From: Spiroplasma endosymbiont of Dioctria linearis | Lineage (GTDB): Bacteria; Bacillota_I; Bacilli_A; Mycoplasmatales; Mycoplasmataceae | DNA length: 64,000 bases | Direction of reading: 5' to 3' | Assembly (NCBI RefSeq): GCF_964030865.1 | Contig: NZ_OZ034984.1 | Span: 868,001 to 932,000 of the forward strand | Shown here: positions 1 through 64,000 of the stretch, in pieces | Layout: each line of letters begins with the position of its first letter | Numbering within the stretch: position 1 is the first letter of the stretch | The notes under the pieces: model-generated | What the model saw: only the letters and a program-made list of their open reading frames with translations | Databases searched by the model: none | What the model was told of the DNA's origin: nothing | Translations under genes and position numbers: made by a program

Positions 1-106
1 TTGCTAAACCTAGAACAATATTAGAATTAGACTTAACTTCATTTAATATTAAATCACTTACAATTTTACCTGCTTCATTGTTATCACTAATTTTTATAAT
101 TTTCAT
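1..106 (-). CDS. nagB: Glucosamine-6-phosphate deaminase, 5' part only
   Basis: Only the first 35 codons lie in the window; the rest runs off the left edge. The N-terminus begins MKIIKISDNNEAGKIVSDLI and runs into an IVLGLA stretch, which matches the start of the NagB family, where the nucleotide-like fold leads into LATGxTP. NagB converts glucosamine-6-phosphate to fructose-6-phosphate and ammonia, feeding amino sugars into glycolysis in the cytoplasm. A GAGGAG Shine-Dalgarno lies just before the ATG. The call rests on a short fragment, so other members of the NagB/RpiA fold cannot be excluded. Confidence 0.55.
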   Translation of the reverse strand, partial: MKIIKISDNNEAGKIVSDLILNEVKSNSNIVLGLA

Positions 107-135
107 AAGTATACTTCTCCTCTTATATTCATATA

Positions 136-861
136 TTAACTAATTTTTGAAATTAATTTATTTCAAAAATCAAAATAATTATATAACCCTTCTGTGGCTT
201 CTAATTTAAGACCCAATCTTGGAATCATTCTTTGTAATAATACATAGGTAAGCAATCTATTTTTTCCCCTAAATAAGTACTTTTTATTTTTAATAGAAAT
301 TATTACGCCAAAAGTTTCAATGGAGACATCTAAAATTGAAGAAAATTCAATTGTTTTAAGAACATTTTGATTACTATCAGTTAGAAAAATATTTTGATTT
401 GAGAAATAACAATCATAAATTCCCATTAATTGAATCTTTTTTTCAGCAACTTCTGGATTATAGTTGTGGACATTTACACTAGTTTGAATTAAATTTATTC
501 TTTCTTTTTTTTCTAGTTGAAATCTAACTGGAAATTGTTTTAGGGGCCTTCAAGAGTTAAAAACCAATTCCTCCATATCTCTAATAAATCTTTCTTCTTT
601 AGAATTTAAAGTTAGTTCCAATTTTTTTATATTTCTTTTTAGTTTACCAATAAAACCTTCTGAAAGTTTAAAGTTGGCATTTATTCACCTTCAAAGAATT
701 CAATGTTTAAAATAAGTAAATGTATTTTTATCATTTATTTTCTTCTCAACTCTTTTAATATATCACTTTGATTTTCTAGAAAGATTATTCTCATCAAAAT
801 ACTTAACAAAACCTGATCTTTTTAGATAATAGCTTATATCTCCATTTACTCTTAAAAACAT
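136..861 (-). CDS. Conserved hypothetical protein, 241 aa
   Basis: The protein begins MFLRVNGDISYYLKRSGF and has several in-frame TGA Trp codons, including one near the end (163-165) that standard-code translation would take as the stop; the true TAA is at 136-138. The first half is basic and Trp/Lys rich with no membrane segment. The second half, from about residue 145 (MGIYDCYF), is beta-rich and ends in hydrophobic VLLQRMIPRLGLKL. The start has a strong AAGGTGG site 5 nt upstream. It lies divergent to nox. I do not recognise the family and assign no function. Confidence 0.8.
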
Positions 862-936
862 TTTTTACCACCTTTTATTTAAAAAATTATTTATACTCAT
901 TTTTATTTTAAATAAATTATTCCAATTCTTTTAAAA

Positions 937-965
937 TTGCTACATTATTCATATATTATTATAAT
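937..965 (+). promoter_or_regulatory. Promoter of nox
   Basis: A -35 TTGCTA (937-942) and -10 TATAAT (960-965) are separated by exactly 17 nt. The nox start follows 25 nt later behind a TTAAGGAGC ribosome site. It is one of the cleanest sigma-70-type promoters in the window. Confidence 0.75.
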
Positions 966-990
966 GTAAAAAGATTAAGGAGCAAAACAA

Positions 991-2349
991 ATGAAAACTA
1001 TAGTAATTGGAACTAATCATGCTGGAACAACAGCAGTTAGAACTTTAAGAAGATTAGATAAAAACATGGAAATTACAACTTATGATCAAAATGATAACAT
1101 ATCATTTCTAGGTTGTGGAATCGCTTTATGAGTTAGAGGAGAAGTAAAAGACCCAAATGGTTTATTTTATGCTTCACCTGAAATTTTAGAAAGTGAAAAC
1201 ATAAATGTTAAAATGCAACATCAATGAATTGGTATGGATGCAAAGAAAAAAACAATCAGAGTAAAAAACTTAAAAACAGGAGAAGAATTTGATGATAATT
1301 ACGACAAATTAGTAATAGCATCAGGTACATGACCAATATTCCCTCCAATTGAAGGAATTGATTTAGAAGGTGTTCAAATTTGTAAGAATTTCCACCATGC
1401 CAAAGTTATTAAGGCTGCTAATGATAATCCTGCTATTAAAAAAGTTGCTGTTGTTGGAGCTGGATACATTGGAGTTGAATTAGTAGATGCTTTTGTTGCA
1501 AACAAGAAAAAAGTATCATTAATCGATATTGCAGATAGAATTATGCCAGTATATTACGATAGTGAATTTACTGGATTAGTAGAAGAAACAATGAAGGAAA
1601 AAGGAGTTAATTTAGCTCTTGGACAAAAAGTTGTTAAATTTGAAGGAAAAAACGGAAAAGTAACTAAAGTTATTACAGATAAAGGTGAAATTGCAGTTGA
1701 TTATGTAGTATTCTCTGTTGGAGTTATTCCTCAAACACAATTATTAAAAGGTGTAATTGATCTTGATGAAAGAGGAGCAATTAAAACAAATGAATTTATG
1801 CAATCTTCTAACAAAGATATCTATGCAGTTGGTGACTGTGCTCAAGTTTACAACTGTTCAATGAAAAAAGATACTCAAATCGCATTAGCAACTACTGCTG
1901 TAAGAACTGGTATTCTAGCAGCTGCTAATATTACTCAAGGAAATAAATTAAAAAGCCCAGGATTCACTGGAGCAAATGGAATTGAAGTATTTGGATGAAA
2001 AATGGCTTCAGTTGGTATTTCTATGGAAGCATGTAAACGCTTTGGACTTGATGTAGAAGAAGTTATGTTTAAAGATTCTGATAGACCTGAATTTATGTCA
2101 ACTTATAAAGACGTATGAATTAAAATTATTTGAGAGAAAAAATCAAGAAGAATTATTGGGGCACAAGTTGCTTCTGTAAATAACCATACAGAAGTTATGT
2201 ATATGTTTGCTTTAGGAATTCAAAAAGGACTTACAATTGATGAATTACCATTAGTTGATATCTTCTTCTTGCCTCACTTTAATAAACCATATAACTTTAT
2301 TACATTAGCTAGTTTAGAAGTTTTAGGATTAAATTATTTCAAAAAATAA
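991..2349 (+). CDS. nox: NADH oxidase (water-forming, Nox/CoA-disulfide reductase family)
   Basis: This 452-aa flavoprotein oxidises NADH with O2, regenerating NAD+ for glycolysis in a cell without a respiratory chain. Visible elements are an N-terminal dinucleotide-binding strand (MKTIVIGTNHAGTTAVRTL), the redox cysteine Cys42 in SFLGCG, a second Rossmann motif VVGAGYIGVE near residue 150, and the FAD-closing NKDIYAVGDCAQV near 290. The C-terminal dimerisation domain is complete (IFFLPHF). Length is normal for the family. It is monocistronic: its own promoter lies upstream and a strong hairpin terminator follows 12 nt after the stop. Several Trp codons are TGA. Confidence 0.93.
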
Positions 2350-2360
2350 TTTATAAATAA

Positions 2361-2395
2361 TAAAAAAATGGAGTTTTAACTCCATTTTTTTTATT
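2361..2395. terminator. Bidirectional terminator between nox and fhs
   Basis: A stem AAAATGGAGTT / AACTCCATTTT with a tiny loop is flanked by A-runs and T-runs on both sides, so it can end both nox (plus) and the converging fhs gene (minus). Confidence 0.85.
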
Positions 2396-2396
2396 T

Positions 2397-3959
2397 CTAT
2401 TTTAGTCCTAAAACTATACCGTTTTGCAAATCAATATCTTTTGAGTTTGGAGTTTTATTTAATCCAGGCATGCTCATAACATTATTTGTATAAACAAGAA
2501 TAAATTTAGCTCCACTATTTACAATTATATCCTCAACAACAATTTTATAGCTTTTTAAATTTCTATCATTTCCATCAATTGAATTTGCCGATTTAACCAT
2601 GCATACTGGAAGATTTTTATATACTGTCTTATTAATAGCCTTTATTTTCTCTTGAGCTTTTTTGCTAATCTCAAAATCTTTCAAATAATAAAAATTGTTG
2701 ATTATTTTTTTTATTTTTTCTTCAATTTTTTCATTCTCTTTAATTAAACTTTTAAAATTTTGTTTAATATTACAAATTTCAGCTACTTTTTTAGCCAAAG
2801 CCTGAGCACCTACTGCTCCTTTAATATAGGCTTCATTCATTTCTCATAAATAGTTATTCTCATCTAATCATTTTTTTAATTGCTCCAATTGCTCTAAACT
2901 ATCATTTTCAATAAAGTTTATTGCAACAATTAAATTTAAATTATATTGGCTAACATGTTTTAAATGTTTTTCTAAATGATCAAAATTATTTTCAAAATCT
3001 TTGTGCAAATTTAGTGCTCTTAAAGTGACAACCATTACTGTACAATCTGGGATTAAATCATTATCTTGATTTACTACATTGATGTACTTTTCAAATCCTA
3101 AATCACTCCCAAACCCTGATTCAACAATGCAATAATCTCCTAAGTTTAATGCTAAATTTGTTGAAATAATTGAGTTTGTTCCTGTAGCAATATTTGCAAA
3201 TGGGCCACAATGAATTAAGGCTGGAGTATCATATTTTGTTAAAACCAAATTTGGTTTAATTGCATTTTTTAAAATAGCCATTAAAGATCCTGTAATTTTT
3301 AATTGCTTTAAAAATATCTCTTTTCCTTTTAAATCATAGGCAATTAGAGAATTATCTAATCTAATTCTTAAATCTTCTAAACTTTTAGATAAGCTTAAAA
3401 TTGTCATCATATTACTTGCTGCAGTTATTGTAAATTGTTCTTTTCTAGAAACTTTACTACTTATTTTAATATCAACATTTCTTAAAGCTCTATCATTTAA
3501 ATCCAAACATCTTTTTCATATAACTTGATTTGGATCAATTTTAATATCACTCTTTCAATAAATTTCAGAGTCTATCTGTGCTGAGATTAAATTATTTGCT
3601 GTTGTAATAGCGTGAATATCTCCAGTAAAGTGTAAGTTAATTTCATCCATTGGAATAACTTCACTTTCTCCTCCACCAGTTGCAGTTCCTTTTCTACCAA
3701 ATACTGGTCCTAAACTAGGTTCTCTAAGAGCTAAAATTACATTTTTACCAATATGATTCATTCCATCAGCTAAACCAATTGCTGTAGTTGTTTTACCTTC
3801 TCCTGCTGGAGTAGGATTTATTGAAGTCATTAATATTAACTTACCTCTTTTATTATTCATATACTTTTCATAGTTAATTTTTACAATATTTTTGCCATAA
3901 AAATCAAAATCTTTTTGATCAATTTTTAGCTTATTTAATGCTTTTAAGATTTTTTCCAT
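2397..3959 (-). CDS. fhs: Formate-tetrahydrofolate ligase
   Basis: The 520-aa cytoplasmic enzyme makes 10-formyl-THF from formate, ATP and THF. The ATP-binding loop TPAGEGKTT is at residues 50-58, followed by family blocks [19 protein letters not shown] and [10 protein letters not shown], and later [14 protein letters not shown]. It is slightly shorter than the usual 550-560 aa. The ATG at 3959 was chosen because AGGTGATTATA sits directly before it; a GTG at 3968 in the same frame overlaps that ribosome site. It is divergent from folD, the next enzyme of one-carbon metabolism. In-frame TGA Trp codons occur at 3555 and 2865 regions. Confidence 0.95.
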
Positions 3960-4000
3960 TATAATCACCTTTAGAATGTTTCTTAGAAAGGATTTAAGTC

Positions 4001-4843
4001 ATGAATAAAATAATAGATGGTAAATTTTATGCTCAGGAATTAAATACTCGTCTCAAAAATAGTATAGAGCAAATAAATGGAAAAAGAAAACCAAAATTAA
4101 CAATAATTCAAATTGGCGATAATTTTGCAAGTAATAAGTACATAAAAAATAAATTAAATGCTTGTGAAAAAGTAGGAATTATTGGTGAGTTAAAAAAGTA
4201 TCAGGAAAATATTAAACAAAGTGAAATAGTTAGAGAAATTGAAAAGTTAAATAAAGATTTAACAGTTGATGGAATAATTGTCCAACTTCCATTACCTTCA
4301 CATATTAATGAAAAAGAAATTACAGATACAATTTCTCCTTTAAAAGACGCTGATGGCTTTACTCCTATAAATTTAGGAAATGTAATGTTAAATAAATCAA
4401 ATATTTATCCCGCAACACCTTATGGAATCATAAAGTTACTAGAGTGAAAAAAAATTAATTTAATTGGGGCAAATATTGTAATAATTGGAAGAAGCAATAT
4501 TGTAGGAAAACCTCTTGCTAATATGCTTATTAATAAATCAGCTACAGTTACAGTATGCAATACTAAAACAAAAGATTTAAAAAGAATTTGTAAAAATGCA
4601 GATGTTCTAATTAGTGCTGCTGGTGCTGCAAATTTAGTTACTAAGGATTTTGTGAATGATAAAATGACAATAATTGATGTAGGTGCTAATTTCGTGGATG
4701 GCAAGTATTGTGGAGATGTGAAATTTGATGAAGTATTTGAAATAGTTAAATATATTACACCTGTTCCAGGTGGTGTTGGTCCTATGACTATATCTTGTTT
4801 ATTAGAAAATACATTTAATCTTTATAGTCAAAAGGAGAACTAA
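4001..4843 (+). CDS. folD: Bifunctional methylene-THF dehydrogenase / methenyl-THF cyclohydrolase
   Basis: This 280-aa enzyme interconverts 5,10-methylene-THF and 10-formyl-THF using NADP(H). Seen are the catalytic Tyr47-xxx-Lys51 pair (YIKNK), VQLPLPSHI, the DADGFTPIN block, the Rossmann VVIIG-like IVIIGRSNIVGKPLA, and the C-terminal signature TPVPGGVGPMT. One Trp is encoded by TGA at 4444-4446. The start follows AGAAAGGA. It is divergent from fhs with about 40 bp between the starts; the two genes together supply one-carbon units for purine and fMet synthesis. A terminator overlaps its stop codon. Confidence 0.95.
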
Positions 4844-4857
4844 TTGTTCTCCTTTTT
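4831..4857. terminator. Bidirectional terminator folD / ECF-MFS gene
   Basis: Inverted repeat AAAGGAGAAC-TAATT-GTTCTCCTTT followed by a T-run. It contains the stop codons of both converging genes, which overlap by about 4 nt. Confidence 0.85.
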
Positions 4858-6669
4858 ATTATTTTTTAATAAAGAATTTGTTATTAATAAAACTGAAGCA
4901 ATAACTACAAAAGAGGACATAAGTAAAATCATTCCTAATATAGAAGCCTTAGTTAATAAAATAATCATAAAAAATATACTAGCAATAATTAATGAGAAGA
5001 AAGCATTCCCCATAACATGATCAATAATCATAGCTAATGAAAACTCTTCGTCAGTGACAATGCTTTTAAATCTTTTAGCTTTAGTTTTTTCAATTAAAGC
5101 ATAAGCAGTTCCAAATATAAACATTAGAATAATTAATAAAGAGTAGTAAATATTATTTATACTTGAGAAATTGACATAAATACTTGTTATTAAAAAACTT
5201 ATAAAGCCAATAACAGATATGATAGTTAATAGCATTGCTATTCTATTTACATTACTATTTTTAAATTTAATAGTTCCAAAAATTGCTTGAGCTAAATATT
5301 TTGAAATAAATCCAAAGATTAAAAATAATAACAATGACGCATTTTTTATTTCAGTGCTCATCATAATTTTATTATTTTCAAAACTTAGAAAAAAGAACAA
5401 TACTAAGGATCAATCTAGAAATTTAAAAAATCCTATAAAGTAATTTTGAATAAATATTTCAGTAAAAAATTTTTTATTACTTTTTAATGTTTTAAAAGAA
5501 TCCTTATTAATATTTAACACATTTCCCTCAGACATAATATTTGCATTAAATAAGAATAAGCTAATAAGAATAATCATTACTGCTATAAATAAGAATAATA
5601 TATATAAACTCTTTGAGTAATAATCTATTAGAAAAGGTATTGGTAGTAATAAAAAACCAAAAATAGAATTATATTTAGAGGTCTTATTTTTTAATCCATT
5701 CCTTCTTTCAAAACTTTTTATAATCTCAATATTTATTGGCAACAACCCTGCTACAAAAATCCCGAACATAGTTAATCCAGTAAATAATAATGAATTAGCT
5801 AGAGTAAAATTATTTGTTTCAAATGAACTAAATGTAAATACCAAAGCAAACAATAATCCAATTGAGTTAATTTTTAAAATATTTAAATTGCCAATTTTTT
5901 TAGCTAATTTAATTCACGATGGAGTTATAAATAACATCATTATAGGAACAATTATTATTGATGCTAAATAATTGATATCATTGAATTTTGTTACCATTTT
6001 ATATGGAACAAAACTAAAATAACTTATTAAAATCATCATTGAAATAATCATAGATGCCAATTGAATATTATAATTTATTTTTTTATTTGAAATCTTCAAA
6101 ATGTTATTCTCACTTTCTTCAATATATTTTTTAAATGAAATATTATATATAGATGAATATCTTCCCTCAATTTTTAAAAATAGATTTTGAAATCTTTTTA
6201 ATAAGAAAGGTGTTATTACACAGTACATAAAAAATATTATATAAGCCTCATGCAAATGTGTTAAATATAATGAGTAACCTTCAGTCTTACCATACGTAAA
6301 AATTGATACTAGCAAATATAAGGTTGTAATCATTAAAGCAAATACTGGTGCAATTATATAAACTACAATTTTGTTTTTTAATAAAAAATGTCTAAATAAA
6401 ATTATAGTTATATTAAAAAATAAGTAAATTGTAATTGTACAAATGCTTAAAATAATATCTATTGGCATTAATAAACTTAATAGTGATATTCCAATTGTTG
6501 ATAAAATTGAAATATTACCTTTCAAAAACAATGCCGTTAGTAGAATAATTAAAAGTGTTAAGTCTACACCTGGTAAAGGTGAAAAAATTAGTTTTAAACA
6601 CATTGCTAATGAAATCATCATAGCACTTGAAGTAAGATCTAAAATCTTATTACTGACATTTTTATTCAT
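4840..6669 (-). CDS. Membrane transporter: ECF-S-like N-terminus joined to MFS-like domain
   Basis: A single 609-aa integral membrane protein, read through two TGA Trp codons (5407 and 5911 regions). Residues 1 to about 165 form 5-6 hydrophobic segments; the stretch LIFSPLPGVDLTLLIILLTA followed by FLKGNISILSTIGISLLSLL resembles the substrate-binding S components of ECF vitamin transporters. From about residue 205 there are roughly 10-12 further membrane segments with a WIKLAKKIGNLNILK loop like the TM2-3 loop of the major facilitator superfamily. It lies next to folate genes, so a folate or other vitamin substrate is conceivable but unproven. The ribosome site GAGAGG is partly buried in a palindrome (see leader ORF). 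A two-gene ancestral arrangement is possible. Confidence 0.65.
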
Positions 6670-6680
6670 TTTCTATATCC

Positions 6681-6706
6681 TCTCTTTTATAAATTTATAA
6701 AAGAGA
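6681..6706 (-). promoter_or_regulatory. Perfect 26-nt palindrome hiding the SD of the ECF/MFS transporter
   Basis: Arms of 10 nt (TCTCTTTTAT / ATAAAAGAGA) around AAATTT. The 3' arm includes the first GAGA of the transporter's GAGAGG ribosome site; the 5' arm is the last codons and stop of the upstream leader ORF. There is no U-run, so it is more likely a translational switch than a terminator. Confidence 0.6.
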
Positions 6707-6748
6707 AAACGAAAAGAAGTTCACCATACTCTTAACTAAAAAGCTCAT
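6695..6748 (-). CDS. Leader peptide ORF (17 aa) upstream of ECF/MFS transporter
   Basis: The ORF reads MSFLVKSMVNFFSFSLL then TAA, preceded by AGAAGGA 7 nt before the ATG. That ribosome site overlaps the TAG stop of the radical SAM gene, so translation may be coupled to the end of that operon. The stop codon lies in the 5' arm of the palindrome that covers the downstream ribosome site. A ribosome finishing the leader would open the hairpin. Translation is not proven; the case rests on the SD, the arrangement and three similar leaders elsewhere in the window. Confidence 0.5.
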   Translation of the reverse strand: MSFLVKSMVNFFSFSLL

Positions 6749-6760
6749 AATTATTTCCTT

Positions 6761-7357
6761 CTATCTTATTTTAAAATTAAACTCTCCATTTTCATTATCA
6801 AATATAACACCATCTCCATTCATTGAAAGTCTATCATTATAGATTTGAATTTCAACTTCTGAATGTGGTTGTTCAAAATAATCACAATTTTTATATCTAT
6901 CTGTTATTTTTATTACTCTTTGATTTTTACTACCAATAAGTCTTCTATTCTTATCTAAAAGTTTCATAATAAATGGTCCATCAATTAAAATATCTATATT
7001 TTTTAAAATATCCTTATGTTCTTCGAACATTTGTTCATAAATATATCCCGTAAAACAAATTACTGATAAATTATTTTTTTGACTTCAAATAACAAGTTCC
7101 TTTAAGCCATCCGGTTGTAAAAAAGGTTCCCCTCCAATTAGAGTGATACCTTCAATATTAAATAAAGTCTTTGCCTCTAAGATTTTCTCATAAATAAACT
7201 CATTTGGCATAAACATCTTTTTTTCTAAACCTAATAATTCCTGATTCGAACATCCATTGCATCCAATAGTGCAACCTTGAAATCAAATAACAAACCTAAT
7301 TCCTGGCCCTTCAATCTCACTATTCATAAGAAATTTTCCAATATTTAAATTAGCCAT
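6761..7357 (-). CDS. NrdG-like radical SAM protein (orphan)
   Basis: A 198-aa protein with the radical SAM cluster motif Cys29-xxx-Cys33-xx-Cys36 (in FQGCTIGCNGCSN), preceded by EIEGPGIRFVIW, and followed by LIGGEP at 73-78 (SAM-binding). These match NrdG, the activase of anaerobic ribonucleotide reductase. No NrdD is present in the window, and the gene is the last of an operon with AAA+ and helicase genes, overlapping the ClpB-like gene by 8 nt. Residues after about 150 are rich in charged and aromatic residues and extend past the minimal NrdG core. It may activate or modify a partner in the cassette rather than serve NrdD. This role is inference. Confidence 0.75.
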
Positions 7358-9161
7358 TAATATTAAATATTATTTTTCCTTCATTTGTTGAGGTTAAAAT
7401 TTTAGTTCCAGTTCTTATGCTTTTTAAATTCTGAAATATAAATTCTGAAAGTGGATCTACTAAATTAGTTTCAAGGGAGTTTAAAACATCTCTTCCACCT
7501 CTTCTTTCATCAGCATTTTTTAATATAATTTCAATTAAAGTTCTATCAGTTAAATCAATATGCAATTCAGCTTTATACTTTTCATAAATTGCAATTTGGA
7601 TTGGTTTTACTTTTTGACGTATTATTTTTGCTTTTAAATTTAAATCCTTTATAAAATTGAAAGGAACTATATTATTTCCAAATCTTCCTAAAAGTTCAGG
7701 TCTATTTAAATCATTTGTAAAATGATTTTGAACTTTTTTTATAAATTGATTATGAACTTCACTTGCACTTTGATTGGGATCAACTTCTGCTGCTCCAATA
7801 TTTGAAGTAAATATTATAAACGATTCACTAAAACTAACTGTTTGACCAGTATTATCTGTTAATCTTCCATCTTCAAGAATTTGTAAAAATTTATCAAATA
7901 TTTTTGGACTTGCCTTTTCAATCTCATCAAATAAAATTACACTAAATGGTTTTTCTTTTACTGAATTTGTCAGTTGTCCTCCACCCTCAAAACCAACATA
8001 TCCAGGAGGTGCTCCAATTAATTTCTGATCTGCATTTTCTTGTCCATACTCTGACATATCAAACCTTATAAGGTTCGCCTCATCATTAAATAAAAAAGTT
8101 GTAATAGCTTTTGCAAGTTCCGTTTTTCCAGTTCCAGTTGGACCTACAAAAAATAAAGTTCCTTTTGGTTTACTTCTTTTTGAAGAAAAAGTTATTCCAG
8201 TAAGCCCAGTATAAGCCTTATAAATTACTTTTGCTACTTTTGCAACAGCCTCATCTTGTCCAATAACTTTTGAAGAAAGTTCTTGTTTTATTGTCAACAT
8301 TTTTTCATAACTTAATTCTTCTCATGGAGAAGTCTTTTCTCCATAATTGTATATATTAAACATTTTATTAAAAGTAATTGGCGTTGCAAAATTACAACTG
8401 AACTTTGCAAAATGAGATAATTCTTTAAGTGTTCAACCTTCTGTTGCATCAACTATATTTTCAAACTCTGTTGAGATATCTGTAACTTGAATTCTCAATT
8501 TAATTGTAGATAAAAATTGCTTTCTTTCATCTCTACTTGGTTTTGGTAATGTTGAAATAATAATTTCAGGATTATCTAAGTATAAACTAGGTGGTAATTG
8601 ATTTATTTTTTTAGTTAAAAAAACAATACAGTTTGTTAGTTCATCAATTCTTGAAATTGAAAATTTAGATTCTTTTAATGTCTTTGAAAATTCTGTTAAA
8701 ACAGCTCTATCATCAACATCTAATCCTTGGTCACTGAAAACAAAATTAGTATAATCTGCTACAAAGCCAATTTTTCTTTCATCTTCTCTATTAATATTTT
8801 TATTTAAAAGAGTAAAGAAGTCAATTGGTTTTTTTAGAACTAAATGATCTTTAAAATCGCTTTTATCAATATCACCATTGAATAACTCATCAAATTCATT
8901 ACCAATAAATTCTCCATTACTTGATTTAATGGAAGAACTAGTAATTAGGCTCGTTATTTTTTTTCCTTTTAGCCCAGAATTTTGGTCAAAAATAAATTTA
9001 TCAGAGTATTTTTTTTGATCAAAAATACTAAAAATTATATCGTGGATATTTACATATTTACCCTCGAATTCATAAATATCATCTATATTCCCCTCAATTA
9101 TAATTGCCTTTTTAATACCTATTAAATTTTTTAACTGGTTTAATTCTCTCTTTACACTCAT
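7350..9161 (-). CDS. ClpB/ClpA-like AAA+ ATPase of the helicase cassette
   Basis: This 603-aa protein has a degenerate AAA-like N-terminal half (residues 1-240) without a visible Walker A. A complete ClpB D2-type module follows from about 288: VIGQDEAV, Walker A GPTGTGKT (340-347), pore loop PPGYVGFEGGG near 385, Walker B VILFDEIEKA (408-417), sensor FTSNIG, arginine finger LLGRFG, and a C-terminal RRGGRDV segment. It lacks the Clp N-domain and ClpB middle domain, and no ClpP-docking IGF-type loop is obvious. Such ATPases thread or remodel proteins. It sits between the coiled-coil gene (8-nt gap) and the radical SAM gene (8-nt overlap), so it is likely the remodelling motor of a complex. Confidence 0.85.
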
Positions 9162-9169
9162 AAATTCAC

Positions 9170-10261
9170 CTACTTACTTGAGTTCTTATTTTTTTTGTTA
9201 TTTATATTTTGCTTGTTTTTAGCAATATATTTTGGTTCTCTATACTGCTTATTAAATTCTTTACTTGAATGTAAGTTAAATTCTTTAAGTTTATTTAAAA
9301 AAGCCTGAGCATCAGCATCATGCTCATGACCTTCAAACCCTTCTCAATTATAAACAAAACTTCCATCTAATTTTACAACAAAGTCTGCTGTTTCACCAGT
9401 CAGTTTTTCACCATGAATAAGAATTAAATTTTTCTCTTTTATTTTTCTTATATTTTCTTCTTTTACTATATAACCAACTTCTCTTATTGACTTAACAATT
9501 TTTATTACATTATCTTTTCTAATTGCTTCTTGTTCAGCTAATTTTGATGAGCTTATAAAATAGTCTTTTATATCTTTTTGATAATTTTTTGTTTCTTTTA
9601 AGGAGATTAATTTATTAGCTTGCTCTTTAATAGCAGTTAATAAATCTGAATCCTCTTTATATAATTGAATTGAATTTTTAACTATTTCCTTACTCATTAC
9701 TCTATTAGAAGTTTTAAACTGCTTTAGTTCTTCAGTTATTAAATTAATAATTTCTTCAGGTTTTTTATTAATCAATCTATGTTGATTTTTTTCAAACATT
9801 TCTTTAATGAAAAGTTTATCTTTTTCATTTTTATATTTACTAATTAATTCATTTTTAAAACTTATTAAATCCCTAAAATTATCTTTAGTAAATACTTTTA
9901 AAATATTCTCTTGTTCTTTTATTAATACATCTCTTTTTAAACTAACCACCTGAACTTTAAATTCAGCTAACGTATCACGTTTTCTCTCTGCATATCTTTG
10001 AATTTCATGATAAGTTTCAATTGCAACATGTGTATTTGTAGAAAGATCTCTTTCATAAGTATTTCTTGCCAAATCCTTTTCTTCCTTTTTTAATTCTTCT
10101 AACAGCTTTTCAATTTCTTTTTTATAAAATCCTGAATTATCAATTTGCTCACAATGTGATATTAATTCAATAATATATTCAATTAATACATCAATATCTT
10201 TTTTGATAAATGAAAACTGTTTTTCACAATTAATTAAAATTTCTTCAGCTGACATACTCAT
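9170..10261 (-). CDS. Coiled-coil protein of the helicase cassette, 363 aa
   Basis: I do not recognise the family. Residues about 40-260 are highly charged heptad-like helix (Lys, Glu, Leu rich), a probable coiled coil. The C-terminal domain contains HGEKLTGETADFVVKLDGSF followed by YNWEGFEGHEHD and LNKLKEF; this DG...GF-G pattern with a later Leu-rich helix is faintly like the DUF2997 type of small protein encoded beside AAA ATPases, but I would not claim it. The tail is Lys/Asn rich. The start has GGAGGAAA 7 nt upstream; a second Met two codons later is also possible. It follows the 757-aa gene after 2 nt, indicating translational coupling. Confidence 0.75.
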
Positions 10262-10263
10262 GC

Positions 10264-12537
10264 TTATTTTCCTCCAAACATATTAGTATACTTTAATAAA
10301 TCAGTTTGTGTATATTTTCTCTCTTTTCCAAAAATAATATTTAAGGCTTTTTTATAATAATTATCATTATTTTTTAAAATCTTATCTACAATTTTAGGCT
10401 TATTTAAAACATTTTTAACTCATATTAATTTTAACTCAATTGGCATATTATATATTTTTTTATCTATAAATTCATTTATATCATTTTCTATCTTATTTAT
10501 ATAATTTCCAGCCATAATTTTAACTTTATAATCTATTATTTCTTCTGTTTTTTGAAGAAACTGTTCACTTTTATATTTGTAATAATATCTATAAAAATCT
10601 GTTAACGAGTCAGATAAATTTAAAAGATACTGATCAAAATTTTCAATATCTAATGAGTTACCAACCAACTCTATAATAGAATCCAATAAAAATTTATAAT
10701 TCTCTTCTACAAATTTATAGTTAGAAATATATAATTCCTTAGTTATTTTTCCAATAATATTTAAAGTTTGAGCATGTTGAGTTCATACATCAGAGTTATA
10801 TTTATTATCAACAAACATCTCTGCTCTATTATTTGTTTTGAAATATTTTGTTAATACACCTAAAGAATCTCTAACATTATATTTTCAACCATCAATTGAA
10901 TTTTTTTCTAAATAACTATTAATTCTATAAATATTTTCAATTGTACTTTGCATATTTATTTTGTCGAATATATCCAATATATTTTTTGTATCAATAAATT
11001 GATAATTTTCTAATATATCAAATAATTCATCATCTGTTCTTTCATTAGATATTTTTATAATTAAATTTTTTGCAACTCTTTCTAATATTAAAGATAATTT
11101 TCTATCGGTTTTTTCTGCTAAATATTGTTTAATAGCATTATAATTTTGCCCAAAATCAACCGTCTTAAGTAAAAATTCTTCAAGAATTGCAGAGACTTTT
11201 TCTTCTAAACCAAGACGTTCCAAAATTAAGTATATATTCATTGATATATCATACTTTTTATTTATAAGTGAATCTTCAAATTTTTCTAAAGCATTATCTA
11301 TACTAGATATAAATAGATTTGCTAAATCAATATGTTCAGTTGGGTTTTTATACTTATAAATAACAGGAATATTTATATTAATAGACTCAAAAGATTTATT
11401 TGCCAATAAAAAACTATTTGACATATTTTTAGAATCCAAATAGACAAAAGAATTATTTTGTAAAATTTCATTGTCAATATGGCCAACATAAAAAATTAGC
11501 TTATTATCTATTACACTTATTGTTTTTGTATTTCTTTTGGAATTATAGAAAATAATTATTTCAATGTTTTTTGCTAACTCTTTACTCTTTATAATTTCAT
11601 CATCTGATTTTATAAATTGATCATTTATTAACATTAAATTATAACTTGTTTTAATATTTAAATTTGAAAATAAGTCTGGGTTAGACATAAAGTCATTTTT
11701 ATTTTTTATATGTAACTCTGGCATAAATAATTTTTTTATTTTTTCATCATACTTACTTAAGATACTTTTCAAAATATCTAATGCCATATTAGGATTGAAT
11801 CTTAAATAGTCATCAAAAAAATTGCTCTCAGTTTTAATTTTATAAGTACCATTATCAAATAACTCAATTCAAGCTTCTATGGCTGCTGTATCATTTTGAA
11901 TATACTTTTCAAAGTTACTAATATCATTTATTGATTCTTGCGCTTCATTTATAACATCCCTTAAAAAAGAATTATCTCCAAAAATGTCAGGATTTTGGTC
12001 TATAAATTCAGAACATGAATTGTAAAGTCACTCATTATTTGAGAACTCTTTTTTATCTATTGTTGTAGAAAGTTTGTGAGTAAACTTAACATCGCTTACT
12101 CTTTTTTTTCAATTAATTTCATTGATAATTTCCTTATTCTTATAAACAGGATCTATATAAAATTTTATATCTTGAAATTTATTATCTTGAGAAATTGTGT
12201 ACGTTCCCTTTTTAAACTCTTCTTTTAATTTTAAGTCAATTGAAAAATTATTAATTGGTGTATTCATATTTAATAGTCCTACACCAACTTTATTTTGACC
12301 AATTTCTATTACTTTAAAATTTATTAACTCTCTTAAGGCTCTCTCAAAAAGAATTTTATTTTTGATATTAAAATCTTCTTCCAAAATATCATTAATATTT
12401 TTATTTTTATTTGGATGTTCTATTATAATTAATAAAATTAAAAATTCCATAAATGTAGGTTTTCTTATTTCAGAATACTTTATTTTTAATGGTATATAAA
12501 ATTTTTCATATTGAATTTCAATTTTATTAAATATCAT
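10264..12537 (-). CDS. Unknown cytoplasmic protein of the helicase cassette, 757 aa
   Basis: One continuous frame through TGA Trp codons at the 12106, 11800s, 10882 and 10417 regions. The N-terminal 75 residues (MEFLILLIIIEH, NDILEED, LFERALRELINFKVIEI) could form a winged-helix-like unit. The middle (about 255-420) alternates strands and helices, with IEIIIFYNSKRNTKTISVID suggesting a Rossmann-like strand pattern. The C-terminal third is alpha-helical. No transmembrane segment or catalytic motif is visible. It is 4 nt downstream of the helicase stop and 2 nt upstream of the coiled-coil gene. A role as scaffold or sensor is a guess from context only. Confidence 0.75.
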
Positions 12538-12541
12538 TTTT

Positions 12542-15500
12542 CTAATCCTCCATTATTTCATTAGGTTTAAGTAAACAACCTTCAAACTCAAGTTTTGATA
12601 TTATATCAGCATAAACTTGATAACTATTTGAAACACTTGGGTCATCAATAGTTGGTATCTTAACAGTTATATCATTTACTGCTCTTTGAGCCCCTATTAT
12701 TATTAGTAATTCTCTTGCTCTTGAAAAAGCTACATTTATTCTTTCATATTTTTTTAGAAAGTCTCTTCCAGATTTAGTTGATAACTTTTCTGGATTTCTT
12801 ACTAAGTTTACTAAAACATAATCTGCTTCTTTTCCTTGAAAATCATCAACTGTATTAATTACTATATTTATATTTTTAAAGTTAGCAATATTGATCTCTT
12901 TTTTTAATTTATTTACATGCAGTCCATAAAAACTAATTACAGCAACACTTGGTTTTATTTTTTGTTTTTTCTCTAAAACTGCTTTATCAATTTTAATTAA
13001 TAATTGTTTGGTTAATTTTATTTCTAAATCATTAAATAAACTAGTTGAAAAATCTTCACTTTGTTCATAACTAATTTCATTTTTTACATTATATGTAGAA
13101 TCAACTCAATAAGAAGAATTTCTTGAGTTAATTATTTCTTTATTAAAATGATTAATAATTTTTAAGTCATGTCTTTTTTGCTCACTTACTTGTGACTCAA
13201 CTTTTAATTGTCCATCATAAAATTTATTTACAATTTCCATAATTTGTTCATGACTTCTATACTGAGTTTTAAGAATAGTAGTTATATTTTTATTTTTTGC
13301 AGATATAAGTTTCTTAAAAGCAGAATCATCTAATAATTCATACATCAAATTATAATTGTAATCTTTATTAAAATGTTTATTAACATCTTCAACATCATTT
13401 GGTTGCAATTTTAATATTGGTGGTAATTGTCTGTAATCACCTACTAATATTAAAGATTTACCATAAATTAAAGGCATTAAGATTTCCAATATAGTAGCCT
13501 TTGAAGCTTCATCAATTATAACAACATCAACATCCATGTTTCTTAAATTTAATTCTTCCAGCCCTAATTTATTAGCAAAGTTATCTTTTGTAAATTTAAA
13601 TAAATTTGTAGATGTTAGTGTCATTGAATATACGTTAACTAAATTATCCAAAATGGTTTTTATGTATTTTTGACTATCTTTAAAAGTTTGACCAGTAAAA
13701 TTCTTTGAGGCAAGTTCTTCATTAAAATTATTTGTTATTTTATAATTGTCATTTAAATATTTTATTATTGAAGAGTACATTTCTGAAAAGTTTTCTTTTC
13801 TTATTCTACCTTGTTTCAACTTTTTTTCTAAATTTTTTAATTCCGATTTTACCTGTTCTTCTAAATCAATATCAGTTAGGCCAAGGTCTAATGAAAACTT
13901 ATCATTAACTACTTTTATCAATTCTCTAAGCTCTCTAGCACTTGATCCAGCATTTTCAGCTAAATTATTCTTTGTAACTATTAATTGATTTTTTTCAATT
14001 TCAAATTTATCTAAATTAAAATCTGAGAATACTTCATTCTCTTTATTTTGTAATCTTAATTCTATTTCTACTTTTAAATTTCTTAGGCTAACCAAAAAAG
14101 TTTCAAATATTTTATTTAATTCATTAACTTTAATATCAGTTCTTAAAATTTGTTCCAGACCTTTAATTCTGCTTTCTTCTTTTTCAGCTAAATCAAAATC
14201 AGCATTTCTTTTGTACTTGTTTAAAATTAATTTTGATTTTTTAATTTCTAAAAATGCTTCATTTTTATAATAAACTTCATTTACAATTTCTTTTATTAAT
14301 AAGTAAGGATTTAAAAAATCTTTTGGATCAAAATTTAAATTTATATAAACAAAATTGTTTAATTCAAATTTAATTGAATTTTCATAACAACTAATTATTC
14401 TTTCTCCCACATTAATTAAGGCATCAAATTCTTTTGTCGATATAGTCTCAATTAAATTTATTACATTTATTAATTCCTCTTTTAATAAATTTTTTGATCT
14501 AACCTTTTCTAATTTTTTTTCTTTAAAAGCTGTTATTTGATTATTCAAATCATCTATTTTTTCTTGAATACTTCTAACTTGATTATTATTTTGATAAAAA
14601 CTTTTATTCGCGTTTATTAATCTTTCTAATTCATTTTTATAATTATTAAATTCCTTTATTAAATTTTCATCATTGTTCATATCATCAAAAGCTCTTTTTC
14701 CAATAGCCTTATAATAATTGTAAAGAACTCTATCAGGCGAATAACTATTTGAAGATTGTGATTTTATATTTAACTGATTTGTTAATCTTATTTTATTAAG
14801 ATTAGGGTCAATTGGTAATCTGTCAACAACATTTTTAATAGCTTCATGATTCTGACTTGAAATAAGAACCTTTCTATTTATTTTTGCTAATTGAGTTATT
14901 ATTTCACAAATTACTTGAGTTTTTCCAGTTCCAGGAGGTCCTTGCAAAATAAAAATATCTTTTGTATTAATAGCTTTTCTTACTGCATCCTTTTGTTCAG
15001 CATTTAAAGTAAAATTAAAGTCTGTATCTTCTATTCTAATATCATTTGACACTTCTGATAATTCTACTAGCTTTGTATTAAATAAATAATTTATTAAATA
15101 AGGGTTTTTTGTATTTCCCTCTGATACTTTTTTTATTACTTGCTTAGACCTTTCAATTAGAACATCTTCACCAATTCCAGTATATGCAATGTATCCTGAA
15201 CTTAAAGATTCTAAATTACTATTTAAAAATATTGACTCATCAAAATCCTGTTCAATTTCAAAGTTTATTTTTTTGACTTTTCATTGTTGCATTTCTTTTG
15301 GGTTATTTTTCATTAATATATCAAATTCATTTTTTTCCCCAAGAAAAATATTTTTACTATTTTTCATTCAATAATTTGCAAAACTTATTTCTTCATCTGA
15401 AACACCTAGCATATTTGATACTTGTAATATATTTTTAATGTCATTAATTTTATCAAGATCAAAATCAAAAATTTCATGAATATTTTTAATAAGTTCATGG

Positions 15501-16399
15501 GTAGTTAAAATATTTTTATTCATTTTTATTGGTACAAGAGATAAGTCTTTTGTTTTTTTAATTCTATTAATTTTTTCTAATTCATCAGTTAAAAGGTCCA
15601 AAGTAACTACATAAGAAATTTGATATGGAATTCTTTTATTTTTTAAATAAGATTCTGAATTTACTAATAAATATTTATAGGCTCTAGTTTTAAATTCTTT
15701 AATCTCATACTCAAATACGTTAGAGTCAAAATAAATTTTATCTATTCTCATTACCTTTTGATAGTTTAAACCCAAATAAGGTAAAGATTTTTTTCTATCT
15801 AGTTTCAATAAATCATCACTAAATTCTAAATAGTTCAATCATTTATCTTTTTCTTCTTCAAATGTAGATAGTAATTTTCCTATTTCAGAAAGATTAGAAG
15901 AGTTTAAAACATTTCTTCTAATTAACTCTTCATCTTTAATTTGACCTTGATTTCTAATTATTAGAATTTGTGATTCTTGTATTATTGTTTCAAACTCTTG
16001 AGCTACTGGCTTTAATCTTGTCATAAATATAGAACTTATAATAAGAGAAGCATTCATAGTATCAATGTTTACATAAAACCCAAGATAAGTTCCTTCAGGT
16101 AAAAGACTTTGATTTTTTGAGTCTAACTCAATTCTTATAATTCCATTATAAGATGCTTTATTCTTATCTTTTTTAGAGAATTGTCTGGTTTTGTTGTCTA
16201 AAAGACAGATAAATGATTTTTTAGCAAGAGAGCTTCTCAAAAAGTTTTGAAACTCCACACAAGTATTTATACCCCTTATATCTAATTGTTCTATTATTTG
16301 ATCTAAACTAGATGGGTTTTCTTTAAATTGAACATTTTGTAAAAAAGAGAAGTCTAATATTATTTCCTTAACTGCATTATTCTCAATAATATTTGACAT
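12542..16399 (-). CDS. UPF1/DNA2-like superfamily 1 helicase, 1285 aa
   Basis: A very large protein spanning several TGA-split frames. Residues 1-450 are a mixed alpha/beta region of unknown type. The helicase core starts at about 465 (FTLNAEQKDAVRKA), Walker A GPPGTGKT at 487-494, SSQNHEAIKNV, then a long coiled-coil insertion (about 560-900), Walker B IIDEAS (961-966), VGDYRQLPP, TQYRSH, VDDFQGKEADYV and INVAFSRARELLIIIG. These are SF1B UPF1/DNA2/NAM7 motifs; such enzymes move on RNA or DNA with ATP. It is the first gene of a five-gene operon with its own -10 (TATAAT) upstream. Its partners suggest nucleic-acid surveillance or defence, which is inference. Confidence 0.9.
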
Positions 16400-16427
16400 A
16401 AATCAGCCCTCACTTTTGTCTTAAATT

Positions 16428-16433
16428 ATTATA
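16428..16433 (-). promoter_or_regulatory. Candidate -10 element of the helicase cassette
   Basis: TATAAT on the minus strand, 28 nt before the helicase ATG, just downstream of the ferritin terminator. No good -35 at 17 nt is seen; TTGATA lies 22 nt upstream. It implies the cassette is transcribed independently of the ferritin gene. Confidence 0.45.
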
Positions 16434-16448
16434 ACATTTTTAGTTAAT

Positions 16449-16477
16449 TAAAAAATATCAACCAAAAGGCTGATATT
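16449..16477 (-). terminator. Terminator of the ferritin gene
   Basis: On the minus strand AATATCAGCC-TTTT-GGTTGATATT followed by TTTT, 6 nt after the ferritin stop codon. Confidence 0.75.
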
Positions 16478-16482
16478 AGAAT

Positions 16483-17007
16483 TTAATCTTGATGTGGTGC
16501 AAATGGGTCAACTACTGCCAAAGTATTTGGGTTCTCTCTTTTTAATACTTTTTTATCTATTTCATAATGATTTCCATTAGACATTCGAATTCAATCAAGT
16601 AAATCATTTGTTTCTGATATTTCTTCAAAGAAATCAATTGCAAATCATTCATAGAATTTCACTGTTGTAAAATCTGATTTTTCCTTTGCATTTTTTGTGA
16701 ATTCATCTGTAATTTTTGCAAAATGTGTTCTACAACTAATGTACTCTTGCAAAATTTCTACAATGTTTTTAAAATCCTTATTTTTAATTTCTATTGAAGA
16801 TATTTTATATCCTTGACCCTTATCTAAAAGGTAATTCATTATTCTTCTCTGATGTAAAAACTCATCTTGAGCTTGTACTTGAAAAAAGTGTGTAAAACCT
16901 GGATAACCAAGTTCATCACATTTTTTACTCATATTAAAACAATTTAATTGCATTTTAATATGTTCGTTAATGTAATCTTGAAGATTACTTAAAATTAATT
17001 TATCCAT
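16483..17007 (-). CDS. Ferritin-like protein with altered ferroxidase site
   Basis: A 174-aa four-helix protein that aligns by eye with E. coli FtnA over its whole length: INEHIKMQLNCF (helix A), AQDEFLHQRRIMNYLLDKG (helix B), LQEYISCRTHFAKITDEF (helix C), VKFYEWFAIDFFEEI (helix D). Ferritins oxidise and store iron in a 24-mer shell. By this alignment the helix B Glu and His are kept, while the helix A Glu (E17) is Gln, the helix C Glu (E94) is Arg, and the helix D Gln (Q127) is Phe, so the ferroxidase centre looks impaired. The start has AAGGAGAA directly upstream. It is monocistronic, between leuS and the helicase cassette. Confidence 0.8.
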
Positions 17008-17027
17008 AAAAATTCTCCTTTAGTATT

Positions 17028-17033
17028 ATTATA
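17028..17033 (-). promoter_or_regulatory. Candidate -10 of the ferritin gene
   Basis: TATAAT on the minus strand about 20 nt before the ferritin ATG, predicting a very short 5' leader that starts close to the AAGGAG site. Confidence 0.4.
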
Positions 17034-17085
17034 ATCTCTTGAGAATATAATATATTTAAATTAAGTAAAAAACTTTTAAGTTAAT

Positions 17086-19503
17086 TTATTTAATAACAAT
17101 ATTTACAATTTTATCTAAAACAGCTATTTCTTTTAATATTTGTTTGTTCTTAATTTGCTCTTTTATGACATCAAGAGATTTAGCTTTTTCTATTAATTCC
17201 TCTTTTTGAGTACCTTTATCAACTTCAAAAGTCGCTCTTAACTTACCATTTATTTGAACAGCAATAGTAACAACTGAAAGAGATAATTTAGATTCATCAT
17301 AGTTTGGTCATGCTTCTAAACATACACTTGATTTATTATCCAATTTTTCTCATAATTCCTCAGCTAAATGTGGAGCATAAACAGAAAGCATTTTAATAAA
17401 GTTAAAAATGTATTCTTTATAAATTGGTTGAGTTTCTTTATAGACTGAATTTACAAACATCATTAATTGTGAAATTGCAGTATTGAATTTGCAATCTTCA
17501 ATCATTTGAGTTGTTTTTTTAACAACATCATTATAAATGAAATCAAGATTATGATTATTTTTATCTGTTAATTTAATATTTTCAATCATTCTATATACTC
17601 TATCCAGTCATTTTCTAGCTCCGTCAAGTCCTTTATAACTTCAAGGTAAAGAAGCCTCTAATGGTCCCATAAATACCTCATATAACCTTAAAGTATCAGC
17701 TCCATGGGAATCAATAATTTCATCAGGGTTAATTACATTACCCTTAGACTTACTCATTTTTTCACCATTATCTGCCAAAATCATTCCTTGATTTATTAAT
17801 TTTTGAAATGGCTCTTTTGTTGGCACAACTCCTAAATCAAATAATACTTGATGCCAAAATCTTGCATAAAGTAAATGAAGAACTGCATGCTCTTGACCAC
17901 CAATATAAAGGTCAACTGGTAATCATTTTTTAAATAATTGCATTGCCTCTTTTGAGTTAATATCTACTAAATTATTAGGACTTGTTGTCAAAATGTAGGC
18001 CAAATAATATCAACAACTTCCTGCTCATTGAGGCATTGTATTGGTTTCTCTTTTTGCTGACTTGCCTTTAAAATCTATATTTACTCAATCAGACAAATTT
18101 GCCAATGGTGATTCTCCAGTTCCTGAAGGTTTAATATAATCTGTTTTAGGTAACTCTAATGGTAAATCCTTTTCATCGATTAAAGCTATTTGACCATCTT
18201 CTAAAAAGACTATTGGAAATGGCTCACCATAAAATCTTTGTCTTGAAAATAATCAATCTCTTAATTTATAGTTGATTTTTTTTTCGGCTTTTTTTATTTT
18301 TTCTAATTTATTAATTACCAAATCAATAGCTTCTACTTTGGATAAACCATTTAAAAAATCTGAGTTAATTATTTTTGACTCACCCACAAAGGCTTTTGAT
18401 TCATCTTTGGTTTCTAATACAAATTTGATTGGTAGATTATACTTTACTGAGAATTTTCAATCTCTTTCATCATGACCAGGCACAGCCATTACTGCACCTG
18501 TTGCATAATCATTTAATACATAATCTGCTACCCAAACAGGTAATTCTTCTTTTGTAAAAGGATTTATAACATAACTTCCTGTAAAGATACCAGTTTTATC
18601 TTTTGAGTCATCTTGTCTTTCAATTTCAGTTTTACTTTTTGTTAAAGTAATATATTCTTGAACTTTCTTTTTATTTTCTGCAGTAGTTAGTTTTAAAGTT
18701 AATTCATTTTCTGGAGCAAGAACAATATATGAAACTCCAAAAATTGTATCTGCTCTTGTTGTAAATACATTTATTTTTTCCTTATTATCTTTAACATCAA
18801 ATTTTATAATTGCTCCCTCAGATTTACCTATTCAATTTTTTTGTAATTCTTTTACTGAATTTGGTCAATCTAACGAGTCTAAACCTTCTAATAATCTATC
18901 AGCGTATTTTGTAATTTTTAAAACTCATTGCTTCATTGGTTTTTTCACTACTTCAAATCCACCAATATCAGAAACCATTTTCCCATTCATTGAAACAACT
19001 TCTTCATTTGCAAGAACAGTTCCTAGTCCTTCACATCAATTTACACTTGCTTGTCTAATTTCAGCCAATCCCTTTTTATAAAGTTGTTGAAAGATTCATT
19101 GAGTAATCTTGTAATAATTTGGGTCACTTGTATTTACTTCTTTATTGTAATCGTAACTAAAACCCAATTTTTTTAGTTGTTTTCTAAAAGTAATAATATT
19201 TTTAGCTGTAAATTCTCGTGGATCATTTCCAGTTTTTAAAGCATATTGCTCTGCTGGCAGACCAAAGGCATCTCACCCAATTGGATGAAGTACATCGTAT
19301 TGTTGCATTCTTCTCATTCTTGCAAAAACATCTGTTGCAGTATAACCTTTAGGATGACCAACATGAAGTCCTGCTCCACTAGGATATGGAAACATATCTA
19401 AAATATATGCCTTTTTATCTTTATTGCTAGTTGTTCTATATGTATTATTTTCTTCTCAAAACTTTTGTCATTTTTTTTCTATTGCTTTATGTGAAAATTC
19501 CAT
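17086..19503 (-). CDS. leuS: Leucine-tRNA ligase
   Basis: A complete 805-aa class I aminoacyl-tRNA synthetase that charges tRNA-Leu. Seen are the HIGH-type motif HVGHPKGY (residues 47-54), the editing domain with [10 protein letters not shown], the GCWYYLAY-like block SCWYYLAYI, the KMSKS loop at 582-586 ([10 protein letters not shown]), and an anticodon-binding helical C-terminus ending IVNIVIK. In-frame TGA Trp codons are frequent. The start follows AGAGGTAA. No T-box leader is seen in the 70 nt between the mgtA terminator and the ATG, so ordinary promoter control is likely. Confidence 0.96.
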
Positions 19504-19574
19504 TTTATTACCTCTTTTATTAACTTTAAATATTTTACATTAAATATTAATTAGTGGTAATGTTTAATGATAAC

Positions 19575-19604
19575 AAAAAAAACTTAAACATAAGTTTAAG
19601 TTTT
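19575..19604 (-). terminator. Terminator of mgtA
   Basis: Minus strand AAACTTAAAC-TTAT-GTTTAAGTTT followed by T8, immediately after the mgtA stop. Confidence 0.85.
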
Positions 19605-22298
19605 CTATAGTCATTCTTTAAATATTCTTATATATAACATTTTTACAGCTTGTGCTAAAAGCATATATGCTGCAACAAAGCTTAATGCAATTGGTAAGAA
19701 TGATCATTTTGGTACGCCCATTTTCATACCATCACTAATTGCATCAATACTCATAAATCCATATGGCACAATTATGGCCATAGAACAAACAAAGATTGTT
19801 GACACTGTAACTTGTCATGAACCATTAGATTGAATAAATGGAATTTTTTCAGTTCTATACATTTGCATTACTGCAGTTTGTGTCATTAACCCAACAACAA
19901 ATCAACTACCATTAAATATTTCTAATCCACCTTCACTAGGAGGTTGTACTCCAGCACCTATTCCTGGATTAACAATATGATATCCATATAATAACACCAA
20001 GAATGTTGAGATGTCAAATATTGAACTTACAGGTCCATTTATGACTGTAAATCATATTATATTTTTTGTTTTTAATGGTCGAGGTTTATCAGTAAATTTA
20101 CTATCTACTTTATCAAAAATAAATGCAAACATTACTATATCATATAATAAATTTTGAGTTAACAAATGCAATGGTTGCATTGGCTCTGACATTGTTAAAA
20201 ATAAAGCAACCAGAACACTAAGAACATTACCAAAATTTGAAGCAATTGTAACTTTAATATATTTTAAAATATTAGCTAATGAAACTCTTCCTTCATGAAC
20301 TGCATGACTAATTGGAAGTAATGATTCTTCCATTAAAATAATATCTGCAGCTTCTTTGGCTATATTTGATGCTTCATCAAAAGAGATTGCAACATCTGAT
20401 TCTCTTAAAACCGGAGCATCATTTATTCCATCTCCCATAAATCCTACAACATGTCCTTGCTCTTTAAGAGTTTTTATTATTGTTGATTTATGTATCGGAC
20501 TTAATTTAACAAAAACATTTCCCTTACGAACTGTTTTATGAAGTTGATCTTCATTCATTGCTTCAATTTCTTTTCCTGTATATAATTTTTCAATTTTAAA
20601 ATCTACTTTAGAACAAATAGCTCTAGTAATAATTTCATTATCACCTGTAAGAATTTTTGTTGAAATTCCTTTTTCAGCTAATTCCTTAATAATTTTTTTT
20701 GATGTTTTTTTTGGTTCATCAAAAAAAGTACCAAAACCATAAAATACTAAATCTTCTTCAATATCTTCATCTTCCAATTCATTATGTGCAATTCCAATAA
20801 CTCTAAATCCATCATTATTATAATCATTAGATTTTTTCATAATTTTATCAATGTGATCTTGTTTTAACTTTACTATTTCACCATTTATATAAATACGATC
20901 ACATACTTTTAAAACTTCTTCAATAGCTCCTTTTGTAAAAATTTGTTTTTCTCCGTTTTTTGAAAGGATTACTGATAATATTTTTCTTTGAAAATCAAAA
21001 GGTACTTCTCACTCCTTTGAATATTCATCAAGATTTGGCATACTAATCTTTTTACTTAATAAAACGGCTTGGTCAATTGGATTTTGAAATCCTGTTTGGA
21101 AATAACTATTTAAATATAATATATGTTCAATCATTTCATTCTTTTGACTTTTTATATCAAAAACATGATCAAGATTAATTTCTCCGCTTGTGATTGTTCC
21201 TGTTTTATCAGTACATAAAATATCAATAGCTCCCATATTTTGAACAGCATTTAGATTTTTTACTATAACATTTTCTTTTTTTATTTTTGAATAACCCCTA
21301 GAAAGATTTGCAGTAACAATTACTGGTAACATTTCTGGTGTTAATCCTACCGCAATTGATATTGCAAATAATGCTGCTGAAAGTCATCTTTGATCAATTG
21401 TTGCTGGTCTCAACCCAAAAACTAAAAAGACTATTGGTGTAACTGCTAACATAAATGAAATTAGCAGCATTGTAATTTTTCAAACTCCTTTTTCAAAAGA
21501 GTTTTTACTTCTTTTTTCTGTAACTTTATCATTAATTGCAGAAAAGAAAGTTTTCTGCCCAGTTTGAATTACCAAACAAAGTGCAGAACCAGAAACCACT
21601 TCAGTTCCCATATAACATACATTTTCATACTCTAAATAATTTTCCTTATTATTTATTATTTTCTTTTGTACTGGGAAAGATTCTCCTGTTAAAGAAGATT
21701 GATTTAAATATAAGTTATTTGATCAAATAACTTTTACGTCAGCTGGAATTAAATCCCCATTTGAAACATATATTAAGTCACCAGGAACAAGTTCTGATGT
21801 TTCAATTTGCTCACTTTCTTTAATTAATTTTATTGAATTTGCATTATCAATATCTTTAATCTCAAAGTCAACATCTCTAATGACCTTTGTCATATGTTTA
21901 TTTTCAAACGTCATTTTTTTAATAACGTGAAATGATCTAATTTCTTGAACAAAATAAATAGTTCCACTAATTATAATCATTGTTAAAACTAATAATGCTC
22001 CAACAAGATCTGATAGTTCTGGATCTGTTGCATATTGATAGAAACTGAATGTATCAATTACAATCAATATTAAGTTAAATGGACTGAAAAATGCCTTAAT
22101 AAAAGACAAAACATAATTAAATTTTTTCTCCTTTAGTAAATTATCTCCAAATTTATTTTTTTGAGCTTCTACCTGTTCTTCTGATAAACCAAAGTTAGAA
22201 ATCTCTAATTTTTTTAAAGTTTGTTGCTGATCTAAGTCAACAAACTTTGCTAGTTGATTATTATAATTGTTATTTACTTTTTTATTTTTAGTTTTCAT
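19605..22298 (-). CDS. mgtA: Magnesium-translocating P-type ATPase
   Basis: An 897-aa P3B-type ATPase in the membrane, expected to import Mg2+. Motifs: N-terminal cation ATPase domain, the actuator motif region near residue 210, phosphorylation site Asp364 in CTDKTGTIT, QNPIDQAVL typical of MgtA, TGDN, and GDGINDAPVL (about 622-631). The M5/M6 region NLLYDIVMFAFIFDKVD matches MgtA rather than Ca2+ pumps. The start follows AAGGAGAA. It is preceded by a 31-codon leader ORF containing a terminator hairpin, so expression is probably attenuated according to leader translation. It ends with a strong terminator before leuS. Confidence 0.93.
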
Positions 22299-22338
22299 AA
22301 CATAGTTCTCCTTATTTATGAAAGCTAACTTATAATCT

Positions 22339-22434
22339 TATTTTGACAATACAAAAAAAAGCGATAAATTAGCATTACTTCTTATCTTGCTTTGAATAAT
22401 TAAACTTCGTACCTGTTCGGAAGGAATACTCATA
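22339..22434 (-). CDS. Leader peptide ORF (31 aa) upstream of mgtA
   Basis: The ORF starts MSIPSEQVRSLIIQSK, continues with a serine/asparagine stretch and ends with a hydrophobic SLFFVLSK. An AGAGGTGG ribosome site lies 6 nt before the ATG and TATAAT 30 nt upstream. A complete intrinsic terminator hairpin lies inside the coding region and the T-run encodes the Phe-Phe near the end. A ribosome reading to the stop must pass over the hairpin, so translation rate could control readthrough into mgtA. This parallels the MgtL-type leaders of enteric bacteria in concept only; the peptide is not proline-rich. Confidence 0.6.
22354..22394 (-). terminator. Attenuator hairpin in the mgtA leader
   Basis: Minus strand AAAGC-aa-GATAA, a 14-nt loop, then TTATC-GCTTT and eight Ts in total. 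It is located entirely within the leader ORF, 55 nt before the mgtA ATG, which is unusual for a simple terminator and typical of transcription attenuation. Confidence 0.65.
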
Positions 22435-22463
22435 TTTACCACCTCTCTTTAAATCTTTAATTA

Positions 22464-22469
22464 TTATAC
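22464..22469 (-). promoter_or_regulatory. Candidate -10 for the mgtA leader transcript
   Basis: TATAAT on the minus strand, about 30 nt before the leader ATG and just after the tRNA-Ile terminator; no clear -35 consensus. Confidence 0.45.
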
Positions 22470-22483
22470 ATATATAAAATAAA

Positions 22484-22511
22484 AAAAGACACCTTAATGG
22501 TATCTTTAAAA
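22484..22511 (-). terminator. Terminator after tRNA-Ile(GAT)
   Basis: Minus strand AAAGATACC-ATTA-AGGTGTCTTT with a following T-run, 7 nt beyond the tRNA 3' end. Confidence 0.8.
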
Positions 22512-22517
22512 TCTAAA

Positions 22518-22594
<77 letters not shown>

Positions 22595-22669
22595 TAAAAC
22601 AATATTAATTATAAAATATTACCTTTTAAAATTCAATAAAAAAGCATTTTTAATTAAAAATATTTCATT

Positions 22670-22693
22670 AAAAAAACGTCATTTAATGACGTC
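22670..22693 (-). terminator. Terminator of the Arg-to-Phe tRNA operon
   Basis: Minus strand ACGTCATT-A-AATGACGT followed by T7, 15 nt beyond the tRNA-Phe 3' end. Confidence 0.8.
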
Positions 22694-22707
22694 TATTATT
22701 CATTTAA

Positions 22708-22783
22708 TGGTGGTTTTGGACGGAATTGAACCGCCGACACATTGAGCTTCAATCAATTGCTCTACCAACTGAGCTACAAAACC
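22708..22783 (-). tRNA. tRNA-Phe (anticodon GAA)
   Basis: 76-nt cloverleaf, loop TTGAAGC on an ATTGA/TCAAT stem, acceptor GGTTTTG/CAAAACC, encoded CCA. Confidence 0.95.
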
Positions 22784-22788
22784 AATAA

Positions 22789-22865
22789 TGGCGACCCCAA
22801 CGGGACTCGAACCCGTGATCTCCTCCGTGACAGGGAGGCGCGATAACCAACTTCGCTATGGGGCC
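22789..22865 (-). tRNA. tRNA-Asp (anticodon GTC)
   Basis: 77 nt, anticodon loop CTGTCAC on CTCC-type stem, G73 and encoded CCA. Confidence 0.95.
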
Positions 22866-22869
22866 AAAA

Positions 22870-22945
<76 letters not shown>

Positions 22946-22952
22946 ATAAAAA

Positions 22953-23045
22953 TGGCGGAAGATGAGGGATTCGAACCCCCGCTCGGGTTTCCCCGACTCT
23001 CGGTTTTCAAGACCGACCCCTTCAGCCAGGCTTGGGTAATCTTCC
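22953..23045 (-). tRNA. tRNA-Ser (anticodon TGA)
   Basis: 93 nt with a long class II variable arm (GAGTCGGGGAAACCCGAGC), anticodon loop CTTGAAA, G73 and encoded CCA. Confidence 0.95.
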
Positions 23046-23090
23046 GTATTTTGTTTTGCCCCATCCTGATCATTATAGAGTCATCATGAA

Positions 23091-23167
23091 TGGTGGACCT
23101 TATTGGACTCGAACCAATGACCATCCGGTTATGAGCCGGATGCTCTAACCAACTGAGCTAAAGGTCC
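23091..23167 (-). tRNA. tRNA-Ile2 (CAT, expected lysidine-modified to read AUA)
   Basis: CAT anticodon (loop CTCATAA) with GGACCTT acceptor and ATCCGG/CCGGAT stem, the sequence type known as tRNA-Ile(CAU) in Mollicutes. Its place between elongator Met and Ser equals the Ile(CAT) slot in Bacillus trnB. Assignment to Ile rather than Met rests on these two points. Confidence 0.85.
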
Positions 23168-23192
23168 AAAATAATAAAAACAATAAAATATA

Positions 23193-23269
23193 TGGTAGCG
23201 GGGAAGAGACTTGAACTCTTGACCTCCCGGGTATGAGCCGAGCGCTCTAACCAACTGAGCTACCCCGCC
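23193..23269 (-). tRNA. Elongator tRNA-Met (CAT)
   Basis: 77 nt, acceptor GGCGGGG/CCCCGCT, anticodon loop CTCATAC on a CTCGG/CCGGG stem, encoded CCA. Lacks the initiator C1/A72 mismatch. Confidence 0.88.
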
Positions 23270-23274
23270 ATATA

Positions 23275-23350
23275 TGGTGGACCCGAACGGGTTCGAACCG
23301 TCGACCCCCTGCGTGCAAGGCAGGTGCTCTCCCAGCTGAGCTACGGGCCC
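23275..23350 (-). tRNA. tRNA-Ala (anticodon TGC)
   Basis: 76 nt, loop CTTGCAC on CCTGC/GCAGG stem, encoded CCA; TGC can read all four GCN codons by wobble. Confidence 0.95.
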
Positions 23351-23376
23351 ATATATAAAAAATATTAAATTATAAA

Positions 23377-23453
23377 TGGTCGGGAAGACAGGATTCGAAC
23401 CTGCGACCCTTCGGTCCCAAACCGAATGCTCTACCAAGCTGAGCCACTTCCCG
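23377..23453 (-). tRNA. tRNA-Pro (anticodon TGG)
   Basis: 77 nt, loop TTTGGGA on TTCGG/CCGAA stem, acceptor CGGGAAG/CTTCCCG, encoded CCA. Confidence 0.95.
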
Positions 23454-23494
23454 AAGTATGAATATTTAATAATATTCATGGTAATTTTCAATAA

Positions 23495-23571
23495 TGGCGC
23501 GCCCTAAGGGACTCGAACCCCTAACCTTTTGATCCGTAGTCAAACGATCTATCCAATTGATCTAAGGGCGC
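23495..23571 (-). tRNA. tRNA-Arg (anticodon ACG)
   Basis: 77 nt, loop CTACGGA on TTTGA/TCAAA stem, acceptor GCGCCCT/AGGGCGC, encoded CCA. First gene of the nine-tRNA operon; A34 is expected to be inosine. Confidence 0.95.
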
Positions 23572-23597
23572 ATTTTTGTGTGAAAACAACCAAAAAT

Positions 23598-23628
23598 ATT
23601 ATATTACAATTTGTAAGTTTTTTATCAA
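23598..23628 (-). promoter_or_regulatory. Candidate promoter of the tRNA-Arg...Phe operon
   Basis: Minus strand -10 TATAAT at 23598-23603 and TTGATA at 23623-23628 with a 19-nt spacer, ending about 26 nt before tRNA-Arg. Confidence 0.45.
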
Positions 23629-23703
23629 CTTTGCATAAAATTGACAATATTTATTATAGCAAATAAAAAGATAATTTGTGTCTTTTTACAAAAATAAATA
23701 AAA

Positions 23704-23732
23704 TAAAAAGAAGTATTTAAACTCCTTTATTT
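23704..23732 (-). terminator. Terminator of tRNA-Cys
   Basis: Minus strand AAGGAGT-TTAAAT-ACTTCTT followed by a T-rich tract, directly after the tRNA-Cys 3' end. Confidence 0.65.
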
Positions 23733-23738
23733 CAATAA

Positions 23739-23813
23739 TGGAGGTACCAGTCGGAGTCGAACCGACGATCAGGGAGTTGCAGTCCCATGCCTTAGCCTCT
23801 TGGCTATGGTACC
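23739..23813 (-). tRNA. tRNA-Cys (anticodon GCA)
   Basis: 75 nt, loop CTGCAAC, acceptor GGTACCA with T73 and encoded CCA. Monocistronic, upstream of the main tRNA operon. Confidence 0.95.
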
Positions 23814-23945
23814 ATTACCTAAATGATTATACTAAAAAAAATAAAGGAATTACAAACATAATACCTTTGATTATAAAAAATATTAGCTTTAGAGATATAT
23901 TTAAAAATCCTTTTAAATTACAAATTTATTTAATAATTTTAATAT

Positions 23946-23975
23946 AAAAAAATATGCACTAATATGCATATTTTT
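23946..23975 (-). terminator. Terminator of the pot operon
   Basis: AAATATGCA-CTAATA-TGCATATTT with A-run and T-run flanks, 9 nt beyond the potCD stop codon. Confidence 0.7.
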
Positions 23976-23984
23976 TACAATTAA

Positions 23985-26900
23985 TTAATGTTTAGTTGAA
24001 ATTATCTGATTGAATTTATCAACTAAGTAATTGTCAAATTTTTCATCAAAACTAAATGAATCTCCTTCTTGAGGCGTAAATCATTTCTCTCATTCATCGC
24101 CTTTTGTCATTCCATATTCTAATATCTCTTGAAATCCAGTAGGCATCCCAGTTTCATCAACAAGAGCCTCTTGAGAATCTCTACTATAAATAAAGTTTAT
24201 AAAAGCATAAGTTGCTTCTAACTCTCTATTTCCACTTGAAATAACAAGATTATCACTTCATAGATTTGTTGATTCTTTTTTAACTTCTTTATCTAAGATT
24301 TTAATATTTTTATGTGTTAAATCTTTTCTAGGTACTTCTGATATTATTGTAAAGTCAAAATTATTTGATTGAACCTCTTCTCGATTGACTATTAAGTTAT
24401 CTTCTTCAACTTCACTTTCATAGTCATCTTGAGTTGCATAAATTAAATCTCCATTATACATTACTGCAATATCAAAATCTTTATCATGAACTTTATCTTG
24501 AAGTTGATCTCCATATAATCCTACATTTCTATAGCTTACAAGATTTTTAATTTCATTTGACACATTATCAATTTGTTGCTGTTTACTTAATGCAACATTA
24601 CTAACTGTAAGACCATCTTTTGCCTCGACATTTCCATATAGCTTTTCAAAACCATACATAAATACATTTTTAGGGTCTTCATTTAATGCAAGATTAAATC
24701 CAGCTTCTGCACCTTTTCATAAGATGTCCCATGATAATTTATTAGGATCTATTTCATAAAACATGCTTTTTTGATTTATTTGTTCTGTGAATATATTTTG
24801 CTCCTTTAAGAAATTTACTAATTTTGTATTTTCCTTAAATTGACCATTCACCATATCCCCTAAGTTAAATACAATTCTAACATCTCCTCAAAATCAAGGA
24901 ATTGAGTAATCTAATAAGTTAGAAGAAATATCATCAGCATCTTTGAATTTATGATTTTCATGAGCGTCTAAAATATTGCAATTATAGTGTAATATTTCTT
25001 TCTCTATTTCGTCCTCTTGAAATAAAGTATCTTTACAAACTTTTGAGCTAGGATTTTCAATTGGATTTTCAATTGTTTCAACTTTATCTCAATCAATTTT
25101 TTGTAAAGCACCTTCTGTAGCTAATTTTTCAACCATGTAATCACTTGGCACCATTATGTCATAGTTAAATGTGTATGTTTTATTATATAGAGACTCATTT
25201 GAATCATATTGTTGATAGTTAACTTTATACCCTGTTTCTTTTTCAAACTTAGTAATTAAATTAACATCAATATAACTTCCTCAATTTCCAATTACTAAAT
25301 CATAAATATTATTCATTACATATGCTGTTGTTAATAATGAAAATGAGATTAATAGAGCTGAACCCATAGTAAGTTGCTTTCAGTTTCTTTTAATTCATCT
25401 ATTTGACTTAGGAACATAAGTTTCTTCTAATACATCAGGAAAATACTTATCTTTTTTAGCTTTAACATAATTATTAACTTTTTCTAATTTTTCCTCTTTT
25501 AAATCTAACTTAGAGTTAATTGATTGAGTTGCTTCTTTAAGTTTTTCTTCTCTAATTTTTTGCAATTCAGCTAACTTAGATGAGTAACTTTCATCATCCT
25601 TATTTAATAAATTAATTTGCTTATCTATAGAATCCACTAGTGAGATTTTTCTAAATACTTTTTCTTTAATTAATTTTAGTTGCTCATATTTTTTTCTTGA
25701 TTTTTCTTCATTTTCTTTTTGTAATAAAGCTAATTTTTCAATAGTCATCCTTAGTTTATATTGATTTCTTCCCTCAAGTAAACTATCTCTTTTAATAGAA
25801 AGTTCCTTTATTTTTTTATTGTATCAAGAAATTTCATTTGAGTTTGGATACTCTAAACTTGCTAACTCTTCTTTTAAATCAATTACTTGTTGACCAATTT
25901 CCAAAGCCTTATCTTTATCATTTTGATTTCTTTCATTAATTCATTCAATTTCTTTTTCGTACTTATAAATCTTTCTTTCTAATTTACTCAAAACTTGCTC
26001 AAATTTTCTTACTTTTTTCTCATTTGTCATTTTTTTAATTTTTAATTCAATTTGTGATTTCTTAATATTTAACTTTTTAAATATTGTAAAATATCTTTTT
26101 TCTGTTTTAATTTCTGATGAAATTAACTCTTTCTTTCACTCTAATTTACTAATTTTTTTATTGTTGTTTTTACTATTTAATAACTTAAATTGAATTTTAA
26201 GCAATTTAAATTTAGCCAAAAGTTTTAAATTTTTAGTCTTTTGTGTTCTAGTACCAGTTGAAAGACAACTTTGAAGATACTTAATTTCACTTTCAATTCT
26301 ACTAATAACTTTTATTTTATATTCACCTTTTTTAATTTGAACTTTCACATCTTTTGATTTCTGTAAAGCAATTTGAATTATATTTCAAATTAAAACTATA
26401 AGCACAATTGAAGCTACCAATAAAGTTCCAAAAGCATTTATATAGGGTTGCATTCTTTTAGCAGTATAAATAAAAGTAGATACGTTAGTTTGTCCTCCAC
26501 CAGTAAAGTAAGAAATAATAAAATCATCAAAACTCATTGCAAAACAAATTGCTGCTGCTGTAATAATACAAGGTGTTAAAATTGGAAGAACAACTTTATA
26601 AAAAGTTTGTCTTTGATTTCCACCAAGATCTTTAGAAGCTTCAAGAATGTTTTTATCAATTCTGTTCATAAATGGAAGAACTGTAATAATTACATAAGGC
26701 ACATTAAAAGAGATGTGCGCTGCAATTAAAGTAACAATTCCAAATTTTAATCCTGCAAGAACAAATAATAACATTAATCCTACTGCAGTAATAACATCAG
26801 CATTTACCAAAGGTATATTTGCTATCCTTACTCAATTATCTGCTGATCTCTTTTTAATTTTTGTCAATCCTACAACAGCCATCATACCAATTAGTAGTGA

Positions 26901-27116
26901 CATTATTGTAGAAACCATTGCCACAAATAATGATACAGTTATTGATTTCATAAATGGAGAGTTATTAACTAAGGCACTATATCACTCCAAGCTAAATCCA
27001 CTTCAACTTGTAACACTACTACCAGAGTTAAATGAAAATATAATCATCACTGCAATTGGTACATAAATAAATAACATCATTATTAAGAAGTAACTTGATT
27101 TGATGAATTTTTTCAT
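23985..27116 (-). CDS. potCD: Spermidine/putrescine ABC transporter, fused permease and substrate-binding protein PotCD
   Basis: A 1043-aa fusion read through many TGA Trp codons. Residues 1 to about 262 are a PotC-type permease with six membrane segments and the EAA loop (EASKDLGGNQRQTFYKVVLPIL). Residues about 265-573 are a long Lys/Glu-rich coiled-coil linker. One membrane segment (about 581-600, MGSALLISFSLLTTAYVM) is followed by a PotD-type binding domain: YDLVIGNWGSYID, PSDYMVEKL, IPWFWG, VMYNGDL, AYAFINFIYS. The membrane segment before it tethers the binding domain outside the cell, replacing a lipid anchor. PotCD fusion is known in mollicutes; the linker length is notable. The start overlaps potB. 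Confidence 0.93.
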
Positions 27117-28090
27117 TTTTTTGACCCCCTAACTTCAAATTTATTTGAAATTAATTTCATAATTCCCATAATTGCAAATAAAAGTAATGCCAAAGCAATT
27201 GCTATTGTTGCTCCAAAAGTGAAATCAGTTCCTCTAAAGAAATAGTTTTCAATAATTGTAGTAATTAAATTTATTTTTCCATCACCCATATATCTAACAA
27301 TTAAAAGCGATGTAGCCGCTTGAATTAATACTAATGTAAATCCAGCAAAAACCCCTGGTAATGATTGTCTAAAAGTTGTATGTCAAAACGCTTTTGACTT
27401 ACTTGCTTTTAAGTCCAAAGCAGCCAAATAATAGTTTCTATCTTGATTTTCAATTGCATTATAAATTGGTGATATAGCAAATGGTAAAAACATATAAACC
27501 ATTCCAATAATAACTGCTATTGGTGTTCCCAAAAAACTTGGAGAGATCACTAAGAATAAACTTCGCAATCCAAGAATTTTTAGTATCATACTTATTCAAA
27601 TTGGTAATGTAACAAGTACTCATACATTTTTTGCTAATAATTTATTTTTTAATTGAGCCATTATTAAAGCAATTGGATAAGCACAAGCGACGCATATAAT
27701 ACTTGCTATAAATGCATACAATAACGATAAAAATAAAACATATAAAATTGACCCTGATGTTAAAAGCTTAACAAAGTTTGAAAAATCAAGTTTAAATTTA
27801 ATACTATTACCAGTTGCTTCAATTATTGAGAAAATAATTATTCCTAATAATGGAAGCACAACTAAAAATCCCATTACAACCATAAATGGTAACATTATCG
27901 GTCAAACTTTTGATTTGATTCCTTTTACGATTTTAAATTCCTGAATTTTTTCCTTTAATTTTATTTTTGGTATTTCTGTTTCTATTTCTGTTCCTTCGGA
28001 TTCTATATTTTCAATATCGTCTAATTCTTTTTCGACTTCAACATTATTTTTTTCTTCTATAATGTTTTTTTCGTTATTTAAATTATTCAT
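27083..28090 (-). CDS. potB: Spermidine/putrescine ABC transporter permease PotB
   Basis: A 335-aa permease with an acidic 60-residue N-terminal extension (Glu/Asn rich) before the first membrane segment, then six membrane helices and the EAA loop ALDLKASKSKAFWHTTFRQSLPG. It pairs with PotC domain of PotCD and is energised by PotA. The start overlaps potA by 8 nt. At the 3' end an in-frame TGA (27113-27115) overlaps the potCD ATG as ATGA; being Trp here, the frame continues 11 more codons to TAA, giving a 34-nt overlap with potCD. Confidence 0.92.
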
Positions 28091-29138
28091 CTATCTCTTT
28101 TCACATAATATGTAAATCGTCGGGATTTCATTTAATAGAAACTTCTTTATCAAAATCATGGAATTCAGTTGTGTGTACAATATAACTTCTACTTTTTGCT
28201 TTAATAGTGATTTCATAATGGACACCTTTAAATATAATATTTTCAACTATACCATTAAAGAATCCTTTGTCTGGTTTTTGAATTTTTAAGTCTTCAGGTC
28301 TTAAAACAATATCAATATTTTTTTCATTTTCTCCAAAACCTTTATCAGTACATTCAAATTCTTTGCCATCAAATTTAACTTTTAAGTCTTTTATAAATTC
28401 ACCATCTTCAATAACATTTGATACACCAATAAAATTAGCCACTCAGTTATTTTCTGGTTCATTATAAATTTCTTCTGGAGAACCAATTTGTTGAATTGCT
28501 CCATCATTCATAACAACTATTCTGTCACTTAAAGTTAAAGCTTCTTCTTGATCATGGGTAACTAAAATAAATGTTATTCCAATTTCTTCTTGAAGCTCTT
28601 TTAGTTCATCTTGCATTCTTTTTCTTAATTGAACATCAAGAGCTGACATAGGTTCATCCAAAAGTAGAATTTTTGGTTTCAAAATAAGTGCTCTAGCAAT
28701 TGCAACACGTTGTTTTTGACCACCACTTAATTCATGAACCCTTTTATTTTCCATACCTTCTAATGAAAATTTTTTGATATATTGCATTACTTCTTTAGTT
28801 ATCAAATCTTCTTTAACTCTTTTAACTCTTAGTCCATAAGCAATATTATCGTAAACATCATAATGAGGGAAAAGTGCATAATTTTGAAAAATTGTGTTTA
28901 TTTGTCTTTTATTACTTGGAATTGGAGTCAGATCTTTTCCTTCAAATAATAAATCACCAGAGTCTTGTTTTTCTCTTCCCCCAATGATATTTAAAGTAGT
29001 TGTCTTACCACACCCAGATGGTCCTAAAAGAGTTATAAACTCTCCTTCTTTAATATTAAAACTAACACCTTTTAAAACAACTTTTCCATCATAACTTTTA
29101 GTAAGATTTCTAATCTCTAAAATATTATTGTTGTTCAT
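28083..29138 (-). CDS. potA: Spermidine/putrescine ABC transporter ATPase PotA
   Basis: A 351-aa cytoplasmic ATPase: Walker [10 protein letters not shown] (39-47), Q-loop FQNYALFPH, signature [15 protein letters not shown], Walker [13 protein letters not shown], and the H-loop VTHDQEEA. After residue 235 comes the TOBE-type regulatory domain ending LHIMWKEIDE. Trp codons at 28443 and 28128 regions are TGA. AAAGGAG lies 8 nt before the ATG. It is first in potA-potB-potCD and is preceded by a 41-codon leader ORF. Confidence 0.95.
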
Positions 29139-29175
29139 AATATGTCTCCTTTTAAAAAAATATTAAATTTTTAAC

Positions 29176-29201
29176 GCGTAATTTATTAAAACTAATTACG
29201 C
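29176..29201 (-). promoter_or_regulatory. Hairpin at the end of the potA leader ORF
   Basis: Minus strand GCGTAATT-10 nt-AATTACGC. The 5' arm contains the last Ala codon and the TAA stop of the leader ORF. No immediate T-run follows, so termination is doubtful; the hairpin could report ribosome position at the stop codon. Confidence 0.5.
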
Positions 29202-29321
29202 AATCAGGAGGAGCATTTCAGTCTCTAAGACTTTTTCAAATCATTCTACACGAGTAATTACTACATTAAATCATTCAGAAATTAAGTACTGATTAATATT
29301 TATTATTGCTTGTAATTTCAT
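29196..29321 (-). CDS. Leader peptide ORF (41 aa) upstream of potA
   Basis: The ORF starts MKLQAIININQYLISEWF and includes two TGA Trp codons, so it only exists under the mollicute code; it ends EMLLLIA. AAAGGAG lies 7 nt before the ATG. Near its end the message carries CTCCTCC (ATG CTC CTC CTG), which can pair for 5 bp with the AGGAG of the potA ribosome site. Its stop lies in a hairpin. A polyamine-responsive leader is an attractive but unproven reading. Confidence 0.6.
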
Positions 29322-29344
29322 AGTAATTCTCCTTTAATTTTTTA

Positions 29345-29372
29345 TAACATTATTATATATATAATAATGTTA
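29345..29372. promoter_or_regulatory. 28-bp perfect palindrome over the pot promoter region
   Basis: TAACATTATTATAT and its exact reverse complement abut with no spacer. It contains TATAAT on the minus strand about 30 nt before the leader ATG. It could be an operator for a dimeric regulator or simply an AT-rich -10 region. Confidence 0.4.
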
Positions 29373-29401
29373 ATTTTTTTATAAACTTCAAATAAATACT
29401 A

Positions 29402-29428
29402 AAAAAGATTTTATTAGTAAAATCTAAT
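29402..29428 (-). terminator. Terminator of the DUF4091-like gene
   Basis: Minus strand AGATTTTA-CTAA-TAAAATCT followed by T6, 20 nt after the stop. Confidence 0.8.
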
Positions 29429-29446
29429 TTCAGTAACTACATTATT

Positions 29447-31858
29447 TTAAAAATTATAGTTTCTAATCAACCAATTTATATAAGTAGCTTGACCTGATAA
29501 ACTGTTACTTGAAAAGTTATTATTATAGTCATAATAATTTAAATTTCATTTTTCACTAACATATCTATTTTCATCATTTGTAGTGAATTGCAGTATATCT
29601 TTATAATCAATATATTCATAATTATCATTTAAAATAACTTTAGCCTTATTTACAAGGTTAATTCCTTTAACCATGTTAGTATATCTTAAACTGTCTAGCA
29701 TTTCATTACCATCTCCAGGATAAATATAAAACGAGTCTCCCGGCTCTTTTGTTGCATCTAAAACTTCAGCATCTAATGAAATATCATTTTTATAACCATC
29801 TACTTGATATCTGTCATAACCATCAGCTCCAAGTTTACTTGAAAATAACATAGCTCATAACATTTCATATCCATTACTATTTAAATAAGTAGCTGGATAA
29901 TTATTTCATGAAGAGTATATATGAGTTTTTTTATTCTGAGAGTTTCTCTTATTAAAGTATTTAATTAAATCATCTAGTTTTTCTTTGCTTTTACTAAACT
30001 CATAAATAAATTCTCTTTGTTGTAAAGTAACATAGTCATAAACATCTAAACCCTTTTCAAGTCCCTCAAAATCCTCTGACTCTAATTTAAATTCTCAGCC
30101 ACCATATAAATGACTTTTTCAGAAATCTTTATACGTATCATTTATCTCTTTAAAAATATTTATTGATAAATTATTTACTTCTTCTGAAAATTCATCATAT
30201 GAATAATAAATATTCATATCTTTATAAATATCATTATTTTTACTTGCATGAATTGCAAGTTGATCACGCAGTAGCGGAATCATTTGATTTATAATTGCAA
30301 TTCCATCTTCTGTTATTTCCCCTTTATTATTTACATATAAACTATTTGCAGAAACCTGATAAGCTCTTTGATCAGAATCTTTAACAAAGAAATTAAACAT
30401 ATTAGATGAGCCTCTTGAACCAATAGGTATTAAGATATTTTTAACTCCACTATCTTTTAAAAATTTAACATATCTATCAAAAACCTTAAATTCTAACTTT
30501 CAAAAACCTTTATTATTAGTTTCCATAAATATATCTTCTAGATTATCACCCATGAATTCATTTATAATATTTTTCTCTCCTTCATTAGGAGTAAAAACAT
30601 ACTTTATAAAATTACCCAAACCAAAATTAGGCACTGAAATACTTTCATAGTTCGAATTTTTAGACATTTCCTTTATTTTTCTGCCCAAAATGTTATCTCT
30701 TGTAATTAAAGGATTGACTTCCAAATATTTTGGAAGAGTTCTAGTGATATCATCAACTATTGCATAATCATAATTACCAATAATTTTTGTTGCTTTAGAT
30801 TCAGTAGTTAATAATCCTAATTTTTCTAAATTATTTTCTTTATAAAAGTCAATATTTATATAATCAATTTGCTCACCTGCAGTTGTGACATATTTATAAG
30901 TTTTTGATTTTAATCAAACTCTTATAAATTCATCCTTTTGCTCTATTTTATATACCTCAGAATCTTTTGGTAATAAAGGATTTTCACTTTTAATTATTTT
31001 TTTTAAGACTTCATAATCATCAAAATCTATATTATCTCCTTCGTTATAGTCAATTTTTCTTTTTGTAACTACTTCATTTAAATTTTTTAAAATAAACTTT
31101 GAAGAAGTATTTGGGAAAAACATTGCACTAGATCCAAAATTTGAAGTTTTATACTGTAAATTATCATTAACTTGATATTCTTTATCAATGATAATTTCCT
31201 TTTGAATATCATTAATACTATAACTAATTTTAATTTTTAATGAACCTTCAACAGCTTTATCATTACTAATATATCTAATTAATATTGGTTGAAAGCTCAA
31301 AGGCATTTTATTAAAATTATTTTCATTAGATACTTGATCAAATGTATAAAACTCTCCAAGGGGAATTAAATCATTGTTTGCAATTGTAGTATTATTATTT
31401 TTAATTGGATTAACAAAATGAGCTGAAACATTAATATCTTCATTATCATTTAAAATCTCAACATTAATATTTTTTACAACATCCACATTAATATTTTTAA
31501 ATAAAATAATTTGTTCTTCAACAATATCATTTTTTCAAAGCTTTATTTTATTATTATAAATTTTTGTTCTTTTAACATTTTCTTCATCTCCATAAAAAGT
31601 ATATTTATTGTTATTCTTTTTATAAGTAGCATAATTGAACTCTGTTTCACCAAAAAAATAAGATAATTCATTAGAGTTTTCTAACTCTTTCTTATCTTCT
31701 TTATTTAAAGGTCCACTTTGTCAAACAGCTAGTTGCTTATTATTAATGATAATTTTTTCATTATTTTTTAAGATAATAAATGTCATTGCAGTAACGATTG
31801 AAGTTATGAATATTAGACTCATAAAAATAATTATTATAATCTTTGGTTTTGTTTTCAT
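29447..31858 (-). CDS. Membrane-anchored DUF4091 / glycoside hydrolase-like surface protein
   Basis: An 803-aa protein with one N-terminal membrane anchor (residues 6-30, IIIIIFMSLIFITSIV) and no lipobox, so most of it is extracellular. The C-terminal part has NGYEMLWAMLFSSKLGADGY followed by EPGDSFYIYPGDGNE and LDSLRYTNMVKGINL, resembling the DUF4091 domain (GDGxLxYPG...SxRxxxxRxGxxD) found at the end of GH123-like hydrolases. The Arg/Glu/Asp of that block are only partly conserved (RYTNMVKGINLVNKA). The start follows AAGGAG. It is bounded by terminators, so it is monocistronic. A role in sugar or glycan processing at the surface is inferred. Confidence 0.6.
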
Positions 31859-31934
31859 TTTATCTCCTTATTGAAATAAAATTATTACCCTTAGTTTTAA
31901 CCATCGAAAATTCTAATTTGTTAATAAACTATAA

Positions 31935-31964
31935 AATTCAAATAAAAATAGTTTTATTTGAATT
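31935..31964 (-). terminator. Hairpin after HAD gene, possible terminator
   Basis: AATTCAAATAAAA-CTAT-TTTTATTTGAATT, a 13-bp perfect stem followed on the minus strand by TTTATAG. It separates the HAD gene from the DUF4091-like gene. Confidence 0.6.
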
Positions 31965-31985
31965 ATTACCCTTTTTTTTGTTTTT

Positions 31986-32801
31986 TTAGACTAGCACTGT
32001 TTTTTGAATTCAGTAACCAACACCATGTTTTTTATTTGTTTTTGTTGAATCTGATGCAATTTCCTTTAAGTGTTTTTTTGAGTTTCCCATTGCAATTCCT
32101 TGACCTACTCATTCGATTGCTCTTTGATCATTATCACTATCACCAAAATACATTATTTCTTCTGCTTTTATACCATAAGATTTTGCAACATTTTGAAGTG
32201 AGTATAATTTATCTACACCTTTTGGATTAATTTCAACATTAGATGAGTGTGGGACATAACTCCATGAAAACATCTCAAATTGCTTATCTTTTAATTTTTC
32301 TTTAAGATCAGAGATGCCACTAGGTTTTCCATATACAACAATTTTATATGAAGTATCTTTTACTGTATCACGATTATATCTAATAAGTTTTCTATGAGAA
32401 AACTTTTTTAATACATATGTAAATAAATCTTTTTTTAATACATATGCAATATTTGGATCTTTTGCATAACTAAAACAGCTTAACTTATTTTCCTTAGCAA
32501 CATCATAAATGTATTTAAAATCCTCTAACTCAAATAAATGTTCTTCAACCATAATTGGTTCAGCTTTTTCATTGTATTTAAAAGTAGCTCCACCGTTTAA
32601 ACTTATTAAATATTCTTGAGCTGAATCAAGGCCAATTGCTTTTGCAATGTTTTTAGCTCTTGATATATTTCTACCTGTGGCAATACAAATTTTTATTCCC
32701 TTTTTTCTTGCCTCTTTAATGGCCTTAATATTTGTTTTCGATACTAAATTTCTTCTTTTTACTAAAGTTCCATCTATATCAAGTGCTATTAACTTTATCA
32801 A
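31986..32801 (-). CDS. Cof-type HAD-superfamily hydrolase
   Basis: A 271-aa cytoplasmic phosphatase: nucleophile DIDGTL (residues 8-13), motif II ATGRN, and motif IV FGDSDNDQRAIE with the cap domain between. Such enzymes dephosphorylate sugar phosphates or nucleotides. The start is a TTG (32799-32801) giving LIKLIALDIDGTL; no ATG or GTG fits the family N-terminus and GGGGG/AGGA lies upstream. It follows trxA by 14 nt and ends the HAD-trxA-HAD operon. Confidence 0.88.
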
Positions 32802-32815
32802 TTTCCTATGCCCCC

Positions 32816-33121
32816 TTATTTAATAAATTGTTTTAATATATCTTTTGGCATAAAACCACTATTTTGCTTAACAACTTCACCATTTTTAAACATAATAATA
32901 GTTGGAATTGACATCACATTATATTTTAATGCTACTTCCTTTAATTTATCAGTATCAACTTTAATAAAATTTACTTTTTCTTCTTCATTTGATGTTAAAT
33001 CAAAAATTGGTGCAAACATTTTACAAGGTCCACATCATTCCGCATAAAAGTCTACTACTGTTGCTTCTTTTGATATTTCTTGATTAAATTCTTCTACTGT
33101 TTCTATTACTTTAACTGCCAT
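32816..33121 (-). CDS. trxA: Thioredoxin
   Basis: A 101-aa single-domain thioredoxin with active site W29-C30-G-P-C33 (AEWCGPCK; the Trp is TGA), cis-Pro loop MSIPTIIMFKNGE, and ending DILKQFIK. It keeps cytoplasmic thiols reduced. AAGGAG lies upstream. It is the middle gene between two HAD hydrolase genes. Confidence 0.95.
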
Positions 33122-33142
33122 ATTTTTCTCTCCTTATATTCC

Positions 33143-33976
33143 TTATAATATATTCTTAATTATATATTCTGCTACTCCATTTTCATCATTTGTCTTAGTG
33201 ACAAATACAGCTTTTTCTTTTAGTTCTTTTAATCCATTTTCCATTGCTATAAAATTGTCAACTTGTTCAGCTAATTCAAAATCGTTAAAACTATCACCAA
33301 ATCCAAATGTTGTTGTATTTGATTTATCTAAACCTAAGTAGTTTAGTACATCTTTAACTACAGATCCTTTATGAATTCCCTTAATAGCTAATTCATAAAC
33401 TCTATCTGTATATTTGATTATATCAAGTTCATTACTTATAATAGCAAAATTTTTATAAAATAATTCAATACTTTCCTGAGATGGTTCTTTTTCCAAAACT
33501 ACTGTAATATGATTTATTTCCTTATCAATTTCTTCAAAAGAGTCAATTACTTTATAATCAATTTTCATAATTTCTGATCAGTATATTGAATTTTCACCTG
33601 GTCCATAAACAAAATATGCATCATCACTAATAAAATGAACTTTATATTTTCCAATCTTGCCATAAGTTATATTAAAAATTTGCTTTAAAGTTTCCTTAGA
33701 AATATATTCTTTTTTTATTCAATTATTTTTTTTGAAATCATATATATGACTTCCATTATTTGCTGCAGCAATTCCACCAAACTTGTCCAACTCTAAGTAT
33801 ATAGATTGTTGTTCAAAGGTATCTTTTGTACATCTTGCAGTTACTGGTATAAAATAGTAGTTTTTCTCATAAACTTTCTTTACAACTTCTTTTGTAAATT
33901 CACTAAATTCATGTGTACTTGCAAGAGCACTACCATCTAAATCTGAAAAAATAAGAACATTTTCTTTTAATTTCAT
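33143..33976 (-). CDS. HAD-superfamily hydrolase (Cof-like)
   Basis: A 277-aa protein with nucleophile motif FSDLDGSAL near residue 12 (Thr of DGT replaced by Ser), PVTARCTKD, and FGFGDSFNDFELAE near the end. Distant paralogue of the HAD downstream. The ATG at 33976 is chosen because GAGGTG precedes it by 6 nt; a TTG 7 codons upstream is in frame but overlaps the ribosome site. First gene of the operon with trxA; a TATAAT lies about 35 nt upstream. Confidence 0.85.
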
Positions 33977-34038
33977 AATATCACCTCGATTTATCAATAA
34001 TGATTATAAATCAAATATATTAGTTTAGGAAATCAATT

Positions 34039-34068
34039 AAAAAATGATTCCTTTAATTTGAATCATTT
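34039..34068 (-). terminator. Terminator of the uracil permease gene
   Basis: Minus strand AAATGATTC-9 nt-GAATCATTT followed by T-run, 15 nt after the stop codon. Confidence 0.8.
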
Positions 34069-34082
34069 CTTAATTTTTATAT

Positions 34083-35528
34083 CTATTTATCTGATTTTTT
34101 AGCTTTTTTTTCTTTTAATTCAACATTTTTAACATTTTCATTTTTTTTCTTTGTTTTTAACCCATGAAATATTGTTAAAATTCCAGCATTGTCATGCTTT
34201 GGAAGTAAAAGATTTAATATTACTCCAGAGAATGTTGCTAAGAATAATCCTGTAATATGGAATGAACCAATTATAATATCTTCTTTCATAATTGACATTC
34301 CAATTCCTATTGCAAGGATAACTGATATCACAACTAAGTTTTTAGCATCTTTAAGGTCAACTTTTGCATCAATCATAATTTTTATACCATTTGAAGCAAT
34401 CATTCCAAAGAGCATTAAACTAATTCCACCCATTACAGGAACTGGAATCATTTTTATTACTTCATTAATAGGAGCAATGAAGCTCATTATTATTGCAAAT
34501 ATTGCAGCTAAGCCAGTTACTCAAACACTTGCCACCTTTGTCAAACCAACAACACTTGTATTCTCTGCATAGGTTGCATTTGCAGGACCTCCTATTAATC
34601 CTGCAAAACTCATTGCGACTCCATCAGCCATTAAGGTTCTACTAATTCCAGGATTTTTAATAAAATCTCTTCCTGTCATTGTTCCAATATTTATATGATC
34701 TCCTAAATGTTCAACCATTGTAACCAATGATATTGGCACAATGGCAACTAAAGCTGGCCCAATTGTATTTGGATTTACATCTCATATTTTTTTAAAACTT
34801 GGGTATCACTCTCAGTTATTTGGATTTGAAATATCTTGTGTATTCAAGATTGTTCAGTTAGTTTTAGAAAGAGAGAAATGTAAAATTATACAGACAAGAT
34901 AACCAATACTTAAAGCTATAAGTATTGGAATAACTTTAACAAAACTTTTTGCCTTTAACATACAAATAGCTGCTACAAGAAAAGTTAAGACTCCAATTAA
35001 AATTGCTAATCATTGAGGATAGTTTCCTCAAGCATTATTTTTTGCAACAAAACCAATATTCTCTAAAGCGCTAGGAACAGCACTAAGACCAATAGTTATT
35101 ATTATTGGTCCAACAACTATTGGAGAAAAAGCTTTTTTAATTCATTGAACACCAGTTCAATGAATTAAAAATCCCATGAATATATAAACCATTCCTACAA
35201 CAAATATAGCTATGAAAATTGAGTTTCCTCATTGATTTCAACCTATTCCTAAAACAGTCATATAAGCAAAACTACTTCCCAAATATATTGGTACTTTTGC
35301 CATTGTTAGTGCAATATAAATTAAAGTTCCAACTCCCGAACAAAATAAAGCCATTGATATATTTATAACTTCTCCCTTTTCAGACAAACTATTTATAATA
35401 ATTGGGACCAATACTGTAGCTCCAAACATTGCAAATACATGTTGAAGTGATAGTACAGTCCACTGTCCAATATTTTTTGGTCTCTGATTAGGTTCTAAAA
35501 CCAAATCAAGTTTTTTAATTTCTTCCAT
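34083..35528 (-). CDS. Uracil permease (nucleobase:cation symporter-2 family)
   Basis: A 481-aa membrane protein with about 14 hydrophobic segments. Family blocks: LSLQHVFAMFGATVLVPI at the N-terminus, EHLGDHINIGTMTGRDFIKNPG, LMADGVAMSFAGLIGGPANATYAEN, and PVPVMGGISLMLFG. The GDHxNIG...GRDF and NTTYxEN-type (here NATYAEN) motifs fit UraA/PyrP-type uracil transport rather than xanthine transport. The C-terminus is Lys-rich. AAAGGAG precedes the ATG. It is monocistronic with its own promoter, a 33-codon leader ORF and an attenuator-like terminator upstream, pointing to regulated expression, perhaps by pyrimidines. Confidence 0.92.
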
Positions 35529-35558
35529 ATTATTCTCCTTTTAAACTAAAATATTTAC

Positions 35559-35588
35559 AAAAAAAATCAACCATTAAAATGGTTGATT
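35559..35588 (-). terminator. Attenuator-like terminator upstream of the uracil permease
   Basis: Minus strand AATCAACCA-TTTTAA-TGGTTGATT followed by T8, lying between the leader ORF and the permease gene. Its 5' arm overlaps the leader's TAA stop. It is strong enough to end most transcripts unless prevented. Confidence 0.8.
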
Positions 35589-35688
35589 AATTAAATATAA
35601 ATAATTTAGAAAATTGAAAAGATTGAGAAATATAAAAATCTCTAAATTTTAATTTTTTATTTTTTATTTTTGAACTAAAATTTTTCAT
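35587..35688 (-). CDS. Leader peptide ORF (33 aa) upstream of the uracil permease
   Basis: The ORF starts MKNFSSKIKNKKLKFRDFY and ends QFSKLFIFN, basic first and aromatic last. GAGGAA lies 3 nt before the ATG; a full promoter is 28 nt upstream. The stop codon touches the 5' arm of the terminator, so a ribosome at the stop would block the hairpin. Translation is unproven. Confidence 0.55.
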   Translation of the reverse strand: MKNFSSKIKNKKLKFRDFYISQSFQFSKLFIFN

Positions 35689-35715
35689 AAATTCCTCAAA
35701 CTTTTCTTAAAAAAG

Positions 35716-35744
35716 AATATACACAATATAAATAAAAATTGCAA
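35716..35744 (-). promoter_or_regulatory. Promoter of the uracil permease leader
   Basis: Minus strand -35 TTGCAA (35739-35744), 17-nt spacer, -10 TATATT (35716-35721), located just after the tRNA-Leu terminator. Confidence 0.6.
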
Positions 35745-35761
35745 TAATAAAATAAAAAAAA

Positions 35762-35787
35762 TAAAAAAAATCACTGGCAAGTGATTT
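35762..35787 (-). terminator. Terminator of the tRNA-Lys/Leu unit
   Basis: Minus strand AAATCACT-TGCC-AGTGATTT followed by T-run, 12 nt beyond the tRNA-Leu 3' end. Confidence 0.85.
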
Positions 35788-35798
35788 AAAATTCTTTA

Positions 35799-35883
35799 TG
35801 GTCCGGAATAAGGGACTTGAACCCCCACGTGTTACCACGCCAGATCCTAAGTCTGGTGCGTCTGCCAATTCCGCCAATTCCGG
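35799..35883 (-). tRNA. tRNA-Leu (anticodon TAG)
   Basis: 85-nt class II tRNA, loop CTTAGGA on CCAGA/TCTGG stem, long variable arm, acceptor CCGGAAT/ATTCCGG, encoded CCA. Confidence 0.95.
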
Positions 35884-35888
35884 ATGAA

Positions 35889-35964
<76 letters not shown>

Positions 35965-36027
35965 GATTAAAATAACAAATTTATAATAACATTTTTTTTG
36001 TTTTAATCAAATAATTAAATGCAAAAA

Positions 36028-36402
36028 TTATAAGTATTCTCTTGTTGTTTTCAAATGTATTGATCCAGTAATAATAAAACCTAGACCACAGATAATATTT
36101 ACTATTCCAAATATTCAAGTAAAAGAAATAATAGTAAAGAATAATATACTTCCCAAAATTACTAATATAATTGATCCCACAAAAGTTGATTTAATTGTAT
36201 TCCTAATAATAAATACTAAAGCAATACAACCAATTATTAATAAAAATACTATTGATAAAATTACAATTATATAAACTATATCATCTAAATTTTTATCATT
36301 AAGTTTATAATATATATTTTTAATAAAACTGATTACCAATATTTGATTTAAAAGAAACACTGCTAAAAAAATATAAATAATTAAAGATAAGTTTTTTTTC
36401 AT
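36028..36402 (-). CDS. Small membrane protein, 124 aa
   Basis: Starts MKKNLSLIIYIFLAVFLL, with four predicted membrane segments (about 5-27, 43-67, 77-97, 99-117) and short loops. I do not recognise the family. AGAGGAA lies before the ATG. It is placed between two tRNA groups, after the tRNA-Thr terminator and 63 nt upstream of tRNA-Lys, so the two tRNAs could be cotranscribed with it. One Trp is TGA. Confidence 0.7.
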
Positions 36403-36440
36403 GCATTTGTTCCTCTAATAATATAATACATATATTTCAG

Positions 36441-36467
36441 AATAAAAAAACAACCAAATATGGTTGA
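36441..36467 (-). terminator. Terminator of the tRNA Asn-Glu-Val-Thr unit
   Basis: Minus strand CAACCA-TATT-TGGTTG followed by T7, about 15 nt after tRNA-Thr. Confidence 0.8.
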
Positions 36468-36481
36468 TGATATTTTCCTTA

Positions 36482-36557
36482 TGGTGCTGATGATAGGACT
36501 TGAACCTACAACCTACTGATTACAAGTCAGTTGCTCTGCCAATTGAGCCACATCAGC
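36482..36557 (-). tRNA. tRNA-Thr (anticodon TGT)
   Basis: 76 nt, loop CTTGTAA on ACTGA/TCAGT stem, acceptor GCTGATG/CATCAGC, encoded CCA. Confidence 0.95.
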
Positions 36558-36567
36558 ATAAAAAAAA

Positions 36568-36643
36568 TGGTGGAGTGTGACGGGCTCGAACCGCCGACCG
36601 CCTGCTTGTAAGGCAGGAGCTCTCCCAACTGAGCTAACACTCC
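36568..36643 (-). tRNA. tRNA-Val (anticodon TAC)
   Basis: 76 nt, loop CTTACAA on CCTGC/GCAGG stem, acceptor GGAGTGT/ACACTCC, encoded CCA. Confidence 0.95.
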
Positions 36644-36660
36644 AAAGAAAAATATAAAAA

Positions 36661-36736
36661 TGGTAGCCTGTACGGGGTTCGAACCCGTGTGTGCACGGAT
36701 GAAAACCGTGTGTGTTAACCGCTTCACCAACAGGCC
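36661..36736 (-). tRNA. tRNA-Glu (anticodon TTC)
   Basis: 76 nt, loop TTTTCAT on CACGG/CCGTG stem, acceptor GGCCTGT/ACAGGCT with a G1-T72 pair, encoded CCA. Confidence 0.94.
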
Positions 36737-36743
36737 ATCAAAA

Positions 36744-36819
36744 TGGCGGCTTTTGCAGGACTCGAACCTGCGACCAACCGGTTAACAGCCGGTTGCTCTA
36801 CCAACTGAGCTAAAAAGCC
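36744..36819 (-). tRNA. tRNA-Asn (anticodon GTT)
   Basis: 76 nt, loop CTGTTAA on ACCGG/CCGGT stem, acceptor GGCTTTT/AAAAGCC, G73 and encoded CCA. First gene of the four-tRNA unit. Confidence 0.95.
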
Positions 36820-36916
36820 ATAGATAGATTTCTACCTATTCATAATAGCATATTAATATTATTAAAATCAATCTTTTTTATTAAATTTTTACAAAAAAAT
36901 GCTTTTTTATAAAAAT

Positions 36917-36947
36917 AAAAAAAACAAATAAAAATATTTGTTTTTAA
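36917..36947 (-). terminator. Terminator of the ABC exporter gene
   Basis: Minus strand AAAACAAATA-TTTT-TATTTGTTTT with following T-run, 5 nt after the stop. Confidence 0.75.
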
Positions 36948-36949
36948 TA

Positions 36950-38782
36950 TTATTCAATTAATCCTGCCTTATAAAGTTTTTGAAAATGTCCTGGTTGATC
37001 TCTTAACTCATTAAACTTACCTCTTTGAACTATCCCAGCTCCATTACCACCTAAAACAATAATTTCATTAGCATTTTTTATAGTGCTCAATCTATGTGCA
37101 ATAGTAACAGTTGTTCTGCCCTTCATCAATAAGTCTAATTTTGCTTGAATCTCTTTTTCTACAATATTATCCAGTGCAGAAGTTGCTTCATCAAGTATTA
37201 AAACTTGTGGATTTTTTAAGAACATTCTTGCAATAATTAATCTTTGTTTTTGACCACCGCTTAATAAGAAACCACGCTCTCCTAAAATGGTTTCATAGCC
37301 TCCTGGTCAAGTCATAACCAACTCATGCAATTCTGCCTTTTTACATGCTTCAATTACTTCTTCATCGGTTGCATCAAATGAACCATACTTTACATTTTCA
37401 AATACATCACCATAAAGGATTTGAGGATCTTGTTCTACATATCCAACATGTCTTAAATAACTTGCTAAGTTTACATCTTTTAAATTTGTTTTACCATTAA
37501 TAAGGATTTTACCTTTTGAAGGGTCATAAAATCTTAAAAGTAATTTTGCTATTGTTGACTTACCACTTCCAGTTTCACCAACGAAAGCATAAGATTTTCC
37601 TTCTTCAAAAGTAAAACTAAACTTAGGTAAAATAATTTTTCCTGGTTTTTCAGGATATTCAAATTCTAAATCTTTAAATTGAATATCCCCTTTAACTTCC
37701 TTAACAATCTCACCATCAAAGTAATGAGAATCCATAATTGATTTAGCATGGATAGTATCATCAACTCTTTGTGAAGCAACAGAAGCTTGAGCTAGTCCAA
37801 ATAAAGCTGCCATTATATTAAATAGTGGTCCTATCATTAGGCCTTGAGCTAAATTATATGATGCAAATGTAGTTCCAAAGAACTCTTTTGAGACAACTTT
37901 ATCAGCATTACCATAGATTAGCATAGCACTTACAACTGTTGAAAATTGAAGCACAAATATTCCACCTCACATAATTGTCAACATAAGTGCAAGTCTTGTA
38001 CCAACTTTTTTTGATTTTTTATAGAAATCTTTGTGAACTTCTTTAAATCTTTCTGTTTCATAATTTTCTGTTCCACTTGATTTAATTAATCTTACAGTTG
38101 CAATTCTATCAGTTACATTACCATTTATTTCTGTAATACTTTCCCTTACTTTAATTACTTTTTTTCTTGTTGCAAAGAAACAAATCATCATTAAAGCCAT
38201 TATTATTGCAAAAGTGACCACAGTAACTGTTGCTAATTGTCAACTTAATATATACATTAAAATTGCTGCACCAATAATTTCGAAGAATGATAGTCCAAAT
38301 TGTAATGGTACTTGAACAGCTTGATCTCCTACTATTTGAGTATCTGAAACAATTTTTGTTAATATTTCTCCAATTTTTTTATCTGAGTAATAAGAAATAT
38401 CTTGTCTTACTAAGTTTTCTAAACATCTATTTCTTAAACTAATTTCTATTCTTCTTCCCAATATAAATGCCAAATAATCATATACATAAGAAAAGACACA
38501 ATAAATAAGAACAACTGCTATAGAAATATAAACTAATAGCAACCAATCTTCCGTTCATATTTTTGTAATAATATTTGTTCCCTGAACTACTTTTTCCGGA
38601 TCATTTTTTAATCCTATAGCTCCTGTCATCTGAAATGTTAGTATTGGTAAAAGTAAAGCTAATATAACAATAATGATACAATGAGCTAACATTACTAATG
38701 ATAATTTTCATTCTTGTATAAAGTAGTAGAGTAAAGTTTTAAGAAACTTACCTCCACCAACTTGTAATTCAAAATCTTCCAT
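36950..38782 (-). CDS. ABC exporter, fused membrane and ATPase domains
   Basis: A 610-aa half-transporter of the MsbA/MdlB exporter type. The first about 330 residues hold six membrane helices with long cytoplasmic loops ([21 protein letters not shown]). The ATPase has Walker [10 protein letters not shown] (402-410), signature [14 protein letters not shown], Walker [13 protein letters not shown], and H-loop [11 protein letters not shown]. It would act as a homodimer or with another half-transporter elsewhere. The substrate cannot be told. TATAAT lies about 40 nt upstream of the ATG (38821-38826). The ATG at 38782 has AGAAGGA 12 nt upstream, a slightly long spacing. Confidence 0.9.
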
Positions 38783-38820
38783 AATTCCATTTTTCCTTCT
38801 TTATATTAAATACAACTCTT

Positions 38821-38826
38821 ATTATA
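38821..38826 (-). promoter_or_regulatory. Candidate -10 of the ABC exporter gene
   Basis: TATAAT on the minus strand 39 nt before the ATG; it lies at the edge of a small ATAGTA/TACTAT inverted repeat after the upstream ATPase gene. Confidence 0.4.
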
Positions 38827-38861
38827 TAGTAAAAAAAATACTATAAACTTTTCCTAGCAAC

Positions 38862-41615
38862 TTAAATTCATTTAAAAACTAATTTATATGTAAAGTAAAT
38901 AAATATTGTAGGTAATAATGAATTTATAAAAAATATCATTGCCAATATTGGATTTAATCCTATTGTTGTGAAATCAAAAAAGTCATTAATTATCCCTACG
39001 GGAATTAAAGTTAAGGTTGTCACAACAAAAGCTACTCCCATTAAAATTAATAATCATTTATTTGGTCGGTATTTATCAACATCACTAATATTTTTTGTTG
39101 ATTTAATTGGTAAGAAAAAATTATTATATAGTATTGAGTAAAATATTGGTGAATACATAATTGCTATATAAACTCCTGTCTTACCAAATGCTAATGAGCT
39201 TTCACTACCATAACCAAATCATCAAACTGCAATTTGATAATTTAAAACAGCAAATAAGGTATTAAAGAATGTTGTTATAAACATTTGAACTCAAATTCCT
39301 TTTAGTAAACTTTCATGCTTACTTGTTGGGGGTGGGTTCTTCATAACACCTTTTCTTTCTTTTTGCATTCCAATAGGAACTGCAACAATAGTTTCAATAA
39401 TAAATATATGAAATAAAATATTAACTGAGTTTAAAGCAATATCTTTATTTATTACAAGTATTAACAATAGTGTAATTATTTGACTAATATTTGCTGCAAG
39501 TAGAAATGATATTGAATATTTAATTTTTTCATAAACATTTCTTCCTGAGTTAACTCCAGATATAATACTTTTAAAATTATCATCTGCTAAGATAACATCA
39601 CTTACACTTTTAGCAACTTCTGTGCCTGTAATTCCCATTGATATACCAACATCAGCTTTAACTAGACTTGGTGCATCATTAACACCATCTCCTGTCATTG
39701 CAACAATATTTTTATCTTCTTGAAGTAAATCCACAATTAATGCCTTATGTTCAGGATTTACTCTTGCAAAAACGTTGGTTTTTTGCAATCTTTGTTTTAA
39801 CTCATCTCTAGATAACTCATTAATATCTTGGCCTGTTAAAACTCCATCAAATATCTCATCTGCAATTCCTAATCTTGATGCTATTTCAAAAGCAGTTATT
39901 TTGTGATCTCCTGTAATCATAATTACACGAATACCACCTTTTTTAGCTTCTTCAACTGATTTTTTAACTTCTTCTCTTGGTGGATCAATAATTGCCACAC
40001 AACCTAAAAAAGTTAAATTACTTTCATAAGTATCTTTAGAGTCTTTATACTCTTTTTGAGCAAAACCTAAAACTCTTAATCCACTTTTAGCAAACTTGTA
40101 AAGCTGTTCATTTAAAATATTTCTATCTTTTTCTGTTAAAGGAGTTACTTTACCATTTACAAGTTTATTCGTACAAATATTTGAAAGATAATCAACTGCT
40201 CCTTTTACATAAATTATTTCTTTTTTATCAACATAATTTAAAGTAGTCATTAATTTTCTTTTTGAGTCAAAAGGAATTTCATCAACTCTTTCATTATTTT
40301 TTCTAATTTTAATATAATCAATATCAAATTTTTTTATAAATTCAATTGTAGCTATTTCAGTTGCACTTCCAATTTTTTCTTTTTCTACAATTGCATCACT
40401 ACACAATGATATACAATTTATTAATTCTTTATGTTTTGCTTTATCTAAATCCTTTAAATCTTTTTCACAAAAATCAATAAAAATTTTATCTACTGTCATT
40501 TTATTTTGAGTTAGTGTTCCTGTTTTATCTGAACAAATTACATTAACATTTCCTAAAGTCTCAATTGATTTTGGATTCTTTATAATAACATTTTTTTTGG
40601 CCATTTTTTTAGTAGCCACCATTAAACAAATTTTTACAATAATTGTCAGTGATTCTGGGATTAAAGATATTGCAGCTGAAACAGCAACTAATAAAAGATT
40701 TTTTATGTCTGCTCTTCCCCCAGATGAAGGATGGATTGAATCTCTTAAAAATCATGCTGTTAAAAATAAAATTAATCCTAATATAATTGATGTTAAACCA
40801 ATAATTGCAGTTAATAAAGTTACTTTTTTTTCTAATGGTGTTTTTTCAGGTTTATGAGAAGTAATCTTATTTGCAATTTTTCCAATTTCAGATTCCTTAC
40901 CTGTTCCAAAAATAACACCCATCATTTTACCTTCAATAACCAATGTAGACATAAAAGCTATGTTTTTTTGATCTCCTAGCATTAGGTTTTTATCTTTAAT
41001 AGAATCTGAAATCTTTTTAACAGGTTCATTTTCTCCAGTTAAAGCTGACTCATCAATTCTAAGCAATTGATTATCAATGATTCTTGTATCTGCTGGAACA
41101 AATCCTCCAGAATTAACAAAAATAATATCTCCTGGTACAAGTTCTTCAATATTGATTTCAATTTTCTTTGAATTTCTTAAAACAATTGCAAATTGTTTAT
41201 TTTCATTCAAATTAGATACTTGATTTAGAGACTTAACTTCTTGTATTGTTGCTATAATAGAGTTAGTTAAAACTATTATTGCAATAATAACTAAACCTGT
41301 TATATCAACAGTTTCAATTTTTTGTGAAATTGCAGATACTAAACCAGAAGCTAAACCAGATAAAATCATTATTAAACTTAAAGGATCTAAAAAGCTCTTT
41401 AAAAAAATTATAAATCAATTAGTTTTTTTGCTTTTAGGAAGATTATTTTTACCATATTTTTCTAATCTTAATTTAGCTTCATGATTTGATAATCCTGTTT
41501 GCGGATTTGTTTCTAATATACTACATATTTTTTTATTTGATAGTTTGTACCAATCGTCGCTTACAGCGACATTTTTGGAGTCTGCTATCTCTTTATTATT
41601 TTCATTTATATTCAT
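38862..41615 (-). CDS. P2-type cation-transporting ATPase, substrate uncertain
   Basis: A 917-aa P-type ATPase of the calcium-pump class. Seen are TGEN in the actuator domain, phosphorylation site Asp363 in CSDKTGTLT, GDGVNDAPSL, and ten membrane segments. By eye against SERCA, M4 PEGLP is PESLT (Glu kept), M5 Glu771 is Gln in ANISQ, and the M6 N-x-x-x-D pair is replaced by I...E (FHIFIIETIVA). Cation specificity is therefore doubtful. GAGGTG precedes the ATG, with a 16-nt palindrome GAGATTTT/AAAATCTC next to it. It is a single gene between the secreted-protein operon and the ABC exporter. Confidence 0.88.
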
Positions 41616-41712
41616 TATGCACCTCAGAGATTTTAAAATCTCAATATTTAAATCTTACTACTTTAAATATATAAGTCAAATATAAGTTGAATTTTTTTAA
41701 AATTTATATAAT

Positions 41713-43530
41713 TTAACCTCTTGTTTTTGCCTTTCACTTTGAATATTTCTTTGTTTTTGCTCTATTTTTTTTATAATTATAAACTCTTGGTGAGCTAAAA
41801 ATATTAACCTCATAATTTTGATTAAACAGTGTAAATGTCTTAATAAATACAAATATAAGAAAAATAAGTATGATAAAAAGTAAAAAAGCCAAATAATAAC
41901 TACTTTTTTTAAAACCATTAATTTTTATATTTTCTTTTAAATCTTGCTCAAAATTTATTTTATTTATTTTTTTTAAAGATAAATTTTGTAAATTTAAAAC
42001 TGCTGGCAAATCAAGATTATATTGATTGGGAAACATTTCATAGTATAAATACTCAATGCTTTTAGAAAAATTTAGATAATCTTTTTTAATCATTTTATTT
42101 AAATTTGAATTTATACTTTTAATATTTTCTAATCTCATATTAATATTAAAGAGATTTAAAAAAAAGCAATTTGTTAAATAGACTTCAATAAAATCATACA
42201 TATAATATTTTTTATGAATTTCTAATATGCTTGCAGCTAAAAAATCCTTATTCCATGAAAAATCATCATAAATATTTCAAAACTCATATTTTGAAAAAAT
42301 AGATGTATCTAAAAAATTTTCAAATACTTTAAGATATAAAATGTTAGTTATTGGATCAATCTCTGTTGGGTTATTTGAATAATTAATTAAATAATAATAG
42401 AATAGCATTTTTATAAAATCCTCTAGTGTTTCATATTCCTCTTTCGAATCTCCATAAAAATTAATTCCGTTATTTGTGAAGTAAATCCCATTTATAAAAT
42501 CATAAGTTAATAAATGCTCATTGCGAATTTGAAAATTAGATTTTAAAGATAATTTAATAATTTGTAATTTATCTCTTCAATTTTCTTCTAAAATTGAATC
42601 AAAAATAAATTTGAATTTTAAACTACTTTCTTTATTATTAATTGAATTAATTCAAATTAAATTAACACCCTCTTTAGAAGCAATTTCTTTTGCGATCTTT
42701 TCTTCTTTTACTTCACAAGTAGCTTTTAATTTTTCTTCTTTAATAAATACATTAACATTAGAATTACATGAGATTTTTAAAAAATCACTGTATAATTTGA
42801 ATATTTGTTCTTGATTTCATTTATTAGCTTCTAAGTATGGAATATCATAATATAAATTATTATTTGTCATATATGAAAAATTAACTAATTCTTCTGTTGT
42901 TATTTGTTTTTCTTCAATTTGATTAAAACTATTAGTATATTTTAACTTTACAACTTCATTATTGCTTAAAGTTAGTTGAGCAAATAATAAAATAGCTATA
43001 TTAATGCATAGTATAAAGCTTAAAAATAATTGCATAATAATATTTTTATAAGTAAATATTAAATAACATATTAAATGAACCAAAATGGTCAACATTAAGA
43101 TTAAAGCGGTTTGAAATAAAACGATTGCAATAAAGTCCAATTTATTATTTAATCACCACAAATTTGTTATAAAAAATATACATGAGTATAAAAAGATATA
43201 AAAAGAAAATTTTAGTGTAGTAATCAGTGCTGTAAGCAATATTATTAATAATTTTTTATTAGTAATACTTTGCAACACTCACTTTTTATTAAACTTTAAT
43301 ATATCAAAGGAAATTAATGGTATAACAAAAATCAATATAAAAAATATTGAATAGCTTAATAAAATTTTTTTTGTAATTAAAAAATTATAATTTTCATTAT
43401 AATTTTCAGTGTTTATTAAAATAAATGCTAACTTAATTAAATTAACTATAAAAATATAAATAATTAGAGTTAAAATTAATTTAAGTCATAGGCTAAAATT
43501 TTTTATTTCCCTTATAAAAATGCTTTTCAC
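41713..43530 (-). CDS. Membrane protein of the secreted-protein operon, about 605 aa
   Basis: One frame through many TGA codons, including one at 41734 near the end; the TAA is at 41713-41715. About five membrane segments lie in the first 185 residues, then a large probably extracellular domain (185-540) with no family I recognise, then one membrane segment (about 553-575) and a basic tail (KKNRAKTKKYSKWKAK). The start is uncertain: GTG at 43530 gives MKSIFIREIKNFSLW, and no ATG is available nearby. The topology resembles ABC-2 or exporter permeases with a large loop, but no ATPase is encoded next to it. It follows the lipoprotein gene by 45 nt. Confidence 0.65.
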
Positions 43531-43575
43531 ATTGAATACTCTTATCTTTCTTTTATTTTTAAAAAAAATATAATT

Positions 43576-44586
43576 TTATACTTCTTCTTGCAAATTAATA
43601 ATTAATGGAAATCTAAATTGCTCTTGATAGCCCTCTACAGTATCAAAACCAACTTCATACAATGGTGACTTTTTCAAAAAACCTAACTCAAGTTTATCAT
43701 AGTTTTTATCATTCCCTGCTTTAACTTCATAAGAGGTTTTCTTTAAATAATCCATCTTAGATTCTTTTATATTAAAAGTATTAATTTGTTCTTCGAAAAT
43801 TAAACATTTTGAGTATAGTCAGCCTCTCAAAATTAAATAAATATTACGTTCTTTATTTTCTATTTGAAGATACTCATCAAATTTCATTCCCTTTAGTATA
43901 TATATATCTCCATCTTTATAAAACTCCACATTTTCCTTATTATTTTTTAGAGCAAGTTCCTTAAAATCTATTATAATTTCTTGCATTATTTTGTCTATAT
44001 TTTCATTTATATAACCAAATATAAAATCAAACATTATAGTAGTAAAGTAAACAGTAATAGGGTTTTCTCCATTTTTATCATATACTTGATGATTAAATCT
44101 ATAGTATTTTTGATAAGGTATACCTGCAGTAAATCAATTCTCATAGAAATTTAGAAAGGGCTTTTTTGTATATATTATTGTATCATTGTAATCTTTAATA
44201 GCGTTATCTGCATAAGTATACTTAGAAAGAGAAACATATGAAAGAAGTTCATAATTTCATTGATTATCAATTGTTGAATCACCATACATTTTTCCATCAA
44301 TTTGTTCAAACTCGTCTTCTTTTAAGTTTATTTCTTTTTTTCATTCAATGTCTTCAGGATTATTTGGATTAGTATAAGCGTTAAATTTAAAAGAATCAGA
44401 GATTATTTTAATCTCCCCTCCATTATTTTCATAATGCAATTCACCTAAATTTTTAATAGCATCTTCTTTTACTCAATCTGTTTTTTCCTTAATTACAGGT
44501 GGTTCTGTATCACCACAAGCAGCAACATTAATACTTGCTGATGCCACTAACCCAAATGCTGATAATATTGTTAATAATTTTTTCAT
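43576..44586 (-). CDS. Surface lipoprotein, 336 aa
   Basis: Signal peptide MKKLLTILSAFGLVASASINVAAC with lipobox VAAC, Cys24 being the lipidation site, followed by GDTEPPV. This is the standard mollicute lipoprotein leader. The mature part is Asp/Lys/Tyr rich without a recognised domain. It lies 2 nt after the 777-aa secreted-protein gene and upstream of the membrane protein gene. Confidence 0.85.
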
Positions 44587-44588
44587 AA

Positions 44589-46922
44589 TTAATTTTTTCC
44601 TTTTATATCTAAATAAATTTTATTTGATAATTGCTTAATATCTGTGTTTGTATCTCAATAGTAGTTTCTTTTAACTCCTTTGATTATTGTTGTATAAATG
44701 TAGTAGCTTACTCATTTTTCTTCAATACCTCCAATTAATGAGATCTGATTCTCATAAATTGCTTTTGCACTATTGTAATCTTTAAAGTACATCATATTGC
44801 CATTACTTGCTTTAAATTTATAAACTGAATACAAGCCATCAGTTATTAAATTATTCATATCAATAAACTGATCTTTATAATTTGCTAACTCATTTTTATG
44901 AACTAATTTATAATCTAACGAGATTTGCTTTTTTAACTCTTGTGCTGCAGCTTCTTTTGTATCTTGAAAAATTTGTTTTTCCTTCCCATTAATATCATAG
45001 ACAAGATATGATTTTCTTAAAATACCTAAATTATTATTAAAGACAATATCTTCAGCTTTTTGTTTGGTTTCTGCTAAATTATTACCCAAGGGATCTGAAT
45101 AAATATTAATTTTATTATTCTCATGATTTACTCTATTGTAAGAATAATATCTAGGAATTAATTCAATTCCAGGTTTATTTCTTGAATTCTCTAGAGGGAC
45201 AAAATAATTTTTCCAAATATCTACATTCTCTGTAAATGCTTTTCCTTGTCAAGTAAAAGTTGCTCTATTATTTTGATCAATAATAGCAGTATTTTTAAAT
45301 GAATCTTCAAATAATTTTTTTGTATTTAAATACGAATAATTAAAAAGCTTCATACCACTTTGTTGTTCCTTAAAAGATCCATATAAGTAATCATTTTTTA
45401 TTATTTTATTATTATCTAAAGATGATTGAAATATATTTTTTTGTAGTTGATCAAATATTGAAGAGTATAGTTCATTTTTTATTTCTGTTGAATAACTACT
45501 TACTTTTTCTCATTGAGTTAAATCTATATTATTATTGCTTCTATCTGTTAAAATTTTATCAAAATCTAAATTCATGTTTAAATCACTGTTTAAATAACTT
45601 CATAGTTTATCATTACTATTTTTTGAGCTTAATTGAACTTTTGTATTTTTTTCTGTATTTAAGATTTCATAAATTCCTAAATGTGGATTTGAAGACCATA
45701 TTTTATTACATTTACTTGGATCAGGTACATCTAAAGATATTTTAAAATCATCACCACTACTAAAGATATAATTTGTCTTCTTTCCTTTACCTTTACTATT
45801 TTCACATCCTCTTCAATAATTATAAGAGTCAACATCCCATGAAGATGTATTTCTAAGTCTATCAACAACTGTCTTATAGTTTAAATTAGCAGCTGCTTTT
45901 CCTTTTAAAACAATTGTTAAATCCTTATAACCAACCATTTCGCCATCTACTATAACACGTTCTCCTGGAATTATTTCTCCCTTTTCTTTATTATCAAAAT
46001 TTTGTTTTATTGTAAAAGCTTCTGCATGTGAATTATTCCCAAAACTTGTAAGTTTGATTGTATATTGGTTTTCTTCAACTTTTATTATGTCATTTACTCT
46101 TTCATTATTTTCCATATGAGCTTTTAAGTTATCAAAGAAATAACTTACAAAATCTTTTTCATTAAAACTAAAAGCTTTTTTGAAAGGTTCTAATACTGTT
46201 GGATCACTAATCAATGATTCATCTAGCACCTCATAGCGATAACCAGTTGTAAATAAATTGAATAAGACATCCATATCATTTTTATTAAAGGCATTATAAT
46301 ATTTTCCATTGTAGAAATAGAATAGTGACTGACCTACTTGAAATTCACTCTTTTTAAATTCTCTTTCTGCTTCAAAAGTAGACTCGTATCATTGTTGTCC
46401 ATCATATGAATACATTGGAACAAATAACCCTTTATTTGCAAAACTATCATAGGTTCTTTCAATTTGGCTGTTAAGTATTTCTCCTGTTACTGGATCTTTT
46501 ATTGATTTAACACAACCTACTACTAAACCATTTTCACAGTTAGGTAAAACTGCTTTACCTAAAGCATTTTTATAAACTTTTACCATATCTTTTGAATTAT
46601 TATTATAGATTTTTGATCCATCTAATTCATTTGTTGCATAGTTTTTAATAATTTTATTTGGATTACTTACTGTTTGTTCTACAGTAATTGGAGACTTTTG
46701 TAAATGTTCATTTAATATAGTGTTTTTATCTCTATATATTTTATCTTGATATTTATATTCATATTCTGATTTTATTAGTTTTGAATTTTTTAAAATATCT
46801 TCTTCTAAGTATTTTAATTCTAATTTTGAGTTACTTTTTAAATCTAAATTATTATTAAGACCTAAAGTAGCTGATGTAGATAAACTTAAAGTTGATAATG
46901 AAATTAGTAGTTTTCTAAGCAT
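44589..46922 (-). CDS. Secreted protein, 777 aa
   Basis: N-terminus MLRKLLISLSTLSLSTSATLG is a signal peptide without a lipobox cysteine, so the protein is secreted or anchored by its uncleaved signal. The body is Asn/Lys/Tyr rich. Toward the C-terminus are units like IFQDTKEAAAQELKKQIS and MYFKDYNSAKAIYENQIS (aromatic, charged, K/S-x-x-A-x-x-x), similar to units in the neighbouring 844-aa protein. Four cysteines occur (NCENGLVVGC, RGCENS, SKCNK) that could pair outside the cell. The start overlaps the upstream gene by 8 nt. Function unknown. Confidence 0.8.
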
Positions 46923-49449
46923 AAATCTTTACCCCCTTGCTTACATTTATTTCCTTTATATTTGTATTTAAATATTCAATAAATAATACTTTATTTTCAA
47001 AAATAGTATTGTTGAAAATGTATTTCTCTACTGTAGTTTCTATAGTTGTACTTTTATAATTTAATAATTTCATAATGGCATAAGTTGCATTTACTTTATC
47101 TTTGTAAAAATAGTCCATTCCATATAAATTAAATGTATAGATTGGTTTTTCGAATTTAGATAAATCATATAGATCATCAAAGTTAGTCTTTTTAGATAAA
47201 TCACTTGAGCTTACTAATTTCATTTCGAAATCTTTGATTTGATTATCAATAAATAAAAGCATTTCTTCATAATCTTTAGTATAAAAACTTGAGTTAGAAT
47301 TAGCTCCTGTTCCAAAATTATAATAATGATATCTAGTTAAATTATTTGGGTCTTTTAATTTTTCTTCCATGGCTTCAAGGGCATCACGAACGTTTGAATG
47401 AATTCCTCCAAAGTGATCTGAGTATGCAGAATAATTTATTTTATTTTCTGTTAAAGTTTTATTAGTTAAATATTCTATTAACTCTTTTTTATCACTAAGT
47501 TGAATTTCGGGAAAATAATCGCTTTCATATATTACATTATTTGATTCAATCATTTCATCAATTAATATTCTAATTAAATAATCATTTGCAGTTTCCTTTG
47601 ATGAGAAACTTCTATTACCTAATTGGTATACTTCATTATCTCTTGGTTTATTAATTGAAAAAACTTTAAAAATTTCTTCCGGATTAAATTTTACTTTTTC
47701 TCATTGTCAAGCAGTAATTGAATAACTCAGTTTTTGTTTAGTATCAGGGATAATTAATTCATATACTAAAGTTTTTTGTAAACTAATACTATTAATAAAA
47801 TCAAATATGTCTCCAATAATTGGCACAGCACTTACTGCCTTTTGAACAGCCTTATTCAATTCATTTGTAATTTGATTAGCTATTTGAGTTGCATGTTTTA
47901 TAATTAATTTTTCTGTTTCATCTATTGCTTTTAACATTAAATTTTGAGTAAAAGAATTACTTAATGCGTCATTTAGGGAATTAATATTTTTTTGAATCAC
48001 ACTTGTATTTTCAATATAGTTTAATTTTTCAAAAAAATCATTTTTCTCAATAAGGAAGTCTAAAGCCATTAGTACATTATTTTTTCCTAAAGAATCCACA
48101 AACACTTTTCACTCTTTTATTTCACTTGTTATATTTACAATTACTTCATACATTAATTCATTTAATAAATCTGAGTCTTTTACTGAAATTTGAGAAAATC
48201 TAAAAGTATCTGCAATTTGATATAAATAAATTACTGCTTTTTGTATGAACTCAATTGTTGTTAAACTGTTAATCTCAGAAAGAATATATTCAGACTCTGA
48301 AACTAGTTCATATTTTTCTACTAAATTTGAAAATTGTTTATATGTAGATTTGTCACTAAAACAGTTAAAGATAGATTCTGAACTTATTTTTCCATTGCTT
48401 GGAAAACAATAATCTAACTTATTAAAATCTTTGTTATTCTCAACATTAGTTTTAAATTTTTCTAAAAGATTAACACTGGACATTAAGGTATCACTCATTA
48501 AACTTTGAGTAATATCCATTAGGTTTTTACTTGTTTTACTTGCCAATGTTCAATTCTTTTCATCATAGAAATATGTATTAAGATCTGATTGAGAAGTTAT
48601 TACTTTGTCACCAGTAAATTGACCACCTTTGTTTCCTTTTGTCTCAATAAGAAATTTACCTGGCGATTTTAAATACTTCTGAATTCTATTTTTATCTTCA
48701 GTTGAAGGATTAAATGAGTTTTTTGTGTATAAATCAAAATCCTTTATTTTTTGATTATTATACAGATAGGTAGTTCTAATTGAGTTGGCAATCTCCCGCT
48801 CTACTTCCTTTTTATTATAGCTAGCAGAACCAATTGTAAATAGCTCTTCTTTTTCTATTCCACCTTGTTCAGAATTATTAATAAAATTTTTATAATAGTG
48901 TTCCTTTGCTTCACTAATATTATTATAAAATTTATCTTCAACATAAAAGTTTGATTGAATTTTATTATAATATGTTTTTTCTACAATCTCTTTTGCTTTA
49001 ATAGCATCTTGTTCATAAACAACTTTGCCATCTGCATCTTTATAAACATAAATCTCATCATTATCATTTTTTACAACAGTTGAAGATAATTGATTCATTC
49101 CATCAATTACAAAAGCATCAATATTTTTATTTGTTTTTAATTCCTTTATTGGATAATTTGAATCAATATATTCTAAAACATCTTCACTAGAATTATGTTT
49201 TGATTCACCAAGAAAAATCTCTGAAAAATAGTCACTTTCAGAACTAATTTGTAAACCATTATCTAAATCCAGATAATAGTTTATGGCATCTTCTCTTGAT
49301 TCAAATGTTTCTCCAAATAACTCAAATTGCTTTTTATCTTTATTTAATTCAGGCTCTTTTATTAAAGAACCTCTATTACATGATACAACTGCTATGGTTG
49401 GTGTTATTAACAAACCCAAACTACATATCACTTTTATCAGTTTATTCAT
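46915..49449 (-). CDS. Large surface lipoprotein with internal repeat, 844 aa
   Basis: Signal peptide MNKLIKVICSLGLLITPTIA then lipobox VVSC (Cys24). Residues 41-105 and about 605-670 are related: FELFGETFESREDAINYYL then ESDYFSEI at 71-78, against YQLGNRSFSSKETANDYLI then ESDYFPEI at 642-649, each followed by an acidic helix (VLEYI / LIEYL). The middle (300-560) is helical with ANQITNELNKAVQKAVSAV. It heads a tight operon of 844-777-336-605 aa products. No enzymatic motif is seen. A TGA at 46912-region does not matter as TAG ends the frame. Confidence 0.82.
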
Positions 49450-49589
49450 TTTCTTTCTTGTGTCCTTACTCTTTTTGGTTTTCCTTATATACCTAAAAAT
49501 ATCTTAGCATACTAAATTATTTTTTTATTAATATTTTTTGAAATTTTATTAAAAAATGAAATTTTTTCCAATAATAATTCATTTTTAAA

Positions 49590-50057
49590 TCTGCTTTAAA
49601 ATAAAAAATTCCAATATAAATGTTTTACATGGGATTTCTAGATAATAATTACAAGATTATTTATTTAGTTTTTTTAAGAATAACTAGTACTATAATTTAT
49701 TTCATTTATTAAAGGTTTTTATTGAAGCTTTTTTTAAATAATTCCATTTTTTTACATTAAGCCAACTAATATAAAAAGTTAAAAGTAGCAATTAAGCCCT
49801 TTTTTATTTCAGTCACTGAATTAACAGGTAATAGACCTTTTAATGTTGTCATTAAGAATACCGCATAACATTTATTCCTATCTATAATATGTTCACCTGT
49901 TCTTCTGTTTCACAATTTTCTGAATAAAGTAATCAATAACTACCCCTACTATAATATCCATATCTTTGAGAATTGAACAATCCAGAAGTTAAATCAAAGA
50001 TCTATACTTTTGAAGAGACTCTATAATTAAATATTGAATATTAATTTATAAAAAAGA
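49590..50057 (-). pseudogene. Decayed copy of the 3' end of the 1397-aa permease gene
   Basis: This stretch matches about 50990-51815 at the DNA level in two blocks. The first (to about 49780) equals the 3' flank, terminator and last codons of the permease gene; the second equals the segment 51515-51813. A 332-bp segment present in the parent is missing, and the junction is the 11-bp direct repeat AAAAGTTAAGA found at 51183 and 51515 of the parent. Point changes and indels introduce stops in all frames, for example in the segment corresponding to SKAEIFDLTSG. It is not expected to be functional. Confidence 0.8.
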
Positions 50058-50330
50058 TGTAATTGAGCAGAAAACACTATTATTAAACAAACATAGAATG
50101 AGGAAGAACTATTTAAAATGTTAACTTTAGAACTTAATGAATCAGGATTAAGTTGATTAACAATATTAAAAAGTGTGAAGATTTTAAAAATGCTTATAAT
50201 AAAGTTGGTAAATATACAAACGAATAATAGAATCCTTCTCACCTTCTTTAGCATCCTGAGTTAAATACATATTGTATTTAGTTAATATTTCAGAGTCTTT
50301 TAAAGAAACTGATTCTTGTGCAAAATCCAT
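50027..50330 (-). pseudogene. Broken small membrane-protein ORF next to the duplication
   Basis: From an ATG at 50330 with AAGGAA 5 nt upstream runs MDFAQESVSLKDSEILTKYN and stops after 48 codons (50184). A shifted frame continues to 50027 with a hydrophobic sequence (TNFIISIFKIFTLFNIV, FYVCLIIVFSAQLHLFY). Joining them needs one frameshift near 50200. The end runs into the duplicated permease segment, so this looks like a gene truncated by that rearrangement. The family is unknown. Confidence 0.45.
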
Positions 50331-50427
50331 AGTATTCCTTCTAATTCATACTCTATACTTTTAATTGCTAATTAAACCTATATTTTATTTTAGTAATACC
50401 AATAATGAAATGTTAATTTTTTAAAAA

Positions 50428-50455
50428 TATAAAAAAGTCCTCTCATGGACTTTAA
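50428..50455 (-). terminator. Terminator of the 118-aa lipoprotein gene
   Basis: Minus strand AAAGTCC-ATGAGA-GGACTTT followed by a T-run, 36 nt after the stop. Confidence 0.8.
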
Positions 50456-50490
50456 ACATACTTATTAAATCTAATATTATTATTAAAATG

Positions 50491-50847
50491 CTATTCAAAA
50501 TTCAAAACAATATTTGATGTAAAACTTTCTTCTTCATATCTAATAGATTCACTAGTTACTGTTATTTTTGCTATATATTTAATTTTTTGTTGATCTATTG
50601 GTTTTACCTTCGAAACATAAATACCTTTTTGTAGATCTGCTGTATCTAGTCCTCTAGAAGCAAAAATGTAATTTAATATAAATTCTTCATTAATTTCCGT
50701 ATTTTGATCTACTGTAATATTCATATCTTTAATTGCAGAACTTAATTTTGATTTAAAAGCAATGTCTCCAGTAGAACAAGAAACACTTAAAACTGGTGTA
50801 CTTGAAATTAAAAGTACTGATGTTAAGAATGTAAGTATTTTTTTCAT
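50491..50847 (-). CDS. Small lipoprotein, 118 aa
   Basis: Signal MKKILTFLTSVLLISSTPVLSVSC with lipobox SVSC (Cys24) followed by STGDIAF. The mature domain of about 94 aa carries DMNITVDQNTEINEEFILNY and alternating strands near the C-terminus (KYIAKITVTSESIRY). This resembles other short mollicute lipoproteins with a single beta domain; the function is unknown. It lies between the two duplicated segments and has its own terminator. Confidence 0.82.
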   Translation of the reverse strand: MKKILTFLTSVLLISSTPVLSVSCSTGDIAFKSKLSSAIKDMNITVDQNTEINEEFILNYIFASRGLDTADLQKGIYVSKVKPIDQQKIKYIAKITVTSESIRYEEESFTSNIVLNFE

Positions 50848-50865
50848 AATTATATTATCTCCATA

Positions 50866-50990
50866 TTATTTTTCATTATAAGCTGCTTGTATTGCAATAG
50901 CACCAGCAAATGTTGTATTACATAATCCAAAGCAAAAGAAACTTTTCGTTTTTGCAAGTGTAATGTTTTTTCTAATAAGAATTAATTTTT
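50866..50990 (-). pseudogene. Possible C-terminal gene fragment
   Basis: On the minus strand a frame without a start reads LAKTKSFFCFGLCNTTFAG then AIAIQAAYNEK and TAA. A stop lies about 40 codons upstream. It looks like the tail of a lost gene between the permease terminator and the lipoprotein gene. The stretch 50848-51140 holds nothing else apart from the permease 3' flank and terminator. Confidence 0.3.
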
Positions 50991-51010
50991 AAAGCTCCTA
51001 GTTTTAAAGC

Positions 51011-51045
51011 AAAAAAATTCCATATAAATGTTTTAAATGGAATTT
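51011..51045 (-). terminator. Terminator of the 1397-aa permease gene
   Basis: Minus strand AAATTCCAT-13 nt-ATGGAATTT followed by TTTT, about 95 nt after the stop. A degraded copy lies at about 49605-49637 in the duplication. Confidence 0.7.
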
Positions 51046-51140
51046 CTAGATAATAATTACAAGCTTATTTATTTAGTTTCTTAAGAATAAATGACACTAC
51101 AATTTACTTAATTTATTAGGGGTTTTTATAGAAGTTTTTA

Positions 51141-54100
51141 TTAAATAACTCTAATTTTTTTTATATTAAACCAACTAATATAAAAAGTTAAGATATATAG
51201 CGAACTTAATAAAAGAAAAACCAACAATGGATGTCATCATATAAAGGTTGTGAAAAATACAAGACTTGTAGATAAAGAAACAAAATTAATAACTCCACTT
51301 AGCAATAGCAATCCTAATAAAAAACCAATAGAGAACATAAATAATATAACTCCATTATATACATTGAATATTTGATTAATTATATAAAAGTTTGAGTATC
51401 CCATTATCTTCATACCATTTATAAACTCTTTATTATCAGTAATTATTAAAGTTGTGGCCAACATTAATATAATAAAAGTTATTATTAATAAAATAATAAT
51501 AAATATATATATTGAAAAGTTAAGAGTAGAAATTAAGTCCTTTGTTATTTCAGTCACTGAGTTAACAGGTAATAGACCTTTTAATGTTGCAATTGAGAAT
51601 CCCTCATAATAGTTATTTTTATCTATAATAGGTTCACACTCTTCTTCTGTTTCACAATTTTCTGGATAAATTAATCCATAGCTACCTCTTGTTCCAAATT
51701 GACTATAATCTCCATATCTTTGTGAATTTGATAATCCAGAAGTTAAATCAAAGATCTCTGCTTTTGAAGAGAGTTTATAATTAAATATTGGATATTGATT
51801 TATAAAAAAGTCATACATATTTTTTCATTTCTCATTTTTATTTCTATTAGCTTTAAATTCTTTATAACTAATATTTTTAAGTTTATTTTTCAACTCTTCA
51901 TCATTAAATTGTTCAAAAGTATATATCTCTTCAACATGAGCTCATTCAGGAATAAAGAAATTATTAAAGTTAAATTCCTCTACCTTATCATAGCCAATAA
52001 TTTCATTTGCATTGTCATTTGTTATTCAAGCTTTTGGTGTACCATAACTTTTTTCAATACCCACAATTCTAAATTTTTTATTACTTTTATAAATATTATT
52101 TGTTATTTGTAACTCATTGTCTGTAACTCGTTTATGAATTGGTGGCTGGTTGGAAGCTCCTACAGCTCCACCATTTGTTATTGCAAAATCTACTCCTCCT
52201 ATTTTGGCTGAATTAAAACTAACAGGTATACCTAAACTTGTATCTGAAAAATTTCTATAGTCTGACGTAGATTTTGGAGCAGAATAATAACTTCTGCTTG
52301 ACTGGGTTCTAAAATCCTTGAAAGGACTTTTTGATCATCCCATCTCTAAATCATTTATACCAATATCACTATAATTGTTATTAATGTATTTTTCTAATTT
52401 TTCAATGTATACATTGAAATCTATAACATTACCTTCTTTGATTTTTAAATTTTCAGAAAGAGCTTTATTAATTATTAGAGGATAATAGGAATTTGAATCA
52501 TTAAATAGCTGATTATTAATAACTGTATTTTTTTTATTTTTAAGTAAATTTAATTTTGATTTTTCATTTACTCCATAAATATTGAAATCTTGATCTCTAT
52601 AATTTGCTTTAAAGTAAGTTCCTAACTCCTCTGATTTTTTATCATATGGTACTAAACTATTACTTACATTATAATTTTCATTTAACTCAATTGACTTAAT
52701 TATTTTTTGTTGAATAAAGTAGGGAGAATTTGTATAAGTTAATAATAATATTCCCATACCTAATCTTCATTCAAATACTGAAGCAAATCACAATGTAAGA
52801 TTATTATTTAATCTAATAATGTCTTGATTTTCTCAATCGCTTATTACTGATGACTTTAGGTTTTTTACATCTACTAAATTATCATTATATGTAAAGTTAA
52901 AATCCGCTATTTCTGAGTTCTTTATTTCATAAAAGTCATTGTAATCTTTACTTATTTTTCAATATTTATCATAATTAGAAAAGTAATCCCCTTTATAAAT
53001 AGTTTCCTTCTTTATAATACTATTAATTTCTTTTATGTTAATTTGATTATTTTCTACTATTTTTGAATTATATTTTAATGGTAATCCTCCAATATATTTT
53101 TTATAAAAATTTAGAAGTAAATTATTATATTTTAATAATTGCTCTTTTTCAGGATTTTTATTTTTTAAACTTACTAATTCTTGTTTAAAATTATCATAAT
53201 CTTTTCATTGAGAATAAATATTTTTAATAGTTTGTTTTGATCCTATATTTCCTATCGGTCAAGACGAGTCAATATCTGCATTATCCAAATCCAATAAAAA
53301 ACTTGTAGAAAGATTTTTTCAGTTTAATCAACTAAATTCGGCTCATGCTGTATTATTTTTTTGAGCAATATCATATGAATAGTACTCTGAATGTATATCA
53401 GAGTTTAAGATATTTTTAGTAACCTTATTTCAATTAATAGTTTTTTTATCTTCTAAAAGAGGATACGCCGTACTTACTTTATCTTTGCTTTTTGACCCCA
53501 CATATTGATCTATTATTTTATTTTTAAAATCAAATCCTCATTCTTCATCTTTAAAATTTGGATTATAGGTTTTATAAAAAGTTAAAGGATTATTTGGTAA
53601 AGGACTAGTATACTCAACTTTATTTTTATAATAGATATTTGAAAATACCGATTCATAATTTCTCTTAATTTGCTTTGGAATAACTATTGTTGCAGTTGTT
53701 AGTGTGGAACACAATAACATAGCAGCTGCTATTCCTGTTATTTTTGTTAATGAAGATAAGAAAAGAGCAGATCTTAGTTTTTTATTAAATTTAGAACTCT
53801 TATATAATTTTTTATATTGTCTTGCTAAGTAAGATATTTTTAAGGTTTTAACACCATTATTTAAATAAATAATTCCTTTATTAAAAACTGTAAAAGAGAT
53901 TATTTTTATAATAAAAATAAATATTAATATAAAGAAAATAAAAATAGTGAGAAAAACTAAAGGTAAATAACTGAAATTTTTAAAGCTAAAATTAAAAAAG
54001 TTTGAGAAAATATTAAGCACTTGTATCTCTAAAGAGTAAAAGAATATTAATGAGAAAATAAAACCTACTAATATTGAAAAAAGTATGTTTGCTAAATAAT

Positions 54101-55334
54101 TAATAATTATATTTTTATTTTTATATCCCATAGACTTCAAATAACCAATTTCATTCAATGAGCTTTCAAAATCTTTTTTTGTTACTAAATAAATTATAAA
54201 TAAGCAAATTGAAAAAATTAAAGTCAGTAAAAGACTTGATAATATATTAAATAATAGGATTACCTTGTTAGGTCCATTTACACGTGAATAGCTTCTAGAA
54301 TTTTTATCATTATTATTATAAAAATAAGTTGAGTTATTGCTTAAATTTCCATATTCCTTATATTTTTTATTTATAGATTCTAAGTCTCTGTTACCATATC
54401 TATTATTAAATTTAATAGAAAAATAGGAATTACCATCATATTCAGAAGTTAAAGATATTAAAGAGTTTGAAGAGTTATATATTTTCATGTTTCTTTCTTC
54501 ATATTTATCATCTCCATATTTTACATTGAATTTGTAATCACTAAATCCCATATTTCTATAATCTAAATATACAATAGCTTCTTTATTCATATTTGGTAAG
54601 AATGACATATCACCAAATATTGGATATGCAAAATCCGCAGAACTACCAAATCCAATTACTTGGTATCAGTTTAATCCATAATATTGATTAAGTTCAAGTA
54701 AATCCTCAATATTTGCTGTATTTGAAATATCTGAAGCAACATTTTGATTTTCTTTAACAAGAAGAGAATCTCCATATTCATCTGGGTGTAATCTAATAAC
54801 TTCTCCAATTTTAATATTATTTTTTTTAGCAAACTGCTTATTTATTATTACCTCCCTTTTAGATTTTTGATATGAATTAGAAAAACCTCTACCTTTATCA
54901 ATTACTAGACAATCTATACAGTTATTGCTAATTGAATGAGTTTTAGATAAAACCTTTAGTTTTAATAATTCATCATGATTTTTAATATTATTAATATTTC
55001 ACTCTTCTGTCTTACTTCATTCAAAGTTATTTTCTAAAGCTAATCTATTTAAAATATATTGTTGATACAATTCTTGATTTTCAGGAAGATTGTCTTTTTC
55101 ATCTTTTGAAGGATCTATTAGACGATAACTTTTATCAACTTCCATTACACTATCTCTTACATTACTAATTTTTTTAAATTCATTGTAACCTCAAAGGACT
55201 TTTAAATTAATAGAGAAAATTGAAAAAAGAATAAAAAAAGTAAAAAAAAGTAAAAAAGAAACAGCAATAACTGAAATAGAGTTGTTTCTAATTTTTCTTA
55301 TTGAATTTTTAAAAAATAATATCTTTGTTTTCAT
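51141..55334 (-). CDS. FtsX/MacB-type ABC transporter permease, 1397 aa
   Basis: A single frame of 4.2 kb through many TGA codons. After MKTKILFFKNSIRKIRNNS one membrane segment (about 20-45) leads to a large outside domain (45-360). A cluster of three or four segments with the FtsX signature follows (SSLNEIGYLKSMGYKNKNIIINYL, about 400-520). A second segment at about 570 (ITGIAAAMLLCSTLTTATIV) leads to a second large outside domain (600-1260). The C-terminal segments contain NGMKIMGYSNFYIINQIF, a second FtsX signature. This is the duplicated-FtsX layout of mollicute permeases. No partner ATPase gene lies beside it in this window. AAGGG precedes the ATG. Confidence 0.85.
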
Positions 55335-55491
55335 TTTTAACCCTTAAAAAATTATAAAATAAGTATTTTTATAAATTTTTAAATAAGGTTGTTATTTTTT
55401 ATATTTATAAATAAATTTACTTTTGATTAAATAATTACAAAAATTATAACATATTTATCAATATCATTATTTATAAGTTTTTTACTATCAT

Positions 55492-57165
55492 CTATCCAAT
55501 TGTTACTTCCTCTTCTAAATAACTAAAGTTTTGTTTATTTTTAGGTTTTACAAAAGCTAATAATGTATTAGATATTCCTAATTGACCTATAAACATTGTC
55601 ATTACTAACATTATTTTACTTATTACACCTAACTGAATAATTTGTTCATTAGGGAATGGTTGAAATCCAACTGTACCAAAGGCACTACATACATACATTA
55701 TTAATTTAATAATTGTTGCTTCTGTATTTTGAGTCTCATCTGTTCTAAATAGCATTTTATTACTATCCAAATAAACAATAAATATACTTGTTGTTACAAT
55801 AAAGAACGAAATAAATACTACAGCAAAAGCTCTTTTAACAGTCTCATCTGGTATTTTTCTTTTAAATACCTCAACTGATTTTTTATTTCTCATAATAGAA
55901 AATATTGCTAATACACAGATAGCAAAAGTTGTTGTTCTAATTCCCCCAGCAGTAGATGATGGTGCAGCTCCAATAAACATTCAAATAGATAATAAGTATT
56001 TACTTCCAGCAGTAAAACTATTAACATCTACTGTTGCAAAACCAGCATTTCTAGTTGAAGAGACATTAAAAATTAAATCCATCATTCAAACATGAGTTGG
56101 CTTCCAGGCCCCACCATTAGATACTCATTTATGATAAATATTAATTTTTTCATCACCCAATAAGTTATAAGTCTCTTCATAATGACCACTTAATAATATT
56201 TGACTTTCTTCAACAGTAAGATACTCTGTTAAAAAAACTAATATGGGCCCCAATATGAATAAAGTTATATAAGTTATAAAATTTAGCTTTGTGAATAAAG
56301 AGAATTTAACTTTTTTTCCTTGTTTTCTTGCTTTAATTTTTTTCTTAATATCATGATATGTTGGATATCCTAATCCACCTATTACTCATTGACATAGGAA
56401 AGTAACTTGAATTAAATAAGCATGCGAACTTCCTTGATTATAAGGAAGTAGCGAGTTACCACTTACAATATCAAATCCAGCATTATTTGTTGCACTTATT
56501 GAATGAAATATGGCAAATCAAAGTGATTTTCCAAAATCATTATAAGGATTTGTAACAGTTGATGGATCTAATTTATGAGTTCCCTCAAATGAAAGCGGAG
56601 TAAAATAAAATCCAAAAAATAAAACTATTGATCCCACTAACTCTAATATTAATAAAAATACAAAGGCATCTTTTATCATTTCCACAGTATTTGATAAACT
56701 ATTATTTCCTCTTTCTTTTTGAGCAATATTTTGATCGTCTAAAGAAATTTTTCTTCCTATCATTACTAAAAGAGTAATTTTAATTGTAAGAATTCCAATT
56801 CCTCCAATTTGACACATTATTATTATTAATAATTGTCCTAAAAATGAATAACCCGTATTTGTTTGTACCATAGTTATTCCTGTATCAGATATAGCACTTG
56901 AAGCTGTAAACATTCCCGTAATGAAATTTCAGTGATTTTTTGAATCAATAACAACTCCCGGAATTGAAAGTAAAAAACCCCCTAATATGATAGAAATTAA
57001 ATAAGCCAAAATTATTTTCCCACTTATTCTAGAAAAAGGTAATCAGTTTTTTAACTTATGAAAAAACTTTTCATTCTTATTTTCTACACTTTTTTTTACT
57101 TCTGTCTTTTTTTTATTAGATTTACTTTTAACAATATCTTTCTCATCATTTGAAGAATTTTTCAT
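55492..57165 (-). CDS. ktrB: Potassium uptake channel subunit KtrB/TrkH type
   Basis: A 557-aa membrane protein with four M1-P-M2 repeats. The selectivity-filter segments are visible as SAISDTGIT, SATNNAGFD, SSTRNAGFATVD and SAFGTVGF, each with the T/N-x-G core. The N-terminal 45 residues are Lys-rich and cytoplasmic. KtrB takes up K+ driven by Na+ or the membrane potential and is gated by KtrA. Start after GAGG; divergent from ktrA with 89 bp between. Confidence 0.92.
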
Positions 57166-57254
57166 AAAAATAGCCTCTTTTTAAATCTATATTAAATTAT
57201 ACATTAAAGATTAAAAGAGTTGTATAATTAATAAGTTAGAAAGTTGGAGTAAAT

Positions 57255-57950
57255 ATGGCTAGAAAAAAAAGTTTTGCTATATTTGGGGCAAACTACTTTG
57301 GTCTATCAGTGGCGCAAACACTAGATGAAAGAAAACAATTAATAAAGATTTTTGACTATGATGAAGAGAGATTAAATTTACATATTAATCAATTTGAATC
57401 AGTTGAGGGGGTTGTATTAGATGCAACAAATAAAAATGCTTTAGAGAAAAATGGTATTTCACAATATGATGGAGTTATAGTATGTTTTGGTGGAAATATG
57501 GAGTCAAGTATTTTAACAGTTTTAAATCTAATAGATTTAGGTGTTGAAAATATTATTGTTAAAGCAAGAGATGAGAGACATAAAAGAATATTATTAGCTC
57601 TTGGACTTGAAGAAGACAAAGTTATTATTCCTGATGTTATTACAGGTAAAATGGTTGCAACAAAATCCTTATTTGATATTGAAAGTGAAGTTCAATCAAT
57701 TGATAATGAATATGTTTTTACAAGCATTACTGTTCATGAAGAAGAAATTATTGATAAATCAATATTTGATGCTGGTTTAGTTTCTAATAAGGACTTTAAT
57801 ATTATTCAAATAAAAAGAAATGGTAAAACTATTTTACCTGATGAATATACAATTCTTAAAGAAGGAGATATTCTTGGAGTATATGCAAAAAATAATGTTG
57901 TAAATGATCTAGTTTTAAAAATTAGAGGAGAGCAAGAAATAGAAGAATAA
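57255..57950 (+). CDS. ktrA: Potassium uptake regulatory subunit KtrA (RCK)
   Basis: A 231-aa cytoplasmic protein with RCK-N Rossmann domain (SFAIFGANYFGLSVAQTL; the usual GRFG is NYFG), the acidic end of strand 2 (IFDYDEERL), GVVLDATN, and NIIVKARDERHKRIL, then a C-terminal RCK-C domain from about 140. It binds nucleotides and gates KtrB, encoded divergently. TATAAT is present about 30 nt upstream and TTGGAG before the ATG. Monocistronic. Confidence 0.93.
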   Translation: MARKKSFAIFGANYFGLSVAQTLDERKQLIKIFDYDEERLNLHINQFESVEGVVLDATNKNALEKNGISQYDGVIVCFGGNMESSILTVLNLIDLGVENIIVKARDERHKRILLALGLEEDKVIIPDVITGKMVATKSLFDIESEVQSIDNEYVFTSITVHEEEIIDKSIFDAGLVSNKDFNIIQIKRNGKTILPDEYTILKEGDILGVYAKNNVVNDLVLKIRGEQEIEE

Positions 57951-57988
57951 AAAAGGTTAACCTTAAAATGTGGTTAACCTTTTTTATA
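57951..57988. terminator. Bidirectional terminator ktrA / gatB
   Basis: AAAAGGTTAACC-9 nt-GGTTAACCTTTT with T-run, between the converging genes; a 12-bp perfect stem. Confidence 0.88.
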
Positions 57989-59420
57989 ATTTTTTTATAA
58001 TTTTTTTTATTATTTCTGTTGCTATTGTAGGATTTACATTACCACCAGTATTCTTCATAAGTTGCCCCATTATTGTTTTCTCAACTCTCTCTGGTCTTTG
58101 TTGATATTGTTCCTTTATCAAATTTAGATTTTCCTTAATAATAGGATCTAAAATTTTTTCAATTTCACTTATATTTGAAATAAGCTTAAGATTATTTTCT
58201 TCTACTATATCTATAATTTCCTTATTAGTCTCAAATGCTATTGGCAATATTGTTTTAACATGCTTTGAGGAAATCATCCCCTCATCTAATAATTTTATTA
58301 TTTGATTAATATCTTGTGGTTTTAATTTTGATTGAGATAATTCAATTCCATCTTTATTTAATAAAGATTTAATATCAGTTAATAAATAATTTGCAATTTT
58401 TTTAGGTTCAGAACCTAATAGAATTGTTTCTTCAAAAAACTTTACTAAAGCTAAATCAGACAAGATGTAATTGGCATCTTCAATAGAAAGACTATAGTTT
58501 TCAATATATTTTTTTCTCTTCTGTGATGCTAATTCTGGAGAATTTCTAATAACTTCTTCAATTCAATTTTTATCCAATTTGATTGGGAAAATATTTGGTT
58601 CTCTAAAATATTTATAATCAATTGCATTTGATTTTTTTCTCATTAAGACAGTCTCTTGAATTGTCTCATCAAATCTTCTTGTTTCTTGATCAACAATCCC
58701 TCCAGATAACAATAATTTTGATTGTCTTTTTATTTCGAACTCAATTGATTTTTTTACATTATTTAGAGAGTTTAAATTTTTAATCTCCACTTTTGAACCT
58801 AAATGTTCATAACCATAAGGCCTTAGTGAAATATTTATATCACATCTTAAAGAGCCTTCATTCATTTTTACATCACTTACTCCTAAAAATAATAATAACT
58901 CTCTCAATTGATTTACATATTCAACAGCTTCAAAGGCACTTCTAATAAGAGGCTTTGAAACAATTTCAATTAGACCCACACCACTTCTATTAAAATCAAT
59001 ATACGTTAATTGATCTTTATGTGTTTGCTTTGCAGTATCTTCTTCAATGTGCAATCTTTCAATTTCAATAACTTTCTTTTCCCCATTCTCTAAATTAATA
59101 CTAATTTTCCCCTCTTTTCCAATAGGAAAAAACTGTTGTGTAATTTGATAACCTTTGACAAGGTCAGGATAAAAATAATTTTTTCTATCAAATCTTAAAA
59201 GAGGATCTATTTGCATATTTAAAGCATTACAAGTAAGTAAAGCTAATCGCACACCTTCTTTATTTACTGATGGCAAAGTACCAGGATAACCCATATCAAT
59301 TTCTGATACCTGTGAATTGGGAGTTTCTCCATAACTTACTGGGCCTAAACCAAACATTTTTGATTTAGTTTTTAACTCAATATGATTTTCAATTCCTATA
59401 ACTACTTCAAAGTTATTCAT
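57984..59420 (-). CDS. gatB: Asp/Glu-tRNA amidotransferase subunit B
   Basis: A 478-aa subunit that activates Glu-tRNA-Gln (and Asp-tRNA-Asn) for amidation. Motifs: FEVVIGIENHIELKTKSKMF, MGYPGTLPSVN, LRFDRKNYFYPDL, and NEGSLRCDINISLRP, with the C-terminal YqeY-like helical tail (EQYQQRPERVEKTIMGQLM). The usual GLE in the first motif is GIE. The ATG at 59420 with AGGTGA upstream is chosen over a GTG at 59429. It overlaps gatA by 8 nt. Confidence 0.95.
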
Positions 59421-60882
59421 TTGAATCACCTACTTGTCTAAAGTTTTTTGCAATTATATTTTCCAAGTATTTTGCTGCCTGTAGTACTTTTAAATCTTCT
59501 TTAGGTTTTGCATTTAAATTAATTCCTATTGGCATATTTTCTTGTGAAACAAAAGGTATTGTAATTGATGGCATACCATTAAAATTTGCAAGAATCAAAA
59601 TATCTTCTGCAAAAATAAATTCTCCATCACCTTTTTGTTCTACATCAACACCATAAACTTGGTCAACAGTTGGCGCTGGTTCAAAAGTTGGAGGCAATAT
59701 TAATATATCAACTTTTTCATATAGTTTTTCTAATGCCTCTACAATAAGTCTTCTAACTTTTTTTGATTTAGCTAAAAGTATCTCTTGATTTTCTGATCTT
59801 AATTGATAACTTCCAATTAAGAATCTTCTCTTAACAGTCTCTCCAAAACCTTCGGTTCTAGAATTTTTTATAATTTCTTTATAATTATTTCCTTTAGCTC
59901 TTAATCCAAATTTAATTCCATCTAAGTTATAATTTGAAGATACTCCTTCAGCAAAAGAAATCATCATATATGCTGCAGGTATTGCTTCAAGTAGTTTCTT
60001 ATCAAAGTCCAACTCAATAACTTCATGGCCCTCCGCCTTTAAAATATCATATAACCTAAGGTAATCTTTTAGAAGTTGACCCTTTAAAAATTTATTAACA
60101 TTTTTGATATAACCAAATTTTATTTTTTTATTAAAATTATTAATATTTTTTACAAACTCTTGTCTATTGTCAATTGAAGTAAAATCTCTTTCATCTTTCC
60201 CATAAGTTGCCTCACATAAATATGTTAAATCTTCAACATTGTTGGTGAAAAAACCTAAATGATCTAAACTAGGAGCATAAGGAATTGCTCCATATCTTGA
60301 AATAGAACCATAAGTTGGTTTGAAACCAACTATCCCTGTTAAACTAGCTGGTTTTCTAATAGAGTCACCTGTATCTCCTCCTGTAGCAAATGGCACAATT
60401 CCTTTTGCAACTGCATAAGCACTTCCACTTGAACTTCCCCCAGCAATTCTATTTTTATCATGAGGATTTCTAACTTCACCATTAAATGAGAATAAACCCG
60501 TTCCTCCCATTGATAATTCATCCAATGCAGCTTTTCCTATTAGAATAGAGTTTGCATTATTAAAGCATTCAGCAATTCTTGCATCATATAATGGAACATA
60601 ATTAGATAAAATTTTTGAACCTGCAGTTGTTAAAATATTTTTTGTTGTAATATTGTCTTTATGAATAAAAGGAATTCCACTTAAAATATTTTCTTCGTCA
60701 ATTTTATTTTCTATTTCCTGAGCCTTTTGCATTGCTTCCTTTTCACATAAAGTTATTAAAAAATTACTATCTCAATCAGCTTTTGATGCATCTAAAACAC
60801 TCTTAATTAAATCAGTAGTTTTTAACTCTTTATTTACTAATTGGTCATGTAATTTCTTTAATGTAGTTTTTTTAAAATTCAT
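59413..60882 (-). CDS. gatA: Asp/Glu-tRNA amidotransferase subunit A
   Basis: A 489-aa amidase that releases ammonia from glutamine for tRNA amidation. The Ser-cisSer-Lys triad is visible as Lys75 (IPFIHKDN), the GGSSSGSA loop (148-155), and Ser174 in GGDTGDSIRKPAS; the family consensus DTGGS is DTGDS here. It is complete, with TGA Trp at residue 37. It starts 1 nt after the gatC stop. Presence of GatCAB implies no separate glutaminyl-tRNA synthetase is needed. Confidence 0.95.
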
Positions 60883-60883
60883 A

Positions 60884-61174
60884 TTATTTAACCACCTTTA
60901 CAACTGTTATGAAATCTTCAAAAGTACTAGGAGCATTTTTAAGAATTTCATCTTTCGATAAAGATTTTGTTTCATCATCTTCTCTCAAGTCCTTTATAAA
61001 AATTTCAAAGGGATAATGAAGTTCTTCAACATTATCAGTATTAACTAGTAAAACTTTTTCAAATTTTTTTAATATACTATTTTCATATTTTAAAATATTT
61101 TGTAATTCTTTTTCTGATAAATCTAACATAGCATCATCTTGAAGCTCTTTTAATAATTCTAAATTAATTGTCAT
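60884..61174 (-). CDS. gatC: Asp/Glu-tRNA amidotransferase subunit C
   Basis: A 96-aa helical protein that wraps GatA and GatB. MLDLSEKELQNILKY matches the usual LAxLxLxxxE-type start of GatC, and the C-terminal belt lies around DEILKNAPSTFEDFITVVKV. AGGAG precedes the ATG, 2 nt after the ligA stop. Confidence 0.88.
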   Translation of the reverse strand: MTINLELLKELQDDAMLDLSEKELQNILKYENSILKKFEKVLLVNTDNVEELHYPFEIFIKDLREDDETKSLSKDEILKNAPSTFEDFITVVKVVK

Positions 61175-61176
61175 GT

Positions 61177-63171
<1,995 letters not shown>

Positions 63172-63185
63172 TAAAATACCTCCTA

Positions 63186-64000
63186 TTAAAAATTCACTCT
63201 TGAATATTTTTTTATAATTACTACATCATTTATTTCTTCAATTGTTTTCTTTGTTCTTATCGCATAAGGCAAAGTATTTATAAATGTAAATAGCAAGACT
63301 ATTAAAACCACTCCATTTGTTTCAAACATTTTTGGATAAAATGTACTTATGAATCTTACAGAAATTGGATTATAGAATGTTAAATAACTAATTAAAAATA
63401 AATCAATAGAGTTCGTTATTAAATCATACTTAATTTTTTTTCTAAAGAAAACTCATACAAATGAACAAGTTAGTAAAGTCATTGATATTATGAAAGTTAA
63501 AAACTGTTTTGCAATATCATTCTTTATTAATGAAGTTCATATGTAAATTATATTTAGAGAGTTATACTCTTCAGATAAAATGTTTTCATTAAAAGCCAAA
63601 AAAAATCCTGTTGATATCATCATAAAAAATAAAGGTACAAATAAAACAGTGAATAGACTTCTTGTTTCTAAAAAAGTTTCGAATTTGACAACAAAAGAAT
63701 ATCTCCTATTCATTAAGTAGGAAGCTAGTAACATAATTAAAAGTATAAATCCAAAAATAATAACCTGTAAATATAAGCTTAAAATAATATTATAAAATAT
63801 GAATCCAATCATGGGAAATATTGCTATTTTTAAAATATCCTTTGTAAAATTTTGATTAAATCTTCTTTGAATTGTAAAAATAAATGCATACAATAAAAAT
63901 AATATTTGATAAGAACTATCTCAAGAAAAGGATATATATCCTCCTAATACAAACCCTATAAAAATTGGACTATACCTTTCCCTAACATTGGCTGTTGTAT
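63186..64000 (-). CDS. Polytopic membrane protein, 5' end outside window
   Basis: The 3' 271 codons are seen, ending SRVNF-TAA 14 nt before ligA. About seven hydrophobic segments (for example YSPIFIGFVLGGYISFSW, IFGFILLIMLLASYL, VPLFFMMISTGFFLAF) are joined by basic loops (QRRFNQNFTKD, MNRRYSF). I do not recognise the family; the layout would suit a sugar-transferase or transporter membrane domain. It is likely in the same transcript as ligA. Confidence 0.7.

Follow-up and report, generated by a model that had tools for sequence, protein, structure and literature searches.

The described systems nearest in logic to the locus analysed here are the CoCoNuTs and Mokosh. Type II/III CoCoNuTs, which are derived from McrBC and predicted to target RNA, bring together coiled coils, an AAA+ motor and a helicase of UPF1 type (PMC11090510). 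Mokosh, represented in PADLOC by MkoA and MkoC, likewise contains a UPF1-like helicase domain, and in eukaryotic nonsense-mediated mRNA decay (NMD) UPF1 is paired with the PIN nuclease SMG6.

We compared these systems to a five-gene cassette in a window of 64,000 nucleotides from the genome of a Spiroplasma endosymbiont of Dioctria linearis (1.23 Mb, single contig). Like type II/III CoCoNuTs, the cassette is a single operon that unites a UPF1-like SF1 helicase, an AAA+ motor and a coiled coil, and RNA is the predicted target. Unlike them, it has a ClpB-type AAA protein with a degenerate first domain, an NrdG-like radical SAM protein and, in other lineages, PIN or HEPN domains on the second gene product, and no McrB/CnuB GTPase or McrC/CnuC domain was found in the cassette proteins. 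The likeness to Mokosh lies in the helicase (E = 1e-91 to MkoA in PADLOC-DB 2.0, covering positions 493–1082 of the 1,112-position profile, helicase part only), but neither MkoB nor any other Mokosh component was found among the five proteins, and the set has four other conserved genes. The helicase also matches the NCBIfam model PLuB_AAA, at 138 bits, far below its cut-off of 999. Despite these helicase matches and the similar pairing of parts in CoCoNuTs, it is very improbable that the locus is a variant of Mokosh, PLuB or CoCoNuT sharing that system's helicase, given the missing second Mokosh component, the low PLuB score and an AAA protein that is ClpB-type, not McrB, with no McrC-type domain found. 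Filing the set under Mokosh, PLuB, CoCoNuT or ClpB was considered and rejected, and by the criteria applied the set belongs to none of the named systems. As in NMD, a UPF1-like helicase occurs alongside a PIN nuclease in relatives of the set; unlike in NMD, the CH domain of UPF1 was not seen, and the AAA, coiled-coil and radical SAM proteins have no NMD counterpart. Because PIN_4 is broad and present in many bacteria, we claim no special kinship to SMG6. We did not find a description of the gene set in the open-access literature, PADLOC-DB 2.0 or NCBIfam 20; closed literature or supplements could hold one.

Operon layout and recurrence of the gene set

The source genome reads TGA as Trp, and the choice of genetic code matters for this locus because under table 11 the five ORFs break up at TGA codons into fragments only. 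We therefore adopted table 4, under which all five ORFs are intact on the minus strand of the window between positions 6761 and 16399. These encode the helicase (gene 1, 1,285 aa, 12542–16399), a protein of 757 aa (gene 2, 10264–12537), a coiled-coil protein (gene 3, 363 aa, 9170–10261), the AAA+ protein (gene 4, 603 aa, 7350–9161) and the radical SAM protein (gene 5, 198 aa, 6761–7357), which begins within the last 8 nt of gene 4. The resulting junctions of +4, +2, +8 and −8 nt are those described in the first-pass annotation, which had also given the operon its own −10 box, separate from the neighbouring ferritin. A candidate for this box is an extended −10 element, TGtTATAAT (minus strand, 16428–16436), read by eye from the consensus only and situated 29 nt before the start codon of gene 1; it was not listed by a consensus promoter scan that requires a −35 hexamer. 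The separateness from ferritin agrees with an intrinsic terminator that ends the ferritin-like gene upstream and isolates the operon from it (minus strand, 16477–16454; one found versus 0.0 expected in shuffles). Ferritin was considered as a system member and rejected, based on this terminator and on the lack of ferritin beside the cassette in three related loci (L040–L042). Downstream of the radical SAM gene, no terminator was detected ahead of the next gene, which encodes a 609-aa membrane protein; several relatives lack that gene or have it elsewhere, and it was thus placed outside the five-gene set.

Each of the 20 genus genomes encoded a homolog of the 757-aa protein, as did other genera within the family. 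All five genes were intact and in the same order in 19 of the 20, as well as in five genomes of other genera, while the twentieth (G043) retained the order with a broken helicase, gene 2 and radical SAM gene. Several other genera in the family lacked the set, and homologs of genes 1–3 were not found at the S. poulsonii locus. Based on the breakage in G043, the negative result at the S. poulsonii locus and these absences, the set is dispensable rather than essential.

Beyond the family, a tblastn search of plasmids with the AAA protein yielded full-length relatives in Photobacterium, Acinetobacter, Moellerella, Polaromonas and Leisingera, with neighbours annotated, in the same order, as AAA domain-containing, PIN domain-containing, hypothetical, AAA family ATPase and 4Fe-4S single cluster domain proteins. 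Scanning ~85,000 species genomes for two short motifs of the AAA family returned 53 loci, which is a lower bound. All five families were present at 40 loci, with identical order and strand in 38 and often with 4-nt overlaps. The 40 complete loci span about nine phyla (Pseudomonadota, Lentisphaerota, Actinomycetota, Planctomycetota, Synergistota, Campylobacterota, Fibrobacterota, Bacillota and Mycoplasmatota), although some are contigs of metagenome-assembled genomes whose phylum labels may occasionally be wrong. A sample of the class comprising 193 genera contained 12 with a related AAA protein, in some cases within a kinase-type or radical-SAM-less context. Phages gave no match to the N-terminal half of the AAA protein (tblastn), and E. 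coli genomes gave none at the DNA level.

Conservation of gene order across all genus members and 38 of 40 distant complete loci is far beyond chance, consistent with the earlier description of the five genes as one unit. The same annotation had named two findings that would speak against it, namely that the genes rarely occur together elsewhere or that each belongs to a known unrelated pathway; their neighbourhood instead recurs widely across bacteria, and the five genes are not members of such pathways.

Domain composition of the five proteins

The helicase, AAA+ and radical SAM domains proposed from the first reading were confirmed by Pfam and NCBIfam, and genes 2 and 3 had no confident family in either. 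Gene 1 consists of a ~440-aa N-terminal region without a recognised fold followed by two RecA-like domains, with a long helical insertion and a complete, conserved set of SF1 motifs (including GPPGTGKT at 487–494, DE at 963–964, GDYRQLPP at 987–994 and NVAFSRA at 1222–1228). Its best matches among solved structures, by PDB profile comparison, were SMUBP2, DNA2, UPF1 and SEN1. With complete SF1 motifs and UPF1, SMUBP2 and SEN1 among its best matches it is a UPF1-like SF1B helicase, and SMUBP2- and DNA2-like helicases match it as well as UPF1 does. Matches to UPF1 structures were confined to the helicase part, and the Cys/His-rich CH domain was not seen in gene 1, whose residues 1–440 contain two Cys.

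Gene 2 begins with a module of ~230–270 residues (~1–250 in the window's protein) that recurs in every lineage (E = 1e-10 to 1e-12 by profile comparison). In most non-mollicute lineages this module is followed by a C-terminal PIN_4 domain, with catalytic acids present in 35 of 43 non-mollicute homologs under a strict pattern; among solved structures, the PIN domain of human SMG6/EST1A comes closest to it (E = 3.4e-13). The Bacilli versions, which form the sister clade of the mollicute versions, have a HEPN-type C-terminus instead, with an RNxxxHP motif in the five sequences aligned; one (L145) but not another (L143) reached Pfam DUF4145, a HEPN family of predicted RNases (PMC3710099). Two Bacilli encode an RNase III-like gene after the set.

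In the window's gene 2 and the aligned mollicute homologs, Pfam and the alignment revealed no PIN domain, and neither a conserved HEPN Rx4-6H motif nor a HEPN profile match was found in mollicute gene 2. PIN_4 and DUF4145 proteins were not encoded anywhere in the 20 genomes of the genus. A C-terminal profile comparison for a hidden PIN or HEPN domain in the mollicute proteins was empty, and Foldseek with the same region returned nothing below E = 0.02. AlphaFold2 was confident for the N-terminal part only, with the C-terminal part helical and mostly at pLDDT <50. As read from these alignments and profiles, the predicted effector domain is swapped on one gene-2 N-terminus, being PIN, HEPN or, in the mollicutes, neither.

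Gene 3, an adaptor-like coiled-coil protein, is composed of long helices (residues 5–261) and a small alpha-beta C-terminal domain (~245–333) that contains nearly all of the conserved residues (E245, R248, G289, G311 and D317). Foldseek with this domain gave nothing significant. It matched KA1-like and spermine-synthase N-terminal domains weakly (Z = 8–9), and we set these matches aside with no claim of homology; as an idea of our own, the domain may be DUF1257/DUF2997-like.

In gene 4, a degenerate N-terminal AAA-like domain without Walker A is joined, through a linker carrying the family motif SPWExL...AYTGLTG, to a C-terminal domain of ClpB-D2 type with intact Walker A (GPTGTGKTE), Walker B (LFDEIEKA) and GGR arginine. 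These motor motifs are conserved among relatives, and Pfam assigned 168 bits to AAA_2/ClpB-type compared to 39.5 for AAA_5. The likeness to ClpB and ClpA is limited to the active domain: gene 4 lacks the N domain, the middle domain and the first-domain Walker A, and its score to the ClpB family (260 bits, D2 part only) is below the cut-off of 1,232. We therefore rejected its classification as ClpB.

Gene 5 contains CX3CX2C (C29, C33 and C36) and GGEP, exceeds the Pfam cut-off for radical SAM and shares CX3CX2C with all 52 related radical SAM proteins compared. Its closest solved fold is pyruvate-formate-lyase (PFL) activase, and it resembles NrdG and PFL activases in its short radical SAM fold, this motif and the lack of an auxiliary cluster domain. 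The gene might be taken for an activase of the glycyl-radical enzymes NrdD or PFL that is incidental to the operon, and NrdG (TIGR02491) is indeed its nearest named family, but the score of 100 bits falls under the cut-off of 126.1. The source genome has a separate nrdD elsewhere, with its own nrdG directly behind, and gene 5 is not located beside a glycyl-radical enzyme. Moreover, four members of the genus (G029, G039, G040 and G045) that encode neither NrdD nor a PFL-type glycyl-radical domain retain the cassette radical SAM gene intact, and across phyla this gene nearly always adjoins the AAA gene. The activase explanation is thus scarcely credible, and a role as activase of ribonucleotide reductase or another known glycyl-radical enzyme is contradicted here; the earlier label 'NrdG-like' is apt for the fold and wrong for the function. 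In the S. citri clade, a peroxiredoxin is fused or adjacent to the radical SAM protein.

Inheritance, mobility and related gene sets

In the tree of AAA proteins, mollicutes grouped with Bacilli (support 100/97), and proteobacterial copies jumped between families at a few percent divergence. Ten plasmid records carried the AAA gene or the set, seven of them predicted to be conjugative, and integrase and transposase genes adjoined the set in some loci. Proteins flanking the set (n = 88, from 12 loci) matched type I R-M subunits, BrxL (BREX), JukA, mad8 (MADS-type), CARF-Lon and PDC-S14, compared to housekeeping look-alikes only, among the 25 families listed, for 88 control proteins from distant sites of the same genomes; this comparison comprises 12 loci, and a single type I R-M locus contributes part of the signal. 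By our reading, the control look-alikes are proteins such as UvrD, listed under the name GajB, and cysteine desulfurases, listed as DndA/SspA. Outside the mollicutes, these results show horizontal movement and defence-type neighbours. Other recurrent neighbours were a radical SAM/SPASM gene, in some cases accompanied by a JmjC gene, and a radical-SAM-like gene together with a PHP gene.

Within the window's genus, the locus is vertically inherited and strongly constrained. It is mostly located between leuS and folD/FTHFS, and cassette identity was correlated with LeuS identity (0.94–0.985). Against the two closest relatives, dN/dS was 0.04–0.08 for the AAA and radical SAM genes, as low as for LeuS, 0.06–0.07 for the helicase and 0.07–0.15 for genes 2 and 3.

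A sister set of four genes (helicase, a protein X, coiled coil and AAA) without radical SAM was identified in two members of the genus, G042 and G029, and twice in a related family (two genomes). The coiled-coil protein of this sister set is a homolog of gene 3 (E = 2e-9), and in G029 the set adjoins an AIPR gene. The sister set is variable in the genus, since it is present in the close relative G042 and the window's genome has no second AAA match. Eight positions of the AAA protein were lost only in the radical-SAM-less paralog, in a comparison of four sequences on long branches. Other Firmicutes encode the AAA and radical SAM proteins without genes 2 and 3, and one plasmid adds Ser/Thr kinase, FHA and PP2C genes. 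Such kinase/FHA/phosphatase cassettes (an Aristaeella plasmid, L149 and L150) share the AAA family (~35% identity, full length in L033) and have radical SAM adjacent or near; unlike the window's set, they contain signalling proteins, no gene-2 or coiled-coil homolog was found in these cassettes, and they too are unnamed.

Proposed function and its alternatives

We propose that the cassette is an undescribed, probably RNA-directed, conflict or surveillance system of five components, kept in Spiroplasma after loss of its nuclease, a reading that we rate at an even chance. The five proteins would form one physical complex, with RNA rather than DNA as the target. Judging from its family, the UPF1-like helicase would load on and track along nucleic acid, most likely RNA. 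The N-terminal module of gene 2 may dock to the complex, with the C-terminus acting as effector, in most lineages a PIN or HEPN domain with presumed RNase activity, and the coiled-coil protein may serve as scaffold. The AAA+ ring, which combines a degenerate domain with one bearing active motifs, would use ATP to assemble, arm or reset the complex, and the radical SAM protein may mature or license a cassette protein by radical modification. Outside the mollicutes, the whole would most likely be a mobile anti-phage or anti-plasmid system. In Spiroplasma, where the nuclease was lost and the locus retained vertically, it would probably bind and remodel foreign or aberrant RNA or RNP without cutting; alternatively, the effector may be of an unrecognised type.

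The choice of target separates this proposal from a DNA-directed anti-plasmid or anti-phage system, in which the SF1B helicase would act on single-stranded DNA like SMUBP2 or DNA2 and the PIN domain would be a DNase. Both SMUBP2 and DNA2 are among the best helicase matches, and some PIN-fold nucleases act on DNA. The alternative effector, however, is HEPN (DUF4145), a predicted RNase family (PMC3710099), which together with the RNase III-like gene behind the set in two Bacilli points to RNA; we regard the DNA-directed explanation as improbable. Counted against the proposed RNA-directed conflict system were the vertical inheritance and mostly fixed site in the genus, unlike a typical defence system, the lack of a recognised nuclease in the mollicute protein and, as regards RNA as the target, a helicase that is equally SMUBP2- or DNA2-like.

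The first-pass annotation had suggested either ribonucleoprotein quality control or anti-phage/anti-plasmid activity. Patchy and plasmid-borne occurrence, horizontal movement, defence-type neighbours and a swapped predicted RNase give the latter indirect support outside the mollicutes, but not within the genus, where the locus is vertical, constrained and without PIN or HEPN. There, quality control fits the vertical, constrained, nuclease-free locus at least as well as defence does. On this alternative, the Spiroplasma set would be a housekeeping or stress system for quality control of RNP (ribosome or mRNA), and any defence-like use elsewhere would be secondary or separate. Retention in 20 of 20 genus members, mostly at a conserved place, the low dN/dS of the AAA and radical SAM genes, the loss of the nuclease in mollicutes and the iron/redox flavour nearby in some relatives (a ferritin-like gene ahead of the operon and, in the S. 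citri clade, a peroxiredoxin) are consistent with this explanation. Against it are the absence from several genera of the family, pseudogenisation in G043, the failure to find homologs of genes 1–3 at the S. poulsonii locus and, elsewhere, the plasmid-borne copies near defence genes. We consider a housekeeping role rather unlikely, yet a serious contender.

A more specific version of the proposed conflict or surveillance system is put forward tentatively, as doubtful in its full detail: an RNA surveillance machine licensed by radical SAM and driven by the AAA protein, with interchangeable PIN and HEPN effectors, analogous to UPF1–SMG6 but not homologous to it as a pathway, that is a mobile immune system in other bacteria and nuclease-free and vertical in Spiroplasma. 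If the proposed reading is right, an unnamed multi-gene system extends over at least nine phyla in which an AAA+ motor and a UPF1-like helicase are almost always accompanied by a radical SAM enzyme; we know of no published case of this combination from our searches. Radical SAM chemistry would thereby acquire a function in RNA surveillance or immunity that is new for it, and the system would provide a bacterial parallel to the UPF1–PIN pairing of eukaryotic mRNA decay. The exchange of PIN for HEPN on a common scaffold, together with the absence of both in mollicutes, would make the effector and recognition parts separable by genetics, and a large conserved Spiroplasma operon without an assigned role would gain a testable function.

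NrdG and related gene sets

The window's genome has its own nrdD, followed directly by nrdG (G000:C1:383220-385852; L136:5221-7853), and NrdD is missing from 6 of 20 genus members. A sister set of four genes, encoding a UPF1-like helicase, an unknown protein, a coiled-coil protein homologous to that of the cassette and an AAA protein, without a radical SAM enzyme, is found in the genus members G042 (L137:3051-11562) and G029 (L139:8685-17213) and at loci L140 and L141, whereas the window's own genome apparently has none. In L139 this set has a gene for AIPR (abortive infection phage resistance) as its neighbour. A different, unnamed cassette (L033, L149 and L150) shares its AAA and radical SAM families with the window's five-gene cassette and, on an Aristaeella plasmid (L033:1137-18999), additionally holds genes for a DUF4011 helicase, Ser/Thr kinase, FHA and PP2C phosphatase.

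Cassette decay and the downstream gene

The helicase, gene 2 (757 aa in the window) and radical SAM genes are interrupted in genus member G043 (L045), and the cassette helicase of Helicobacter suis (L097) is split into pieces. In S. poulsonii (L105), AAA and radical SAM genes are present, and no homologs of genes 1–3 were found beside them. Downstream of the cassette, a fast-evolving gene (window 4840-6669), displaced or absent in relatives, encodes a 609-aa predicted membrane protein for which a Pfam search returned no match.

Additional genes beside the cassette

In the Spiroplasma citri clade, a peroxiredoxin (Redoxin/AhpC-TSA) is fused to the cassette radical SAM or follows it (L102:11807-12910, L154:8372-8872 and L151:8567-9067), and in Bacilli an RNase III-like gene comes directly after it (L145:11876-12376 and L147:12402-12911). 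A second radical SAM gene adjoins the cassette in more than a dozen loci, being either of SPASM type, in some cases with a JmjC gene (L064, L066, L067, L079, L080, L082 and L111), or radical-SAM-like, in some cases with a PHP-domain gene (L070, L078, L084, L087, L088 and L096). These second genes possibly represent an accessory module.
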